Source of the DNA: Caldicellulosiruptor saccharolyticus DSM 8903
GTDB lineage: Bacteria; Bacillota; Thermoanaerobacteria; Caldicellulosiruptorales; Caldicellulosiruptoraceae
Reading direction: 5' to 3'
DNA length: 64,000 nucleotides
NCBI RefSeq assembly: GCF_000016545.1
Contig: NC_009437.1
Location: 2,630,501-2,694,500, forward strand
The notes beneath the pieces were generated by a model. The model saw only the letters and a list, made by a program, of their open reading frames with translations, searched no databases and was not told the DNA's origin. The translations under genes and the position numbers were made by a program. Of this stretch, positions 1-64,000 are shown piece after piece (position 1 is the stretch's first letter; each line of letters begins with the position of its first letter).

Positions 1-1149
1 TATCTCTCCAGGCGGTTTTCCATACTCTCCTTTTATATATGCCTTTATCTCTTTCAAAATCACCTTGTACCTCTCGCCAGCAAGGACATTTGCAGCAGCC
101 TGTGTCCCAACCATCTGGCTCATTGGTGTGACAAGCGGTGGATAACCTAAATCCTCTCTTACCCTTGGTACCTCCATCAAAACTTCATCAAGCTTATCCA
201 AAGCGTTTTGCTGCTTTAGCTGCGCAATAAGGTTTGAAAGCATCCCACCTGGAATCTGATAAATGAGTGCATCTGTATCTGTTGACAAAACAAAAGGATT
301 AAGTAGCCCATTTTGGATAAACTTGTCTTTTACGGGCTTGAAAAAGTCGTTTATCTCTTTTAGTACCTTGCTATTTAGCCCTGTGTCAAGGCCCATTTGC
401 TTTAGAGCATAGTTGAGTGTCTCTGTTGGTGGCTGTGATGTGCCTCCTGAAAAGCTCGAGATTGCTGTGTCAATACCATCAACTCCAGCTTCAACTGCTT
501 TTAGGTATGTGAGAATTCCAAGCCCTGTTGTGGAGTGTGTGTGAAGGAAAACTGGTACCTTTACGTTTTCTTTTAGGGCTTTCACAAGATCATAAGCTTC
601 TTTTGGGCTCATGATACCTGCCATGTCTTTTATGCAGATGGAGTGAACGCCCATATTTTCAAGGTCTTTGCCAATCTTTACGTACATCTCAAGATTGTGG
701 ATTGGGCTTATAGTATACACAATTGTGCCCTGTGCATGACCACCTGCTTTGATTGTCTCATCAACAGCAACTTCAATGTTTCGCAGATCATTTAAAGCAT
801 CAAATATCCTTATTATATCCATGCCATTTTCAATAGATTTTCGAACAAACATCCTCACAACATCGTCTGGGTAATGCTTGTAGCCCAAAAGGTTTTGACC
901 ACGTAAAAGCATCTGAAGCTTTGTGTTTTTCACTTTTGATCTTATTTTTCGCAAGCGTTCCCAAGGGTCTTCATTTAAGTACCTAAGACATGAGTCAAAT
1001 GTTGCACCGCCCCAGCACTCAATTGAATAATACCCTGCAGAGTCTATCTTTTCTAAAATACCTTCAAAATCTTCTAAAGGCATCCTTGTTGCAATTAGTG
1101 ACTGCTGGGCATCCCTTAAAACGGTTTCTGTAATGAAAATTCTCTTCAT
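1..1149 (-). CDS. oadA: Oxaloacetate decarboxylase alpha / pyruvate carboxylase subunit B (partial)
   Basis: The reading frame is open from ATG at 1149 to the window edge (383 codons), so only the N-terminal carboxyltransferase domain is present. It begins MKRIFITETVLRDAQQS, the family's N-terminal DAQQS motif, and continues with an HTHSTTG metal-site motif and the SFSGGTSQP segment, all typical of the TIM-barrel carboxyltransferase. The family moves CO2 between oxaloacetate/pyruvate and biotin, linking pyruvate and oxaloacetate metabolism. The conserved C-terminal part and any biotin-carrier domain lie outside the window, so OadA and PycB cannot be told apart. A ribosome site (AAGGGG) lies 8 bases before the ATG. 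The gene is cytoplasmic and looks intact. It points away from the array upstream and seems unrelated to it. Confidence 0.93.
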   Translation of the reverse strand, partial: MKRIFITETVLRDAQQSLIATRMPLEDFEGILEKIDSAGYYSIECWGGATFDSCLRYLNEDPWERLRKIRSKVKNTKLQMLLRGQNLLGYKHYPDDVVRMFVRKSIENGMDIIRIFDALNDLRNIEVAVDETIKAGGHAQGTIVYTISPIHNLEMYVKIGKDLENMGVHSICIKDMAGIMSPKEAYDLVKALKENVKVPVFLHTHSTTGLGILTYLKAVEAGVDGIDTAISSFSGGTSQPPTETLNYALKQMGLDTGLNSKVLKEINDFFKPVKDKFIQNGLLNPFVLSTDTDALIYQIPGGMLSNLIAQLKQQNALDKLDEVLMEVPRVREDLGYPPLVTPMSQMVGTQAAANVLAGERYKVILKEIKAYIKGEYGKPPGEI

Positions 1150-1276
1150 TTTTTTCAACCCCTTCTACCACCTGCTTTGAATTTTGCTGCCAATTTTATT
1201 TTGGTCAATTTTTTAACAATAAGCGCACGGTATTTATTGTATCATCTTTACTTAAATTTTTCTACATTAAACCTTA

Positions 1277-1369
1277 CAAACCTGTTTGTGAATATTTCAC
1301 ATTGATTGCTTTATATCTGTGCCTACTACTTCCAAAAACCTGGCAAGATTGTTATATATATGCATGGAA
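1277..1369 (-). pseudogene. Chemoreceptor 3'-tail remnant A
   Basis: Read on the minus strand this stretch gives MHIYNNLARFLEVVGTDIKQ followed by SM and a stop. It aligns residue for residue with the last 22 residues of the chemoreceptor at 2607-4142 (MPVYDGIGKLLGVLGADIKL, then SM). The similarity extends downstream into the AAACAGGTTTGTAA segment. Similarity stops abruptly where the Rpn-gene terminator begins, so this is the surviving 3' end of an older, diverged paralogue. It is too short to be functional. Confidence 0.7.
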
Positions 1370-1383
1370 ATCTACAAAAAATA

Positions 1384-1418
1384 AAAGCGCTTTGAGGCTA
1401 CCACCCCAAAACGCCTTT
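1384..1418 (-). terminator. Rho-independent terminator of Rpn copy 1
   Basis: On the minus strand GGCGTTTTGGGG pairs with CCTCAAAGCGCT (three G-U pairs) around a 6-base loop, followed by TTTTATTTTTT. It lies about 75 bases after the Rpn stop and is conserved in copy 2. Confidence 0.8.
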
Positions 1419-1491
1419 GTTTTGGAGAATGTTTGAATTTGAATTTGTTGCTTTTATTATAACACAGATATTTACAAATAGCAAAGAAAAA

Positions 1492-2469
1492 TTAAAAATA
1501 TTTCGTATATTCTTCTCTTATCTTCTTTATCCTCTCAATCTCAACTCCAGTTGCCTCAGCTATAAAATTATCATCAAATCCTTTTTGTATAAGCCTTCTC
1601 ACAATTTCCTCTTCTTTTCGCTGTATACCTTCCTTTATACCTTCCTGTATACCTTCCTCATAGCCTTTTTCTTTGCCTTTTTCCTCTGCTTCTCTGTAAT
1701 ACTCCTGTATCAGCTGCTGAACATTGAATATAAACTCGCCCACATCTTCCACCCCCTCAGCTTCTATCTTCTTTAGCAGTTCATCTATCCTGCTCTCCAT
1801 CTCCTCTCTCACCTGCGGTTTTACTATCCTCAAAAGCCATGAACAAAACACTTTTAGCTGCACCTGTGGTAACTTACAAATATATTCTGACACTTCACTG
1901 AGCTTCTCTACAAACTCCTCTGCATTTCTTCTTGACTTTTCTAAATAAAGAATAATACTTAAAAGGTCTAACCTGCTTTTTAGCTTTTCATCATCAAGCC
2001 TGTTCACATCAATCAAAATATAGTTAAACATATCATCCTTGAATATATCAAAACCTTTAAATATCTGGGTCGGTATATTCCACCCGCTTCTACCATTGTA
2101 CAGCACTATCGGAACAATCGGCGGTAATAACTCGTCTGCTTTCTCTTCCATGTGCCTTTTCCATATAAGAGTCATATACTCAAATAACCTTCTTGGCATA
2201 TTCCTGTCCGCAGTAGATTGCGGTTCTATTAACACATAAAAGTATACGTCCGTATCTTCTAATCTCGCTCTGTATATCACATCTGCTTCTTTTTCTACAA
2301 ACTCGTCCTTAATAAAACTCCTGTCAACAAACTCTAAACTCTCAGCATCTATCCTGTTTACCCATTCTCTATTTATATTGCCCCTTAAAAAGTTTAAAAA
2401 TACTTCCTTGAATTGAAATAATCTCTTGAATGTTAAATCATACTGGTTATGTGGTACTTTCTGCTGCAT
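1492..2469 (-). CDS. Rpn-family PD-(D/E)XK nuclease / YhgA-like transposase, copy 1
   Basis: The 325-residue product belongs to the recombination-promoting nuclease family (Rpn, YhgA-like, PF04754 type). The N-terminal half carries the family opening (HNQYDLTFKRLFQ) and the nuclease core with EADVIYRARLEDTD followed by VLIEPQSTAD, matching the D...(E/Q)xQ arrangement. The C-terminal third is charged and contains a short tandem repeat of EGI(Q/K) units near residues 268-280, a typical variable region. Family members cleave DNA and promote RecA-independent recombination, and some act as toxic anti-phage proteins. ATG lies at 2469, after an A-rich leader without a strong ribosome site. It is nearly identical to the gene at 4286-5275, which implies recent duplication or gene conversion. 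Function here is inferred from the family only. Confidence 0.8.
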   Translation of the reverse strand: MQQKVPHNQYDLTFKRLFQFKEVFLNFLRGNINREWVNRIDAESLEFVDRSFIKDEFVEKEADVIYRARLEDTDVYFYVLIEPQSTADRNMPRRLFEYMTLIWKRHMEEKADELLPPIVPIVLYNGRSGWNIPTQIFKGFDIFKDDMFNYILIDVNRLDDEKLKSRLDLLSIILYLEKSRRNAEEFVEKLSEVSEYICKLPQVQLKVFCSWLLRIVKPQVREEMESRIDELLKKIEAEGVEDVGEFIFNVQQLIQEYYREAEEKGKEKGYEEGIQEGIKEGIQRKEEEIVRRLIQKGFDDNFIAEATGVEIERIKKIREEYTKYF

Positions 2470-2606
2470 CTATTTCATCCTTATAATTAATTTTTCCCCA
2501 GCTATAGCTTTTTCTTCTGTCTAAAATTATACCATAAAGACAAAGACCATACAATCTTCATATCACTATTATTACTTAACCTCACAAACCTGTTTGTAAA
2601 AACATC

Positions 2607-4142
2607 TCACATTGATAGTTTTATATCTGCACCTAACACGCCCAAAAGCTTACCAATACCGTCATATACAGGCATAGAAACTGTAATGCAGTAGTTTCTT
2701 GTTATAGCTGAGATGTAAGCTGAAGATACATATGTGTGACCTGCCATTGCTTTTGTGAACCACTCTCTGACCTTTGCGTTTTCTATACCCTCTGGCGGAT
2801 TTGAGTAGATGAACGTTCCATCAGGGTTGTTTGTCCACAGAGCCTCAAATATATTAGAAAACTTTTGCAGACTCTGGTCTATAACCTCTTTATGATTGAG
2901 CTCTTTCTGCCAGCTTGAAACAAGTTGCGGAATTAGTTCATTTTCAATTATTTCAATAGCCTCTTTAATGCGCTGCTGGTTTACCTCTATCTCTACTCTC
3001 TTCGTAATTTTTGCTGAGATGTCATTTCTGACAGACTCAAACTCCCTGCACATGTCAACAAGCCTGTTCATAAGTCGCATAAGCCTTTCTGCGGTTTTTT
3101 TACTTACCTCTACAGAACTCAAAATTTTGTTGGTGCTACTATCGACAGCGATGTAGCTATTTTCCAGCCTTGTTACATAGTGCTTAAGGTCATTCACAAT
3201 AGAGTACTGGACAGAAAGTTTTTCTGATGCTTGGGAAATCTTCTTGTTTATGTAGGCAACAAGCTGAGATACTTGATTTAGTTTCTCGAAAGTAGTCTTG
3301 CCATATTCTACCTGCCTTGATATAATATCCTTACTTTTCTCGCTGAGGCTTGAAATTCCATCAACTATGCCAGAAATTTCAATGATAAAGTCTCCAATCT
3401 CGTCTGCAGTTGATTTTGTATCATTTGAAAGTCTCCGAATTTGGTCAGCAATTACATGAAAGCCCGTTTTAAAATTCTCACCCAGTACACTTTCGAGCTT
3501 TGCAGATTCAATTGAAGCGTTCAGTGCAAGAATGTTTATCTGCTCTGAAATTTTCACAATTGTGCCAAGAAAATCTTCTACCTTTTTGAAAACAGCTTTG
3601 AGCTTGGTTATTTGATCAGCCATTTTATGGGTGTACGCTGTATTTTCTGAAACCATATTTTCCAAATCGGTTGAAACCTCTGCAAGCAGTTTTTGAATGT
3701 CTTCTTGAATATTCTGGTTTTTTTCTTTGAAATGAGCCATGAATTCTTCAAGGCTTGAGATATTTTCATATGCACTTTCTATATGCTCAAGTACAAGCTT
3801 TAACCCTATCAGAAGTTCTGATATAGAATTTTGAATGTCTTTGCTGTTTGAAAGCACAAGATTGGACTGCTGCTGATTCTTTTCTGCGCTTGATTCAATG
3901 TCATAAGCAACTGACAAGATTTTGTTGTACGCAAGGTCGATTTCTTTAAATATGTCACTTAGAAACCCCTGAAAAGATGCTGCCCAGTCTTTTATAGGTG
4001 TCAAAAAGAGCTTTTCAATTGCGTTGAGGTTGTTCTTGCCCTGCAAAATAGAAAGTGTCTTGTCAACAGAAATTTTTAAAATCAGAATTGAAAATACAGT
4101 AGATAGCACAAGCGCACCCAAGATAGTCAATACAACTTGCAT
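2607..4142 (-). CDS. Methyl-accepting chemotaxis-like protein with C-terminal sensor domain
   Basis: A 511-residue protein with one N-terminal membrane helix (about residues 3-24), a long coiled-coil signalling region, and a C-terminal Cache/PDC-like module (about 400-511: ALWTNNPDGTFIYSNPP... ISAITRNYCITVSMPVYDG... GVLGADIKL). The signalling hairpin is recognisable in ISEQINILALNASIESAK and FHVIADQIRRLSNDT, although the usual glutamates are partly replaced. In ordinary receptors the sensor is N-terminal and extracytoplasmic; here it follows the signalling domain and should be cytoplasmic. It would pass ligand or metabolic signals to CheA/CheW, which are not in the window. The gene lies between the two Rpn copies, and its 3' end is the source of the flanking tail remnants. 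Confidence 0.82.
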   Translation of the reverse strand: MQVVLTILGALVLSTVFSILILKISVDKTLSILQGKNNLNAIEKLFLTPIKDWAASFQGFLSDIFKEIDLAYNKILSVAYDIESSAEKNQQQSNLVLSNSKDIQNSISELLIGLKLVLEHIESAYENISSLEEFMAHFKEKNQNIQEDIQKLLAEVSTDLENMVSENTAYTHKMADQITKLKAVFKKVEDFLGTIVKISEQINILALNASIESAKLESVLGENFKTGFHVIADQIRRLSNDTKSTADEIGDFIIEISGIVDGISSLSEKSKDIISRQVEYGKTTFEKLNQVSQLVAYINKKISQASEKLSVQYSIVNDLKHYVTRLENSYIAVDSSTNKILSSVEVSKKTAERLMRLMNRLVDMCREFESVRNDISAKITKRVEIEVNQQRIKEAIEIIENELIPQLVSSWQKELNHKEVIDQSLQKFSNIFEALWTNNPDGTFIYSNPPEGIENAKVREWFTKAMAGHTYVSSAYISAITRNYCITVSMPVYDGIGKLLGVLGADIKLSM

Positions 4143-4183
4143 CTTGCAAAACCCCCCTGAAAAAAGATTTATAAAAAAAAATA

Positions 4184-4218
4184 AAAGCGCTTTGAGGCTA
4201 CCACCCCAAAACGCCTTT
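4184..4218 (-). terminator. Rho-independent terminator of Rpn copy 2
   Basis: Same stem as at 1384-1418, followed on the minus strand by TTTTATTTTTTTT. It separates the Rpn gene from the chemoreceptor that starts at 4142. Confidence 0.8.
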
Positions 4219-4285
4219 GTTTTGGAGAATGTTTGAATTTGTTGCTTTTATTATAACACAGATATATACAAATAGCAAAGAAAAA

Positions 4286-5275
4286 TTAGGAATATTCCGT
4301 ATATTCTTCTCTTATCTTCTTTATCCTCTCAATCTCAACTCCAGTTGCTTCAGCTATAAAATTATCATTAAACCCTTTTTGTATAAGCCTTCTCACAATT
4401 TCCTCTTCTTTCCGCTGTATACCTTCCTTTATACCTTCCTTTATACCTTCCTGTATACCTTCCTCATAGCCCTTTTCTTTGCCTTTTTCTTCTGCTTCTC
4501 TGTAATACTCCTGTATCAGCTGCTGAACATTGAATATAAACTCGCCCACATCTTCCACCCCCTCAGCTTCTATCTTCTTCAGCAGTTCATCTATCCTGCT
4601 CTCCATCTCCTCTCTCACCTGCGGTTTTACTATCCTCAAAAGCCATGAACAAAACACTTTTAGCTGCACCTGTGGTAACTTACAAATATATTCTGACACT
4701 TCACTGAGCTTCTCTACAAACTCCTCTGCATTTCTTCTTGACTTTTCTAAATAAAGAATAATACTTAAAAGGTCTAACCTGCTTTTTAGCTTTTCATCAT
4801 CAAGCCTGTTCACATCAACCAAAATATAGTTAAACATATCATCCTTGAATATATCAAAACCTTTAAATATCTGGGTCGGTATATTCCACCCGCTTCTACC
4901 ATTGTACAGCACTATCGGAACAATCGGCGGTAATAACTCGTCTGCTTTCTCTTCCATGTGCCTTTTCCATATAAGAGTCATATACTCAAATAACCTTCTT
5001 GGCATATTCCTGTCCGCAGTAGATTGCGGTTCTATTAACACATAAAAGTATACGTCCGTATCTTCTAATCTCGCTCTATATATCACATCTGCTTCCTTTT
5101 CTACAAACTCGTCCTTAATAAAACTCCTGTCAACAAACTCTAAACTCTCAGCATCTATCCTGTTTACCCATTCTCTATTTATATTGCCCCTTAAAAAGTT
5201 TAAAAATACTTCCTTGAATTGAAATAATCTCTTGAATGTTAAATCATACTGGTTATGCGGTACTTTCTGCTGCAT
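4286..5275 (-). CDS. Rpn-family PD-(D/E)XK nuclease / YhgA-like transposase, copy 2
   Basis: 329 residues, nearly identical to the 325-residue copy at 1492-2469. The difference in length is one extra EGIK unit in the C-terminal tail (EGIQEGIKEGIKEGIQ against EGIQEGIKEGIQ). Other changes cluster in the last 25 residues (GFNDNF for GFDDNF, EYTEYS for EYTKYF). The nuclease core EADVIYRARLEDTD / VLIEPQSTAD is unchanged. The sequence pattern suggests replication slippage in a codon repeat after a recent duplication, with the catalytic half conserved. Cytoplasmic DNA nuclease by family; its physiological role cannot be read from the sequence. Confidence 0.8.
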   Translation of the reverse strand: MQQKVPHNQYDLTFKRLFQFKEVFLNFLRGNINREWVNRIDAESLEFVDRSFIKDEFVEKEADVIYRARLEDTDVYFYVLIEPQSTADRNMPRRLFEYMTLIWKRHMEEKADELLPPIVPIVLYNGRSGWNIPTQIFKGFDIFKDDMFNYILVDVNRLDDEKLKSRLDLLSIILYLEKSRRNAEEFVEKLSEVSEYICKLPQVQLKVFCSWLLRIVKPQVREEMESRIDELLKKIEAEGVEDVGEFIFNVQQLIQEYYREAEEKGKEKGYEEGIQEGIKEGIKEGIQRKEEEIVRRLIQKGFNDNFIAEATGVEIERIKKIREEYTEYS

Positions 5276-5405
5276 CTATTTCATCCTTATAATTAATTTT
5301 TCCCCAGCTATAGCTTATTCTTCTGTCTAAAATTATACCATAAAGACAAAGACCATACAATCTTCATATCACTATTATTACTTAACCTCACAAACCTGTT
5401 TGTAA

Positions 5406-5440
5406 ACATCTTACTATCTACAGCTTTATATCTGCACCTA
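5406..5440 (-). pseudogene. Chemoreceptor 3'-tail remnant B
   Basis: The minus strand reads IGADIKL then a stop, matching the end of the chemoreceptor at 2607-4142 (LGADIKLSM). It abuts the upstream end of Rpn repeat copy 2, the same position the intact chemoreceptor tail holds next to copy 1. Only about 35 bases are recognisable. Confidence 0.55.
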
Positions 5441-5483
5441 TCATAAAACTATGTACTTATGTTTACATACAAAAACAAAAACT

Positions 5484-5521
5484 AAAGGCGCTTCGTGTAA
5501 CTGTTACACCAAAGCGCCTTT
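5484..5521 (-). terminator. Terminator after split chemoreceptor
   Basis: Strong hairpin with arms AAAGGCGCTT and AAGCGCCTTT (inner GTGTAA/TTACAC), followed on the minus strand by AGTTTTTGTTTTTG. It ends the transcript of the 5578-7668 gene. The rest of 5276-5577 holds the duplicated Rpn leader and remnant B. Confidence 0.85.
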
Positions 5522-5577
5522 GGATTAGATTGCAGTTTTTGGTATTTAAATATATATTCCAAAAAATGTTAAAAGGT

Positions 5578-7668
5578 TTATTCTACTTTAAATACTGATA
5601 TTGCCTTATTCAGCTCTTCAGACAAATTTCTAAGAGAATATATCATATTCTGTAACTCCTCTACAGAAGCAAGTTGTTGTTCAGTTGCAGCAGAAACTTC
5701 CTCTGATAAAGCCGCAGTTTCTTCTGAAACAGCAGAAATGTTTTCAACACTGTTGAAAATTTTATCCTTTTTTGAATCTATAACTCTTAAAGTCTCAATT
5801 GCCCTTTGCAGACCATCAAGCAAGTCAGAAATAACATTTTTCATTTCTGTAAAAGAAATCTCAACACTTCTTATCGAATCTTCCTGCAGTTTTATTATAT
5901 TTTCAACGTCGTCCACAACTTTTTCAGAAAATTTTGCTTTTGATAAAATATTTTTGACAATCTCTTCAACATCTTTTGTCGCGTCTTTAGACTGTTGAGC
6001 AAGTTTTCTTATTTCACTTGCAACAACAGCAAAACCTTTTCCACTTTCGCCTGCTTTAGCAGCTTCAAGTGTAGCATTTAACGCTAAAAGTCTTGTTTGT
6101 TCAGATATACTCGAAAGCAGATTCATAATTTTGTTTATCTTCTCTACCCATCCAATTAGCTCTCTTACACGCAAAATCATATCTTTTGTGGTCTTCTGTG
6201 AGTTACCTGCAACCTGTCTCAATACTTCTATTGCAGAATAACCTCTATCAGTTTTAACCAAAACTTCTTCTGAAACCTTGTTCATTCTATTAAAATCTTC
6301 AACCATATTAATCACGTCTTTTGTAAATCCACTCATAGCTTGTGAAATCAATGTAGCTTCGTTAGCCTGTGAAGAAGCACCTTCAGCAATTTCTGAAATT
6401 GCTTTTGCCACTTCATTCGAAGCAGCAGTTGTTTCTGAGGCAATAGTTGCTATAGTAGAGATGGTCTTATTTACCTGTTCAGAAAGCTGCTTAACCTTAC
6501 CGACTAATTCTCTAAGCTGGCTTACCATTTTGTTAAAGCCATCTGATAGAATACCAATTTCGTCATTTAATGATACATGAGAGAATGCTGTCAAATTCCC
6601 TCCTGATGCCTTATTCATTTGTTCTAATACAACTTTCACACTTTTTGTAATTTTCAATGTGCCAAAAAAGCTTCCTCCAATAACAAATACACCAAATATC
6701 AAACTAATCAAAATGATAACCAGTTGCAGCTTAAATATCTTAGATGTTATGTCATTTTTAGGTATTAATGAAGCATATATAAATCCACTATCTGAGCTTT
6801 TCGAATAACTTACTATCCATACATCAGATAAATTTGTTTCAAAAATATCTGCATCCTTTTTATCTGCCTTTTCTGAAATTGTAGTTTTAATAACATTTAT
6901 TTTGGATTTTATTGCAGTAGATAAATTTTTTGAAGTAATTATTTTACTGTCTGGTGTAATAACAAAAGATATGCCATTTTTAGTTATTTTGATATTTGAG
7001 AGCATTTCGTCAAATACATCTTTACCGATGTCTATTACAATCAATCCTATTTTATTTCCAGTTGAAGGATCATATTATACCCTCACTACGGATATTGAAT
7101 AATCTCTTACATCTGAACCAACTTCTTTAAGAACATCATTAAAATACTGATTATGATCAGCGCACCATATAAAACCCTGGTCACTTTCAAAAGCCATCTT
7201 AACCCAGTTGCTTTTAAACAAATTATTAAAATCAATGTTATCAAAGCTGATAGTAGGATAGCCCAAAGAAGATTCTTTATTTATGAGAATATAAACACTT
7301 GAAATGAATTTATTTGATGAAACAATACTCAACAGCGCTTTTTGGGCTTCTTTTTTCCACTCAAGTTTTTCATAGTCATCATTACTTGTTTTTTGAACGT
7401 TTATGTATTTTTTTAAAGTTTCATTTGTAGCAAGCTGAAATGACAAGTCTTTTGCACGTTCTAATATTTGGTCAAAATATTTGCCCGATTGGAATGTTGA
7501 AGTTGAAATACTGTCTTCTATGTTTTGCCTTAACATAGATGTAGAAAAAGTAACTGTAAATATGTCTATTAACAAAACCAAAATTAAAACAACTAAAAAC
7601 AGAAGAATAGCTATCTTCCCTGGCAAAGTTGACGCTAAACTTTTTGCTTTTTTCACAATCGCCTTCAT
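5578..7668 (-). pseudogene. Chemoreceptor (MCP) interrupted by one in-frame TAA
   Basis: One continuous frame encodes a standard receptor of about 695 residues, broken only by TAA at codon 198 (7075-7077). The N-terminal part has a membrane helix (about 15-37) and a Cache-like extracytoplasmic sensor (to VVRV). After the stop the same frame goes on [17 protein letters not shown], then a second membrane helix ([19 protein letters not shown]), a HAMP domain and a full signalling domain ([36 protein letters not shown]). The start is MKAIVKKAK at 7668, 8 bases after AGGAGG; an upstream ATG at 7719 lacks a site. A TTG at 7044 could restart translation, giving a receptor with half a sensor. The gene follows the LacI-regulated ABC operon, so it may have sensed that sugar. 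The stop could be a real mutation or a base-call error. Confidence 0.8.
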
Positions 7669-7694
7669 GCCACACCTCCTATTGTTAAAAATTA

Positions 7695-7753
7695 GGCTAT
7701 CTAAAAGGAAAATAGGCAAGTTTATTTATATTCTAAACTCCTTTTAGATAGCC
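7695..7753 (-). terminator. Terminator of LacI-controlled ABC operon
   Basis: Perfect 15-bp arms GGCTATCTAAAAGGA and TCCTTTTAGATAGCC, 29-base loop, followed on the minus strand by TAATTTTTAAC. It begins 7 bases after the permease stop at 7761. Confidence 0.75.
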
Positions 7754-7760
7754 ATAAAAA

Positions 7761-8612
7761 TCACTCTTTTACAGCCCCTGCTGTAAGACCAGATACAATT
7801 CTTTGCTGGAATACAAATACCATTAGTACAAGAGGAATCATAACTACAATTGCAGCAGCCGAAATCTCATCCCAAGGAATTGTGAACCTTCCCTGGAACA
7901 TGACAATTCCTACTGAGACTGTTCTCCAAACGTCATCAGTGTTTATGACCAAAGCAAATAAAAATTCATTCCATACAGAAATAAATATAAGTATAGCTGC
8001 TGTAAAAATGCCAGGTGCTATAAGAGGCGTAATTATTTTATAGAAAATCTGAAATGTATTGCATCCATCAATTTTTGCTGCTTCGTCAATTTCATGAGAG
8101 ACACCTTGGTAAAATGTTGTCAGATACCAAATAGCAAGTGGCAGCGAAAACGTGGTGTATGGAATCAAAAGCCCAAAAAAGCTGTTTCTAAGCCCCAAGT
8201 TTTTTACCATAATGTAAATAGGAGATACAATTGTAATTTGTGGAAACATTGAAACAGCCAATGAAAGACTCAAAACAAGGTTTTTTATCTTAGGTGAGAT
8301 ATTTGTTTTTGCAATTGCATATGCTGCAAAGCTGGCAATCACAATTGATATAATTGTTGTCTCAAGGCCGATTACAAAGCTGTTTAAAATGTATCTGGCA
8401 AATGGTCTTTCGGTAAACACCATCTTGTAGTTGCCAATATGAGGCTTTAGCGTTATTAGTGATGAAATATTAAATATTTCACTTTTTGGTCTTATTGATG
8501 TAAGAAGTAGCCAGTAAAAAGGAAACAAAATTACAATCAGTGCCAGCACAATTATTATGTTCATAACAATCTTTGCTATCTTTTCGCTTGTTAATTTCTT
8601 CTTGTTTTTCAT
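7761..8612 (-). CDS. Carbohydrate ABC transporter permease (MalG type)
   Basis: 283 residues with six predicted membrane helices starting at IVMNIIIVLALIVILFPFYW. The EAA loop that docks to the ATPase is EIDEAAKIDGCNTFQIFYKI. It ends LTAGAVKE, the usual C-terminus of CUT1 MalG-like permeases. Together with the upstream MalF-like protein and the binding protein it forms a sugar importer at the cytoplasmic membrane. No ATPase is encoded here, as is usual for CUT1 systems that share an MsmK-type ATPase. Last gene of the minus-strand operon, 9 bases after the preceding gene. Confidence 0.93.
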   Translation of the reverse strand: MKNKKKLTSEKIAKIVMNIIIVLALIVILFPFYWLLLTSIRPKSEIFNISSLITLKPHIGNYKMVFTERPFARYILNSFVIGLETTIISIVIASFAAYAIAKTNISPKIKNLVLSLSLAVSMFPQITIVSPIYIMVKNLGLRNSFFGLLIPYTTFSLPLAIWYLTTFYQGVSHEIDEAAKIDGCNTFQIFYKIITPLIAPGIFTAAILIFISVWNEFLFALVINTDDVWRTVSVGIVMFQGRFTIPWDEISAAAIVVMIPLVLMVFVFQQRIVSGLTAGAVKE

Positions 8613-8621
8613 TTTATCCCA

Positions 8622-9905
8622 TCACCTCTTTTGATGTGAGAATACTTCAGCGCCAAGGATTTTTATATAGATAAAGCTTATAATGGTTACCATTATGAAA
8701 ATCAGTACAGCTAAGGTTGAACCTCTACCAAAGTCAAGCTGGTTAAACAAAGTTTTATAAGTGTAGATAGAGACTGTCTCAGTTGAGTTTGCAGGACCGC
8801 CGCCTGTTAAAACATAAATGAGGTCAAATACTCTAAATGCATCCAGGGTTCTAAAAAGCAGAGCAACAAGTATGGTTGGTTTTAACATTGGCAATGTAAT
8901 CCTGAAAAACTGGTAAACTGCATTTGCACCATCCACTTTTGCGGCTTCATACAGCGACTCCGGAATTGTCTGAAGCCCTGCAACAAGCAAAATTGCAATA
9001 TAGGGTGTTGTTTTCCAGATATCGGCTGTCATTGCAGCTATCATTGCGTTTGTAGTACTTGATAAAAGGTCTGCCGGGCTTTTGATAAGTCCAATGTCTG
9101 CAAAAAACTTTGACATAATACCAACCTGACCATCATACATAAACTTCCACATCAAAGCCGATATAACAGTAGGAATTGCCCAAGGCATAAGAACAATGCT
9201 TTTGAAAACATTTTTCAGGCTTGTTACTTTGTGCATAACAACAGCAAGCATAAGACCAAATACAAGTTCAAAAAATACTGTTACAACTGTAAACAAAAGT
9301 GTATTTTTTATGGCTGACAAAAGCCTTGAATCCTTTAGATAGTAGCTATAGTTCTGAAGACCAACAAAGTTTGGTTTTACAATAACCTGGTCAAGCGCCA
9401 AAAGTGCCTGTTTTAAATCATTGGTTTCTTGTGTGTTCGGCAATGAATTTGCAAGCGATATTAGTTTTTTCACATAGTCATTGTATTGATTTATCTCTTT
9501 TCTCGAAACAGATAAATATTTGAGCTTTATATCAACTGGCTGAAAGTTGTTCAAAAGGTCATTTACTTTGTTAAGCTGCGACATCTTTTCATTGGTATTG
9601 AATATGCTCTTTTCCAGCTCAGGCAGCAAAGATTTTATTCTATCTACTATCTTTTTCTGTTTGCTATCCAAACTTTGGCTGCTTACACTGTCAAGTATTG
9701 ATGATGCTGTAAAGACTGTATTTGCATAGTTCTCAACATCTATCTTATACGAAAGAGAAACCTCGCTTTTTGTTGGATTGTTGAGCTGAATGTCAAATAA
9801 GCTGAAGACAAAAACCTGCACAAGAGGAATTACTGCAACAAAGATGAATATCAAAACTGCAGGAAGCAAAAATAAATACCCAAATAGTTTTTCCTTTCTG
9901 TCCAT
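8622..9905 (-). CDS. Carbohydrate ABC transporter permease (MalF type) with large loop
   Basis: 427 residues, longer than the usual 290-310 of CUT1 MalF-like permeases. The excess is a hydrophilic, probably helical insert between membrane helix 1 (FLLPAVLIFIFVAVIPLVQVF) and helix 2, roughly residues 45-190, comparable in position to the periplasmic P2 loop of MalF. The EAA loop is SLYEAAKVDGANAVYQFFRI. The insert would lie outside the membrane and could contact the binding protein. RBS GGGGAGG precedes the ATG. A strong hairpin separates it from the upstream binding-protein gene. Confidence 0.92.
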   Translation of the reverse strand: MDRKEKLFGYLFLLPAVLIFIFVAVIPLVQVFVFSLFDIQLNNPTKSEVSLSYKIDVENYANTVFTASSILDSVSSQSLDSKQKKIVDRIKSLLPELEKSIFNTNEKMSQLNKVNDLLNNFQPVDIKLKYLSVSRKEINQYNDYVKKLISLANSLPNTQETNDLKQALLALDQVIVKPNFVGLQNYSYYLKDSRLLSAIKNTLLFTVVTVFFELVFGLMLAVVMHKVTSLKNVFKSIVLMPWAIPTVISALMWKFMYDGQVGIMSKFFADIGLIKSPADLLSSTTNAMIAAMTADIWKTTPYIAILLVAGLQTIPESLYEAAKVDGANAVYQFFRITLPMLKPTILVALLFRTLDAFRVFDLIYVLTGGGPANSTETVSIYTYKTLFNQLDFGRGSTLAVLIFIMVTIISFIYIKILGAEVFSHQKR

Positions 9906-9929
9906 CTTTCCCCTCCCCTTTAAACTTTA

Positions 9930-9962
9930 TTGGCAGGCTTAAAAAGAATTTAAGCCTGCCAA
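9930..9962. other. Intercistronic hairpin after binding-protein gene
   Basis: Perfect 14-bp arms TTGGCAGGCTTAAA and TTTAAGCCTGCCAA with a 5-base loop. On the minus strand it is followed by TAAAGTTTAAAGG rather than a T-run, so it is more likely an mRNA-stabilising or partial-termination hairpin than a full terminator. Confidence 0.7.
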
Positions 9963-9983
9963 CTTCTCTATTGAGATTGTCTT

Positions 9984-11261
9984 TTACTTTTGAGTCTTTA
10001 CAAGCTCTTTTAATTTCTTGTCCAAATCAAGGACAGCTGTTTTTACATCCTTCTTACCATTTACAATGTTGGAAAACTCAATCTGCATTGCATCTGAAAG
10101 CTTTGGATAAATTGGTGAAACAGGTCTTGGAACAGCAGCTAAAATAGCTTCTATGAACTTCTTGTCGCCAATAAGTGGATTTGCTTTTATAACATCTTTG
10201 TCGTTAAAAAGTGGCTTGTAAACGGGAACATTTCCGTTGTAAATGGCCATAAGTTTTTGTCCTTCTCTTTGCACAAGGAACTTCAAAAGTCTCCATGAAG
10301 CTTCAGGATTCTTTGTGTATTTGTTAATACCAACCATCCAGCCACCAAGCGCTGCAGCTGAACCCTTTGAACCTTTTGGAAGTGGCAGAATGCCAACTTT
10401 GCCTTTTACTTTTGATTGTGGACTATTTACCATAGCCCACATGTATGGCCAGTTTCTTGCAAAAACTGCAAGACCGTTTATGAAAGCTGTATGTGTCTCA
10501 ATCTCTGTAAATGTGTTGATGTTTGGTGGAACAATACCAGATGTTATAACCTTTCTCATCATGTTAAGTCCATCAATTGTTCCTTTGTTATTAACTACAA
10601 TATTTCCACTCTCATCAACAACTCTGCCGCCATATGAAGCAATATACTCTATCGCATCACAAACAAGACCCTCATATTGTTTTGCTTGCATCAAAAATCC
10701 ATATTTTGTACCTTTTTTACCCTTGTACTTTTTAGCAACTTTAATCAAATCATCCCATGTCTTTGGAAGTTCATTTTGAGGAACAATGTCTTTTCTGTAA
10801 TAAAGAAGTCCTGCATCAATAAATCTTGGAAATGCCCACATCTGACCTTTGAATCTTGCAGCATCAATTGTCCCTTTGATGTAGTCATTAAGATTAATCT
10901 TGTCGCGCTTTATAAACCTGTCAAGTGGAAGTGTGTAACCTGCTTGAGCAAACTCAGCTGGCCAGATAACATCCATGTCAAATACATCAATGTCAGAACC
11001 ACCGGCACTCATTACTGTCACAAGCTGGTCATGGTTTTGGCCTGTGTCAGATGGGTTTTCTTTGTAGATTACCTTGATGTCTGGGTTTTTCTTCATAAAC
11101 TCTTTGATAATCTTTTCTGTTGCGTGAGTTTCGTCCTTGCCACGTACATAGGTGATTGTGACTTGCTTTTTAGAAGCGGCATTAGTATCAGCAGGGCCAA
11201 AAGCTAAAAACAAGCTTACACTCAGAGCAATTAAAGTAATTACCGCAATAAGCCTTTTCAT
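9984..11261 (-). CDS. Extracellular sugar-binding protein (CUT1 family 1)
   Basis: 425 residues with an N-terminal signal (MKRLIAVITLIALSVSLFLA ... TNAASKK) and the fold features of bacterial family-1 solute-binding proteins (VTITYVRGKDETHATEKIIK; FDMDVIWPAEFAQAGY; NTFTEIETHTAFINGLAVFA; LGGWMVGINKYTKNPEASW). It captures an oligosaccharide and delivers it to the two downstream permeases. The ligand cannot be told from the sequence. Notably there is no lipobox cysteine, so it may be released or stay anchored by its N-terminal helix. First gene of an operon with its own LacI-controlled promoter. AAGGAGG lies 10 bases before the ATG. Confidence 0.93.
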   Translation of the reverse strand: MKRLIAVITLIALSVSLFLAFGPADTNAASKKQVTITYVRGKDETHATEKIIKEFMKKNPDIKVIYKENPSDTGQNHDQLVTVMSAGGSDIDVFDMDVIWPAEFAQAGYTLPLDRFIKRDKINLNDYIKGTIDAARFKGQMWAFPRFIDAGLLYYRKDIVPQNELPKTWDDLIKVAKKYKGKKGTKYGFLMQAKQYEGLVCDAIEYIASYGGRVVDESGNIVVNNKGTIDGLNMMRKVITSGIVPPNINTFTEIETHTAFINGLAVFARNWPYMWAMVNSPQSKVKGKVGILPLPKGSKGSAAALGGWMVGINKYTKNPEASWRLLKFLVQREGQKLMAIYNGNVPVYKPLFNDKDVIKANPLIGDKKFIEAILAAVPRPVSPIYPKLSDAMQIEFSNIVNGKKDVKTAVLDLDKKLKELVKTQK

Positions 11262-11292
11262 AAAAATACAACCTCCTTTTTGTAAGTTTTTG

Positions 11293-11396
11293 TGATATAA
11301 TTTTAAATAGGGGTTTTATATCATCCCACACACAGCAGTGTGGGACAATACCTTTTTTGGGGCTCGGCTCTTTTTGAAGTGGAAAAAGAGCCGAGC
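11293..11396 (-). promoter_or_regulatory. Three-hairpin mRNA leader of the ABC operon
   Basis: Between the promoter (11516-11544) and the ATG at 11261 the minus-strand transcript contains three perfect inverted repeats in a row. They are 14-bp arms GCTCGGCTCTTTTT/AAAAAGAGCCGAGC (11362-11396), 8-bp TCCCACAC/GTGTGGGA (11324-11345) and 8-bp TGATATAA/TTATATCA (11293-11323). The first is followed by CCCCAAAAAAGG, not a T-run. They may stabilise the mRNA or form an attenuator. Confidence 0.6.
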
Positions 11397-11493
11397 ATTT
11401 TGTTTTGTCGGGTGGGAGATTCAAACACTTTACACTTTGTGTTGGTAATTTATGTAATATTTTTAATTTTTAGTTGTTTTTCCATGAAATCTT

Positions 11494-11544
11494 AGTAATC
11501 GTTTACGCTAAATAAAATATACTACGTTTTGTTTAACTTGTCAA
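11494..11544 (-). promoter_or_regulatory. Promoter and LacI operator of the ABC operon
   Basis: On the minus strand TTGACA (11539-11544), 17-base spacer, TATATT (11516-11521), then the operator-like CGTAAACGATTACT (11494-11507) where transcription would start. The same 14-base pattern with one change lies upstream of the lacI-type gene, which supports it being that repressor's site. Confidence 0.75.
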
Positions 11545-11565
11545 TATGTTTTTAAAAAAACTTTA

Positions 11566-12573
11566 TCAATTTGTGAAGTTTGTATTCTTTGTAGACTCTC
11601 TCGGAATGATTGAAGTATCCAAGATATATTTACCTTTGCTAACAACTCCTCCTTTCAGAATATCTATCAAAAGCCTTGCAGCAAGCTTCCCCATTTCATA
11701 ACGTGGTTGATGGACTGTGGTAATTTTAGGTGTAACCATTGAAGCAAGTTCTATATCATCAAACCCCATAATCCCAAGTTCATCTGGAATTGAAATCCCA
11801 AGTTCTTTTGCCGCATCACACGCTCCAATTGCCATCTCATCATTCGAACAGAAAATGGCATCTGGGGGCTCTGGCATAGTCAACAGTTCTTTTGCAAGCT
11901 TATATCCACTTTCATATTTATAATCACCATATTTTATATATTTCTCGTTGGCTCCAAGTCCAAGATTTTCAAGCGCCATTTTATAGCCTTTGAGTCTATC
12001 TTGCGAAAGAAGTGCTCCAATCTTGCCAGTAATTTTAGCTATTTTTCTATATCCACACTTGTATAAAAACATAGTCGCATCATAAGCTGCTTTGAAGTTG
12101 TCAATGCACACTGTCACAAGTTCATCTGAAAAATAATCAGAAATGACTACCATTTTAAACTGCTTTGATAGTTCAACAATTCTCTGTGGTTCGCTGAGGC
12201 TTCCTGTAAGAAGTATCCCATCTGCTATTTGACCCTTCATCATTTTATAATACTCTTCTTCTATTTTTTGGGAATCTGAAAAATTGCCAAGAATTATATT
12301 ATAACCATTTTCTCTTGCCTCGACTTCAATCCCTTTTATTAGCTTATTGAAAAAGTAGTTCTCTATATCAGGTATCATAACCAAGATATTTTTTGTCTGC
12401 TTACTTCTCAATTTCCTTGCTGTCTGGTTCGGAGTATATCCTAAACTGTCTACCAGTTTTAATATCTCTTCCCTTTTTTCCTGACTCACACCTTCCTTTC
12501 CACTTAGTGCTCTTGAAATTGTTGCAACAGAATAGCCTGTTAGTTTTGCTATGTCTTTGATTGTATACTTCAT
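11566..12573 (-). CDS. LacI-family transcriptional repressor
   Basis: 335 residues. The N-terminal helix-turn-helix is MKYTIKDIAKLTGYSVATIS with hinge ALSGKEGVSQEKREEILKLV, followed by a type-I periplasmic-binding-like effector domain (ILVMIPDIENYFFNKLIKGI ... DAIFCSNDEMAIGACDAAKE ... GIMGFDDIELASMVTPKITT). It binds DNA as a dimer and is released or activated by a sugar ligand. It lies directly upstream of the ABC operon on the same strand, and matching operators sit at both promoters. It should therefore control both itself and the transporter. No truncation is seen. Confidence 0.95.
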   Translation of the reverse strand: MKYTIKDIAKLTGYSVATISRALSGKEGVSQEKREEILKLVDSLGYTPNQTARKLRSKQTKNILVMIPDIENYFFNKLIKGIEVEARENGYNIILGNFSDSQKIEEEYYKMMKGQIADGILLTGSLSEPQRIVELSKQFKMVVISDYFSDELVTVCIDNFKAAYDATMFLYKCGYRKIAKITGKIGALLSQDRLKGYKMALENLGLGANEKYIKYGDYKYESGYKLAKELLTMPEPPDAIFCSNDEMAIGACDAAKELGISIPDELGIMGFDDIELASMVTPKITTVHQPRYEMGKLAARLLIDILKGGVVSKGKYILDTSIIPRESTKNTNFTN

Positions 12574-12599
12574 ATTTCATCCCAGCCCTTCTTTTTATC

Positions 12600-12654
12600 A
12601 GTAATCGTTTTCGTATTTATTTTAAAATATATCAGGTTACTTTAGCGAAATCAA
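12600..12654 (-). promoter_or_regulatory. Promoter and operator of the lacI-type gene
   Basis: Minus strand: TTGATT (12649-12654), 17-base spacer, TATATT (12626-12631), then CGAAAACGATTACT (12600-12613), which differs by one base from the operator at 11494-11507. This implies autoregulation. Confidence 0.7.
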
Positions 12655-12791
12655 TACATATTTTGTATAAAATAAGCTAAAATTTGTTGAACAAATATAA
12701 TAAAAAAACCACCGGCAATTTACTCCCTTGTGTGCAATACTGTCTTGGGGCTAATTTCTTTTTGTATTTTTATAGGACACATATAACAACT

Positions 12792-13148
12792 CTAATCTGT
12801 ATTCAAAATTTCTACATTAAGCTTTGAAAATGCTTTTTTATCAAAAGTAAATATTCTATTGTTTCCTGATTTTGCTATGTGATGAAAAAGATATGCAGCA
12901 ATGAAATCAACGTTGCTCTCTTTGTAACTTTTGATCGCAAAAAGAACAATATCCGCTTCTTCCGCTTCAATGCCATCAGAACATATACAGGCACTCAGAA
13001 TATCATACAACCTCTGTAATTGTAATTGCTGCAACAAACAGTTTTAACTTTCCCTGTTCGGCTTTAAGTATAATCTTCTGAGCTTTTTGAAAAAACTCCT
13101 CGTGGTCATGCAATACATATCTCAAAAATTACATTCGCATCGAATCAT
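12792..13148 (-). pseudogene. VapC-like PIN-domain toxin pseudogene
   Basis: Pieces of a PIN-domain toxin are recoverable in three frames. These are an N-terminus resembling MI-DANVILRYVLHDHEEFF, then KAQKIILKAEQGKLKLFVAAITITEVV, then SDGIEAEEADIVLFAIKSYK and NVDFIAAYLFHHIAKSGNNR. The N-terminal part needs two single-base corrections (an extra C after ATGATT and an extra T in ATTTTTGAG). A third break lies after TEVV, where roughly 15-20 residues seem to be missing. With the AbrB-type gene just upstream this was a VapBC-like toxin-antitoxin pair. The surviving 81-residue frame (12792-13037) holds only the C-terminal half and should be inactive. Confidence 0.75.
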
Positions 13149-13430
13149 ACTTTTTCCATCATGTTGTGTCTCCCTTGCTCTCTTTCTTACCCAGATTTCT
13201 TTTGTTGCATTAGTTTCATGGTCCAAATCTATAAATGCGATTGATGATTTTAGAGAACCTCCAAGCTCTGATAGTTTTCGTTTTTTTATCACTTCAATTA
13301 CAACTTTGCCGTTGTCTAGAACAGTGAAAAGTACACTGTCTCCTATCTTCTCCCCACCAATAATTTTCCTTATCTCAGCGGGCAATTCTACTTGCCCTCT
13401 TCCAATAATCTTTGACGTTGCATGTATCAT
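13122..13430 (-). CDS. AbrB/SpoVT-type antitoxin (VapB-like)
   Basis: 102 residues. The N-terminal half is a swapped-hairpin AbrB domain (IIGRGQVELPAEIRKIIGGE, then GDSVLFTVLDNGKVVIEVIK), which binds DNA. The C-terminal tail would wrap the cognate PIN toxin. Its last eight codons overlap the start of the degraded toxin gene in another frame. It probably repressed its own operon. With the toxin broken, this gene is an orphan remnant, though its own frame is intact. Confidence 0.75.
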   Translation of the reverse strand: MIHATSKIIGRGQVELPAEIRKIIGGEKIGDSVLFTVLDNGKVVIEVIKKRKLSELGGSLKSSIAFIDLDHETNATKEIWVRKRARETQHDGKSMIRCECNF

Positions 13431-13559
13431 ACAAAATACCTTCTATATTAATCGCTCTAAGTTTATCGTAACCCATGAAATTAAAATTTAAATGAATGAA
13501 TTTATCGTTCATTAAGCGGTGTGCGAATGGGAAAAGCCCAACAACGACTTGAAATAATA

Positions 13560-13603
13560 TTGACAAACCAATTAAAACTGTATATACTGTATATATACAG
13601 TAT
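13560..13603 (+). promoter_or_regulatory. Promoter overlapped by GntR operator palindrome
   Basis: TTGACA (13560-13565), 17-base spacer, TATACT (13583-13588). The -10 box lies inside a perfect 20-bp palindrome (13584-13603, half-site ATACTGTATA). This is the form expected of a YtrA-type GntR operator, and occupancy would block the promoter of the operon that encodes the repressor. Confidence 0.8.
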
Positions 13604-13623
13604 GCAAAAGGGGAAAGAAAAAT

Positions 13624-14013
13624 GTGCTAAAGCTTGTGATTTCGCAAATGTCAAACCAGCCCATATATGAACAAATCAAAAATCAAATAAAGAAGCAGAT
13701 AATAGAAGGAAGTCTTAAGGCAGGAGATGGTCTTCCATCAATCAGGGTTTTGGCAAAAGAGCTGAATGTAAGTGTTATCACCACAAAAAGAGCATATGAA
13801 GAGCTTGAAAAAGAAGGGTTTATTGTCACAGTGCCGGCAAGAAGAACGTTTGTTGCTGGGATTGATAGAGAAAAGATTTCTACTTTGGGCCTTCAAGAAA
13901 TTGAAAATGATTTAAAAGCTATTGTTCAGAAAGCAAAAATACTTGGAGTTGACCTAAAAAAGCTTTTAGAAACAATTGAAAGATTGTATAAAGGAGAGGA
14001 AGGTCAAAGATGA
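13624..14013 (+). CDS. GntR-family repressor, YtrA subfamily
   Basis: 129 residues. The winged helix is complete (PIYEQIKNQIKKQIIEGSLK ... LPSIRVLAKELNVSVITTKR ... YEELEKEGFIVTVPARRTFV) and is followed by a short helical tail of about 50 residues, the arrangement of the YtrA subfamily that controls ABC transporters. The start is GTG at 13624 after AAGGGGAAAG; the ATG three bases upstream runs into TAA. It overlaps the next gene by four bases (ATGA). A perfect palindrome over its promoter suggests autorepression of the whole export operon. Confidence 0.93.
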   Translation: MLKLVISQMSNQPIYEQIKNQIKKQIIEGSLKAGDGLPSIRVLAKELNVSVITTKRAYEELEKEGFIVTVPARRTFVAGIDREKISTLGLQEIENDLKAIVQKAKILGVDLKKLLETIERLYKGEEGQR

Positions 14014-14888
14014 TTGCCTTGAAAGTAAAAAACCTTACAAAATCCTACAAAAACTTTAGGCTTGAAATTTCAGAGCTTACTTTAGAAAGTGGCTATATCA
14101 TGGGGCTTTTGGGAAAAAACGGCGCTGGAAAAACCACTTTGATAAAGTGTATACTTGACCTTGCAAAAAAGGAAAGTGGAGAGGTTTTCATATTCGAAAA
14201 GCCTTTTAATTGTGATGAAATTGAGATAAAACAAAGGCTTGGAGTTGTATTAGAAACTCCAATTTTGCCGGGTCAGTTAAAACCGAAAGATGTAAAAGAG
14301 ATAATGAAGTCATTTTACAAAAACTGGGATGATAGGCTTTACAACAAGCTCTGTGACCTTTTTGAAATTGACCAGAACAAAAAAATAATTCACCTCTCAA
14401 AAGGAACTGTGATGAAACTGTCTATTGCTCTAGCTTTAGCTATAAGACCTGACTTTTTGATTTTAGATGAACCAACATCTGGGCTTGACCCTGTTGCAAG
14501 GAATCAGTTTGTTGAGATTCTGCAGAGTTTTGTTCAGTCTGAAGAAAAAGCTGTATTTTACTCAACTCACATAGTCTCTGATATTGAGAATGTTGCAGAC
14601 TTTGTGACAATCATAGATAATGGTAAAATCATCTTTTCTTCATCGCGTGAAAGCATTGAAGAGGATTATTGTATAGTAAAAGGACCTGCTTCAGAGAGTA
14701 ACAAAATCCCACAAAGTATAGTTTTATCTTGTAAAAAAGGTTCATTTTTGTTTGAAGCTCTTTGCAAAAAGAAAGAGATTGAAAAGTTTATTGAGCCAGG
14801 CTTTGTTGTTGAAAAACCATCAATTGAAAAGTTCTATGTAATGCTTGTGAGAAGGGATGAAAAGGATGAAGTTTTGGAAACTCTATAG
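14010..14888 (+). CDS. ABC transporter ATP-binding protein (YtrB-like)
   Basis: 292 residues. Walker A is GLLGKNGAGKTTL (about 32-44), the signature is LSKGTVMKLS, Walker B is FLILDEPTSGLDP, and the switch histidine is in STHIVSDIE. The about 75-residue C-terminal extension is poorly conserved. It should energise the membrane proteins encoded next in the operon. The last 20 bases overlap the following gene. The YtrA-type regulator upstream suggests induction by a membrane-active compound or cell-envelope stress, but the substrate is unknown. Confidence 0.93.
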   Translation: MIALKVKNLTKSYKNFRLEISELTLESGYIMGLLGKNGAGKTTLIKCILDLAKKESGEVFIFEKPFNCDEIEIKQRLGVVLETPILPGQLKPKDVKEIMKSFYKNWDDRLYNKLCDLFEIDQNKKIIHLSKGTVMKLSIALALAIRPDFLILDEPTSGLDPVARNQFVEILQSFVQSEEKAVFYSTHIVSDIENVADFVTIIDNGKIIFSSSRESIEEDYCIVKGPASESNKIPQSIVLSCKKGSFLFEALCKKKEIEKFIEPGFVVEKPSIEKFYVMLVRRDEKDEVLETL

Positions 14889-15534
14889 AAAAAGTATATA
14901 TACATCTATTTTGTATTTCTTTCTATACATTATTATTCTTTGGATAGTTGGTAGCCTATTAAATCCACCAGCATCTGCTACTATATTCTGGGAAGAATAT
15001 TTATCTTACTTTTTTGTAGCTATTTTTCTTATATTTACTATGTTAAATAATCCTTTTACGTCAAATAGTTTTTCGTATGAAATGTCTTTGAGTTTATTAT
15101 TACCTATTAAAAAATGGCAAATTGTAATTAGTCGATTTTTAAAAGACGGATTTTTATTGCTAATATTTCAATTTATTAGTCTGATTGGATATTTATTTAT
15201 AGTTAATATTGATTCTTCTTACCTTATACATGAGTTTAACAGCAAACTTTTGTCATATATATTTACGGAATTTGTTATGATAACAGTTCTTCAGCCTGTT
15301 TTTATTGCATTTAGAAAATCAATCCCAAAAAACTTGTATACCATACTCCTTATATTTTGTTTTTACTTTGGAGTACCTTTTGTTTTTGCTGAACCTTTGC
15401 AAATTTTGTATCATAAAATTAAAATTTTTGAATCAATATGCATACTGACAGCTGTTTCGCTTGCATATATTGCTGTATTGATGGTTATTTCATTTATTAT
15501 TTCATACAGAATTCTTTCAAACAGTGATTTTTAA
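14869..15534 (+). CDS. ABC-2-like membrane protein, paralogue 1
   Basis: 221 residues from ATG at 14869 (MKFWKLYRKS), with six predicted membrane segments. An upstream ATG at 14857 is in frame but has no better ribosome site. The motif LLLPIKKWQ lies about residues 78-86, at the end of a stretch before the third helix. The same motif recurs at the same position in the next two genes. No family can be named with certainty. The overlap with the ATPase gene and similar topology support a role as permease subunit. Confidence 0.75.
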   Translation, partial: KFWKLYRKSIYTSILYFFLYIIILWIVGSLLNPPASATIFWEEYLSYFFVAIFLIFTMLNNPFTSNSFSYEMSLSLLLPIKKWQIVISRFLKDGFLLLIFQFISLIGYLFIVNIDSSYLIHEFNSKLLSYIFTEFVMITVLQPVFIAFRKSIPKNLYTILLIFCFYFGVPFVFAEPLQILYHKIKIFESICILTAVSLAYIAVLMVISFIISYRILSNSDF

Positions 15535-15562
15535 AATAAATCCTAAAGGAGCGAGGTTAAAA

Positions 15563-16270
15563 ATGCTTGTTTACTTTAAATTATTCAAAAAGAATAAGAT
15601 TATTCCATGTATTGTTTTTCTTATTCTTCTTTTGTTTATTGCCCTGCTTATTAATAAAACAGGTAAAATTGATACTTTTATATTTTTTGCAACTATTTAT
15701 AGCATGTTCATTTTAGTAATGCTGCTTACAATAAAATCAAGTTTTTTTGCTCAAAATACAAAACTCCGTGAAATGTATGGCAGTATATCTTATGCTTCTC
15801 TGCTCTTTTTACTGCCTATTAAAAGAAATAAGATTGTTGCTTTGGAGCTTATTTCAGATGTTATTCTAATCTTGATATATATTCTCTTTCTTAACATCGG
15901 AATGTTAATCTTAAAAGTGTTTAATTTAACCCACTCATACATTTTCATTTTATCTTTCTTCTGGATTTTCTCTATTGTACTTGTATGGTATTCTATCTGT
16001 ACTATCCTATATTCACTGCTCTACTTTATTAAAAATTCAGCTTTCCAAACAATTTATAACACTATTGTAAACTTTATAATAATATTAGCTGCTTACATAC
16101 CTTTCTGGTTTGGTCTTCGTCTTTCAGAAATTCATAAAAGAGAGGAAAAATTTATTACAAATTTATATACAAACCATAAAAGTGCTTTAATAGTCTTATT
16201 TGTATCAATAATACTGTTTTTAATTTCATTTATTGTAAACAAAGCTGCAATTTACAGGCGAGAAATCTAA
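15563..16270 (+). CDS. ABC-2-like membrane protein, paralogue 2
   Basis: 235 residues from ATG at 15563, which has AAAGGAGCGAGG at good spacing. The longer frame from 15524 overlaps the preceding gene and lacks a site. Six predicted membrane helices; the motif FLLPIKRNKIV lies about residues 82-92. It resembles the genes before and after it in length, topology and motif rather than in detailed sequence. Probably a permease subunit working with the ATPase at 14010-14888. Confidence 0.75.
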   Translation: MLVYFKLFKKNKIIPCIVFLILLLFIALLINKTGKIDTFIFFATIYSMFILVMLLTIKSSFFAQNTKLREMYGSISYASLLFLLPIKRNKIVALELISDVILILIYILFLNIGMLILKVFNLTHSYIFILSFFWIFSIVLVWYSICTILYSLLYFIKNSAFQTIYNTIVNFIIILAAYIPFWFGLRLSEIHKREEKFITNLYTNHKSALIVLFVSIILFLISFIVNKAAIYRREI

Positions 16271-16325
16271 ACTGCTTTTTATAAATATACAGCGGAAAAG
16301 TTATGTATAACGTGAGGTGAAATAA

Positions 16326-17063
16326 ATGCATAAATTTATGCCTCATCCCAGTGAGATTAAAATGCATCTTTTAATTATCGGATTTTTTACAGTCCTCTGG
16401 TTTTGTTTAAATTTCTTTCTGTTAAATGATAATAGCAATAATTTTGATAGAAATGCATATTCTGCATTTGTAATTGCATTCTCTCTTCTTATTCCGCAAG
16501 TTTTTGTAGTTTCTAAAATAGCTTTATTTTTTGATAAGAGTCCTGTAAAATCTAATTATATATTGGATTCTGTTTTAAAATTTTACTTTTTGTTGCCTGT
16601 AAAAAGAAAAACAATTGCTTTTTGGATATTTACCAATGATATTATTTTTTCATTCTTATACTGCTCTGCCTTTTTTATCTCAAGTTTGTTTGCAATTTTT
16701 AGCAAACCAAATAGGGTCGAACTTAATATACTTTTGTTTTTTGTTTCACCACTTGCCACTAACTTGTTATCTATTTCATTGTTTTTATTACTTTATTCTT
16801 TTCCGCATTTTGTTAAAAACAAAATGTTAAAATCATTATCTGAATTGTTGTATGGACTGTTACCTTTCTTTCTCTTGATTATTCTTATAATAGTATTAGC
16901 TTTAGCAGAAACTGCAACAGCATCAAACGACAATTTAATAGCATCTATTGTGAATCTGTACAAAAATAGTCTCTGGTCACTAACATATTTGCTGATTTCG
17001 ATAATTTTGCTCATCAGTTCATACATCGCTGTTTTTGCTTCATTCTACAGACAGGAGGGGTGA
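16326..17063 (+). CDS. ABC-2-like membrane protein, paralogue 3
   Basis: 245 residues, six predicted membrane helices, and the motif FLLPVKRKTIAF about residues 88-99, equivalent to LLPIKK and LLPIKR in the two preceding proteins. GTGAGGTG precedes the ATG. Third member of a tandem set of diverged permease-like proteins. Annotated as a membrane component of an exporter of unknown substrate. Confidence 0.75.
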   Translation: MHKFMPHPSEIKMHLLIIGFFTVLWFCLNFFLLNDNSNNFDRNAYSAFVIAFSLLIPQVFVVSKIALFFDKSPVKSNYILDSVLKFYFLLPVKRKTIAFWIFTNDIIFSFLYCSAFFISSLFAIFSKPNRVELNILLFFVSPLATNLLSISLFLLLYSFPHFVKNKMLKSLSELLYGLLPFFLLIILIIVLALAETATASNDNLIASIVNLYKNSLWSLTYLLISIILLISSYIAVFASFYRQEG

Positions 17064-17131
17064 TATACAAAAATAGGTGCTTTAACAATTATAAATAGTG
17101 CCTATCAAAAATATGTAAAAAGGAGGCTACT

Positions 17132-17863
17132 TTGTGTATGATTCAACTCATTGAACTTACCAAAGACTTTGGAAAAGTCAGGGCGGTTGACAGGCTATCT
17201 TTTACCATCAACAAGGGCGAAATCTTTGGGCTCCTTGGTGAAAACGGAGCTGGAAAGACAACAACTTTAAGGATGCTTGCAACAATGATAAAACCCACAC
17301 ATGGCACTGCTATAATTGACGGACTTGACATCACAAAAGAGCCTGAAAAGGTAAGGCGCAAGATAGGAATTCTCTTTGGGAGTGAAAGCGGGCTATATAG
17401 CAGGCTTACTGCAAGGGAGAACATTGAATATTTTGCTACTTTGCACGACATGAAAAAAGATGAAATTAAAAAGCGGATTGATGAGCTTGTAGAAAGGTTT
17501 CAGATGCAAGAGTTTATCGACAAGCCTGCTGGTAAATTCTCAAAAGGTATGAAACAAAAGGTGTGCTTTGTGCGATCTATCATCCATGACCCTGATGTAA
17601 TGCTTTTTGATGAGCCAACAAACTCTTTGGACGTCACAAGTGCAAAAGAGGTGCATGACTTTATCAGGCTTTGCAAACAAGAAGGAAGGACTATAATCTT
17701 TTCAAGCCATACAATGAGTGAGGTCGAAAAGCTTTGTGACAGGGTTGCAATAATACACAAAGGAAAGCTTGTTGCAATTGGCACAATTGATGAGATAAAG
17801 CAAAGATTTTCTGGAGCAAGCTTTGAAGATGTATTTATTAGATTGGTAGGTGATAACAGATGA
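17132..17863 (+). CDS. natA: ABC transporter ATP-binding protein (NatA-like)
   Basis: 243 residues. Walker A is GLLGENGAGKTTT, the signature is FSKGMKQKV, Walker B is VMLFDEPTNSLD, and the switch is SSHTMSEVE. Closest in style to NatA of the sodium/drug exporter NatAB and to other ABC-2 ATPases. AGGAGG at 17121-17126 is 5 bases before TTG (17132) and 11 before an in-frame ATG (17138), so the start may be either. It overlaps the next gene by four bases. The substrate is not proven, and the name follows the pairing with a NatB-type permease. Confidence 0.85.
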   Translation: MCMIQLIELTKDFGKVRAVDRLSFTINKGEIFGLLGENGAGKTTTLRMLATMIKPTHGTAIIDGLDITKEPEKVRRKIGILFGSESGLYSRLTARENIEYFATLHDMKKDEIKKRIDELVERFQMQEFIDKPAGKFSKGMKQKVCFVRSIIHDPDVMLFDEPTNSLDVTSAKEVHDFIRLCKQEGRTIIFSSHTMSEVEKLCDRVAIIHKGKLVAIGTIDEIKQRFSGASFEDVFIRLVGDNR

Positions 17864-19071
17864 GAATAAATATGAAGCATGTGTGGATTGTGCTTAAAAA
17901 AGAATTAAAGGATGCTTTTAGAGATAGACGCGCTCTTTTTATGAACTTCATCCTGCCTATACTTACAACACCCCTTATGCTTCTTGTGATAATCTATGCA
18001 ACTAAGTCTGCATATGAGGTTAAACCTGAAAAAACAAAGATTTGCATCACGGGTGAGCAATATGCAAAACAACTTGTTGACCTAATCAAAAACTCTCAGT
18101 TTGACATTGTTCAATCTTCAAATCCAAAGAAGGATTTGCAAGATGGAAAAATTAAGGCAGTGATTGAAATTCCACAAAATTTTTCTGACCACCTTTCAAA
18201 AGAAAAGCAGGTTAATATAAAGATTTTAGTTGATGGGTCTGATTCAAAATCATCAAATGTTGGTTTAATATTGAGCGAAATCATAACTGACTACGCAAAA
18301 AACATAACAAAACAGAGGCTTTTGTCCAAAAATATCAACCCTGAAATTATTGAGCCTATTGTCATTACAAAAGAAAACGTTGCACCACCCCGCAAAATGG
18401 CGTTGTTTTTGCTGGCAATACTTGTCCCTATGTTTGTAGTGCTCAATACCTCACTTGGTGGCATTAATGTTGCTATTGACATAACAGCTGGTGAAAAGGA
18501 AAGGGGAACTCTTGAGCCACTTTTAACAACTGCTGCATCACGCATCTCACTTGTAACAGGCAAATACATATCAGTTTCAATCATGGCAATAATAAGCGGA
18601 GTTACCTCACTAATAGGGCTTGGACTTACATTTTGGTTTTTGCCGTTGGCCTTTGGAGAAAATGCAACAAAAGAATTGGGAGATATAGCAGCCCTTGCCC
18701 TTCCTGCATCTATTTACTTTGTAATGTTTATTGTTGTGGTGTTGACAGCTATAATTTTCAGTGCAGTTGAAGTTGCCATTGCCTCATATGCAAGGTCGTT
18801 CAAAGAGGCTCAAACTTATCTTACACCTATTACCTTTTTGGTGCTAATCCTCGCTTACTTCACAATGTATAAAACACCAAATGACTTGGTAGGTTCTTAC
18901 TTTATCATACCGCTTATCAATTCACTTGCAATATTTAAAGAGCTAATATATGGAATCATAAATATTCAGCACTTGTTATTATTCATAGTTTCTTCAACTG
19001 TATATCTTGTTGCCTCTATTATATTTGCATCAAAGATGTTTGAAAATGAGAAGGTGCTGTTTAGAAGCTGA
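17860..19071 (+). CDS. natB: ABC-2 type permease (NatB-like)
   Basis: 403 residues with the NatB/CcmB architecture: one N-terminal helix (FILPILTTPLMLLVIIYATK), a large extracytoplasmic domain (about 50-165: KTKICITGEQYAKQLVDLIK ... VDGSDSKSSNVGLILSEII), then five or six helices. The motif ITAGEKERGTLEPLLTTAAS is the ABC-2 cytoplasmic coupling segment. With the preceding ATPase it forms an exporter, in B. subtilis NatAB for sodium. It is the last gene of the plus-strand export cluster. Confidence 0.87.
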   Translation: MRINMKHVWIVLKKELKDAFRDRRALFMNFILPILTTPLMLLVIIYATKSAYEVKPEKTKICITGEQYAKQLVDLIKNSQFDIVQSSNPKKDLQDGKIKAVIEIPQNFSDHLSKEKQVNIKILVDGSDSKSSNVGLILSEIITDYAKNITKQRLLSKNINPEIIEPIVITKENVAPPRKMALFLLAILVPMFVVLNTSLGGINVAIDITAGEKERGTLEPLLTTAASRISLVTGKYISVSIMAIISGVTSLIGLGLTFWFLPLAFGENATKELGDIAALALPASIYFVMFIVVVLTAIIFSAVEVAIASYARSFKEAQTYLTPITFLVLILAYFTMYKTPNDLVGSYFIIPLINSLAIFKELIYGIINIQHLLLFIVSSTVYLVASIIFASKMFENEKVLFRS

Positions 19072-19260
19072 TAGTAAAAATTGTAACTTACCACAATCTC
19101 ATTTGAAATTCTACTAAGTTAATTAAGTTATTTAAACAATTTAAAAACTGAGTAAACAGTAAGGAGAAATGAAGATAGTAATTTGTGTGTAAATGGAACT
19201 TTAGTGAAACTAAAGAATATGAAAATTCTGCTTAATGTTTCAATGCAAGTAAATTTAGAA

Positions 19261-19290
19261 GGGCTGGTGATGTTCAAATAAAGCCAGCCC
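19261..19290. terminator. Bidirectional terminator between convergent genes
   Basis: Arms GGGCTGG and CCAGCCC with a 16-base loop, followed by CCTGCTATTTTTA on the plus strand. It lies between natB (ends 19071) and the xylH-like gene (ends 19349). The remaining 19072-19260 shows no gene. Confidence 0.55.
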
Positions 19291-19348
19291 CCTGCTATTT
19301 TTAAATGCCAAACATGTATTATTTCTCTTAGCTTTAAGAGGTATATTT

Positions 19349-20470
19349 TTATGATTTCTTCCTAGACATAATATCAAGCCAAACTGCAAAGACAAGTACA
19401 AGACCTTTCACAATGAGCTGGTATGAATATTCCAGGTTCAAAAGGCTCATGCCGTTATCTATACTTGCCATAATCAATGCACCAATGATAGCACCTGGAA
19501 CTGTTCCTTCACCACCTAAAGTACTTGTTCCGCCAAGGATTGCAGCGGCAATTGCGTCAAGCTCCATATTTGTTCCAGCACCAGATGTTGCTGCGTCAAG
19601 TCTTGATGTTAATACAATTCCTGCCAGTGCAGACAAAAAACCCATCAAAATGAAAATCTTCATGGTGACCTTTTTAATGTCTATACCAGAAAGTCTTGCA
19701 GCTTCTCTGTTACCACCAATCGCATAAACATATTTGCCAAATGTTGTGTTTTGAGAAACAAATGTCAACAATATTGTGAATATTACAAGAATTAACACAG
19801 GAATTGAAATTCCTTCATAGCTTATCATAACCCCTGTGAACACTGCAATTAAAGCAATTATAGCCACTGCTTTTGCCACTTCAAGCCCTATAGGTAAAAC
19901 TTCTAAGTTGTACTTTTTTCTCTTATTTCTCTGATTGATTGTAAGCAACAAGTAACCTACTATCAATATAGCTCCAAATAGAAGACTAAGAGGTTTATTA
20001 AGGTATCCCTGTCCAATAAATCTAAAACTTTCTTTAAAAGGCGATATAGTAATTCCTCTACTTGCTAAGAGCACTCCACCTCTGAAAATAAGCATTCCTG
20101 CCAATGTTACAATAAATGCAGGGACGCCTCTATAAGCAACCCAGTATCCTTGCCAAATACCTATTAAAATACCCACAATAAGTACGGCTATGACTGTTGC
20201 AGGAGTTGACCACCCATTCCATACCTGAAGTACACCAGCAATAGCTCCTGCAAAACCAACAACAGAACCAACTGAAAGGTCAATGTGTCCTGCAACAATT
20301 ACAAATACCATTCCTATTGCAACAAGTGCAGTGATTGCCATCTGTCTTGCAAGCATTGAAAGATTTCGCGGTGTCAAAAAGTTTCCATCTGTTAATATGG
20401 TGAATATTGCCCAGATGAGAAGAATGGCTATTATTAGAGTATATGTCCTTAAGTTTTTCTTCCAATTCAT
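19349..20470 (-). CDS. xylH: Xylose/monosaccharide ABC permease (XylH-like)
   Basis: 373 residues, ten or so membrane helices, CUT2 family. Diagnostic stretches are VAIGMVFVIVAGHIDLSVGS near the N-terminus and ELDAIAAAILGGTSTLGGEG near the C-terminus. It forms the membrane channel for a monosaccharide captured by the XylF-like protein. Third gene of the operon, starting two bases after the ATPase stop. The assignment to xylose rests on the XylF-like partner and the divergent XylFII/LytS/YesN-type regulator genes; other pentoses remain possible. Confidence 0.88.
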   Translation of the reverse strand: MNWKKNLRTYTLIIAILLIWAIFTILTDGNFLTPRNLSMLARQMAITALVAIGMVFVIVAGHIDLSVGSVVGFAGAIAGVLQVWNGWSTPATVIAVLIVGILIGIWQGYWVAYRGVPAFIVTLAGMLIFRGGVLLASRGITISPFKESFRFIGQGYLNKPLSLLFGAILIVGYLLLTINQRNKRKKYNLEVLPIGLEVAKAVAIIALIAVFTGVMISYEGISIPVLILVIFTILLTFVSQNTTFGKYVYAIGGNREAARLSGIDIKKVTMKIFILMGFLSALAGIVLTSRLDAATSGAGTNMELDAIAAAILGGTSTLGGEGTVPGAIIGALIMASIDNGMSLLNLEYSYQLIVKGLVLVFAVWLDIMSRKKS

Positions 20471-20472
20471 TA

Positions 20473-21990
20473 TTACCTTCCTCCTGTTGCCAATGTCATA
20501 ATCTTTTCTTGAGTTGCTTCTTCTGCAAGAAGCTGACCAGCAATTCTGCCCTTTTGCATAACAAGAATTCTGTCGCTCATGCCCAGAATTTCTGGCAGCT
20601 CTGAAGAAATCATTACAATACCTACTCCCTGTTCTACAAACTGATTCATCAGATTATAAATCTCGTATTTTGCACCAACATCAATACCGCGTGTTGGCTC
20701 ATCCAAAATCAAAATCTTTGGATTTGCCAGCAGCCACTTTGCAATTATAACCTTTTGCTGGTTACCGCCACTTAAGTTCTCAACTCTTTGGAAAGGTGAA
20801 GCTATTTTTATCCTCAACTTGTCTACAAAATCAAGTGCTGTTCTCAGTGATTTTGATAGATCTATAATACCTCCATTTACAAACTTTTGATAATTCGGAA
20901 GCAAGATGTTGTCTTTTATATCCATTAAAAGGACAAGTCCATATTGTTTCCTATCTTCAGTAAGATAACATATTCCATGGTCAATAGCTTGGCGTGGATT
21001 TTCTATACTGATTTTTTTTCCTTCAAGCCAGATTTCACCTTCTTTTCTACCAGGGTACGCTCCAAAAATACTCATGAAAAGTTCTGTTCTTCCTGCACCC
21101 ATCAAACCTGATATTCCTAATATTTCTCCTTCTTTTATTTCAAAGCTGACATTATCAATTATCTTTTTTTCAGGGTTATCTTTGTCATACACAGAAAAAT
21201 TCCTAACTTCCATAATTGTTCTTTTAGGTTTATGTTGCACTTTGGGGTAACGCTGGGTAAGTTCACGACCCACCATTCTTCTTATTATCTCATCTTCTGT
21301 AAGATTAGAAATTGGATCAGTCGATATTGTCTTGCCATCTCTTAAAACTGTCACAGTATCTGCTATCTCAAAAATTTCTTCAAGCCTGTGAGAAATATAG
21401 ATACATGTAACACCATGGTTTTTGAGGTCTTTCAGAATCCTAAAAAGTTGTTTTGTCTCGCCTTCAGTTAAAGCTGCAGTTGGCTCGTCAAGAATAAGGA
21501 TTTTACTATCTTTTGATATAGCCTTTGCTATCTCAACCATCTGTTGCTGACCAATTCCTAAATTTTCTACTTTTTCATAAACATCTATTTCTATATTGAG
21601 CTTTTCAAAGAGCTTTTTCGACTCGGCATAAACTTTATTCCAGTTGATTATGCCATTTTCTACAGGTTCCCTGCCAAGAAATATATTCTCGCCAACAGTC
21701 ATTCCTTTAACCAGCGTTAGTTCCTGGTAAATTATGGCAACTCCTGCATGTTCACTGTCTTTGATATTTCTAAAATGCTGTTTCTTGCCTTCTATAAAAA
21801 TGTCGCCACTGTAGGTACCATATGGATAAACTCCACTCAAAATCTTCATGAGCGTAGACTTTCCTGCACCATTTTCCCCAACAAGAGCATGAATTTCACC
21901 CTTTTTAACCTTAAATGTAACATCGTCAAGCGCCCTGACTCCTGGAAATTCTTTTGTTATGTGAACCATTTCAAGAATATATTCGCTCAT
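20473..21990 (-). CDS. xylG: Xylose/monosaccharide ABC ATPase, two-domain (XylG-like)
   Basis: 505 residues with two ABC domains in tandem, typical of CUT2 systems. Domain 1 has Walker A ALVGENGAGKSTL, signature LGIGQQQMV and Walker B ILILDEPTAAL. Domain 2 has the degenerate Walker A GISGLMGAGRTEL, signature LSGGNQQKV and ILILDEPTRGID. Both sites look as in working family members. It powers sugar import with XylH and XylF. It follows the binding-protein gene after a hairpin-containing gap of about 100 bases. Confidence 0.92.
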   Translation of the reverse strand: MSEYILEMVHITKEFPGVRALDDVTFKVKKGEIHALVGENGAGKSTLMKILSGVYPYGTYSGDIFIEGKKQHFRNIKDSEHAGVAIIYQELTLVKGMTVGENIFLGREPVENGIINWNKVYAESKKLFEKLNIEIDVYEKVENLGIGQQQMVEIAKAISKDSKILILDEPTAALTEGETKQLFRILKDLKNHGVTCIYISHRLEEIFEIADTVTVLRDGKTISTDPISNLTEDEIIRRMVGRELTQRYPKVQHKPKRTIMEVRNFSVYDKDNPEKKIIDNVSFEIKEGEILGISGLMGAGRTELFMSIFGAYPGRKEGEIWLEGKKISIENPRQAIDHGICYLTEDRKQYGLVLLMDIKDNILLPNYQKFVNGGIIDLSKSLRTALDFVDKLRIKIASPFQRVENLSGGNQQKVIIAKWLLANPKILILDEPTRGIDVGAKYEIYNLMNQFVEQGVGIVMISSELPEILGMSDRILVMQKGRIAGQLLAEEATQEKIMTLATGGR

Positions 21991-22024
21991 CTTGACTTAC
22001 CACCTTCACCCATTCAAAATTAAA

Positions 22025-22059
22025 TTCTGAGAAGGGGCACACACCACCCCTCCCCAGAA
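22025..22059. other. Intercistronic hairpin after xylF-like gene
   Basis: TTCTG...CAGAA with inner AGGGG...CCCCT forms a bulged stem in the xylF-xylG gap. There is no T-run after it. Same position as the hairpins in the other transporter operons of this window. Confidence 0.5.
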
Positions 22060-22091
22060 AATCAGCCAGGTTTTATAGCTGAAATCTCAAA

Positions 22092-23147
22092 TTACTTCTT
22101 TCCATAAACCTGCTCTTTTGTAAACCAACCACTCTTAATAAGCACTTTGTCAATGTTTGACTTGTCAACTGCAACTGGTGTCAAAAGTATTGATGGTACG
22201 TTTATCTTACCATTGTAAACCTTGCCGTTGACTCCCTTGAGTTGAGAAACCTTCTTACCTTTTGCAAGCTCAACAGCAACTTCTGCAGCTTTCTTTGCAA
22301 GCAGTCTTACATCCTTGAAAACTGTCATTGTCTGTGTACCCTCAATAATTCTCTTAACAGCAGCCAAATCAGCATCCTGACCTGTTACAACAACCTTTCC
22401 TGCAAGACCCTGAGCCTTGAGTGCCTGAATAATTCCACCTGCTGTTCCATCGTTTGGAGCCAAGATTCCCTGGACATTGTTCTTTGCTGCAGTGAGTGCA
22501 TTCTCACAAAGTCTCATAGCCTCTTCTGGTTTCCAATCTTTTACTGGCTGGTCAAAGAGAACTTTGACTTTCCCACTCTTAACAAGAGGTTTGATGTACT
22601 TCATAGCACCTTGATAGAAGAGTGTTGCGTTGTTGTCTGTTGGTGCACCTCTGAATACAAAGTAGTTGCCCTTTGGAACTTTAGTTGTAAGATATTTTCC
22701 TTGAAGTTCTCCTACTTTAATATTGTCAAATGAAATATAGAGGTCAACATTTGCGTTTCTTATCAATCTGTCATAGGAGATTACTGGTATTCCTGCTTTA
22801 TGTGCTTCATCAATTATAGATGTGAAGACTTCTGCATTGTTTGGAACAATTACAAGGACGTCTACACCTTGGCTAATCAAATTTTCACATTGTTCTTTCT
22901 GCTTTACGTCATCCATATTAGCTGCTTGTACTAAAACTTTTGCACCAAGCTTTGTTGCTGCTTTTACAAACTCATCTCTGTCTTTGTGCCATCTCTCTTC
23001 TTGAAGCGTTGCAAGAGAAAGACCAATTTTAATCTGTTTTTTCGACGACTTAGCTTTTACGTAATTAGGAACAAACGCAAAGCCAATTCCAATTATAAAT
23101 GTTATGGCAATAAAAATAGCAACAATTCTTAATAGTGACTTTTTCAT
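22092..23147 (-). CDS. xylF: Xylose-binding protein (XylF-like)
   Basis: 351 residues with an N-terminal signal (about 1-33) and a type-I periplasmic-binding fold. Family marks are IGLSLATLQEERWHKDRDEF, VIVPNNAEVFTSII, VISYDRLIRN, ILAPNDGTAGGIIQAL and VTGQDADLAAVKRII, which match XylF/ChvE-type monosaccharide receptors. It binds the sugar outside the cell and feeds XylGH. There is no lipobox cysteine. The first gene of the operon, divergent from a two-component system with two related membrane-anchored binding proteins. AGGAGG precedes the ATG. Confidence 0.92.
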   Translation of the reverse strand: MKKSLLRIVAIFIAITFIIGIGFAFVPNYVKAKSSKKQIKIGLSLATLQEERWHKDRDEFVKAATKLGAKVLVQAANMDDVKQKEQCENLISQGVDVLVIVPNNAEVFTSIIDEAHKAGIPVISYDRLIRNANVDLYISFDNIKVGELQGKYLTTKVPKGNYFVFRGAPTDNNATLFYQGAMKYIKPLVKSGKVKVLFDQPVKDWKPEEAMRLCENALTAAKNNVQGILAPNDGTAGGIIQALKAQGLAGKVVVTGQDADLAAVKRIIEGTQTMTVFKDVRLLAKKAAEVAVELAKGKKVSQLKGVNGKVYNGKINVPSILLTPVAVDKSNIDKVLIKSGWFTKEQVYGKK

Positions 23148-23233
23148 TATAACATGACCTCCTCAATCAATTTTTTTGTTTGATTTGCAATATCATTTTA
23201 ACAACAAACATTTAAATTAGCACTATTATTTTT

Positions 23234-23267
23234 TGTCTTATTAGTGGAATTATTAAAAATGTCTTAT
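23234..23267. promoter_or_regulatory. Direct repeat in xylF/sensor intergenic region
   Basis: TGTCTTAT occurs at 23234-23241 and again at 23260-23267, 26 bases apart, upstream of xylF. AraC-type regulators such as YesN bind direct repeats near promoters, so this is a candidate site for the divergently encoded regulator. Confidence 0.35.
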
Positions 23268-23274
23268 AAAGTGA

Positions 23275-23306
23275 ATAGTACTTTTTTGAAATCAAAAAAG
23301 TACTAT
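23275..23306. promoter_or_regulatory. 32-bp near-perfect palindrome between divergent operons
   Basis: Perfect 15-bp arms ATAGTACTTTTTTGA and TCAAAAAAGTACTAT separated by AA, located 128 bases from the xylF start and 56 from the sensor-gene start. It could be an operator for the divergent promoters or a short hairpin blocking read-through. It is too symmetric to be chance. Confidence 0.55.
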
Positions 23307-23361
23307 AGGTAAGTTGCAAACAAAATGTTATAATGAAGACTGAGGGAGGAAGCAATAAAAG

Positions 23362-24336
23362 ATGAGGACTAAACTGCAAAAATTCAGCTTTCAGATTATG
23401 GTTGTCGTCAGTACAGTAATATTTGTAGCAATTGTTCTATACGATATTTATAATATACGATTTATTAACATCTCTACCAAAAAGGTTAATCTTAAAAACT
23501 CAACACGTGTAATGATGATACTTCCCCAAAATCAAACATATTGGAACTGGTTTTTAGATCAATTTGAAAAAATTTCCGAAAAATACGGAATATTACCTGA
23601 TATTGTATTTTACAACACTTCCTCAGAAGCGTATAAGTTTTTAAAGCTAGCTGAGGTTGTAAAACCAGATGCAATTGTAATGTGCAATATATATAATTCT
23701 AAAGAAATAGCCTATGTTCTATCTTCTTTAAAAAATAAAGGAATTTTCTTAGCTTCTCTGTTTAACGATATGCTATTTAGATATGAAGATGTATTTGTCG
23801 GTATTGATTATTATTACAAAGGAAAAATTGCAGGGAAGATTATATTTAAAGTACTTAGTGAAAAGAAAAATATTCCAAGCAAACTGAAAATTGCAATTGT
23901 AAACCCTCTTTACACAATTATTGGTGGCACACTTGAAGTAAAGGGGCTTGTGGATTTTCTTAAAGGAAAGGGTATCAAGAATGTAACAATAAAGAATTTC
24001 AATTTTGATTATCCCTCTTTTCCCCCTGAAGAGGTGGCAAGGCAATTAATTCTTGAAAATACGCAGAAATTTAACGTTATTTATGTGGGAAGTGAAACAG
24101 AAACTATGGCAGTTGCCCAAAATATTCTGACATTTAATAAGCTTGACCAGTTTATTATAATCGGTGCTGGAACCAACGAGAAATTGCAAAAGTATGTAAA
24201 AGAAAAAATAATCAATGGAATTATAAATGACAACGGACAGTTAATAGCCCAAAAGTTATGTGAAGCATTACTTAGCTGGAAAAAGTTTGGCCATGCTTCT
24301 TCTTACATCTCAACCAACTTTGAAGTGATTGAATAA
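23362..24336 (+). CDS. Membrane-anchored sugar-binding sensor protein (type-I periplasmic-binding fold)
   Basis: 324 residues with an uncleaved N-terminal helix (about 10-32: IMVVVSTVIFVAIVLYDIY) and one extracytoplasmic type-I binding domain (RVMMILPQNQTYWNWFLDQF; PDAIVMCNIYNS; VGIDYYYKGKIAGKIIFKVL; NVIYVGSETETMAVAQ). It is not a transport receptor: no signal cleavage site is evident, and it is co-transcribed with a LytS-type kinase 10 bases downstream. By analogy with XylFII-LytS, it probably binds a sugar and signals to the kinase through the membrane. It is more diverged from XylF than the second anchored protein at 27411. GGAGG lies upstream of the ATG. Confidence 0.75.
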   Translation: MRTKLQKFSFQIMVVVSTVIFVAIVLYDIYNIRFINISTKKVNLKNSTRVMMILPQNQTYWNWFLDQFEKISEKYGILPDIVFYNTSSEAYKFLKLAEVVKPDAIVMCNIYNSKEIAYVLSSLKNKGIFLASLFNDMLFRYEDVFVGIDYYYKGKIAGKIIFKVLSEKKNIPSKLKIAIVNPLYTIIGGTLEVKGLVDFLKGKGIKNVTIKNFNFDYPSFPPEEVARQLILENTQKFNVIYVGSETETMAVAQNILTFNKLDQFIIIGAGTNEKLQKYVKEKIINGIINDNGQLIAQKLCEALLSWKKFGHASSYISTNFEVIE

Positions 24337-24346
24337 GGTGAGAAAA

Positions 24347-25834
24347 ATGAAATTTTTTTCTGTCCAGAGCAAACTGCTCGCGTTTTTCTTTATTTTAATT
24401 GCTTCTTTGTTAGCAATAGATATTTTGATCCAATATAATAATAATTATCTCATAAGTTTAGTAAATGAAACCTTTGATACAATCAATACAATTAATAGAA
24501 CAAAACAAGATATAAATATACTCAACTCCAGTATTCAACAGTATTTAGTTGCAGGCGACTCAGACTCAATGCTTGCGGTTTACGGTTCTTTAAATTCAAT
24601 AAATGAAAAGCTTTTTATATTGGAAAATAAAATACTTGGAAAAGAAGAGTATTTATACTACACAAATCTTTCAGCTATTTTTGACTATTTAAATAAATTA
24701 GCAGAAAAGCTTGTAATATACAAAAAAGCGAATCTGCCTCTCTCAAAGGTTTATTCTGAATATATGGATTTTTCGGAGTTTTTTAAAGAATACCTTGAAA
24801 AGTTCAGTGAACAAAAAGTAAAATTTACCATGCAGATTCACACCAAAGTTCAGCAACAACTTAATACAATAAGAAAAATCAATATAACTGTAATTCTTAT
24901 ATGGACCTTGTTTGCTTCACTTTTAAGTATTGTTTTTAGCAGCACATTTGCAACTCCTATAATAAATCTTTCCAAGGTAGCAAACAAGATAGTACATGGC
25001 AATTTAGACGTACAGCTTCCGCCTTATTCAGCCAATGATGAAGTAGCAATTTTGTATAACTCATTCTCTAACATGATATCTAATATAAAAGAAATGGTAA
25101 AAAAACTGGAAGAAAAAGCTGATTTAGAAAGAATGTTTGCTCAACAAAAAATTGAGGCAATCAAATACAAGCAAGCTCTGCAAGAAGCAGAACTTAAAAA
25201 TCTCCAAGCCCAGATTAATCCGCATTTTCTCTTTAATACTTTAAACACAATTCTTCAGACAGCAATGTTTGAAAACGCTAAGCAAACATATGAAATTCTT
25301 CTAAGAACTTCTAATTATCTGAGATATGTAGTACACAACATAAACAGAGTTGTAAAGTTACAGGAAGAAATTGACAATGTAAGGAATTATATGTATATCT
25401 ATTCAATGAGATTTGGCGATAAAATAAAGTTAGAGATAGAAATAGAAGAGGAGTTAAACAATCTTCTTGTTCCATGCATGATATTGCAACCACTTGTGGA
25501 AAATGCCATCATTCATGGATTTAAAGAGCGGGAATGCGGTGAAATTAAGATTGCTGCATGGAAAATACAAAATCAAGCAGTAATTGAAGTTATAGACAAT
25601 GGTCAGGGAATTGATATTGATGTCATTGAAAATTTCAAAAATTTAGCTTTTGAAAACAATAAAACTACAGGAATTGGACTTAGTAACATTGCCAAGCGAC
25701 TTTCTTTCTTTTACAATATACAAAATCCAATGTCCATAGAAGCAAATCCACAGGGCGGTACAAAAGTAACAATAAAAGTACCATTTATAACAGAAATTTC
25801 TCAACTTCCTGAACAAGAGGTGGATATTATATGA
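24347..25834 (+). CDS. lytS: LytS/YesM-family sensor histidine kinase
   Basis: 495 residues from ATG at 24347, which has AAGGTGAG at proper spacing; the upstream in-frame TTG overlaps the previous gene. Order: membrane helix (about 9-29), extracytoplasmic four-helix-like region, second helix (about 180-202), HAMP, then His_kinase with phospho-acceptor in QAQINPHFLFNTLN and an HATPase_c domain (LVPCMILQPLVENAIIHGF; VIEVIDNGQGID; GIGLSNIAKRL). It phosphorylates the YesN-type regulator encoded next (ATGA overlap). The small external region suits sensing through a partner binding protein, in keeping with the XylFII-LytS model. Confidence 0.9.
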   Translation: MKFFSVQSKLLAFFFILIASLLAIDILIQYNNNYLISLVNETFDTINTINRTKQDINILNSSIQQYLVAGDSDSMLAVYGSLNSINEKLFILENKILGKEEYLYYTNLSAIFDYLNKLAEKLVIYKKANLPLSKVYSEYMDFSEFFKEYLEKFSEQKVKFTMQIHTKVQQQLNTIRKINITVILIWTLFASLLSIVFSSTFATPIINLSKVANKIVHGNLDVQLPPYSANDEVAILYNSFSNMISNIKEMVKKLEEKADLERMFAQQKIEAIKYKQALQEAELKNLQAQINPHFLFNTLNTILQTAMFENAKQTYEILLRTSNYLRYVVHNINRVVKLQEEIDNVRNYMYIYSMRFGDKIKLEIEIEEELNNLLVPCMILQPLVENAIIHGFKERECGEIKIAAWKIQNQAVIEVIDNGQGIDIDVIENFKNLAFENNKTTGIGLSNIAKRLSFFYNIQNPMSIEANPQGGTKVTIKVPFITEISQLPEQEVDII

Positions 25835-27387
25835 TTTATAAAATCTTAATTGCTGATGATGAAAAAATTGTTGTAGACTCAATTAAGTTCATTCTTGAAA
25901 ACAACCTCAAAGAGGAAAATATAGAAATTACAACGTTTTTATCCGGACGGGAAGCCTTAGAAAATTTACTATTTTACCAATACCACATAGCATTTATTGA
26001 TATAAAAATGCCAGATCTGGATGGTCTTGAGCTAATAGAAGAATATCGAAAACTCAGAAATTCCGAATTTCCTCTTTTCATAATAGTTTCTGCTTATGAT
26101 AAATTTGAGTTTGCTAAAAAAGCAATAAAGGAAAAAGCTTTTGCATACATTCTTAAGCCTTACTCAATTGATGATATATTATCAACTATAAAATCAGCTA
26201 TGGTCCAGGTTAACTATATGTTGGCAAAGACAAGAGAGAATATAGAAAAAGATGCTCAATTGATTGTAATGAGGAATCTTCTTGAAAATAGTTTTATCCC
26301 TGCACTTATTTTCAAAAATGCTCTTGATATTGTTGACATTAACCAGTATGAAAAAATTTTTGGGATAAATTTGAAAAGTGGATTTTTGTGTGTTTTAACT
26401 CTTAAGGATAAAAGTGATTTTGTATTGAATTTTCGGGAATTAGACAACATCAGAAAAGACATGAAAATATTATTTGAACATAAAGCTTTAATTTCAATTG
26501 GTATGGGAGAATATTTAATATGTTTTTTCCCAGCAAAGGACCAAAAAGAAACTGAATTTCTAAAAGAAAAAGTCCAAGAAATTTTAAAACAAAAGCCATA
26601 CTGGAACAATATAAAAATAGGTTTTAGTGACTTTTATTACTTAGAAGAAGGATATGAAAATGCTTTTTGGGAAGCATATTATAACATTCTTGATATAGAT
26701 ACACCTGATGACAAAGAAGAAAATGAACATTCATTGCTCTTGATTGAAAACTTAGAAGCAAAATTAATACATTCTATTAATAATCCCACACAGGTTCCAC
26801 TAATAGAAAATTACATCAATCAACTTCACAAACTTTATGTTGAAGTATTTGGTGAAAATAATTTAAAATACAAGATGATAAAGTTAATTATTATGTTACT
26901 TCTTGAAACAGGAGCAATAAATAAGGAAGAGTCTTTCGATATAGAGAAAGTAATTACTGAGATACTAAATGCTGACGCTCACCGCATTCTTGAAACATCT
27001 AAAAGGGCAATACTTGCTCTTTTTGGCAATGCAAAAGTAACCCATGAGCAAATTATACATAACGATTCAATAAACAAAGCTATAGATTTTATCAACCAAA
27101 ACTACAATCAGGAGATATCTCTTGCACAAATAAGTGCTATATTTAATTTTAATCCATATTATTTTAGCAAACTTTTCAAAAAATACACTGGCGTGAGTTA
27201 CAAAACTTATCTTACAAAATTGAGAATCCAAAAAGCTTGCGAACTTTTAAAGAATTCATCGAAAAGCATAAAGGAAATAGCTTTTATGGTTGGGTTTTCA
27301 GACCCAAACTATTTCATCAAAGCTTTCAAGAAATTTGTTGGCGTCACACCTTCATTTTTCAGAAACATGCCAGAACAATTAATTTAA
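25831..27387 (+). CDS. yesN: YesN-family response regulator with AraC DNA-binding domain
   Basis: 518 residues. The receiver domain has the acidic pair in LIADDEK, the phosphorylated aspartate in HIAFIDIKMPDLDG and the switch lysine in AYILKPYSIDD. A middle region of about 270 residues is poorly conserved. The C-terminal AraC-type double helix-turn-helix (from AIDFINQNYNQEISLAQISA to VGVTPSFFRN) is complete. It should activate the divergent xylFGH-like operon when phosphorylated. Four-base overlap with the kinase gene shows tight coupling. Confidence 0.92.
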   Translation: MIYKILIADDEKIVVDSIKFILENNLKEENIEITTFLSGREALENLLFYQYHIAFIDIKMPDLDGLELIEEYRKLRNSEFPLFIIVSAYDKFEFAKKAIKEKAFAYILKPYSIDDILSTIKSAMVQVNYMLAKTRENIEKDAQLIVMRNLLENSFIPALIFKNALDIVDINQYEKIFGINLKSGFLCVLTLKDKSDFVLNFRELDNIRKDMKILFEHKALISIGMGEYLICFFPAKDQKETEFLKEKVQEILKQKPYWNNIKIGFSDFYYLEEGYENAFWEAYYNILDIDTPDDKEENEHSLLLIENLEAKLIHSINNPTQVPLIENYINQLHKLYVEVFGENNLKYKMIKLIIMLLLETGAINKEESFDIEKVITEILNADAHRILETSKRAILALFGNAKVTHEQIIHNDSINKAIDFINQNYNQEISLAQISAIFNFNPYYFSKLFKKYTGVSYKTYLTKLRIQKACELLKNSSKSIKEIAFMVGFSDPNYFIKAFKKFVGVTPSFFRNMPEQLI

Positions 27388-27410
27388 TTTTTGTAAAGAG
27401 GGATGATTTT

Positions 27411-28430
27411 ATGACCCGAACATTGTTTAAAAAATCAAATAATTTAACCAGGAAAAACCTCTTAAAAACCACACTTTGGTTATTTATCTTTATCACTTTA
27501 CTGGTAGTTGTTGTTATCTATTTGTTATATTTTTTAAAAATTTACAACAAAATGCATACTATCGTCAAGCCATCAAAAGTGGTCATTGGCTTTGCAATGG
27601 GAACATTGAAAGAGGAGAGATGGTTTAAAGACAGAGACATTTTAATTGCCAAAGCTCACGAGAAAGGTTATGAGGTTGAATGGGTGAATGCAAATGAAAA
27701 CGATGTGGAACAAATAAATCAGGTGAAATTTCTTCTTAGCAAGAACATCAATATTTTGATAATTGTGCCTAACAATTATGAAAAGTGTAGCAGCGCTGTT
27801 AACCTTGCCAAAAAGCGTGGTATCAAGGTTATTAGCTATGACAGGCTTGTGAGAAATAGCGATATAGATGTATATGTATCATTTAACAACTATAAAGTCG
27901 GAGAACTTATGGCAAAGTGGCTTATAAAAAAAGTTCCTCGAGGCAATTACGCTTTTCTACTTGGGGACCCCGGTGATTATAATGTTCAGATGATCAAAGA
28001 AGGATACCATAAGGTATTAGACCCTTTTATAAAGAAAAAACAAATTAATATTGCATTAGAGAAATACTGCTATAATTGGAGAAAAGAGTATGCATATAAT
28101 TATATTACCAATCTTTTAGACCAAAACAAAAGAATTGATGCTATATTAGCATCAAACGATTCTCTTGCTGAAGGAGCCATTATGGCACTTTCTGAAAAAA
28201 GATTAGCAGGAATTGTGCCTGTCACAGGGCAGGATGCAGACATTTCAGCTTGTCAAAGAATTATCAAGGGTACCCAACTTATGACTGTTTATAAGCCCAT
28301 CGATAAACTTGTCGATTTGACCTTTGAAATAGTAGATAGGTTGATAAATAACAAAAGTCTTAACCCACCTTTAATGTTAAATAACGGTTACAAAAATGTC
28401 CCTACGTTTTTCTTGACTTTGTCAGTTTGA
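27411..28430 (+). pseudogene. Membrane-anchored XylF-like sensor (XylFII-like), 3' end cut by IS1634
   Basis: The protein starts MTRTLFKKSNNL at 27411 and has an N-terminal membrane helix (about 24-48) followed by a XylF-like binding domain: IGFAMGTLKEERWFKDRDIL, IIVPNNYEKCSSAV, VISYDRLVRN, ILASNDSLAEGAIMAL, VTGQDADISACQRII. These align with xylF at 22092-23147. At codon 334 the frame enters an insertion sequence and stops after five foreign residues (LTLSV). The missing 31 residues survive after the element at 30410-30503, so the original length was 364. XylFII proteins of this form bind xylose and activate LytS. The truncated 339-residue product keeps almost all of the fold but lacks the last strand and helix, so function is doubtful. 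Confidence 0.85.
28396..28411. repeat. Target-site duplication, left copy
   Basis: ATGTCCCTACGTTTTT, identical to 30394-30409, flanks the insertion sequence exactly at its inverted-repeat ends. Removing the element and one copy restores the sensor reading frame. Confidence 0.93.
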
Positions 28431-30393
28431 AACTCAAAAAGCTTGGGAGGACTGGGATTGACAAAATATGGACCTCAATTTTGTCACTACATCATTTGCT
28501 AATACCAATAAATTCTAAGCCTTCCTCATATGTGATGAAATTTTTCGGCCCCTTTATCTTCATCACATTCAGTATATCTCCAGCTCCTCCTTCTGTCCTT
28601 TGCTTTATCAAATATTTCTTCCCTTTTATCTCTATTTCAATAAAATTCATTGAATCTATTGCTTCCATTATCCCTTCACTACTTATTCCTTTACCTTTTT
28701 TCCTCAAAATATATTCCAATGTCCTCTGTAATAAAAATGCCAAAAAACATATCACAAAATGTCCTTTTATTCTGCTTTCTGTAAAGTGATATATCGGTCG
28801 TACTTCTAAACAGCTTTTCATTACTCTGAATGACTGTTCTATCTTCCATAAATCGTGATATGCTCCTAAAACTTCTTCTACATCCATATCCTTTTTGCTC
28901 GTTTGTATTGCATAGTAACCGTCAAACTTCTCATCTCGTTTTATCGCTTCCTCATCCAATACATATTCTTCTGACTTTGATTTCTTCTTCAAATATTTCC
29001 TCGCACCTTTTTTCTCTAAGGCTGTTATACTTCCTTTGTTCTCTAAAAGCTCTTTGGCTTTTGATACCAATCTCTCTCTGTCTTCTTTGTCTTTCTTAGC
29101 TCTCTTGCTTGAATACGTTATTATCAGTCTCTCTTCTATTTTAAACTCTTTACCCTCTTCATCCTTGATAACATTTGTTCTTTCCAATACCTTATATTTG
29201 AATTCATCCCCATAAATTTCTTCAGCATTCAAACAACTTTTTCCATCAAGCCTTTTATATCCTTCTTGCTCAAATACTTCATCTAAAACTTCTTTACTTG
29301 CATTCTTTAATCTGCTTGCTACTATATAATCGTATCCCGCTTCTTTTATCATCTTTAAATTTAATCTGCTGTTGAGCCCTTTGTCTGCTACTATCACTAT
29401 CTTATCTATACTAAATTTTTCCTTCAGTTTCCTCAGTATCTTTACCATTGTCTTGCTATCTATTGTATTGCCAGGAAAAAGTTCATAACCTATCGGCCTG
29501 CCTTCTTTGTCTACCAAAAGCCCTAACACAACCTGTACTTCATTTATCTTGTTGTCTTTGCTAAAACCAAAATTTTTAAGTTCATCGGCTCTACAACTCT
29601 CAAAGTATATTGTCGTCACGTCATAAAAAACTACATCAACTACCATCTTAAATAAATCCCTATTTTTCTGATACAGATACGTCTCTAAATCTTCTTTTAT
29701 ACTGTCAAGAAAATCTAAACACCTGTACAACTGATTTAAATCTATATCCTCTTCAAATCCAAAATATTTATTTCTCTGATGATAAGTTCTTAGTTTGCTC
29801 ATAGGTTCTATCAATCTCTGTATGGTCATTAAAAAACTTACTTTGTCTACATCAAATTTTATCTTTCTCCCTTTTGTTGCTCTCTCTTTTAAAAACTTAT
29901 CTATTTCAAGTTCTTCCCATAACTTTCTGAATACAATGTATCCCCAATTTTTTATAACTGCATCCGATACATCCTCTTCAGATTCAATAGTAACAGCTTT
30001 TGTATTCCCAGTAGTTGTTTTTTCAACAATGTCGGATAGTTTTTTTACAATGTTTTTAAAAGCAGGATCACTTTTGAGAAGATCAAGTCTACCAAAATTA
30101 AATAACACTCTTTGTTTTACCTTGCCATTTTCACGATAGTTTTCGACTAATCTAACATACTGGTAACCGCCAGCATTAGTTATTTTGACAAACATATGGT
30201 AACTCCTCAAAGGTATTTTGAGTAATTGTACCACAAAATATTCAAAATGTCAAGTATTTATAGCATATTTCAGACTATAATTTGCCACTACAATTTTTAA
30301 AATTTTTTATTTTTCTATTCTCAAAACCCGCATAAATTAAGACTTTGTTATTTTTTGTTAGCTCAAAAACTCCTCCTAACTGACAAAGTCAAG
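28412..30393. mobile_element. IS1634-family (IS4 group) insertion sequence, 1982 bp
   Basis: The ends are inverted repeats beginning CTTGACTTTGTCAGTT on both sides (the last bases of the right end read AACTGACAAAGTCAAG). It carries one full-length transposase gene on the minus strand and is bordered by a perfect 16-bp direct repeat. Members of the IS1634 group are known for unusually long, variable target duplications, which fits. The intact transposase and perfect flanks mean a recent insertion. Confidence 0.93.
28492..30195 (-). CDS. IS1634-family transposase (DDE)
   Basis: 567 residues from ATG at 30195, seven bases after GAGGAG; an in-frame GTG/ATG further upstream (30234) has no site. 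N-terminal family motif FVKITNAGGYQYVRLVENYR. The catalytic core is seen in VVFYDVTTIYFES (first Asp), IVIVADKGLNSRLNLKMIKE (second Asp) and the late YHDLWKIEQSFRVMKSCLEV, the Y-(2)-R/W-(3)-E-(6)-R-like signature of IS4-group enzymes. It cuts and pastes the element. It appears complete and likely active. Confidence 0.93.
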   Translation of the reverse strand: MFVKITNAGGYQYVRLVENYRENGKVKQRVLFNFGRLDLLKSDPAFKNIVKKLSDIVEKTTTGNTKAVTIESEEDVSDAVIKNWGYIVFRKLWEELEIDKFLKERATKGRKIKFDVDKVSFLMTIQRLIEPMSKLRTYHQRNKYFGFEEDIDLNQLYRCLDFLDSIKEDLETYLYQKNRDLFKMVVDVVFYDVTTIYFESCRADELKNFGFSKDNKINEVQVVLGLLVDKEGRPIGYELFPGNTIDSKTMVKILRKLKEKFSIDKIVIVADKGLNSRLNLKMIKEAGYDYIVASRLKNASKEVLDEVFEQEGYKRLDGKSCLNAEEIYGDEFKYKVLERTNVIKDEEGKEFKIEERLIITYSSKRAKKDKEDRERLVSKAKELLENKGSITALEKKGARKYLKKKSKSEEYVLDEEAIKRDEKFDGYYAIQTSKKDMDVEEVLGAYHDLWKIEQSFRVMKSCLEVRPIYHFTESRIKGHFVICFLAFLLQRTLEYILRKKGKGISSEGIMEAIDSMNFIEIEIKGKKYLIKQRTEGGAGDILNVMKIKGPKNFITYEEGLEFIGISK

Positions 30394-30503
30394 ATGTCCC
30401 TACGTTTTTTATTGACCCAATTGGTGTAGATAAAAGCAACATAAACGAGACGGTAATAAAGGACAATTTCCATACCTGGGAAGAAGTGTATATTGTAAAG
30501 TGA
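30394..30503 (+). pseudogene. 3' fragment of the XylFII-like sensor gene
   Basis: Starts with the second copy of the 16-bp target duplication and continues in the original frame VPTFFIDPIGVDKSNINETV and IKDNFHTWEEVYIVK to TGA at 30501. It aligns with the C-terminus of the intact XylF at 22092-23147 (INVPSILLTPVAVDKSNIDK). It has no start and cannot be expressed alone. Confidence 0.9.
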
Positions 30504-30594
30504 GTTAAAAATTGGGGCTCCCGAAATGAAGTTGACCTGTCCATTAAAAATATACTTTGATGTAAAGCTATAAATTCAATGGGAGGCAAAGTGG

Positions 30595-31335
30595 ATGGGC
30601 AAAAAACTTTACATAGGAACATCTGGCTGGTCATACTCTCATTGGAAGGAAATTTTTTATCCCGCCACTCTGCCTTATGAAAGAAGGCTGGAGTTTTACT
30701 CAAAACACTTTGCGACTTCCGAAGTGAACTCATCTTTTTACCACCTGCCACAGGAAAAAACTATAATAAACTGGTACAGCTGTACTCCAGAAGGTTTTAT
30801 ATTCTCCGTTAAGGCTCCACGGTCCATAACACATTTAAAGAGGTTATCTTCAGCAGATGAAGAGTGGGAAAAGTTTAAAAATAGGATAGACCTACTTAAA
30901 GAAAAACTTGGCCCTATCCTTTTACAATTTCCTCCAAGCTTTAAGAAAAACGAGGAGAACTTACAAAAACTAATAAACTTTTTAAGAGGAAAAGAAAAGT
31001 ACAGATTTGCTTTGGAATTCAGGCATAAAAGCTGGTGTGATGAAGAAGTTTATGAGATTTTGAAAAGTTTGAATGCAGCTTGGACAATAGCGGACTCATC
31101 ACGCTACCCCAAGGCGAAAGTTGTCACAGCAGATTTTTGTTACATTAGAATGCATGGTCCACAAAGTCTTTACAGTTCAAGTTATTCAGATCAGCAACTG
31201 AAAGAATTGGCAGATGAGATAAGGCAGTATGCGAAAGTTTGCAACGAGATTTACGTATATTTTAACAACGATGTAAATGGCTGCGCAGTGAAGAATGCTA
31301 AGACTTTGATGGAGTTTACCTCAGAAATACTTTGA
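30595..31335 (+). CDS. DUF72 (YecE-like) protein
   Basis: 246 residues matching the DUF72/YecE family: the N-terminus LYIGTSGWSYSHWKEIFYPA, the segment YSKHFATSEVNSSFYHLP, GPILLQFPPSFKK, FALEFRHKSW and YIRMHGP. The fold is a TIM-like barrel of unknown activity, cytoplasmic. AATGGGAGG precedes ATG at 30595. It stands alone between the broken sensor gene and a convergent glycosidase gene, so context says nothing about its role. Confidence 0.9.
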   Translation: MGKKLYIGTSGWSYSHWKEIFYPATLPYERRLEFYSKHFATSEVNSSFYHLPQEKTIINWYSCTPEGFIFSVKAPRSITHLKRLSSADEEWEKFKNRIDLLKEKLGPILLQFPPSFKKNEENLQKLINFLRGKEKYRFALEFRHKSWCDEEVYEILKSLNAAWTIADSSRYPKAKVVTADFCYIRMHGPQSLYSSSYSDQQLKELADEIRQYAKVCNEIYVYFNNDVNGCAVKNAKTLMEFTSEIL

Positions 31336-31349
31336 TTCTAAAAATTAAA

Positions 31350-31370
31350 GGTGGGCTTTCAACACCCACC
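31350..31370. terminator. Bidirectional terminator
   Basis: GGTGGG and CCCACC arms with a 9-base loop, followed by CTTTTTATT on plus and preceded by TTAAT on the other side. Placed between the convergent DUF72 and GH30 genes. Confidence 0.75.
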
Positions 31371-31387
31371 CTTTTTATTCAATTACT

Positions 31388-32725
31388 TTACCTTTCCAAA
31401 ACAACAGTTGATATAGACCTTGCTGGGGAGTTTCCACAGAATATTTTATTTTCAATGACCATATTAAACTCTATTTCCTCTGGGTTTTTATTTAGCACAA
31501 CCACCGCCAAAGTATCATCCCCATTCTTTGCTGCCAAAACCTCAAGTCTTGAACTACTGCAGCTGCTTTTGACTATTTTAGCACCCGGCTTTATGAATTT
31601 AGAAAAATGTCCTATATAATAATACGCATTTTGATAATAAATCTTTTTCTGGTCTTTATCAACAATTATCGGTGCGTCACAAAAGTTTCCAACATGATTG
31701 GGGCCTCCAACTGTGTCAAGAACAATATTCCAATCCATAAATCCAATTGTGTAGTTATTAAAATCACCAATTATCTCATGAGCATACCTTTCTCCAAGCT
31801 CCCAAGAACCAAGCTTTACTCCACCTTCCTGACAACCTTCGGTAAACACCAAATTCACATCAGGAAACTCTTCTTTTATTTTTTTGAGCTGGTCAAAATG
31901 GTCTCCTCCATACCAGTGGAATGCAACTCCCCATACAAATTTTGCAGCTTCTTTGTCACTCAAAATTGTCTTTACCCTCTCATATATGATATCTTTGTTG
32001 TGGTCCCATATAAGTATTTTTATATGGGAAAGCCCTTCTTCTTCAAGAGTTGGTCCTAAGCAATCCTTCACAAAATCTCTTTCCTCTTCAGCTGTGTATA
32101 TGCACGACTCCCACACTTGAGTTGCCATTGGTTCATTTTGAACTGTCACTGCCCATATATCAATCCCTTCCTCTTGATAAGCCTTTATAAACTTACAGAA
32201 AAACCTTGCCCATGTTTTTTTATACTCATCTTTCAACTTGCCACCATGGCACATATCGTTATTTGTCTTCATCCAAGCAGGTGGGCTCCATGGCGACACT
32301 AAAATCTTTAAATCAGGACAGTATTTCATTATCCTCTTCAAAAGTGGTATAACCATCTTCTTGTCTCTTTCAATGTTAAAATGTTTTAGCTCAACATCGC
32401 CCTCAACATCATCACAGCTGTAGGTACTTATACAAAAATCACAGCTGTTCATGTGGATTCTACAGAGTTTGTAGCCAAGCCCCTTTTCAGGGTCAAAGTA
32501 ACCTCTTAAAATCTCATCTTGCTGGTGTGGCAAAAGTGATAGTATATTTACCGCAGCAGCTTCAGTCAGTGCCCCACCAAAGCCTATTACCTTTTGAAAT
32601 GTAGTGGATGGATCAATTGTTATAACAGACTCACTTGTTAATTTGTCGCATTCTTTTATATTGTCAACTTGTTGCATGAAAGTGCCTTGCTTTGCTGTTA
32701 TGTAACATGCAATTTTTTTGAACAT
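31388..32725 (-). CDS. GH30 family glycoside hydrolase (intracellular)
   Basis: 445 residues without signal peptide, so cytoplasmic. The (beta/alpha)8 barrel of family GH30 shows FQKVIGFGGALTEAAAVNIL near the N-terminus, VSPWSPPAWMKTN, acid/base Glu198 in WAVTVQNEP and nucleophile Glu296 in VFTEG, with a small beta-sandwich at the C-terminus. The family includes glucosylceramidases, beta-1,6-glucanases and beta-xylosidases; the exact substrate is unclear. It lies 153 bases after the permease genes at 32879-36036 and probably hydrolyses the sugar they import. GGGAGG is 10 bases before the ATG. Confidence 0.92.
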   Translation of the reverse strand: MFKKIACYITAKQGTFMQQVDNIKECDKLTSESVITIDPSTTFQKVIGFGGALTEAAAVNILSLLPHQQDEILRGYFDPEKGLGYKLCRIHMNSCDFCISTYSCDDVEGDVELKHFNIERDKKMVIPLLKRIMKYCPDLKILVSPWSPPAWMKTNNDMCHGGKLKDEYKKTWARFFCKFIKAYQEEGIDIWAVTVQNEPMATQVWESCIYTAEEERDFVKDCLGPTLEEEGLSHIKILIWDHNKDIIYERVKTILSDKEAAKFVWGVAFHWYGGDHFDQLKKIKEEFPDVNLVFTEGCQEGGVKLGSWELGERYAHEIIGDFNNYTIGFMDWNIVLDTVGGPNHVGNFCDAPIIVDKDQKKIYYQNAYYYIGHFSKFIKPGAKIVKSSCSSSRLEVLAAKNGDDTLAVVVLNKNPEEIEFNMVIENKIFCGNSPARSISTVVLER

Positions 32726-32878
32726 CTTTAATTTGCCTCCCTTTGGTTTTCTAATTAAATGAGTTAGTACTGGAATATATATTCATTCTACTTCAAGAGT
32801 TTTTTTGAGTAAATATACTGAATTTTAGAAAAGGTCTCAATTTTGTTGAAAAAAAATAGCCCCCAAGTGCTCAACCTT

Positions 32879-33721
32879 TTACCCCTTCACAGCACCCAGG
32901 GTAACCCCTTTTGTAACCTGTTCGTTCAGGGCAATATATACTATCAGTGATGGAAGAGCTACTATTGTCATTACAGCAAACTGGACAGCATAGTTGGATG
33001 CATACTGACCTGCAAAGTTGTAGACTGAAAATGGTAGGGTCCTGAACCTGTCGGATGTCAAGTATGTTGCTGCCATAATAAATTCATTCCATGTATTCAA
33101 AAAGGTTGTAACAGTTACAGTGACCAGTGCGGGTTTTGAAAGTGGTAGAATAATCTGAAACAGGATTCTAAATATGCCGCAACCATCTATGATTGCCGAC
33201 TCTTCTAAGGCTCGTGGAATACTTCCGATAAACCCCGTCATCAAGAATACTGCCTGTGGCAGCGAAAATGCAACGTATGGAATTATTAGTGCAAAATATG
33301 AATCCAGTATATTAAGTTGTCTGAAAATAACAAAGTTGGGCAGAAGCGTCGCATGAATTGGTATCATGAGCCCCAACAGAACATATGTTAAAACCTTGTT
33401 GCTCCATTTCCACTCCATTCTTACAAATGCATATCCCATCATTAGCGAAAATAGAACAACAAGCAAAACTGATACAACATTTACAATTATACTATTGACA
33501 AAATATTGCGGAATTTTTCCATCTCTCCATGCAAGATAATAATTTATAAACTGTGGTGGATTGGGAATTTTGAGAATATTTGCTCCATATACATCTCCAC
33601 TTTTACAAAGCGAAAAATCAACCAGCCAAACAAGTGGAAACAGCTGTCCAATTGAGAACAGTCCCAGCACGACAATAAGCACAATCCTGCTTTTTTTGTT
33701 GAAACTACTTTCCCGTGCCAC
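32879..33721 (-). CDS. Carbohydrate ABC transporter permease (MalG type)
   Basis: 280 residues from GTG at 33721. GGGAGG sits seven bases before this GTG, whereas an upstream ATG (33736) overlaps that ribosome site and is unlikely. Six membrane helices; the EAA loop is ALEESAIIDGCGIFRILFQI; it ends VTKGVTLGAVKG. Forms the importer with the MalF-type partner 22 bases upstream. Like the others here it lacks a dedicated ATPase gene. Confidence 0.93.
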   Translation of the reverse strand: MARESSFNKKSRIVLIVVLGLFSIGQLFPLVWLVDFSLCKSGDVYGANILKIPNPPQFINYYLAWRDGKIPQYFVNSIIVNVVSVLLVVLFSLMMGYAFVRMEWKWSNKVLTYVLLGLMIPIHATLLPNFVIFRQLNILDSYFALIIPYVAFSLPQAVFLMTGFIGSIPRALEESAIIDGCGIFRILFQIILPLSKPALVTVTVTTFLNTWNEFIMAATYLTSDRFRTLPFSVYNFAGQYASNYAVQFAVMTIVALPSLIVYIALNEQVTKGVTLGAVKG

Positions 33722-33742
33722 GTCAAAACCTCCCATGTCTTG

Positions 33743-34630
33743 TTAAAACTCATAATTTTCTGGTTTAAATATCTTCTGGAAAAGAATATTGACAGCCAAA
33801 CATGCTATAACAAATAGCACTGAAATTGCATTTGCATAACCATATTGATATGAATTAAATGCACGAATGTAAAGATAGTTGGCCAAAAACTGGCTCGCAT
33901 CGCCGGGACCACCATTTGTAGTAAGATAAACTGTTTCCATCTGCTTTAAAGCATATATTATAGCTATAGTAAAATTAACCTTGATAACTGGCTGAAGCAG
34001 GGGCACAGTAATCTTTGTATAAAGCTTAACACCTGTTGCACCATCAATTCTTGCCGCCTCATAAAGTTCTTCTGGTATACCCTTTAGGCCTGCGTAGTAA
34101 ATCAAAAGTGCCCAGCCAAAACCCTGCCACATACAGATTATAATAACTGATATTAAAGCTGTTTTGGTATCCCCCAACCATTGCTGTTTCAAAAATCCCA
34201 AGCGCAAAAAGTCAAGTATCTTGTTTATAAGCCCATATTGAGGGTCGTACAGACTCACCCACATACGCGATGTTACAACAATTGGTATTACGCAGGGTAT
34301 AAAGAATATAGTTCTGAAAATTTTTTCTGCTCTGCCGCCAACTTTATCAATTAATATGGCAAACGTAAGAGCTATTGGGTGTTGAACAAATACATATGCC
34401 AGAGCAAGAAGTATCGCATTTCTAAGAGATTTCCAAAAGGTGGTATCTGTAAAGATTATCTTTTTAAAGTTTTCAAGTCCTATAAAATTTGGCTGACCAA
34501 TTCCTGACCAATCTGTCATTCCAAGATATACGCTGAGTATAATTGGAAAAAGAATTGCAAAAGTGTATATCAATAGTCCCGGCAAAACCAGCAACAAAAT
34601 GGTCCTTTTGTCTGACAAAACCTTGTACAT
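33743..34630 (-). CDS. Carbohydrate ABC transporter permease (MalF type)
   Basis: 295 residues from ATG at 34630, with AAGGAG eight bases before. A longer frame from 34666 has no site. Six membrane helices beginning ILLLVLPGLLIYTFAILFPI; the EAA loop is ELYEAARIDGATGVKLYTKI. Normal length for CUT1 MalF-type proteins. It lies between the binding-protein gene (across a hairpin) and the MalG-type gene. Confidence 0.93.
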   Translation of the reverse strand: MYKVLSDKRTILLLVLPGLLIYTFAILFPIILSVYLGMTDWSGIGQPNFIGLENFKKIIFTDTTFWKSLRNAILLALAYVFVQHPIALTFAILIDKVGGRAEKIFRTIFFIPCVIPIVVTSRMWVSLYDPQYGLINKILDFLRLGFLKQQWLGDTKTALISVIIICMWQGFGWALLIYYAGLKGIPEELYEAARIDGATGVKLYTKITVPLLQPVIKVNFTIAIIYALKQMETVYLTTNGGPGDASQFLANYLYIRAFNSYQYGYANAISVLFVIACLAVNILFQKIFKPENYEF

Positions 34631-34656
34631 ATTGTCACTCCTTGTGAATAAAATTC

Positions 34657-34695
34657 CTGCTCCCAAGACATTCTTTTTAAATATCTTGGGAGCAG
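34657..34695. other. Intercistronic hairpin after binding-protein gene
   Basis: Perfect 12-bp arms CTGCTCCCAAGA and TCTTGGGAGCAG, 15-base loop, no following T-run on the minus strand. Same position as the hairpin at 9930-9962. Confidence 0.7.
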
Positions 34696-34713
34696 ATGAT
34701 TTAATTTTTAGAA

Positions 34714-36036
34714 CTACTTAACTTCTAACTTTGCAAGCTCTTCAATCTTTGCTAAGAACTTTTCAGGTGTAATAGCCTTTGCAGCAAGCATCTGGCAAAG
34801 TGTTTCTGCCTCTGTCTTGAAGTTTGGAGTAAATGCATCCTGCCATACTGTACCGCTGACAGATGTTGCACTGCTAAATATTTGTGTTAGCTTTTTCTGA
34901 AGAACTGTCTCTTTTCCTGTCATGAACTTATCCCATGCTTGTCCTGGAACAACAAGTCCCTGCTGCCACCCAATTTTTGCCCATCTTGTTGGATGCATCA
35001 TGTAAAGAAGAAGTTTCATTGCCTCATTCTTAACCTTTGAGCTCGCAGAAACTGCATAGCCACCGCCGTGCCATGCTAAAATGTCTGTCTTTTTACCCTT
35101 GCCACCTGTGATTGTTGGGAAGTATGTCACATCAACGTTCTTCTTGAATGATTCTGAGAAGTTAGGATTTGTAGCCATTCCTACTTCCCAGGAACCCATA
35201 TAATACATTGCTGCTTTTTCCTGAGCAAACAGATTGTTTGCTGCACCATAGTCTGCTGCAACAAATGCGTCTTGGAATCCACCTACATTTACAAGATTTA
35301 CAAGATCTCTTGCTGCTTTCAAAAGAATCTGGTTCTTAGCGACAGACTTTTTGGAGATTGCATCATAGATGAGCTTCTGATCTCCGCCTTCTTTCACAAC
35401 AAGCTCCTGATACAGAATTGCCAGTATCCACTTATCTTTACCGTTTATTGCAATTGGAGCAATGCCGTTTTTCCTGAACACTTTTGCTGCATTCAAAAGC
35501 TCACTAAATGTTGTTGGAACTTTTACTTTGTACTTGTTGAACAAGCCCTTGTTGTAGTAAAGTACCATGAAGTCTGTATTTCTTGGAAGACCATAAAGCT
35601 TTCCATTATACATGAAATCTTTCAAAGAAGAGGTCTTAAACCCATAACCTTTTATTTGGTCAAGCTTTATCTCTGCTGCATAACCTGCTTTCATGACTGG
35701 CAAGAAGAATGATGGCTGACCCCATACCATGAAGATGTCTGGCATCTGATTTGTTGCAACATAAACTTTGAATTTCTGCTTGTAAGGCTCATCCTGAAGC
35801 GCTTCAACCTTTATCTTGACATTTGGATTTGCTTTCATATAGCTGTCAATCAACATCTGTTCAAGTTTGCCTTGGTTAGACGTCCTATCTGGTAGGTTGG
35901 AGAAGAATTTGATTTCTACTGTTTTTTTAGTCGATGCAGAAGCTGTAAAAGTACCTTGAATACCTGCAAATAAGCTAACAATCATTACTGTTACAAGTAA
36001 AACCGAAATAAATACTTTTAAGGTTCTCTTTGACAT
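34714..36036 (-). CDS. Extracellular sugar-binding protein (CUT1 family 1)
   Basis: 440 residues from ATG at 36036 with AAGGAGG at eight bases; the GTG three bases upstream is less well placed. Signal sequence to about residue 34 (VSLFAGIQGTFTASAS), no lipobox cysteine. Family-1 solute-binding features: KVKVPTTFSELLNAAKVFRK, AMYYMGSWEVGMATNP, AWHGGGYAVSASSKVKNEAM. Delivers an oligosaccharide to the permeases downstream; the GH30 enzyme is the likely next step. Divergent from the kinase/regulator pair at 36364-39780, which probably controls it. Confidence 0.93.
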   Translation of the reverse strand: MSKRTLKVFISVLLVTVMIVSLFAGIQGTFTASASTKKTVEIKFFSNLPDRTSNQGKLEQMLIDSYMKANPNVKIKVEALQDEPYKQKFKVYVATNQMPDIFMVWGQPSFFLPVMKAGYAAEIKLDQIKGYGFKTSSLKDFMYNGKLYGLPRNTDFMVLYYNKGLFNKYKVKVPTTFSELLNAAKVFRKNGIAPIAINGKDKWILAILYQELVVKEGGDQKLIYDAISKKSVAKNQILLKAARDLVNLVNVGGFQDAFVAADYGAANNLFAQEKAAMYYMGSWEVGMATNPNFSESFKKNVDVTYFPTITGGKGKKTDILAWHGGGYAVSASSKVKNEAMKLLLYMMHPTRWAKIGWQQGLVVPGQAWDKFMTGKETVLQKKLTQIFSSATSVSGTVWQDAFTPNFKTEAETLCQMLAAKAITPEKFLAKIEELAKLEVK

Positions 36037-36085
36037 CACTTTTTCCTCCTTTTTGCATTTTTCTTATTTAATTTTTAAAGACCTC

Positions 36086-36101
36086 TTTGGGGCGCCCCAA
36101 A
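36086..36101. promoter_or_regulatory. 16-bp perfect palindrome upstream of binding-protein gene
   Basis: TTTGGGGCGCCCCAAA lies 50 bases before the binding-protein start, in an otherwise AT-rich 324-base divergent region (36040-36363). With no loop it is more like a protein-binding site than a hairpin. A probable promoter for the kinase (TTGTGA, 18 bases, TATAAT, about 36280-36311) lies in the same region. Confidence 0.5.
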
Positions 36102-36363
36102 ATCAAATGTTGGAAATGAATTTTTCTTGGTTAAATTATATCAGCATACATTCACAATTTTAAGGTGACAATCTTTAAATTTGGTTTGTATTTTTTATGG
36201 ATATTTCAAGTATATATGTTATTAATTGCTATTAAAATTATGATGATTGATAGCAAGATGCATTTCTAAAAAAGAATATCTTGTGAATCTTATATATGAA
36301 GTTGTATAATATACTTTGACTTGGAGAATAAAGGCGAATTTAAAAAGAGGGTGTTTTTCTGAA

Positions 36364-38154
36364 ATGCTCTTAAAACTCAAAAATTATTTTTTAAGGCTTA
36401 GTATAAAGTACAAGATACTCATTCTCTTTTATAGCATAATAGTAATAACCTCCTTGGTGTTGGCTTTATTCTCATATACTATTTCAACAAACCAGCTTAA
36501 AGAAGAGGTAGGAAATCTGCTTTTAAGAGATACAAAAAGAATTGCTGCAAGTATTGATTTCCTTCAAAAAGATGTAAATGAGCTTTCATCCTTTTTGTTC
36601 TTAGATCAAAGAATTCAAAACTTTATAAACCCACGTCCAGATTTTACCAAATATTCTTTAGAGCCACTGGCAAGCCTTCTTGCTTCCAAGGATTATATAA
36701 GCTTTATTATGCTTTATTCTTTTCAAGGTGATAAATATTACTTTTCAAATGACAATAGCACTGGAGTTGCTGATTTTTATGAACTAAAATCTACAGATTT
36801 TTTTAAACAAATTATAAAAAACAAAGGTGCACCCATGTGGGTAAGTCTAAATAGCTTACCTTTTAGCCTAATTGCAAAAAACAATTACCCTAAGATTGCC
36901 ATGGCAAGGCTTCTTTTAGATTTCAATACATACGAGCCTGCAGGAGTGCTTATAATATGTATAAACATACCAACCATTGAAAAAATCTATATGGAAGATT
37001 TAAAGGAAAAAGAAGCATGTTTTTTTATAGCTGACAGTAGCAACAGAATTATTTCTTTTGAGAGCACAACACCACAGTTTACAGCTACATTCGCTCAGAA
37101 GCTTTTGAATAAAAACATCCTAAGTAGAGAAAATGAAATAATCACTGCCAATTCGTCAAAACTTTTAATTACTTCAAGTTATATTCCAACTTCCAACTGG
37201 CGGCTTGTGAGCGTCGTTTCGTTAGAAAATGCCATAAATGCTATTAGAAATTCGTTTGTCCTCTTATATATTAGGGTACTTATACTCTGTCTTATTTTTG
37301 CTTTTGTAATATCCATGTATTTTTCTTCTATGCTCACAGCTCCCCTCCAGAAACTTGTAAGTTCTATGAAAAAAGTGCGGCAGGGTAACTTTCGAGAACA
37401 AGTAAATATTGACCCGCATGCAAGTGATGAAATTGCAATAGTTGTTTCTGAATACAATAATATGGTCGAAAAAATAAATGAATTGATAAACAAGGTATTA
37501 AAGTTGGAAATTCACAAAAAAGAAGCAGAACTAAAAGCACTTGAGGCTCAGATAAATCCTCATTTTCTTTACAATACTTTGGATACTATATTTTGGAAAG
37601 CCGAAAAATCTCATGATAGTGAAATAAGCGAGATGATTTATTCTCTTTCAAGACTTTTTAGACTTACCTTAAACAGAGGAAGTGAGTTCATTCAGGTAAA
37701 AGGTGAAAAAGAATTAATAGAACATTATCTTTTCTTGCAGAGCAAAAGATACAAAAATAGACTTCAGTACTCAATTGAGATTGATCCTGAAATATTAGAC
37801 TATTATATCCCTAAATTGATTTTGCAGCCTTTTGTTGAAAATGCAATTGTTCATGGTATGGAAAATTCAACAACCCCAACTTTTATCCAAATAACAGGCA
37901 AAAAAGAAGGTGAAAACTTATGCTTTACCATCAAAGACAACGGAATTGGAATGTCGAAAACGCAGCTTGATAGAATCAAAGACCTTTTAGAATCAGGAAA
38001 GGAAGCTACTTTTGGATATGCTATCAAAAATGTCAACGAAAGATTAAAACTTTACTATGAAACACACTTCAAATTGAATATACAAAGCCAGCCGGGACAA
38101 GGTACAGAAGTAAAATTGATACTTCCTATAGATTATATTTCAGTAGAAAGTTGA
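36364..38154 (+). CDS. YesM-family sensor histidine kinase
   Basis: 596 residues from ATG at 36364; an in-frame TTG at 36316 would add 16 residues. Order: membrane helix (about 20-40), large extracytoplasmic dCache-like sensor (about 45-290), second helix (about 300-322), HAMP, His_kinase (LEAQINPHFLYNTLDTIFWK) and HATPase_c (LILQPFVENAIVHGM; FTIKDNGIGM; GYAIKNVNERL). It should sense an extracellular glycan fragment and phosphorylate the AraC-type regulator encoded 36 bases downstream. Confidence 0.92.
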   Translation: MLLKLKNYFLRLSIKYKILILFYSIIVITSLVLALFSYTISTNQLKEEVGNLLLRDTKRIAASIDFLQKDVNELSSFLFLDQRIQNFINPRPDFTKYSLEPLASLLASKDYISFIMLYSFQGDKYYFSNDNSTGVADFYELKSTDFFKQIIKNKGAPMWVSLNSLPFSLIAKNNYPKIAMARLLLDFNTYEPAGVLIICINIPTIEKIYMEDLKEKEACFFIADSSNRIISFESTTPQFTATFAQKLLNKNILSRENEIITANSSKLLITSSYIPTSNWRLVSVVSLENAINAIRNSFVLLYIRVLILCLIFAFVISMYFSSMLTAPLQKLVSSMKKVRQGNFREQVNIDPHASDEIAIVVSEYNNMVEKINELINKVLKLEIHKKEAELKALEAQINPHFLYNTLDTIFWKAEKSHDSEISEMIYSLSRLFRLTLNRGSEFIQVKGEKELIEHYLFLQSKRYKNRLQYSIEIDPEILDYYIPKLILQPFVENAIVHGMENSTTPTFIQITGKKEGENLCFTIKDNGIGMSKTQLDRIKDLLESGKEATFGYAIKNVNERLKLYYETHFKLNIQSQPGQGTEVKLILPIDYISVES

Positions 38155-38190
38155 TTGTAGGAATACTTTGTAAAAAAGGAGATGAAATGG

Positions 38191-39780
38191 ATGACAAAGT
38201 TACTTATTGCTGATGATGAGCCAGAGGTAATTGAAGGTATTTCAACTCTTGTTGATTGGGAAAGCAATGGAATTAAGATTGTTGGATGTGCAACAAACGG
38301 TGAAGAGGCACTTGAGAAAATTAGAATGCTTTGCCCTGACATTGTTTTGATAGATATCAAAATGCCTAAGTTAGATGGACTGCAAGTAATTGAATACGCC
38401 AAAAAAGAAGGGTATATATTTGAAAGTATAATCTTAAGCGGGTATGATGACTTTTACTTTGCCCAAAAAGCACTTGAGCTAAGGAGCCTGAATTATCTGC
38501 TAAAGCCTTGCAAACCAAAAGAAGTTTTAGATGCAGTACTAAAGGCTAAAAATGTCCTCGAAAAAGAAAGGGAAAAAGAGGCTCTGATAAACAGGTTCAT
38601 AGAATATTACAATGAAACTTTGCCAATTTTAAAAGAGAGAATTCTAAATGAGGTTATATTCGGCATCCGCAGCAAGGAAGAGATAGAAAAGCTTTTTGAA
38701 AGGTACAATATAAAACTTTCATCTGGAAAATACTGCATTGCTCTTGCCAAATTTGATATTGAAAATGTATCCGATACTTACCCAACTTCTTTTGTAAAAC
38801 AAGAAGCGTACACTCTTGCATGTGTTAATTTAATTCAGAAAGAATTAGAGGACTTTAGAGCAGAAGTTTTCAGAGGTAGAAATGAGATAGTTATATTAAT
38901 TAACTCAGACTTTGAATTTGATAGAGAAACGATAGATACTATTCTTACAAAAGTCAAAAGAAATGCCAGCGAAAAGCTTGGAGTGAAACTTTACTTTGGA
39001 GTTAGCAGATGGGGAGATAAAATTGAAAAAATCAACTCTTTATATGAACAAGCTTTAAATGCTTTAGAGCTTAAATTCTTTGCAGATGATATTGACATAT
39101 TACATTTTGATGATATTTGCCTTAGCAAAAATACTACTTATTACCCAATCGATGAAGAAAGATCAATAATAAATAGCCTCTTGCTGTGCCAGAAAGATGT
39201 TATTAAAGATAAAGTCGAAAGTTTTATAAACTCATTGTATTCTACCAACACATTTAACAAATGGTTTATAAAGTCGGCTGTTTTGGCATTACTGGGCAGC
39301 CTCATCAAAGTCTGCCATGAAAAATGTATTGATTTAAATGATGTAGTAAGCAGCAAGATTTTTGAAAACATTTTAAAAACTGAGAAAAAAGAGCTGATCA
39401 AAGCATCGCTACTTAGTTTTTTAAATGCAACAGTAGACAAAATTGAGCAGATCGAAAATAAAAATCTAATCGTTAAAGCAGCTATTAGCTTTATTGAAAA
39501 AAACTATAACAAGAACATTACATTAGAAAGTGTTGCAAAAGAGGTATATGTAACACCTGCGTATTTGAGCATTCTATTTAAAAGAGAACTGAAAATTAAT
39601 TTTGTCGATTACCTACATAAAATCAGAATTCAAAAAGCCCAGGAACTTCTTAAAAACCAAAATTTAAAAACATACCAGGTTGCAAATATGGTTGGCTTTT
39701 CTGATGAGAAGTATTTTTCTCAAGTTTTTAAAAAGTATACCGGGCTTACACCAAGTCAGTTCAGGGAAGCAAACATATAA
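38191..39780 (+). CDS. YesN-family response regulator with AraC DNA-binding domain
   Basis: 529 residues from ATG at 38191, eight bases after AGGAG. The ATG at 38182 directly touches that site and is unlikely. Receiver domain: LIADDEPEV, phospho-Asp in DIVLIDIKMPKLDG, LNYLLKPCKP. C-terminal AraC domain: AISFIEKNYNKNITLESVAK to YTGLTPSQFREANI. Its last 375 bases are duplicated at 61007-61382. Expected to activate the divergent ABC/GH30 operon. Confidence 0.93.
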   Translation: MTKLLIADDEPEVIEGISTLVDWESNGIKIVGCATNGEEALEKIRMLCPDIVLIDIKMPKLDGLQVIEYAKKEGYIFESIILSGYDDFYFAQKALELRSLNYLLKPCKPKEVLDAVLKAKNVLEKEREKEALINRFIEYYNETLPILKERILNEVIFGIRSKEEIEKLFERYNIKLSSGKYCIALAKFDIENVSDTYPTSFVKQEAYTLACVNLIQKELEDFRAEVFRGRNEIVILINSDFEFDRETIDTILTKVKRNASEKLGVKLYFGVSRWGDKIEKINSLYEQALNALELKFFADDIDILHFDDICLSKNTTYYPIDEERSIINSLLLCQKDVIKDKVESFINSLYSTNTFNKWFIKSAVLALLGSLIKVCHEKCIDLNDVVSSKIFENILKTEKKELIKASLLSFLNATVDKIEQIENKNLIVKAAISFIEKNYNKNITLESVAKEVYVTPAYLSILFKRELKINFVDYLHKIRIQKAQELLKNQNLKTYQVANMVGFSDEKYFSQVFKKYTGLTPSQFREANI

Positions 39781-39806
39781 AAAAGCGGGTGGGAGAGTAC
39801 AGACCC

Positions 39807-39833
39807 ACACCGCGGGGTGTTAGAATACTTTTT
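39807..39833. terminator. Terminator between convergent genes
   Basis: ACACC-GCGG-GGTGT hairpin followed by TAGAATACTTTTTT on the plus strand, 27 bases after the regulator stop. A GTGGG/CCCAC pair overlaps it. Confidence 0.5.
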
Positions 39834-39848
39834 TCCAATCATAATTTT

Positions 39849-41735
39849 TTACTGATACACTTCAAATTCCCAAAGCGAATACCCATATTGAGTTGCTCTT
39901 TGCCATGCATACATTTTTACATATCTTGCATTAACAGGTGTAAATGTTATGTCATTTGTACCACCTGTTCCGTTGTAGTTTGAATAAACAGTGGTCCAAT
40001 TTACATTATCGGTGGAAACTTGTATTTGAAATTGCTTTGCATAAGCTGCCTCCCAAACAAGTTTCACTCTTGAAATTGTTTGAACTGAACCAAGGTCAAC
40101 GTAGATCCACTGTGGATCCGACCATGCTGAAGACCATCTTGTATTTAGATTTCCATCAAAAGCATAGTTCGGTGGGTAATTCGAATTTTCTGTTGAAGAA
40201 GCATAAGCTGGTTTGTTTAATGCAAGATTACTCGACACTGAAACAGGAGTCCCACCATTTAACGTAGTTAAGAATACAACACCTCTTGATGGCAAATCCA
40301 CTAGAATCCCATTTGATAAGTTATTGACTCTATCCATCTTAGGAAGAGGAAAACCATCATTATCTTTTGGCTGATCACTAGCAAAGAAATTATATTGCTT
40401 AAATATTGCTGTATTTGTAACACCTGGCGCTGTTATCAGAATAGATTTTGCAGAATCATTGTTATTCACAACCACAATTGATACATCCCAATTAGTACCA
40501 TTTTGTTTCTTTACAGCTGCTACTCTTACCCCTGGAATACTTGGCCCACTGACCTCTACAACTTGTGAACCTTGAACAAAAAATTTTGAGAAAAGTGACA
40601 CTGGATAGAACCAAGGTCTCAAATTTTGATCACTTATAGGATATGTTTTTGTTCCTACTGTTTTACCACCTAACGAATTCCACATACCCCATTTTTTAAG
40701 TGTGCCATCTGAACTTGCTAAATGCATTGCATCATCTAAACACCATGGAATTACACCTGAGCCCCCTGCTCTTATAACCTGTGCTATTCCATCTGACATA
40801 ACAACAGCATATTCAAAAGTAGTTACTCTTGGCTGACAATCATATATAGGATCTTTTCCTTCCTTCATTCCTAATTCGCCCAACCATAGATGTTTATTTG
40901 ACTGAGTTGATGAATTTATTAAGTTTCTCTTTGCACCAACTGTAGCTTCTATTTCACCATTATAAACTTGACTATCATAGTCCTTATAAATATGGAATTC
41001 GTAAGCCCCCATTTGACTACCCAAGTTATTTAGTGCTCTATCTACCCAATCATCCTGATAAGCTGTATCAGGTCCAACAAGTTGTACCCAATTCGTATAC
41101 CCTCTGCTACTGAGCATATTGTGAAGTGCTATAATTCCGTCTTTCCAATTATTCCATCGCGTTTCTAAATCAGGTGGGTTTTCACCATACATCCACTCAC
41201 CATTAGGTTCATTAAGAAAATTGTAGTATCTAATGCATGTATACCCTTTTGAATTTCTAAGATAATTGAGCAAATCGCAAATGGCTGTCAAAAATCTTGA
41301 ATCAGTAAAAGAAGATGCCCAAGACGGTTTCCACCAGTTACCAAGCATGACTGTCACGCCGCGACTCTGACAATAATCTAATATCTTGTACAACCTTTGC
41401 ATTACAACAGAGTTCCAATTATAAGTCGAACCATTGAAATAGTCCTCAACATTTATCATTACTCGAGCAAATTTTGCATTCATAAAATCAACTCTTTGTA
41501 TCACTTTGTCCCACATAGTGCTATCAATCTCTGGTAAGCTTCCATCTTGAGGATCCCATTGAATACCAACACCTAAAAAGTCACCCCAATATACCTTGTT
41601 AAAATTAATCACAGCTGTTCCATCAGCAGCTTTTACCTTTGAAAAATCAATTGCAAAAAATGTCCCAACAAAAACAAGTGTCAAAATTAATATCCCCCCA
41701 CTAAGTGACTTAAAGAATTTCATCCATCTTTTCAT
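39849..41735 (-). CDS. Secreted clan GH-A glycoside hydrolase with C-terminal F5/8C (CBM32-like) domain
   Basis: 628 residues. Signal peptide to about residue 37 (LTLVFVGTFFAIDFSKVKAA). A (beta/alpha)8 catalytic domain follows, with likely acid/base Glu176 in YYNFLNEPNG and nucleophile Glu287 in LWLGELG, spaced as in retaining clan-A enzymes such as GH5, GH39 and GH30. A beta-sandwich linker region (about 390-485) is followed by a discoidin/F5-8C carbohydrate-binding module (about 490-628: NLALNKPAYASSTENSNYPP ... FDGNLNTRWSSAWSDPQWIY ... RYVKMYAWQR). The exact family is not recognised. Extracellular glycan attack feeding the neighbouring importers is inferred. RBS GGAGGG precedes ATG. Confidence 0.82.
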   Translation of the reverse strand: MKRWMKFFKSLSGGILILTLVFVGTFFAIDFSKVKAADGTAVINFNKVYWGDFLGVGIQWDPQDGSLPEIDSTMWDKVIQRVDFMNAKFARVMINVEDYFNGSTYNWNSVVMQRLYKILDYCQSRGVTVMLGNWWKPSWASSFTDSRFLTAICDLLNYLRNSKGYTCIRYYNFLNEPNGEWMYGENPPDLETRWNNWKDGIIALHNMLSSRGYTNWVQLVGPDTAYQDDWVDRALNNLGSQMGAYEFHIYKDYDSQVYNGEIEATVGAKRNLINSSTQSNKHLWLGELGMKEGKDPIYDCQPRVTTFEYAVVMSDGIAQVIRAGGSGVIPWCLDDAMHLASSDGTLKKWGMWNSLGGKTVGTKTYPISDQNLRPWFYPVSLFSKFFVQGSQVVEVSGPSIPGVRVAAVKKQNGTNWDVSIVVVNNNDSAKSILITAPGVTNTAIFKQYNFFASDQPKDNDGFPLPKMDRVNNLSNGILVDLPSRGVVFLTTLNGGTPVSVSSNLALNKPAYASSTENSNYPPNYAFDGNLNTRWSSAWSDPQWIYVDLGSVQTISRVKLVWEAAYAKQFQIQVSTDNVNWTTVYSNYNGTGGTNDITFTPVNARYVKMYAWQRATQYGYSLWEFEVYQ

Positions 41736-42381
41736 GATTTTCCCTCCATAAATTGTTCAATATTTATTCCTATTTACACGTTAGCATATCTTCATCTATT
41801 TTAAAATCTCCTCTCTCAATATACCTTTGATTTTCTCAAAATATCTCACGATTTCTTTAAATTTCGTTATCGAAACAAACAATTTTGTTCTTGATATTGT
41901 TATTATTGCTTTATTCTACCATGCCCAACTTAGAATTGGCCTCCATCTTGTATTTATCTTGTTATTCTACCATATTACGGCGGGTATTTATCCACAATAA
42001 CCATGGCGTTTACCCTCTCATGTCTCTCAGGGTCTTTTCTCACTTGCCCTCAATTCCCTCGTCCCATCTACCATGGCGTGGACGTCAGTTATGCTCGTAT
42101 GCAGGGTCTTCGCCCGTATGGGGATGTACTCTGACCACCCGCTCACATTTTCCAATCTACTTACTTTTTATAAAGAATCATTTTATCCTTCTTTCTTCAC
42201 TTGTTACTCTCTATACATTGTTTAAGATGTGAACTCCTACCAAAAGGGGCGCTTTGCTACTCGACATGACTTAATCTCCTCGCAAAGCTAAGAATTTCTT
42301 TACCCCCTCAAGATGTGAATCACTCAAACTATTTCTCCTGCTTTAAATTAAGAATGTTCAAGCAATTTTTCTCACTTCACT
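41736..42381. other. Non-coding stretch: glycosidase promoter region and IS110 3' end with GC-rich block
   Basis: No convincing gene. The part next to 41735 is AT-rich and should hold the glycosidase promoter. TTATTCTACCAT occurs twice (41911, 41962). From about 41985 to 42140 base composition becomes clearly richer in G+C, with repeated CCATGGCGT and CAGGGTCTT words. A 7-bp stem GCTTTGC/GCAAAGC lies near 42252-42290. Because it directly follows the IS110 transposase remnant, it may be that element's non-coding end. Confidence 0.45.
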
Positions 42382-42612
42382 TCACGCTGTCCTTGCTAAA
42401 GCCTCTCTCTTTATATCGCTCAACATCTTGTTCCCATCATACTTTACGCCTTTTTTCAAAATCGCATAAAATACCCTTATCAATTTACAACACAGTGCTA
42501 TTAATGATTGCTTCTTCTTCAAGGGATTGTTCTCTCGCGTGGTGTAATACCTGTGCAGCTGCTTAAATTCTTCATTCTTTGCTACTATTGTAATCATGGC
42601 CTTGAACAAGCT
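42382..42612 (-). pseudogene. IS110-family transposase, C-terminal remnant
   Basis: The minus strand reads PSLFKAMITIVAKNEEFKQL, then HRYYTTRENNPLKKKQSLIA and LCCKLIRVFYAILKKGVKYD, the C-terminal end of an IS110-type transposase. The matching N-terminal part is at 43914-44171, on the other side of an IS256 element. About 200 middle residues are absent, so insertion was accompanied or followed by deletion. Confidence 0.75.
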
Positions 42613-43925
42613 GGGAGTTAAAATAAAATTGTGTCCACTGTATAATTAGTGTTGAAATAATCACCAAAGGGGGGCTCACGATTATGGAGAAAAATGAAAT
42701 TTTTGAAACCGCTAAAAATATGGCTATCGAGCAAGTATTAAATATGTATTGCTCCAAAGATGATCCTACTCGCCCAGCTTTAAAACAGCTTTTGGAAAAC
42801 TTGCTCGATTGCTTTATGTTATCAGAAAGAACTGTTTACCTTGCTAAAAACGAAAACGATAAAGGCAATGGTTTTTACGGCAGAAAACTTGCAACACCTG
42901 TTGGCAGCCTTGAAATTTCTGTTCCTCGCACACGCTCTGGTAACTTTCGACCTTCCATTCTCCCTGACCGCTACAAAAGGGTTGACAGCTCATACACTGA
43001 CCTGCTCATGTCTTTAGTCGCCAATGGTTACTCAGAAAGTTCTCTTGTCCAAACTCTTAAAAGCATGAATCTGCCTTATTCTGAAGACGAAATCGAAAAA
43101 ATCAAAAACGATCTTAAAAACGAGCTTCAACTTTTCAAACAAAGAGAACTTCCTGAAAGTGCTTTTGCTCTTATCATTGACGGTTACCATTGCGAAATTA
43201 AAGATAACTCAAAAGTTAAACAAGCTACTTGCTATGTCGTGCTTGGCATTGATTTAAAAGGCAAAAAAGATATCTTCGGTATCTACACTTTCTTCGGCAA
43301 AGAAAACAAAGCCGATTGGATGAGAGTCTTTGACGACTTAATTACAAGAGGTCTTAAAAAAGTCTTAATAGTTGTAAGCGATGATTTTCCAGGCATTATC
43401 GATGCTGTTAGACTCGCTTATCCCCTTGCCGACCATCAACTATGTTTTGTTCACCTTCAACGCAATGTCAGAAAACATATGGCAAAAGATGATGCTTCCG
43501 TTTTCAACAAAGAGCTTGATAAACTAAGAACTTCCTCTGCTGATTTTGACGAAGCTATTTCAAAGTTCAAACTTCTTTGTGAGCAATACTCCTCAAAATA
43601 TCCTCGATTCATAAAAGGTATTTGCGAAAAAGCAGAGTTCTATCTTGCACATATGAGGTATCCTGAAGATTTAAGAAAGTACATTTATACTACTAATGCT
43701 GTAGAAAGCGTAAACAGTATGATTGAAAAGATAAGAATAAACTCCGGTGGTTATTTTCAATCTGTAGAAGTTTTAGAGATAAACATATATTTACAAAGAG
43801 AAAACTTGCGTCGGGGCAAGTGGAAAAACGGAGTACCTATTCTTAAAAAATGTAGTTACAATATATTACAGCTCTACAATATACGCTATGAAATGGAAAC
43901 ACAAAATTCTTGACAAGTCTCGCCA
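42613..43925. mobile_element. IS256-family insertion sequence inside an IS110 remnant
   Basis: Approximately 1.3 kb bounded by imperfect inverted repeats sharing TTGTGT near both ends (around 42628 and, inverted, 43908). It contains an intact Mutator-type transposase. Exact ends are uncertain and no 8-bp target duplication is evident, which fits loss of IS110 sequence at one side. Confidence 0.7.
42684..43913 (+). CDS. IS256-family (Mutator) transposase
   Basis: 409 residues. Typical blocks: FYGRKLATPVGSLEISVPRT, RSGNFRPSILPDRYKRVD, the first catalytic Asp in ALIIDGYHCEIKD, the second in VVSDDFPGIIDAVRLAYPLA with DHQLCFVHLQRNVRKHM, and the final Glu in IYTTNAVESVNSMIEK. The frame is complete and normal in length, so it is likely active. 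GGGG lies shortly before the ATG. Its reading direction is opposite to the interrupted IS110 gene. Confidence 0.95.
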   Translation: MEKNEIFETAKNMAIEQVLNMYCSKDDPTRPALKQLLENLLDCFMLSERTVYLAKNENDKGNGFYGRKLATPVGSLEISVPRTRSGNFRPSILPDRYKRVDSSYTDLLMSLVANGYSESSLVQTLKSMNLPYSEDEIEKIKNDLKNELQLFKQRELPESAFALIIDGYHCEIKDNSKVKQATCYVVLGIDLKGKKDIFGIYTFFGKENKADWMRVFDDLITRGLKKVLIVVSDDFPGIIDAVRLAYPLADHQLCFVHLQRNVRKHMAKDDASVFNKELDKLRTSSADFDEAISKFKLLCEQYSSKYPRFIKGICEKAEFYLAHMRYPEDLRKYIYTTNAVESVNSMIEKIRINSGGYFQSVEVLEINIYLQRENLRRGKWKNGVPILKKCSYNILQLYNIRYEMETQNS

Positions 43926-44171
43926 GTAATGCCCTGTAAGCTCTATCCCTACTATCATGTTGTCTTTGCCATTTGCTTTCATTATCTTATTTGCCCAATC
44001 CAAAAATTTCTCCATACCTTCTTTCCTATTCTCAAACTCTATTCTCTTGCCAAGCTCCACTCCTCTAAAATCAAATGCTCTGCCTACATGCCTTTCCTTT
44101 GCTATATCTACTCCTACAACTAAAGTTCTCTCTGTTACTTGTAATATCTTTTCATTTTGTGTATACTTCAA
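43914..44171 (-). pseudogene. IS110-family transposase, N-terminal remnant
   Basis: From TTG at 44171 (GGAGG eight bases before) the protein reads KYTQNEKILQVTERTLVVGV, then DIAKERHVGRAFDFRGVELG and ends around GIELTGHYWRDL. This is the RuvC-like DEDD N-terminus of IS110 transposases (first Asp in VVGVDIAKE, Glu in GIELTGHYW). It breaks off at the IS256 element. Its C-terminal part is at 42382-42612. Confidence 0.85.
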
Positions 44172-44175
44172 AGAG

Positions 44176-44243
44176 GGTACCTCCTTTGTTGTGTTTTGTC
44201 GTAAGTTGTACAACTTACATTCTGTATTTTACCAGGAGGTACC
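44176..44243 (-). promoter_or_regulatory. RBS-sequestering hairpin and palindrome in IS110 leader
   Basis: On the minus strand GGTACCTCC (44235-44243) can pair with GGAGGTACC (44176-44184). The second arm contains the ribosome site for the TTG start at 44171. Between them lies a perfect 18-bp palindrome GTAAGTTGTACAACTTAC (44201-44218). Such a hairpin would limit translation from read-through transcripts. Confidence 0.6.
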
Positions 44244-44343
44244 TTATCTCTTCAAATCTCATTTCTCTTCATTTTCACTCATTTTCGTTCATTACAGGAA
44301 TGCTCGTATCATATAATTATCAAATCAATTAAAACTTCATATC

Positions 44344-44377
44344 TCAATTGGTACATTTAATTATCAGTACCAATTGA
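44344..44377. repeat. Inverted repeat between the two IS110 elements
   Basis: Perfect 11-bp arms TCAATTGGTAC and GTACCAATTGA with a 12-base loop. It lies upstream of the first IS110 gene (minus) and may belong to its end. The rest of 44244-44580 is AT-rich with no gene visible. Confidence 0.5.
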
Positions 44378-44594
44378 TTACTGGAAATTTACTTTGATAA
44401 TGCACCTTTCTTAAAACACTCACTTCTCAAAAATTGAATATTAAAATTGACTGCTACAGTTTAAATTTGCCCTTTATCTTTGGTAAACTAAAATCAGAAA
44501 AAGTTTAAGCCTGATTTAGTTTATTTGGATATTTTTGATCACCTCCTGCTGGACGTGCTTTGACATCTACACGCCACAGCTTGATAAAGACTTC

Positions 44595-44760
44595 AGCCCC
44601 AAAGGATTACATGAGTAATGTTTACTCGAAGGCTTAAGCACTGACAGTTTACCACATCTGATTTGAGCATGTCAGATGTGTGCACCCTGTAAACTGCTCA
44701 AGTAGCTCTAATATCGGCGAGGCTGCTATTGTCATGTAATCCCCAGGGATAAAGGGCTTA
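44595..44760 (+). ncRNA. Candidate IS110 bridge RNA
   Basis: Just upstream of the IS110 transposase (44803) lies a strongly nested set of stems. An outer stem GGATTACATGA (44604-44614) pairs with TCATGTAATCC (44732-44742), possibly extended by AGCCC/GGGCT. Inside are GAGTAA/TTACTC (44613-44627), CAGTTTAC/GTAAACTG (44645-44696) enclosing CACATCTGA/TCAGATGTG (44653-44680), and AGTAGC/GCTGCT (44701-44727). IS110-group elements encode a bridge RNA in this position with internal loops that pair to target and donor DNA. Position and architecture fit; loop pairing was not tested. Confidence 0.65.
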
Positions 44761-44802
44761 ATACTTTTTCTTACCACTACTTGCAAAAAGGAGGTCTTCA
44801 AA

Positions 44803-46047
44803 TTGCCAAATACTTTAATTGTGGGCATTGATATCAGTAGTCAGTCAAACTCTATCTTCTTCATCGATGATGCCGGAAATCACTTGATTAAAAAACCTTT
44901 TTCCTTGCCTAACGATCAAGAAGGCGCTAACGAATTAATCAAAAGAGTTATTGATTGCCTCAGCCAGTATAATCTATCCTGTATTAAGTTTGGCATGGAA
45001 GCAACTTCACATTACGCTTGGCATCTGCACTTGTATCTTGCTTCTTCATCTGAACTGCTGCCATATAAACCAACCTTTTATGTTCTCAACCCAAGCATAG
45101 TCAAAGGCTTTAAAAAAATCTACACTTTCTTGCCTAAAACAGATAGCATCGATGCAATTATCATCGCTGAATGCGTTAGGTTCAGTAAGCTAAATCCAAC
45201 ACCTTTGCCTGATTTTAAATATGCTGCGCTACAACGCCTTACCAGAATGCGCTACCACCTTGTTCATAATCTAACTCGCGAAAAAAACAGAGCTCTCAAT
45301 CTCATATACCTTAAATTCTCTACTTATTCTCAAGACTGTCCATTTTCAGATATCTTCGGTAAAGCTTCTTGTGCTATCATCGAAAACTTTACACCTGACG
45401 ACATTGCCTCCATGCCTTTAGAAGATTTAATTAAATTCGTATCCGATAACGGCAACAATAGACTCTCAGATGTTAATAAAATCGCTGAAATACTTAAAAC
45501 TGCTGCTAATCGTTCCTTTAGATTACATCCTCTGCTGGCTGAGTCAAATAGCTTAGCTTTGTCTATGACTCTTGAAAACATTAGATTCATGCAAGAACAA
45601 CTCAAAAAACTCGACAAAGAAATCTCTAAACTACTTAAAGCTTTCTTTCAAACCCTGACTACCATCCCTGGCATAGGAGATGTTCTTGCAGCCGGCATCA
45701 TCGCTGAAATCGGTGATATCAAGCGCTTCAAAAATGAAGCTGCTTTGGCAAAGTATTCTGGCCTGGCTTGGACTCAGTACTAATCAGGCAACTTCAATGC
45801 CCAGGAAACCTCATTAGCTAAGTGTGGTAACCAATACCTGAGATACTATCTTGTTGAAGCTGCTAACTGTGTGCTGTAGCACACAGTACGCTACAAAGCC
45901 TTCTACAACAAGAAGTTCTCAGAGGTTACCAAACACCAGCATAAACGTGCCCTCGTCCTCACCGCAAGACGCTTAATTCCTTTGATCTTTGCAATGCTCA
46001 GCAAAGGTCAAATATATCAAGAAAGAGGTGATGTTTACAATACTTAG
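44803..46047 (+). pseudogene. IS110-family transposase with two in-frame stops
   Basis: The frame starts at TTG 44803, eight bases after GGAGG, and covers 414 codons to TAG at 46045. The DEDD domain is present (LIVGIDISSQSNS, FGMEATSHYAWHL, LPKTDSIDAIIIAE). The C-terminal serine domain starts TTIPGIGDVLAAGIIAEIGD and KYSGLAWTQY. TAA at 45781 and TAG at 45877 then interrupt SGNFNAQETSLAKCGNQYLR ... EAANCVL ... HTVRYKAFYNKKFSEVTKHQ. The first stop removes the region holding the catalytic serine, so the protein should be inactive. The 326-residue product may still be made. Downstream sequence to 46217 shows no gene. Confidence 0.85.
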
Positions 46048-46217
46048 TTAGTCCCAATTTTTTAATTTAATAATCTTTCCCAAACAAGCTGCCAGTTAAA
46101 TTTTTCCATGCTGAGCGGCTCGGTATTCTATTGTCTTTTTTGTCCTAATTATCTAAAAAATTTTTTAAAAACCCCCCCTTGACATTATACCGTTTGTCTC
46201 GCTAATAAATATCTTTG

Positions 46218-48371
46218 TTAAATCTTGAATATTTTCATGTGGTTTGTTAAACTGTCTGCTAGATCTCTTAGTCTTTTTGCTATTTTCTTGACATTCTCCA
46301 CTGTTGCCATTTGTTGCAGAGTTGCTGCTAAAACTTCTTCAGTTGATGCAGCAGTTTGTTGAGATAGTGCCGCTGTATTTTCTACGTGTGAAAGGATTTT
46401 AGATTTCTCAGTATATATTTTGAAAATAGCCACATTAATTTCTTGTATTCTGTTTAAAACATCGTTAAACAAATTTTCTAAATGTCTAAAACTTTTTGTT
46501 ACATAATCAACTACTTGATATTCTTTACTATAAAGTATTTCAAATTCTGAGGCTCTCTGCTGAACTATTTTAGTTTGTTCAACCATTCTTTTTATATGAT
46601 CTTCTATTTCCGGCAATGAATTATTTACCTCGACTGCTAATTTTCTAATTTCATCTGCAACAATAGCAAATCCTTTCCCTTTTTCACCTGCCTTTGCTGC
46701 CTCAATTGAAGCATTTAGTGATAAAAGCTTAGTTTGATCTGCAATATTTTTGATCAATTTCAAAATCTGTCTTATTGTTCTTAAATATTCAATTAACTGA
46801 CTTATTACAAAAAAGTAACTTGAAAAGTACGTTTGCTCTCTGATGCTATTGATTCTAAATAGTTCAGCTCATTCATACTCTGTTGAGTTTGCATTAATAT
46901 ATTTTCACTTAAAGTTCTGATTAAATTTACTGTGTTAGTTACAAATTCTATATTATGGATAAATGTGGTAATAATATTTACTGCTGTTGTCATATCTTTC
47001 GCCTGCTCATTTGCATCTTTTGCAATTTCATTGACGGCATTTGCTATTTCATTAGCTGCAATACCAGTTTGTTTTGTAGCTTCATTTAAAAATTCTATTG
47101 ATTTTTTTGTTTCAGTAGCAAGTAAAATACCTTTGTTTAATTATCTCCTTAATACGCAAAGCCATTTTAGTAAAACCTGTTGCTAATTCACCAATTTCAT
47201 CATTTCTCTCTAATATAACATTTAAATTTAAATTGCTTTTTTCTACTTCCACCATAAAATCTTTTAGTTTATTTATATCTCGGATTATTTTATAGGTAAA
47301 TATTAAACCTAAAGTTAAACCTAAAGAAATAGCAAACAAAGTAAAAATCAACGCAATGATTACTATAAAACTTCTAAAATAATTTAATGTTTTTAGAACC
47401 TGAAACATGGGAATCATACATACGACTATCCAATCGCTATCAGGTATGTTTGAATAAGTAATGAGATATTTTTTCTTTTCGAAAATACCTTCAAATGTCC
47501 CTTTCTCTCTCTCGAAAAACGAAGAACATTCTTTATTAGAAATGTCTCAACAGTTAAAGTAGTTTCCATTCTTTCTTCCCAATCATTGGGAAGAATAATT
47601 TTTTATTTTTGCTTAAAAGCAAAACCTCACCATTTGTTTGTGAGCTCAATGAAGATTCTAAAAAATTTCTTATATCCTGTCTTCTTTTATATCAATTATA
47701 ACAACACCTATCGTGTCACCCGTCGAAAAAATTTTTAAAGGAGCAGCAACTGAAAACCCCATAGAGAATTAAAGTCACTGTCCATACTTTAACACTTTTT
47801 TATTTATCATCAAAGTTCTTTTCATGGCTTTTAATTACAACACTTTTTTTGATTTTATTATTTTTTTATAGCATTCAGCTTGTTTAAGCTTCTCAAACTC
47901 AATTAAACCAGGAAAATACGAAGGTACCGTTAAAGTCGAAATTTCACTTGTGAGTAAATACATCCCACTATATAAATTATTTCCTGCAATTAAACTTTGA
48001 TAGTTTTTTCGGCATTAGTTTTGATCTCTTGTTTTTCGTAATTTTCTACAGTTTCATCTTCAGCTTTTTCAAACCACTGTTGTATGAAATCATTGCTTAT
48101 AATCTTAATAATGTCATTCTGAGCATTCGTTATGATCATTTGAAAATATTGAGCGATTGAATATGTAGTGCTCAAATAAGAAACTTTTGTTTGCTCTAAA
48201 TATGGATTCTGCATCATTGTTACTGCTGCTACATTTATAATAGTAATAGGTGACAATAAAATTATTAAAATTAAGGTTATAATCTTTTTATAAAGCTTAC
48301 TTCTAAACGTTGCGCATATCTTATTCTTTATGCTTTACTACTTGTAATATGTAAATATTTAACAAAATCAT
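46218..48371 (-). pseudogene. Degraded methyl-accepting chemotaxis protein
   Basis: A receptor gene starts at ATG 48371 behind AAAGGAGGTG and can be followed through several frames to 46218. Pieces in order are KLYKKIITLILIILLSPITI (first helix), a sensor segment to about 47990, a poorly readable sensor half (47418-47989), helix plus HAMP (SFIVIIALIFTLFAISLGLT; ERNDEIGELATGFTKM), then EAANEIANAV-like linker pieces and the signalling tip ([36 protein letters not shown]). At least four frameshifts or small deletions are present (near 48320, 47990, 47110 and 46800). It lies 42 bases downstream of the GH130 gene and may once have sensed the same sugar. Confidence 0.85.
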
Positions 48372-48412
48372 TTTCACCTCCTTTGCTCTTCTTAATTTCT
48401 AAACTTGTAGTT

Positions 48413-49414
48413 TTATATTTTGTTTCGTGTCAGATATTCTAAAATTGCTTCTAATTCAATTGTTGCAACACAACAATACATATCTGCAGCACCGTAATAA
48501 ATGTATAGAATACCATCGACTACTACATTGCCTGTTGGAAATACACAGCCGTTATAAATACCTTTTGTCTCATACTCATATTCAGGTTCCATAATAAATT
48601 CTTTCGTTCTTGCTATTATGATTGTAGGATCTTTCAAATCAAGAAGCATTGCACCAACTCTGTAAATTCCTTTTTTATCAACAGCATGGTATAATGTTAA
48701 CCAACCTTCTTCTGTTTTTATTGGCGGAGTACTACCTCCAATTTTTGTTTCCCATTCGTATTCCGCCTTAGCTAATAATTTACTTTCTTCCCACACCATT
48801 AAATCCTCAGAAAAGCTAATCCATATAGATGGATATTCGCAACCATACTTTGGTCCTACCCATTGCATTGGCCGATGCAGCATAACATATTTACCATTTA
48901 TCTTTTCTGGAAAAAGAATTACATCTCTATCATCTAAATTAGCTTTAGTTATTCGACCGAGACGCTTAAAATGAATCAAATCTTTAGACATAAGCAAACC
49001 AGAATTGGTGATATTTTCTTTTAAACAAACAGGCATATTTTCATTAGGTTCATAAGTTTTAATTTTATTTTTATTCCAATACTGCCCAGGGGGATAAGCT
49101 CTATACGCATAAGTTATATAGAATATATCGCCATATTTAACTATTCTTGGATCTTCTACGCACCCTGCATCTGGTCCATCAGGGCTTGGAGAGAGAACAG
49201 GTTTCTTACTTACTCTCTCAAAGTTAAAACCATCCTCACTTATTGCTAAACCAAAATGAACATAATGCGTAAGGTCATGCCCTGCCGCCCGATAGAGCAT
49301 ATAAAATTTACCATTTTCGTACCATACACCTGGATTGCAGACTGCAAGACTTTCCCATTCATTTGTTGGATTAGGTTTCAAAATCGGATTATTTTTGTAT
49401 TTTTTGAGTTTCAT
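48413..49414 (-). CDS. GH130-family glycoside phosphorylase/hydrolase
   Basis: 333 residues from ATG at 49414, nine bases after GGAAGG; an upstream ATG at 49435 overlaps that site. The five-bladed propeller of GH130 is visible in PILKPNPTNEWESLAVCNPG, FYMLYRAAGHD, GCVEDPRIV (with the catalytic-type Asp), DDRDVILFPEKINGKYVMLH, and STPPIKTEEGWLTLYHA. Family members phosphorolyse or hydrolyse beta-mannosides such as mannosyl-glucose or mannosyl-N-acetylglucosamine. No signal peptide, so intracellular. It follows the secreted GH5-like gene and an Lpl-type importer, suggesting breakdown of beta-mannan fragments after uptake. Confidence 0.9.
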   Translation of the reverse strand: MKLKKYKNNPILKPNPTNEWESLAVCNPGVWYENGKFYMLYRAAGHDLTHYVHFGLAISEDGFNFERVSKKPVLSPSPDGPDAGCVEDPRIVKYGDIFYITYAYRAYPPGQYWNKNKIKTYEPNENMPVCLKENITNSGLLMSKDLIHFKRLGRITKANLDDRDVILFPEKINGKYVMLHRPMQWVGPKYGCEYPSIWISFSEDLMVWEESKLLAKAEYEWETKIGGSTPPIKTEEGWLTLYHAVDKKGIYRVGAMLLDLKDPTIIIARTKEFIMEPEYEYETKGIYNGCVFPTGNVVVDGILYIYYGAADMYCCVATIELEAILEYLTRNKI

Positions 49415-49438
49415 ATCAATTTTCCTTCCTTTCATATT

Positions 49439-51274
49439 TTATTTAACTTTTTTAGCAATAAAGGCTATATCAATTTTCCAGTTTGGCATTTTAATGTTTA
49501 ATATTTTATTCTTTACAGCTACATTCTCTTTCTTGACAGCATTACCTGAAAATGTATCAAACCATTCTACTTGATAAATACCATTATCCAGTTTTATTCT
49601 TACTGTCACATCTTTGAATAATCTTTCTATTCCGCCAATGTGAGAATACTCAGTATCATAAAACCACAGATATGCACTATCTTGTTTAATATACCCATGT
49701 ACTCCAACATCAAAATTAGAAATATCAAGTTGCATTTCATCTATATATTTTAAGAATGGATCATTCCATGGAATTTTCTTAACATATAAGCTGACTGGCT
49801 TAAAATAAGTATAAAGATTTAACGGATGCACATAACTATCCCACCACCAAGTCATACCCGTTCCAGCACCACCACCCATAACACCTGCCCATAGTCCAAG
49901 ATGAACATGCATTCCTTTAGGGTCAAGGCGTTTAGTAGTAGTTGGATCTGAAGCAATTCCCATTTCGCAGAAGAAGGCAGGTTTGTTATACATATCTGCA
50001 ATATCTCTCTGCTTAGAAGGTATATTTTTACAGAAATTGGTTATCCCATAATCATGAATATTGATAAAATCCAACTCTTTAACTTTTTCAAGAGGATCAT
50101 ATAAGACAGCACTGCTTGACGACACTAAATGTTTATATGGATCTATAGATTTGATAAACAAAGCCATTTCTTTGTGCCAAGCATTTGATTTTTCTGGATC
50201 ATAATTATCTGTCCAGCTAACCTCATTAAAAAGCTCCCAGCTCATAATATTTGTGGAATAACCCCATCTAGCTATAATATATCTTATAATCTTCTTGAAT
50301 TGCTTTTTAGCTTCAGTATTTGTAAAAAATTCTTCAGGTTTTGTCAATATACCCCCATTCTTTTTGTTCCACGGGTTTTCATTCCATTGAGGATTTACTT
50401 TTGTTGAAAATTGGCCATGATTAATAAAGGTTAACATAATATATATTCCTTTTTGCTCGGCTAATTCCAAAACTTTATCCAATTGATAGGCTCTATCAAG
50501 TCTATTTGTAAAGTCATAAATACCTGTATCATTCCAATACAGCCCAAAGCTCCAGCTTCCCATCCATATACGGGCAAAATTAGCGCCACTTTCTGCCATT
50601 TTGGAAAACCAAACATTGTAGTCATATGAACCACGTGTAGGTGAAGTCCACCATGCGACATTTTGACCAATCGGAATATACGGCGTACCATCATCAAATA
50701 CAAAATGTCTCTTTTTTTTAGGTTCAACTCTAATAAATCCATGATTTTTAGCTTCTTTGACACTAAATTCCCCTTTTTTAAAATCTTGTACTCTACCTTT
50801 TGCCTTTACATAAATTGTATATTTCCATTTTCCTATTTCCACGGGACAAAATCTAATTCGCCACTCAGGTTGTCCTACTTTTGTTAAAACTTCTTTTCCC
50901 TGTGGTTCATTTGGATTGTTAGAGGCTGTTCCACCTATTCCATTTTTATTTAGTCTTTCTAATTTTTTTTCATTTATTGGAAGTAGTTGCCTTTTATAAT
51001 CTTGATACCAAAATGCTGGCATAACATATTTCTTCCCACTTGGAGAAACGAATTCTCCCCATATGTCTATCTCGTCAGGATCAAAACAATTGCCTTTGAA
51101 AGCGGGTGTTTTAAATGAAATTTCAAATTTTGAGTATTTATAAGCTACTGATGTAAGATGCTTAAAATCTGTAATCTTTATATTACTTGGTGCACCAAAA
51201 CCAGTAACTGAAAGAGTCAATAAAATTAAGAAGGCAATTACATAAGAAATGAGGCTTGTAATTTTTTTTCTCAT
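49439..51274 (-). CDS. Secreted GH5-like glycoside hydrolase with N-terminal DUF5060-like domain
   Basis: 611 residues from ATG at 51274. The ribosome site GGAGGTGAT lies seven bases before, and the two upstream ATGs fall in or before it. Signal helix about 8-28. An N-terminal immunoglobulin-like DUF5060-type domain (about 30-175: YSKFEISFKTPAFKGNCFDP) precedes a TIM barrel with acid/base Glu351 in MSWELFNEVSWTD and nucleophile Glu437 in PAFFCEMGIAS. A small beta domain closes the protein. It probably cleaves a beta-glycan outside the cell, and there is no visible anchoring motif. It is in one operon with the importer and GH130 gene. Confidence 0.87.
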   Translation of the reverse strand: MRKKITSLISYVIAFLILLTLSVTGFGAPSNIKITDFKHLTSVAYKYSKFEISFKTPAFKGNCFDPDEIDIWGEFVSPSGKKYVMPAFWYQDYKRQLLPINEKKLERLNKNGIGGTASNNPNEPQGKEVLTKVGQPEWRIRFCPVEIGKWKYTIYVKAKGRVQDFKKGEFSVKEAKNHGFIRVEPKKKRHFVFDDGTPYIPIGQNVAWWTSPTRGSYDYNVWFSKMAESGANFARIWMGSWSFGLYWNDTGIYDFTNRLDRAYQLDKVLELAEQKGIYIMLTFINHGQFSTKVNPQWNENPWNKKNGGILTKPEEFFTNTEAKKQFKKIIRYIIARWGYSTNIMSWELFNEVSWTDNYDPEKSNAWHKEMALFIKSIDPYKHLVSSSSAVLYDPLEKVKELDFINIHDYGITNFCKNIPSKQRDIADMYNKPAFFCEMGIASDPTTTKRLDPKGMHVHLGLWAGVMGGGAGTGMTWWWDSYVHPLNLYTYFKPVSLYVKKIPWNDPFLKYIDEMQLDISNFDVGVHGYIKQDSAYLWFYDTEYSHIGGIERLFKDVTVRIKLDNGIYQVEWFDTFSGNAVKKENVAVKNKILNIKMPNWKIDIAFIAKKVK

Positions 51275-51332
51275 AAAGAGCATCACCTCCACACCATTCC
51301 TTTTTGAAATTTGAAAGGTGATAATATCAGTC

Positions 51333-51357
51333 AGGGAAGGGCTCTTAACCCTTCCCT
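51333..51357. other. Intercistronic hairpin after binding-protein gene
   Basis: Perfect 9-bp arms AGGGAAGGG and CCCTTCCCT, 7-base loop, without a T-run on the minus strand. It begins 16 bases after the binding-protein stop. Confidence 0.7.
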
Positions 51358-51372
51358 CAACTTTGTTTTCTT

Positions 51373-52917
51373 TTAAATCCCAGCTTTTGTAAGTTCCCTA
51401 ATTATTGCGTTAGCTTTTGCCTGGTTTTGTTGTATAAATTTCTTCAAAGCACCTTCTATATTATCTGTTGAAACAACCATCTTCATTACAGCTTGTCTGA
51501 AATCACTTGCGAGAGTATTTGCATACTTATCTTTATAAGGAGCTGAGAAGAAATCAAACGCATAGTTAATTTTTGCTAGTTTAACATTGTTAGGTTGAGA
51601 AACTGGAAGCTTATACAGCCATATTAAATCCTTGAGTGTCTTTTGATCAAAAGTTGGATCAGTATATATAAAATCACCATTCAAGCATGCCAAGTTTCTA
51701 ACTGCATCAGCTGTAGTTGTGATATAATCTGGTTTTTCATACTGACCTTTTGAATCTTTCTTCCACAGTAATACAATCTTATTATTTTTAATTACATAGT
51801 CTTTGTTCACAAAACCAAATTGGCACATTCTCGTACCTTCTGGACTTGCAGCCCAATCCATTATATCAAGTATTCTCTTAAACTTTTCGTCAGACATTTT
51901 TGAACTGAACAAGTATGCAGACCAAGTATTGTCCCACTCTTGCAAGAAGTATTTGCCATCACGTCCTTTTATCTTCATCAAAGCCGTAGCTTTGTATACA
52001 TCTGCTTTCGGATTTGCAGTTTTGAAATTAGTCCTATATTTATTCCAATCTGCACCCAAATTATCAGCCCACATACCTAATCTATTTGCCATGTATAGAT
52101 TGACTCCATCGTAATCTTTTGCAGTATAGAAATCCTTCCATAAAGCTCCCTCTTTGTACATTTGTCTCAAGAATTTAATTCCTTCGAGAGTTTCTGGCAT
52201 TGTGGGGCCCCATACCCATTTTCCTTTTACTTTTACAAAAGTAGCTGCATAAGGATTGAAGTAGTTAAGTAACCATGGCCAGCCCCAACCAACTTCGGCA
52301 TAACCCACTGTCTTTCCTTTACCATTACCAGCCGGATCTTTTTGTACAAATGCTTTTGCCAATTTCAGTAGTTCATCAATAGTGTACTCTTCTTTCGCCA
52401 TACCCAATTTCTCAGCCCAATCTTTTCGATACATTATAGCCATGGGACCGGCTAAACTCCACTTATTATCTCCGCGGAATTTTGTCCAAAGATAATCCTT
52501 GCCATTAATTTTGTAATAATCCATAATCTTCATCTTCGACCTTAATGCCTTTAGATTCGGGTATTTATCAAGCGATGGTAATGGCTTTAAAAGTCCTGCT
52601 GAAACCCAACTTTTGAACTGTTTCATTTTCCAAGGCCTTGCATCCCATTGCAACATATCTGGCATGTCACCAGCCGCCATCCATGTATTAACTTGTTGTT
52701 CCCAATTGTTCCAGTCTAATGCTTGTGGCTTAATCTTAACGTTAAATTTGTTACTAACATATTTCATAAATTCATCGTCATTAAAAGTCCCAAAAGATGC
52801 TACACTAAATTCGATTTTTGTTTTGTATTTACTACTTGCTGAAAAAACTATTGTAGCTCCTAATAGACCCATCATAAAAATAACGACTATACAAATTGAA
52901 AACACTCGTTTTAACAT
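51373..52917 (-). CDS. Extracellular sugar-binding protein (LplA/YtcQ type)
   Basis: 514 residues, longer than the other two CUT1 binding proteins here and typical of the LplA/YtcQ group. The signal runs to about residue 28 (VVIFMMGLLGATIVFSAS); the only early cysteine (residue 9) is not in a lipobox. Conserved stretches: FNVKIKPQALDWNNWEQQVN, AGDMPDMLQWDARPWKMKQF, MYRKDWAEKLGMAKEEYTID, VGYAEVGWGWPWLLNYFNPY. Receives the glycan released by the secreted GH5-like enzyme and hands it to the permeases encoded upstream in the operon. Confidence 0.92.
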   Translation of the reverse strand: MLKRVFSICIVVIFMMGLLGATIVFSASSKYKTKIEFSVASFGTFNDDEFMKYVSNKFNVKIKPQALDWNNWEQQVNTWMAAGDMPDMLQWDARPWKMKQFKSWVSAGLLKPLPSLDKYPNLKALRSKMKIMDYYKINGKDYLWTKFRGDNKWSLAGPMAIMYRKDWAEKLGMAKEEYTIDELLKLAKAFVQKDPAGNGKGKTVGYAEVGWGWPWLLNYFNPYAATFVKVKGKWVWGPTMPETLEGIKFLRQMYKEGALWKDFYTAKDYDGVNLYMANRLGMWADNLGADWNKYRTNFKTANPKADVYKATALMKIKGRDGKYFLQEWDNTWSAYLFSSKMSDEKFKRILDIMDWAASPEGTRMCQFGFVNKDYVIKNNKIVLLWKKDSKGQYEKPDYITTTADAVRNLACLNGDFIYTDPTFDQKTLKDLIWLYKLPVSQPNNVKLAKINYAFDFFSAPYKDKYANTLASDFRQAVMKMVVSTDNIEGALKKFIQQNQAKANAIIRELTKAGI

Positions 52918-52957
52918 TACTTCGAACCTCCCTCTTTTATTTTTTTATATATACATT

Positions 52958-52982
52958 TTAGAGGGATATAAAATCCCTCTAA
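52958..52982. other. Intercistronic hairpin between permease and binding-protein genes
   Basis: Perfect 10-bp arms TTAGAGGGAT and ATCCCTCTAA with a 5-base loop, ten bases after the permease stop. Together with 51333-51357 it brackets the binding-protein gene. Confidence 0.65.
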
Positions 52983-52992
52983 TTGCCTCATA

Positions 52993-53868
52993 CTAACCTT
53001 TTACAGCACCAATAATTATTCCTTTTACAAAGTAGCGCTGCACAAAAGGATAGACTAACATTACTGGTGTCATGACCACAAATATACTTGCCATCTTCAC
53101 ACCATCAGTAAATATCTCTTTTCTTTGAGCAGCGGGTGAACCCCCAACATTCAGATTATTAACATCCTGAATAATTCTCATTAATGCTAATTGCAGAGGT
53201 TGTTTATTATAATCTTTAATAAAGAGCATAGCATTAAACCATTCATTCCATCTGTCAACTGATAAAAAGAGTGTGATTGTTGCCAAAACTGGAGTTGCGA
53301 CAGGTAACATTATTCTAAAAAGGATTATGAAATCATTTGCTCCATCAATTTTTGCTGATTCTTCTAAGCTTTCAGGAATTGTCTGAAAATAATTTCGCAA
53401 AATTAACATATAAAATGTATTTACTCCTTGTGGAATTATCATTGAAAATACAGAATCAATTAAATGTAGACTTTTTACTAGGAGATAATAAGGAACTAAA
53501 CCGCCGCTAAAGAACATAGTGATTATTATTAAATTAAGTACAAAGTTTTTCCCTGGAAAATATTTTCTTGATAGTGCGTATGCCATAGTTACTGTCAAAA
53601 ACAGACTGTATGTAACACCAACCACTACAACAAACAAAGTTACTTTATAACCACTCCATATATACTGGGACCTAAATACATACGCATATGACTCAAAAGT
53701 TATCTCTTTAGGAAAAATCATAAAAGGCGTTTTGATATAGGTTTCTTGTCGTACCAATGAAACAAGCAGAGAATTATAAAAAGGATAAAGAATTAACAGC
53801 CCCCATAAGGTTAAAAATAGTACAATGCAAAATTGTGATATCTTATCACCTACTGATCCTTGCTTCAT
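52993..53868 (-). CDS. ABC transporter permease (LplC/YtcP type)
   Basis: 291 residues from ATG at 53868, ten bases after AGGAG; the in-frame GTG at 53877 abuts that site. Six membrane helices; the EAA loop is SLEESAKIDGANDFIILFRI; the C-terminus VKGIIIGAVKG is characteristic. Works with the LplB-type permease 30 bases upstream to import an oligosaccharide. Confidence 0.92.
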   Translation of the reverse strand: MKQGSVGDKISQFCIVLFLTLWGLLILYPFYNSLLVSLVRQETYIKTPFMIFPKEITFESYAYVFRSQYIWSGYKVTLFVVVVGVTYSLFLTVTMAYALSRKYFPGKNFVLNLIIITMFFSGGLVPYYLLVKSLHLIDSVFSMIIPQGVNTFYMLILRNYFQTIPESLEESAKIDGANDFIILFRIMLPVATPVLATITLFLSVDRWNEWFNAMLFIKDYNKQPLQLALMRIIQDVNNLNVGGSPAAQRKEIFTDGVKMASIFVVMTPVMLVYPFVQRYFVKGIIIGAVKG

Positions 53869-53906
53869 TAGTTTCACACTCCTTTTTTAGTTAAAAAGCA
53901 AAATAT

Positions 53907-54863
53907 TCAGTATATTCCTCTTTCCCCTATAGCTTTTAAAAATCTATCAGCTGATATTAGAAGCACAAAGTTTATTACAGACTTAAAAAGTCCAACAGCA
54001 GTACTTATACCAAAATCCGGATTAGTCAGGAAAGTAATTCTGTATACATATGTATCAATAATATCACCAGTTTCATACACAAGAGGATTATATAGGTTAA
54101 AAATTTGGTCAAACCCTGCATTCATACAGTTACCTACAGCTAACACAAATAATAAAACTGCAGTTGGTTTAATTCCTGGCCATGTTATATATCTTATTCT
54201 CTGCCATCTGTTAGCACCATCGATATATGCAGCTTCATATAGCTCTGGATCAATCCCCGAAATAGCAGCTAAGTATATAATGCTACTCCATCCTGATTCC
54301 TTCCAGATCTCACTAATGTATAAAAGTGGTCGAAATAATCGCGCATCAGCTAAAAAACTGTATTTTTGGAATCCCAAGGCTACTAAAGCATTGTTTATTG
54401 CACCATCACTACTAAAAAGATTTTTGATTATACCAGCTACTATAACCCATGATAGAAAGTGCGGAAATGTATATATTGTTTGTAAACTTTTCTTATATCT
54501 TCCTTCTCTAAGCTCATTTATCAATATGGCAAGAATAATTGGTGCAGGAAAACCGGTTATTAATTTGCCAAAACTGATTATAATGGTATTTCTAAATGCT
54601 TGCCAAAATTCGGGCTCCATTAGGATAAATTCAAAATTGCGAAGCCCCACCCACGGACTATGTAGTATTCCCTTTGCATAATCATATTCTTTGAATGCAA
54701 GAGTTACACCATACATTGGTATATAAGAAAATATTATGTAAAATATTAAACCTGGTAGTAATAGTAAATAAATATATTTGTAGTATGCTATCTCTCTTAT
54801 TAAACTTTTTTTTCTATTTACAGTGTGTCTGTGCCCAGAAGATTCAACTGTTTTGTAGTTCAT
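53907..54863 (-). CDS. ABC transporter permease (LplB/YteP type)
   Basis: 318 residues, six helices starting YIYLLLLPGLIFYIIFSYIP, with the LplB-family stretch MYGVTLAFKEYDYAKGI and the EAA loop ELYEAAYIDGANRWQRIRYI. First gene of the operon, divergent from the YesN/YesM pair at 55071. AAAGGAGG lies eight bases before the ATG. This group imports polysaccharide fragments such as rhamnogalacturonan or mannan pieces. The substrate here is suggested by GH130 only. Confidence 0.92.
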   Translation of the reverse strand: MNYKTVESSGHRHTVNRKKSLIREIAYYKYIYLLLLPGLIFYIIFSYIPMYGVTLAFKEYDYAKGILHSPWVGLRNFEFILMEPEFWQAFRNTIIISFGKLITGFPAPIILAILINELREGRYKKSLQTIYTFPHFLSWVIVAGIIKNLFSSDGAINNALVALGFQKYSFLADARLFRPLLYISEIWKESGWSSIIYLAAISGIDPELYEAAYIDGANRWQRIRYITWPGIKPTAVLLFVLAVGNCMNAGFDQIFNLYNPLVYETGDIIDTYVYRITFLTNPDFGISTAVGLFKSVINFVLLISADRFLKAIGERGIY

Positions 54864-55070
54864 ATAAAATGCCTCCTTTGGAAGTAAAAGTTATTTTGTA
54901 TTCTTCTTAGGTAATTTTGTGCTATAATCTTTACAAGAGGAATTATAAAAAGCCCTTTCATGAAATAAAATGTCTGAGGTTAAGTAATTTTTGTGTTAAT
55001 TTAAGTTTAAAAATTTTTATTTTTCACTAAGTGCGAAAATTTAATATAATATATTTTGAGGTGACTATAT

Positions 55071-56501
55071 ATGTTTAAAGTACTACTGGTGGACGATGAA
55101 CCACTTACTTTCATTGGTTTAAAGAAAATTTTTAACTGGCAAACATGGGGATTTGAGATAATAGGTGAAACCACAAATCCCTATGAAGCTATTGATTTGA
55201 TAAAAACCTTACACCCCGATGTTGTATTTATTGACATCAGAATGCCTGAACTTTCTGGCATAGATATAATGAGAAAAATAAGAGAAGAAAATGTCGACAC
55301 TGAATTTGTAGTTGTCAGTGGATATGCAGAATTTTCATTTGCTCAGCAAGCAATAAAATACGGTGCATTTGACTATTGTCTAAAGCCTATCAATATCGAC
55401 CAAGAAGATAATCTTCTACAACGATTGTTCGAACATTTAATCTCAAAGAAATTGAAACGTAATTTAGAACTGTTCGAAAACTGCGTGGATAAAAAATTAA
55501 CACTCAAGGATTTTTTATCACTCATTAACATTCCTTATGAGGGTCAGTACTTCAGAGGTGTTTTTTGGATCTCTCCCGAGAAATCCACGGAATATATATA
55601 TCAGTTTCTCAGACAAAAAGAGGTTTTATTTTTTGTTAAGTTGACACCTCAAAAATATTTCTTCATAATAAGTTGTGAAGAAATTCCTATAGACTATTTA
55701 CCTTATCTTCGTGATGGTATCATCGGGATAAGCATTCCTCACACGCAAGATTCACTTTTTAGTAATGTTTTTTCCCAAGCTCACGAAGCCGCTTACAATT
55801 CATTTATCTATCAAAATAACGGTGTCTTTGAATATAGCAATCCCTGCTATATTATAGTTAATCAACTAATTAACGATATTTCGTCTACAATAGAAAAGAA
55901 AGATAGTGAAAATTTGAAAAATATTTTTTTCAATCTTCAAGGTTTTTTTAAGAGTAATAAATTGACTATTGGCGATGTTACTTATTTTTGGAATCAGCTT
56001 TCTTTATATCTCAATAAACTTAATCCTTCAGAATATAGTGATATGAGTATTATGGAATATGATGAAATAGCAAATACTTTTTGCAATATCGAGAATATGA
56101 GTGAATATTTGTTAGAAAGAATTGAAGGTGTTATAACGAAAAATAAACAATTTGAATATTGTTCAAATGAAAATTTTTTGAAATTAATAGAATACATAGA
56201 TAATCATTATTCTGAACCCTTAAGTTTAAAGGAATTATCAGCAAAGTTTTTTATCAGTCTCAATTATTGTTGTGAGCTGTTCAGAAAAGTCATTGGTTGC
56301 TCTTTTACAGAATATTTAACCAATTTGAGGATGAAAAAGGCAGAGGAGCTTTTAAAGACTACAAATTATTCAGTTGCAGAAATTGCCCGCCTTGTTGGAT
56401 ACAATGACTACTATCACTTTAATAAAGCTTTTAAAAAATTTTATGGCACTCCTCCAGCAACTTTCCGCAAGAAGCATTTTCAAATAAATGGGAAGTGGTA
56501 A
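55071..56501 (+). CDS. YesN-family response regulator with AraC DNA-binding domain
   Basis: 476 residues. Receiver: LLVDDEPLTF, phospho-Asp in DVVFIDIRMPELSG, FDYCLKPINID. C-terminal AraC domain: LIEYIDNHYSEPLSLKELSA through YGTPPATFRKKHF. GAGGTGAC precedes the ATG and a TATAAT box lies about 25 bases upstream. It precedes its kinase, the reverse of the order in the other two systems in this window. Predicted activator of the divergent Lpl/GH5/GH130 operon. Confidence 0.92.
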   Translation: MFKVLLVDDEPLTFIGLKKIFNWQTWGFEIIGETTNPYEAIDLIKTLHPDVVFIDIRMPELSGIDIMRKIREENVDTEFVVVSGYAEFSFAQQAIKYGAFDYCLKPINIDQEDNLLQRLFEHLISKKLKRNLELFENCVDKKLTLKDFLSLINIPYEGQYFRGVFWISPEKSTEYIYQFLRQKEVLFFVKLTPQKYFFIISCEEIPIDYLPYLRDGIIGISIPHTQDSLFSNVFSQAHEAAYNSFIYQNNGVFEYSNPCYIIVNQLINDISSTIEKKDSENLKNIFFNLQGFFKSNKLTIGDVTYFWNQLSLYLNKLNPSEYSDMSIMEYDEIANTFCNIENMSEYLLERIEGVITKNKQFEYCSNENFLKLIEYIDNHYSEPLSLKELSAKFFISLNYCCELFRKVIGCSFTEYLTNLRMKKAEELLKTTNYSVAEIARLVGYNDYYHFNKAFKKFYGTPPATFRKKHFQINGKW

Positions 56502-56503
56502 AG

Positions 56504-58357
56504 ATGAAACTTCAAAATTTAAAATTGAGTAATTTAAAACTCAAACATCAACTTTTATTATTAATCTTCATTTCTATTACGATTGTGATTTTCATACAAG
56601 TAATCTACTATATAAGATTTCAAGTTATAATTAGAAAGTATACTAACGTGTATATGCAAAATTCCATTAATCAAGTTGAAGAAACCATTTATACAACTCT
56701 TAAAACAATTTACAAATCTGGCTTAACAATAGCTTATAATAAATACACTCAATTATTCTTAATAGATAAACCTTTAAATCAAGACATAGATACTCAAGAA
56801 GAATATTATCAGTACAGGCTTGAACTAAGTAGATATCTTACAGAAATGATGAGATACATAATTAACTCAAACGAAAACATAAAAGATATTGCTTTAGTCG
56901 ATCCAAATGAAAGAGTTTTTACTTTTCAATCAATAATTTCACTTAATAATTATAAACATGCAATCAATAAACTTTTAAAAAAAACAGGGCATTTAAAAAG
57001 GTATAATTGGGTTCATAATGATGATATTCTTAATACTAATAATTTGAAAACTTATTATTTTTCATTAATAATACCTATTTATTCCACTCTTGAAGAGTTA
57101 GATAACTTGGAACCATTAGGTACACTTGTTATTCTTTGTAATACAGCTGTAATAAATCAAATAAGCCAAAAAAGTTTAATCACCCCTAATTCAAGTTTTA
57201 TAATAACAGATGAAAATGGGAAAATTGTTTCCTCGAGTGACTCTTCACTTATAGGAGAAATTTTTAATAAGAATATCTTAGTAAAATTAAACAAACATAG
57301 CGGAATATTCATTAGTCAATACCAAGGAAAAAAATCACTTATACAGTACAAGAATATCTCTGAGACTAATTGGAAATTAATAAGCATTATTCCATGGAAT
57401 GAATTGACCAGTAATATCACTCAATTAACTTTCTTCGTTTTTATAATTGGCGTTATAATGCTTGTCCTATTGTCATTAACTGGTTATGTTTTTATCCTAA
57501 ACATAACTCGACCTGTTTCACAAATTATAAACACAATAAAAGATATTTCTGTCAATAATAATATTAAGCAAAGAATTCAAGTCACTACAAAAAACGAAAT
57601 AGGGTTGATTGCCTACGAATTTAATAAAATGTTAGATTCTATTGAAAAAATGACTGAAACAATTCTTAAACATCAATCAGAAATTTATGAAGTAAAACTT
57701 GCTAAAAGTCGGGCAGAATTCACTGCTTTAAAAAGTCAAATTAATCCCCACTTTCTGTATAACACTTTGGATTGTATAAGAAATTTAGCTTTTATGTATG
57801 ATGCCCCAGAAATTGTTAAAATAGCTACTTCTATGGCTAATATATTTAGATACAGCATTAAAGGTAAAGAATATGTGACTCTGCATGAAGAAATTGAATG
57901 TATTAACGACTATTTAAAAATTATGAATATCAGATTTGCGAATAAATTTAATACCCAAATTAATATACCTGAAGAGCTTTTTAAAGCAAAAATTCTCAAA
58001 ATGATTCTACAACCAATTGTAGAAAATGCTATTTATCATGGACTCGAAAGAAAACTTGGTAACGGCAATTTAATAATTTCAGCTTCTGCGATTAATGACA
58101 TCTTGCAAATTACCATTCACGACGACGGAAAAGGAATTCCAGAAGATGAACTTTCAGAACTTCTAGCTCAAATGGAAAAAGAAATTCTTTCTTCCTACCA
58201 TAATAAAAATGAAGAAACACGCAGTACGGGGATAATAAATGTCCATAAACGCATAAAATTGTATTACGGAGAATCCTATGGTTTGAAAATTTACAGCAAG
58301 TTAAATGAAGGAACTACTGTTACCATTGAAATACCTTTAATACTTGATGAACAGTAA
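56504..58357 (+). CDS. YesM-family sensor histidine kinase
   Basis: 617 residues from ATG at 56504, two bases after the regulator stop; a GTG at 56495 is in frame but overlaps. Order: helix (about 18-40), extracytoplasmic Cache-like sensor (about 45-300; ITPNSSFIITDENGKIVSSS), helix (about 308-332), HAMP, His_kinase (LKSQINPHFLYNTLDCIRNL) and HATPase_c (MILQPIVENAIYHGLERKLG; ITIHDDGKGIPED; STGIINVHKRI). Partner of the preceding regulator. Confidence 0.92.
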   Translation: MKLQNLKLSNLKLKHQLLLLIFISITIVIFIQVIYYIRFQVIIRKYTNVYMQNSINQVEETIYTTLKTIYKSGLTIAYNKYTQLFLIDKPLNQDIDTQEEYYQYRLELSRYLTEMMRYIINSNENIKDIALVDPNERVFTFQSIISLNNYKHAINKLLKKTGHLKRYNWVHNDDILNTNNLKTYYFSLIIPIYSTLEELDNLEPLGTLVILCNTAVINQISQKSLITPNSSFIITDENGKIVSSSDSSLIGEIFNKNILVKLNKHSGIFISQYQGKKSLIQYKNISETNWKLISIIPWNELTSNITQLTFFVFIIGVIMLVLLSLTGYVFILNITRPVSQIINTIKDISVNNNIKQRIQVTTKNEIGLIAYEFNKMLDSIEKMTETILKHQSEIYEVKLAKSRAEFTALKSQINPHFLYNTLDCIRNLAFMYDAPEIVKIATSMANIFRYSIKGKEYVTLHEEIECINDYLKIMNIRFANKFNTQINIPEELFKAKILKMILQPIVENAIYHGLERKLGNGNLIISASAINDILQITIHDDGKGIPEDELSELLAQMEKEILSSYHNKNEETRSTGIINVHKRIKLYYGESYGLKIYSKLNEGTTVTIEIPLILDEQ

Positions 58358-58365
58358 AAACTCCT

Positions 58366-59176
58366 TCAAAAAACTCTATAAACATGTTCTCCACCCACGT
58401 ACACTTCTTTTACATTTAATTCACTATCAAGTAGCATAAAATTAGCTTTAAACCCTTTTTTTATTTTTCCACAGTCAAGTTTAAGTAGACCCGCCGGGTT
58501 GCTCGTTGCAATCCTTAAAGCATCTTCCAGTTTGATTCCAATTTTAACAAGATTCTTCTCTGCTCTATTTAACGTCAATGTACTTTCTGCAATTGTTCCA
58601 TCACCCAGTTTACAAATACCATTTTCAATTATTACATTGAGAGTTCCAAGCTTGTATCTTTCGTTTTTCAAATCTGCTGCTGATTATAGAATCACTGATA
58701 AGTAATATATCTTCTGGGTTTTTTATTTTAAAAACAAGTTTTATCATTTCAGGTGTAACATGAATAAAGTCGCAAATTATCTCCACTTTTATATCGCTCA
58801 AAAGCGCATAAGTTGTAATAGAATTTTGTCTGTGATGTAGCTGTGGCATTGCGTTGAAAAGGTGAATAATATTTTTTGCACCAAGCATGTGTGCTTGCGC
58901 TGCCTCATCAAAACTGCTATTTGTGTGACCAAGCGAAATGTTAATACCTTTCTCCGCTGCTTTTGAAAAAAACTCAACTGGATTTTCAAGCAGCTCTGTT
59001 GCAAGTGCAATGTCAATAATTTTTTCTTCACAGTTAGAAATCAATTCTTCTAACTTCTCAGCTGTTGGCCTTTGCAAAAATCTCTCATCATGTGCACCTT
59101 TTTCTACAACCACGACATTGTCTTCGATAAAAGAATATCCTTTAAAAATTTTTTTGACCAAAATGTATTTTTTCAT
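58366..59176 (-). pseudogene. N-acetylglucosamine-6-phosphate deacetylase, broken second copy
   Basis: Close paralogue of the intact nagA at 61389-62531, several segments being almost identical. It has two lesions. About 112 codons are deleted after ...IEDNVVVVE, joining directly to KGAHDERFLQRPTAEKL and removing the HTH metal site. A frameshift near 58650 follows DILLISDSI. The C-terminal part continues as KNERYKLGTLNVIIENGICK in another frame. No active deacetylase can be made. It lies 8 bases after the convergent kinase gene. Confidence 0.9.
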
Positions 59177-59284
59177 GATTGAAAATACCTCAAAATATTG
59201 TTTTATTTTCTTTTTTACAAACTTAATTCGATTTTTTTTTTATCATACGTCAAAGTATTTTTAGTACTGAGAATGATTATTTCG

Positions 59285-59803
59285 TTATAGGTGATATATT
59301 CTTATTATTTCATTTATTATGTCTTTGTTTATATATGCACCGCTATTGCTTTGATATCCATCTATTAGCTCTTTTAATTCTTTTTTGCTAATTATTCCCT
59401 TCTCAAAAGCAGCACATAAAATGCCCAACGTGCCAGTCGAGTTTATTCCATACTTTTTACAGATTTTTCGTACTGGTTTATCATTTGAAACACAAATAAT
59501 TTTTTCTTGGAGTGCTATTGAAATTACAAGTCTATCATAAACTGAAAGAGCTTTGAACTTTTTTAGCTCCTGAAAAAAACTATATCCCTCTTCTGTTTCA
59601 AGATTTGCAATATCATATCCTAAATCCTTGAGTTTTTTAACAACCTCAGCTGGTAGCTCTTTTGATACAACGAAACCGGAGACAAAGACTTTTGAAAAAA
59701 CCTGAAGAGGAATTTCAAGATAGCTTAGCCTTTGAAAATCTATTATCACATTTGTATCAAGTATTGCTACTTTATCTATGAGTTTCTTAATCTTCTCTCT
59801 CAT
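59285..59803 (-). CDS. PIN-domain-like protein, putative toxin/nuclease
   Basis: 172 residues with a PIN-like pattern: an acidic strand AILDTNVIIDF (Asp16), a middle ELPAEVVKKL region, LSVYDRLVISIA (second acidic site) and EKIICVSNDKPVRKICKKYG (third). PIN proteins are usually metal-dependent RNases. It starts inside the 3' end of the upstream Xre-metallopeptidase gene (17-base overlap), showing co-translation. The pair is best read as a toxin with its regulator, but no experiment supports this specific pairing. Confidence 0.72.
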   Translation of the reverse strand: MREKIKKLIDKVAILDTNVIIDFQRLSYLEIPLQVFSKVFVSGFVVSKELPAEVVKKLKDLGYDIANLETEEGYSFFQELKKFKALSVYDRLVISIALQEKIICVSNDKPVRKICKKYGINSTGTLGILCAAFEKGIISKKELKELIDGYQSNSGAYINKDIINEIIRIYHL

Positions 59804-60908
59804 CCATCATCCACTTCTTTGCGTTCTCTCTTGCTTCTTCAACACTAATCCCAAGAAGTTCTGCCACCTTGTTAATTCCTATTTGTTCCTTCATAAAAAG
59901 CATTCTTACTATCTTCTCATGTGCAGTATTTTTTTTGAAGTAAGGCATTGGATCAGGTTCTTTTTTAGAGTAACCTTTCATGTTCAAGTATTTCAGCCAT
60001 TTTTGATATTCTTTATCACTGATATATTCATAGTCGTTTAAAACATGCAAAAGGGCTTTTAAACTTACTCGCAAATCTTTTTTGATGTATATGAGATCAT
60101 TCCATGATAACTGACTTTTGAGTAAGACAGAATACTTAGCAAGACTTTTCCGCGGAATCAAAAAATATCCTGCAAATTTGTCAGCAATTTTTTCGTAAAT
60201 ATTCCTGCGAGTAGACTGTAGAATAACTTGTCTGTATTGGTTTCTGTCAAATAAAATGTGAGCATACTCATGAACAATACTAAATATCTTTCTCTCTTCT
60301 GGAATGTTCTCATCATCGTTAATAACTATAAAACAACCCTTTTGGTCATGCAAAGCAGACACTCCAAACATGTCTGGCATATCAAATTTTTCAAAAATTA
60401 TTCTTATTCCCTTATTTTCAAAACATTCAATGATTTCCTCTCCTCTGCTTTCACCAATGTTTAACCATTTTCTTTCTTCTAGTGCTATCTGTTCTATTTG
60501 AAGTTTTATCTCCTTTGATATTTGCTTTTCCTTAGAATCTATTTTGAGATTATACTGTTGTGGAAGATAGGAAATCTTTTCACCAGCAAGTTCATAAATC
60601 TCATAGACCCTGTTTATCAAATCACAGACTTTGTACTGAACGGTTGAGATAGATTCTTTATTTAAAACATGAGCCCTGAATAAAAAAGCCATTTCTTCAT
60701 GTTTGTTTTCAAGAAAATAATCTAACGGCTTTCCAAAAAATTCAGCTATTTTGAAAAGCTTCTCGCTATCAATAATCACTTCACCTTCAAGGTATTTAGT
60801 CATAGTCTGCCTGGTAACTCCAATTAAATCTGCAAGTTGCTTTATCTTTACATTCTGTTTTTTCATTAAAGCGTGGATGTTATTCCCAATTACCTTTGCT
60901 AATGACAT
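59787..60908 (-). CDS. Xre-family regulator fused to ImmA/IrrE-type metallopeptidase
   Basis: 373 residues. An N-terminal Xre helix-turn-helix (about 7-64: IKQLADLIGVTRQTMTKYLE) is fused to an ImmA/IrrE (COG2856) zinc-peptidase domain with HEYAH at 213-217 and a downstream EKIADKFAGYFLIP helix supplying the third ligand. A C-terminal helix-turn-helix-like segment (NKVAELLGISVEEARENAKK) follows. Such proteins bind and are released by cleavage, controlling phage, mobile-element or stress genes, and occur as antitoxins. Here the gene is translationally coupled to a PIN-like gene. Confidence 0.87.
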   Translation of the reverse strand: MSLAKVIGNNIHALMKKQNVKIKQLADLIGVTRQTMTKYLEGEVIIDSEKLFKIAEFFGKPLDYFLENKHEEMAFLFRAHVLNKESISTVQYKVCDLINRVYEIYELAGEKISYLPQQYNLKIDSKEKQISKEIKLQIEQIALEERKWLNIGESRGEEIIECFENKGIRIIFEKFDMPDMFGVSALHDQKGCFIVINDDENIPEERKIFSIVHEYAHILFDRNQYRQVILQSTRRNIYEKIADKFAGYFLIPRKSLAKYSVLLKSQLSWNDLIYIKKDLRVSLKALLHVLNDYEYISDKEYQKWLKYLNMKGYSKKEPDPMPYFKKNTAHEKIVRMLFMKEQIGINKVAELLGISVEEARENAKKWMMDERED

Positions 60909-61006
60909 ACTAACTCACTCTCATCAATTTTTTGTTATAAATATTTTACACTATTTGAACTATCGTTGCAATAAAAATGTTAATTTTATTTAACATTCTA
61001 ATTTGC

Positions 61007-61382
61007 ATCGCTACTTAGTTTTTTAAATGCAGCAGTAGACAAAATTGAGCAGATCGAAAATAAAAATCTAATCGTTAAAGCAGCTATTAGCTTTATTGAA
61101 AAAAACTATAACAAGAACATTACATTAGAAAGTGTTGCAAAAGAGGTATATGTAACTCCCGCGTATTTGAGCATTCTATTTAAAAGGGAACTGAAAATTA
61201 ATTTTGTTGATTACCTGCATAAAATCAGAATTCAAAAAGCCCAAGAACTTTTGAAAAATCAAAATTTAAAGACATATCAGGTTGCAAATATGGTTGGCTT
61301 TTCTGATGAGAAGTATTTTTCTCAAGTTTTCAAAAAGTATACCGGACTTACACCAAGTCAGTTCAGGGAGAGCCTGCTTTGA
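61007..61382 (+). pseudogene. Duplicated C-terminal fragment of a YesN-type regulator
   Basis: Nearly identical to 39405-39778, the AraC-domain end of the regulator at 38191-39780 (AISFIEKNYNKNITLESVAK ... GLTPSQFRES). It lacks a start and receiver domain. The sequence identity ends abruptly near 61007, next to the Xre-IrrE module, and just after the coding end, where the tail changes from REANI to RESLL. It converges on intact nagA. This marks an old or recent rearrangement junction. Confidence 0.88.
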
Positions 61383-61388
61383 AATTTA

Positions 61389-62531
61389 TCATGCTTTATA
61401 CACAAGCTCTCCCTTAGCATATACCTCTTTTACATTTAAATTCTCATCCATCAATATAAAATCTGCCGAAAATCCTTCTTTTATCGCACCGCACTTAAGT
61501 GAAAAAAGTTTTGATGGATTGTAAGTTGCTGCCATGAGAGCATCTTCTAATTTAATTCCGATTTTTACCAAGTTCTTTATTGCCTTATCAATTGTCAATG
61601 TGCTGCCAGCAATGGTGCCATCAGTTAATCTACAAATTCCATTTTCAACTTTTACTCTTAGGCTTCCTAAACTGTATTCACCATCACAAAGGTCTGTTGC
61701 AGCAATAGAATCACTGATTAGTATAATGTTCTCTGCACCTTTTAGTTTGTATGTAAGTTTAACAATCTCAGGTGACAGGTGAATAAGGTCGCAAATTATC
61801 TCCACTTTTATATCGCTCAAAAGCGCATAAGTTGTAATAGAATTTTGTCTGTGATGTAGCTGTGGCATTGCGTTGAAAAGGTGAATAATATTTTTTGCAC
61901 CAAGCATGTGTGCTTGCGCTGCCTCATCAAAACTGCTATTTGTGTGACCAAGCGAAATGTTAATACCTTTCTTCGCTGCTTTTGAAAAAAACTCAACAGG
62001 ATTTTCAAGCAGCTCTGGTGCAAGCGCAATGTCAAGAATTTTTTCTTCACAGTTAGAAATCAATTCTTCTAACTTCTCAGCTGTTGGCCTTTGTAAAAAT
62101 CTCTCATCATGTGCACCTTTCTTTGCAGGGTTTATAAATGGCCCTTCTGAGAATATTCCGGGGATGTTTAGCTTAAAATTTGGGTCTTTCTTTGCCTCTT
62201 TGATAGTTTTTGCAAGTCTATATATGTTTTCAAACGGAGCCGATACAATTGTTGGCAGAATAGTTGTAACACCATGTTTAAAATAGTAGTTTTGGATAGT
62301 TTTTAAATCATTCTCTGTAGTATCAAAAAAATCAACTCCACCAATACCATGTGTGTGTTTGTCAACAAATCCAGGTGATAATATAAAATCTCTTCTGTCT
62401 ATAATCTCATCTTTTCCAGTATCAATTCCTTTTTGCGTTCCCAAAATTTTGCCATCTTCTACAACCAAAACATTGTCTTTGATAAAAGAATGCCCATTGA
62501 AAATCTTTTTGACCAAAAACTTTTTTCTCAT
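61389..62531 (-). CDS. nagA: N-acetylglucosamine-6-phosphate deacetylase
   Basis: 380 residues, full length. Metal/active-site motifs: FVDKHTHGIGG (His59, His61), SEGPFINPAKKGAHD, NISLGHTNSSFDEA, HLFNAMPQLHHR, and ILISDSIAATD with the catalytic-type Asp. It converts GlcNAc-6-phosphate to glucosamine-6-phosphate and acetate in the cytoplasm. It lies 25 bases after the GH20 gene, fitting use of N-acetylglucosamine released from chitin-like or cell-wall glycans. GAGGTG precedes the ATG. A broken relative lies at 58366-59176. Confidence 0.95.
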   Translation of the reverse strand: MRKKFLVKKIFNGHSFIKDNVLVVEDGKILGTQKGIDTGKDEIIDRRDFILSPGFVDKHTHGIGGVDFFDTTENDLKTIQNYYFKHGVTTILPTIVSAPFENIYRLAKTIKEAKKDPNFKLNIPGIFSEGPFINPAKKGAHDERFLQRPTAEKLEELISNCEEKILDIALAPELLENPVEFFSKAAKKGINISLGHTNSSFDEAAQAHMLGAKNIIHLFNAMPQLHHRQNSITTYALLSDIKVEIICDLIHLSPEIVKLTYKLKGAENIILISDSIAATDLCDGEYSLGSLRVKVENGICRLTDGTIAGSTLTIDKAIKNLVKIGIKLEDALMAATYNPSKLFSLKCGAIKEGFSADFILMDENLNVKEVYAKGELVYKA

Positions 62532-62556
62532 TTTTAAAACACCTCAAAATATATTT

Positions 62557-64000
62557 TTAACTTTCTTCCAGTTCTAGGCTAACTTTACCAGCTGCTGCCC
62601 AAAACCTTTCAACAATCCTATCAAGCCCTTCCTTTTTCCTCTCTTTACGCCACAGCCTGCAGTAATAACTTCCAAGCTCAATTAAATCACTTGCTGTCAC
62701 TGTATTCTCAAGCCTTTTTATCGCTACCCTTATAGCCTGTCGGATAAATGCTAAATCTTCAGGAAGATTTGCATCAATAGCCTTTTGCAAAGCTTCTTCA
62801 AAACATCTTTTTAACCCTTGTTCCTCAGAAGTCCCCATTTTTAAGACCTCTTTGTTCCCATACAACAGACCTTTTATATTATTTGCAATTTTCGACATAC
62901 CAAAAAATTTTCTTACATCAACCAGCTTTTCGCTATCACCAGAAAGAACAATATAACTCTTTTCCCAATCCCCACCACCTTCAGCAAACTCAATTGTAGC
63001 AACAAGAAGCGGATATAAAAAACTAAACAAACACTCCTGACCATCATCACCCCAGGATGTCACCAAAAAGCCTTGAATGCCTTTTTCCTTTGCTGCATCA
63101 ATAAAGTTTTTTATGTTCTCAATTGCTGCTTCAAAGTCAGGATAAAACCTGTTCCAATTAGAAAAACCCGGACACACTATCTGATTTGATTGATAATTCT
63201 TTCCAAGACTTTCAATCCTGTTTATAAAATGCTCCTTGGGCATTGCTGCATAGTCCCAGTTGGCTAAAATTGTTCTTTGCCATATATCGCTTTGCAAAAG
63301 GTTCTCCCATACCTTCCTTTCATCAGGCCTTAAAAACATACCTGTTAGCATATCTGCCCACATGATAGGAATCTTTCTGTATTTTTCTACCATATCTATC
63401 ATGTTTTTGTGATGTTCTTCATATAACTTTGGCCCTTCAAATATCCAATTCTTTTCCAAACTTTTTCCCCTTCCAAGTGCCCATGTCTCATCCCCGCCAA
63501 TGTGAACGTACTTAGATGGGAAAAACTCTAATACTTCTTCTAAAAGTTCATAAGCAAATCTCTTTGCTTCTTCACTCGACAAATCAAGGCATCCTTCTCT
63601 TGGCAAATACCATTCACTGTATTTGGAGTACTCTGGAATTGATAAAATATTCTCCATATGACCTGTTAACTCTAAAGATGGAAATACTTCTATTCCAAGA
63701 TTTTTGCCGTACTCTATAATTTCTTTTAACTCCTCTTTTGTTAATCTTCCTCTACCTGCCCCTATCTTAGGATGTTTTTCCCATGGAAAAAGATCTTCAA
63801 AGTATATTGCAAAGTAGTTAATTTTAAGCAAAAATAGCCATCTCAATATGTTTTTAAAAGTTGATACACTGGGCACTCCACCCCTTGCAATATCAAGATG
63901 AAAGCCTCTAAAAGAAAATCTAAATTCCTCTTCTACTGTGACTTGCGGCAGTGCATCTTTTCTTTGAATTAAGAGCTGAACTAAGGTGGCATAAGCAACA
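62557..64000 (-). CDS. GH20-type beta-N-acetylhexosaminidase (5' end outside window)
   Basis: The frame stays open to the window edge (at least 480 codons); the GTG at 63876 is internal, since residues FRGFHLDIARGGVPSVSTF run through it. GH20 landmarks: GFHLDIARGG, LKINYFAIYFEDLFPWEKHP, and the acid/base HIGGDETW pair (Asp-Glu). A C-terminal helical region of about 150 residues follows. There may be a signal peptide or other N-terminal domain outside the window. It releases terminal N-acetylhexosamine; the downstream nagA supports that role. Confidence 0.87.
   Translation of the reverse strand, partial: VAYATLVQLLIQRKDALPQVTVEEEFRFSFRGFHLDIARGGVPSVSTFKNILRWLFLLKINYFAIYFEDLFPWEKHPKIGAGRGRLTKEELKEIIEYGKNLGIEVFPSLELTGHMENILSIPEYSKYSEWYLPREGCLDLSSEEAKRFAYELLEEVLEFFPSKYVHIGGDETWALGRGKSLEKNWIFEGPKLYEEHHKNMIDMVEKYRKIPIMWADMLTGMFLRPDERKVWENLLQSDIWQRTILANWDYAAMPKEHFINRIESLGKNYQSNQIVCPGFSNWNRFYPDFEAAIENIKNFIDAAKEKGIQGFLVTSWGDDGQECLFSFLYPLLVATIEFAEGGGDWEKSYIVLSGDSEKLVDVRKFFGMSKIANNIKGLLYGNKEVLKMGTSEEQGLKRCFEEALQKAIDANLPEDLAFIRQAIRVAIKRLENTVTASDLIELGSYYCRLWRKERKKEGLDRIVERFWAAAGKVSLELEES

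Follow-up and report, generated by a model that had tools for sequence, protein, structure and literature searches.

A XylFII-family sugar sensor locus of Caldicellulosiruptor saccharolyticus with a second binding protein and a possible division between ligand reading and kinase gating

Sensors of the XylFII type are known, and XylFII-LytS is a structural model for a binding protein gating a histidine kinase. The LytSN part of this system is an external four-helix bundle. The structures 5xsj, 5xss, and 5xsd belong to XylFII-LytS-YesN of Clostridium beijerinckii (Sun et al. 2015; Li et al. 2017). In LevQRST of Streptococcus mutans, a kinase and a regulator are flanked by two sugar-binding proteins; both are reported to contribute, unequally, with LevQ needed for the complex (PMC3043104). 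Among the matches listed in the open-access literature, no description of a second binding protein in a XylFII system was found. We analyzed a locus of this kind in a 64,000-nucleotide stretch of the C. saccharolyticus DSM 8903 genome (hereafter, the window). It combines a second binding protein with a XylFII homologue that has lost five sugar-contact residues and is a variant of the known sensor.

The sensor genes lie on the forward strand. The first (23362–24336) encodes SBP1, a 324-aa XylFII-family binding protein with an N-terminal membrane helix that has lost five sugar-contact residues and matches Peripla_BP_4 with 52 bits. It is followed by genes for a LytS-type histidine kinase with a TTG start (24329–25834), comprising an external helical region and HAMP, His_kinase, and HATPase_c domains, and for a YesN-type response regulator with a receiver and an AraC-type HTH (25831–27387). 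The last gene (27411–28430) encodes SBP2, a XylF-like binding protein (Peripla_BP_4, 177 bits) with a hydrophobic N-terminal segment, retained pocket residues, and a truncated open frame. The first three genes overlap one another by 8 and then 4 bases, and 23 bases separate the third from the last, a spacing that fits a single operon. On the reverse strand, the sensor genes are adjoined, as in XylFII-LytS-YesN systems, by genes for the transport binding protein XylF (22092–23147; 405 bits against the TIGR02634 cut-off of 389.55), the ABC ATPase XylG (20473–21990), and the permease XylH (19349–20470); xylF was assigned by family search, and the other two were named from sequence and position. 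The divergent 214-bp intergenic region between xylF and the SBP1 gene (23148–23361) is the presumed site of YesN action.

The first-pass annotation described two anchored binding proteins around one LytS-YesN pair beside xylFGH. The gene layout agrees with this description, anchoring of both proteins is predicted, and SBP2 is not whole in the window. Both window proteins have a hydrophobic N-terminal segment without a lipobox, and in the SBP1 structure model, the helix at residues 4–33 forms one predicted membrane segment. A lipobox replaces the plain hydrophobic anchor in 5 of 30 SBP2 proteins. The LytS model has two long helices, judged by eye to cross the membrane, around an external part of four predicted helices. 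The limits of this part, also set by eye on the model, enclose about 150 residues, and the earlier description of it as small was not borne out in the sense of very small.

SBP2 is interrupted by an insertion sequence of 1,982 bp (28412–30393, reverse strand) with 16-bp inverted repeats and a transposase at 28492–30234; a second full-length copy is present elsewhere in the same genome. The left copy of the 16-bp target-site duplication occupies 28396–28411, and the right copy (30394–30409) opens the cut-off 3′ end of the gene (30394–30503, forward strand). Native SBP2 DNA ends at 28411 and is followed by 5 foreign codons and a stop, closing the frame at 28430 after 339 codons. The C-terminal 30 residues, whose codons lie within 30394–30503, are severed, and the truncated protein of the window strain may be impaired or inactive. 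The region delimited in the first-pass annotation ended at 30503, which fits the position of the displaced 3′ end. Uninterrupted SBP2 of 361–364 aa was found in eight relatives, and the frame is also broken in genome G024.

Profile comparisons reversed the roles first given to the two proteins, in which SBP2 was named XylFII. The SBP1 profile matched the XylFII structures 5xsd, 5xsj, and 5xss at 2.9e-32 (5xsd) to 5.7e-32 and 6gq0 at 4.9e-40, while the SBP2 profile reached no XylFII entry at 1e-10; the XylFII homologue is the diverged SBP1, SBP2 is the XylF-like addition, and the earlier naming was dropped. Foldseek with the SBP1 model placed GanP (6gq0 and kin) at ranks 1–3 and XylFII entries at ranks 4–8. 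The top-scoring PDB matches of SBP1, pentatricopeptide designs, were set aside as a match of about 23 residues repeated along a repeat protein. Pairwise BLAST found no similarity between SBP1 and SBP2 (E 0.34), although both match Peripla_BP_4, and the idea of recent duplicates was therefore abandoned. The truncated window SBP2 scored 276.9 bits against TIGR02634, below the cut-off passed by the transport XylF. In the tree, SBP2 proteins lie on one side of a branch separate from XylF (100/100), and SBP1 proteins accompanied by SBP2 are likewise on one side of a branch (100/99).

The reading we prefer, on sequence grounds and with a probability of about 0.5, is a sugar sensor of four components that share out the work: SBP2 would detect the sugar, and SBP1 would pass the signal on to LytS. 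SBP2, XylF-like, membrane-held, and with an intact xylose pocket, would bind an extracellular aldose and close. SBP1, as a member of the XylFII family, would hold no sugar in the known way but would still pair with the helical bundle that LytS exposes outside the cell, as a pseudo-receptor or adaptor. Sugar-loaded SBP2 would act, presumably through contact with SBP1, on the SBP1-LytS complex; the kinase would then phosphorylate YesN, and YesN would switch on the neighbouring monosaccharide ABC transporter, probably from the intergenic region.

For the SBP1 pocket, 12 sugar contacts in RbsB numbering were looked at, of which five (N13, D89, R141, D215, and Q235) are conserved in sensor proteins that have no SBP2. 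In SBP1 accompanied by SBP2, D89 was kept in 3/30 proteins and N13, R141, D215, and Q235 each in 0/30, position 215 being Gly in all 30. The 15 comparison sensor proteins, taken as SBP2-less, kept N13 in 14 cases and D89, R141, D215, and Q235 in all 15. Seven transporter binding proteins, drawn from 11 LytS-less places, had D215 and Q235 in seven, D89 and R141 in six, and N13 in none. Eleven further SBP1 sequences or pieces from kindred loci, initially outside the pocket set and including one (L025) from a locus that lost SBP2, agreed wherever the position was covered. In the window SBP1, positions 13, 89, 141, 215, and 235 are occupied by Q, F, E, G, and D, versus the contacts kept in XylFII. 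RbsB D89 corresponds to the XylFII residue changed in 5xsd (titled D103A), and D103A is the sole difference between 5xsd and 5xsj across 302 aligned residues. The presence of a second binding protein alongside this contact loss suggests that sensing was passed from SBP1 to SBP2.

The first-pass annotation proposed that the kinase could integrate two sugars. The SBP1 cleft would then be re-specialized for another sugar, a glycoside, or an ion, SBP2 would sense xylose, and LytS would combine both inputs. Taken together, the 11 ligand positions of SBP2-associated SBP1 exceed random columns in conservation (P 0.009), an effect due to 15, 16, 90, and 215, so that the cleft may serve some other purpose. 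Some of its positions are conserved with new identities (Asn at 90 in 27/30, Thr at 194 in 29/30, besides Gly 215), Trp stands at 16 in 30/30, and variation at 13, 141, and 190 is below that of the average column. Against two inputs, unlike residues occur across the group at 89 (Glu, Leu, Phe, Ser, Asp, Val), 235 (Ser, Asp, Pro, Asn, Gly, Glu), and 141 (Glu, Lys, Tyr, Met), positions 89 and 235 are among the more variable ones in SBP1 (74th and 62nd percentile), and the divergence of SBP1 outpaces that of SBP2 (23% vs 48% median pairwise identity). According to PMC8579813, the orthologue of gxgABC in C. saccharolyticus, assigned a two-component regulator, is up on galactose, xylose, and glucose. 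This three-sugar induction favours two inputs, and if the orthologue is the window xylFGH, a whole SBP2 is not essential, which counts against the relay. Overall, the two-sugar proposal is weakened, since SBP1 lacks the contacts kept by the 15 SBP2-less proteins; the conserved cleft positions remain in its favour, and we regard it as unlikely.

The preferred relay reading assigns ligand binding to SBP2, whose pocket was assessed at ten positions of E. coli XylF; these are xylose contacts, and the residue types at those numbers were checked. All ten residues are present in the window SBP2. Among 30 SBP2 proteins, R16, W17, D90, R91, N137, W169, D222, and K242 were each found in all 30, N196 in 22, and K19 in 18. 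Most XylF xylose contacts are thus held by SBP2 even next to MglB-like transporters, and 7/29 of the neighbouring transporter binding proteins differ from XylF at 16, 90, 137, and 242.

The order SBP1-LytS-YesN-SBP2 was found in 25 of 398 genomes of the phylum, and its occurrence in many genera is more than chance; the conservation in related genomes raised by the first-pass annotation holds for this four-gene unit. Among the SBP1-LytS loci retrieved with XylFII, 14 could be decided and 12 of these have SBP2; C. beijerinckii is without it. A first search of genome contigs with SBP1 as the query gave no match; G023, where SBP1 and LytS are present, lies outside the gene-neighbourhood survey. 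Relatives missing either binding-protein gene, which had been named as evidence against the pairing, were found outside the genus and not, by simple loss, within it: in 12 genomes of the genus, damage to the cluster was a frameshift, an insertion, or the disappearance of most or all of it, and no cluster had simply lost one of the two genes. Beyond the genus, SBP2 is absent from 12 named loci of the C. beijerinckii type, whose SBP1 pocket is kept; this three-component count omits three of 15 loci, namely L124 and L134, which are cut off, and L135, which has no LytS.

In 28 systems, patristic correlations among SBP1, LytS, YesN, and SBP2 were mutually 0.90–0.96, versus 0.41–0.53 with the transporter binding protein, and 17–20 of 25 splits were shared among sensor parts versus 7–10 of 25 with the transporter protein; these figures include species relatedness. 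The set left out the window's own system and L086 (no transporter binding protein), and the LytS of L022 is a fragment. In 12 XylF-type systems, the values were 0.95–1.00 among sensor parts versus 0.72–0.86 with the transporter. Together with the conserved four-gene unit and the two tandem paralogous clusters of it carried by four relatives, this co-divergence upholds the original view that both binding proteins belong to one LytS-YesN pair.

SBP2 could instead be a membrane-held accessory receptor feeding the transporter, outside the sensor. In favour are its resemblance to XylF, its frequent place immediately upstream of the transporter genes, and a correlation of its distances with those of the transporter that exceeds chance (Mantel 0/2000; partial r 0.56 given LytS), species relatedness being included in these values. 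We consider this role improbable because SBP2 tracks LytS more closely than the transporter, lies in the genus on the sensor strand opposite to xylFGH, and keeps XylF residues beside transporters with differing binding proteins (best matches MglB at L020 and ChvE at L040, both below the cut-off). The chances are similarly poor for direct contact between SBP2 and LytS, with SBP1 inhibiting or antagonizing the kinase. A possible reading by the LevQRST authors is a negative signal from the N-terminal part of LevT (PMC3043104), but SBP1 belongs to the family with the solved XylFII-LytSN complex, and no homology ties SBP2 to LytS. Least credible is an ordinary three-component system, with SBP1 sensing like XylFII and SBP2 a decaying by-product: SBP2 is broken in the window genome and G024, and XylFGH induction by the SBP2-less C. 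beijerinckii locus is reported in PMC4706839, but SBP2 occurs at 12/14 decidable loci with eight of ten pocket positions invariant, and the SBP1 contacts are gone.

The same branch unites the loss of the SBP1 pocket with the occurrence of SBP2, which may therefore represent a single event; the tree program warned that long branches meet at this SBP1 branch. These points count against the relay, as do the conserved cleft positions of SBP1, the residual link between SBP2 and the transporter, the broken SBP2 of the window genome and G024, and the lipobox in some SBP2 proteins. Tentatively, and with slightly less than even confidence, we propose that across 14 or more genera of the phylum, the XylFII homologue is a non-binding pseudo-receptor through which a XylF-like second protein switches the kinase, following a one-time transfer of sensing kept through exchanges of the neighbouring transporter. 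Such a recurrent natural version, in which the gating protein is without sugar contacts and has a new partner, suggests that gating of the kinase can be uncoupled from reading of the ligand. If so, the gating mechanism would become testable, and a modular sugar sensor for lignocellulose-fermenting bacteria could be envisaged. A caution for annotation also follows: a gene labelled as an additional xylF could encode part of a sensor.

The window locus shares with C. beijerinckii XylFII-LytS-YesN a homologous binding protein with a membrane segment, LytS, YesN, and adjacent xylFGH, and its modeled LytS has an external four-helix region like that of LytSN. The C. beijerinckii locus has six genes, no SBP2, and XylFII with contacts kept, whereas the window has seven genes and a XylFII homologue without them; compared with the single-protein system, the added binding protein has a putative sensing role. 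In Geobacillus stearothermophilus GanP/GanS with AraP (6gq0, 6swj, 6sw4), GanP is the closest solved structure to SBP1 and GanS to the LytS kinase domain, but GanP, titled a glucose-galactose binding protein, keeps all five contacts, unlike SBP1. According to PMC10384115, CuaDSR of Ruminiclostridium cellulolyticum shares a sensor binding protein, kinase, and regulator, with a separate transport binding protein, and differs in its single sensor protein, a 410-residue lipoprotein with tight cellobiose binding. The nearest functional precedent, by analogy, for two binding proteins per kinase with unequal roles is LevQRST, which the window resembles in the arrangement of a kinase-regulator pair flanked by two binding proteins. 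LevQRST is reported to regulate a PTS and a fructanase and to have no ABC transporter in its vicinity, and LevS is described as crossing the membrane with as many as five segments and exposing little outside, in contrast to the two crossing helices and about 150 external residues of the window LytS model (PMC3043104).

The genome carrying the window is a single contig of 2,970,275 bases. Four closely spaced sensor genes lie on its forward strand, encoding a predicted membrane-anchored sugar-binding protein (SBP1, 23362-24336), a LytS-type kinase (24329-25834), a YesN-type regulator (25831-27387), and a second predicted anchored binding protein (SBP2, from 27411). The transport genes xylF, xylG, and xylH diverge from them on the reverse strand. 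The transport XylF scores over the curated xylF cut-off, and the XylF-like SBP2 (42% to XylF) falls below it, albeit truncated in the window. No NCBIfam model matched SBP1, and no pairwise similarity of SBP1 to SBP2 or XylF was found. Downstream, the segment 31388-38154 contains a putative glycoside hydrolase that resembles GH30 on visual inspection, a sugar transporter of apparent CUT1 type, and a putative second LytS-type kinase (36316-38154).

A 1982-bp insertion sequence (28412-30393) interrupts the 3' end of SBP2; it carries 16-bp inverted repeats and lies between the two copies of a duplicated 16-bp target (28396-28411 and 30394-30409). The SBP2 frame ends at 28430, and the codons for the last 30 residues are displaced beyond the element, the final codon ending at 30503; whole SBP2 proteins of the same cluster in eight relatives have 361-364 aa. 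Since a second full-length copy at genome position 1821112-1823099 is 100% alike, recent movement of the element is suggested.

The first-pass annotation had called SBP1 diverged and SBP2 clearly XylF-like. XylFII is the sensor protein of the Clostridium beijerinckii XylFII-LytS-YesN system, and a profile of 14 SBP1 sequences found the XylFII structures 5xsd, 5xsj, and 5xss (2.9e-32 to 5.7e-32), as well as the glucose-galactose binding protein GanP (6gq0, 4.9e-40). A second profile, built from the window XylF and 13 SBP2 sequences, matched E. coli XylF (2.5e-111) and another binding protein, 4ywh (2.1e-115), and no XylFII entry at 1e-10. The SBP1 model (mean pLDDT 83), built on an alignment that included 14 relatives sharing 13-19% identity, has a two-lobed binding-protein fold and an N-terminal helix, and its best Foldseek matches were GanP and XylFII entries. 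The profile searches and Foldseek matches thus identify the diverged SBP1 as the homologue of XylFII, and SBP2 as the additional protein.

The association of two binding proteins with one LytS-YesN pair, noted in the same annotation, is real and conserved. In the genus survey (12 genomes), cluster A (SBP1-LytS-YesN-SBP2 opposite xylFGH) had all four sensor frames open in G001, G002, G004, G006, G007, and G010, and all except SBP2 in the window; LytS was frame-broken in G005 and SBP1 in G011, and the cluster was mostly lost in G008 and absent from G003 and G009. Cluster B, a paralogous four-gene unit opposite another transporter, occurred in G001, G003, G005, G006, G009, and G010 and was decayed in G011, with identities to cluster A of about 30% for SBP1, 42-43% for LytS, 36-39% for YesN, and 58-60% for SBP2. 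Individual loci showed a frame-broken lytS in one relative (L022:4402-5897), a frame-broken SBP1 in another (L028:8264-9237), loss of most of the sensor cluster with no xylG seen there (L025:9160-10932), and a frame-broken SBP2 in a genome from another genus of the class (L044:6212-7292). L018, L022, L023, and L027 carry clusters A and B as a tandem pair ~10 kb apart; the window and other relatives retain only one, as if the other had been removed by recombination between the two. At L026, a transposase 92% identical to that of the window element lies between cluster B transporter genes.

Another genus of the same family shares the arrangement (G012, L039), and SBP2 followed YesN in all eight further genomes of the class examined with wide flanks (G023 left out), being frame-broken in G024 and ended by a contig edge in G030. 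SBP2-like matches at E <= 1e-75 were obtained in 26 of 398 phylum genomes; the gene came after YesN in 25 of them, which represent 10 families and 14 genera and include G366 with breaks in other frames, and the match in G132 was an ordinary XylF. The XylFII search (E <= 1e-30), whose matches did not extend to the genus of the window, returned 26 places in 24 of the 398 genomes. LytS adjoined the match at 15 places, with SBP2 in 12, none in two (G249, G172), and one undecided at a contig end (G158); the remaining 11 were binding proteins without a neighbouring LytS. The six-gene order XylFII-LytS-YesN-XylFGH was found in twelve SBP2-less loci (L121-L123, L125-L133) of C. beijerinckii, other Clostridium, Caldicoprobacter, and two MAGs; drawn from 15 that a XylFII search aimed at close relatives had returned, the twelve form a non-random sample. 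Among the intact SBP2 systems read, YesN lengths are 509-558 aa, compared with 425-449 aa in these twelve loci and 542 and 472 aa in the further SBP2-less loci L142 and L139.

The E. coli XylF pocket residues R16, W17, D90, R91, N137, W169, D222, and K242 were each kept in 30/30 SBP2, and the remaining two tested positions, N196 and K19, in 22/30 (Asp in others) and 18/30. Seven of 29 neighbouring transporter binding proteins differ at R16, D90, N137, and K242, where SBP2 is unchanged; best family matches, both under cut-offs, were MglB at L020 and ChvE at L040. Cluster B at L020:9047-15449 carries in its sensor unit a XylF-type SBP2 with Phe at the K19 position, and the opposite transporter's binding protein matches MglB (galactose/glucose; 334 bits vs cut-off 420), pairing a xylose-type reader with a hexose-type transporter.

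For SBP1, 30 sequences from systems with SBP2 were aligned with 15 sensor proteins taken as SBP2-less (the twelve named, L142, L139, and, provisionally, GanP), one undecided, seven transporter proteins, and RbsB. We take RbsB positions 9, 13, 15, 16, 64, 89, 90, 141, 164, 190, 215, and 235 to be ribose contacts. The aromatics at 15 and 16 are retained in both sensor groups, and the SBP2-less group already has other residues in place of S9, N64, R90, F164, and N190. N13, D89, R141, D215, and Q235 occur in 0, 3, 0, 0, and 0 of the 30 SBP1 accompanied by SBP2, in 14, 15, 15, 15, and 15 of the 15 SBP2-less proteins, and in 0, 6, 6, 7, and 7 of the seven transporter proteins; Gly occupies position 215 in 30/30 of the accompanied SBP1. 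All five contacts are present in the undecided L138, and eleven initially omitted SBP1 sequences or pieces show the same pattern at every covered position. The D89 position is the sole difference between 5xsd, titled a D103A mutant, and 5xsj over 302 aligned residues; Li et al. reportedly observed in 2017 that this XylFII mutation impairs xylose sensing.

In trees, the SBP1 proteins accompanied by SBP2 formed one side of a branch (support 100/99) where, the program cautions, long branches meet, and a branch with 100/100 support set SBP2 apart from XylF. A single event on the tree could account for both the pocket loss in SBP1 and the acquisition of SBP2. Tree distances among the four sensor proteins correlated at 0.90-0.96, vs 0.41-0.53 with the transporter binding protein (28 systems, species kinship included in both); for XylF-type transporter systems only (n=12), the gap was smaller, 0.95-1.00 vs 0.72-0.86. 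The SBP2-transporter correlation exceeded chance (0 of 2000 permutations) and was 0.56 with LytS held constant.

The LytS sequence matches HAMP and kinase families. Its model (mean pLDDT 75, pTM 0.42) has two long membrane-crossing helices around about 150 external residues with four helices, and a kinase domain nearest to GanS. The predicted external region agrees with LytSN, the external part of the C. beijerinckii LytS, reportedly described by Li et al. in 2017 as four-helix.

The simplest reading of these sequence comparisons is a division of labour, in which SBP2 would bind a XylF-type aldose as the reader, SBP1 would act as an adaptor bound to LytS, and LytS-YesN would switch on the neighbouring transporter. 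This makes a specific, testable prediction absent from the earlier proposal that the kinase integrates two sugars. Counting against full certainty are residues still conserved in the SBP1 cleft and the single origin. A further point is that PMC8579813 reports a sugar response for a C. saccharolyticus transporter that may be the window xylFGH, even though SBP2 is cut there.

The SBP2 arrangement is a real, conserved variant of XylFII-LytS-YesN. It looks to have been overlooked so far within the open-access literature searched, where no account of SBP2 or a sugar-blind XylFII appeared among the matches listed or in the excerpts. As excerpted, PMC10384115 describes one sensing and one uptake binding protein each for the cellobiose system CuaDSR and for the C. 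beijerinckii and Geobacillus stearothermophilus systems. The four-component LevQRST sensor of Streptococcus mutans has two binding proteins; both matter, with LevQ contributing to complex integrity and LevT more to sensing, according to PMC3043104.
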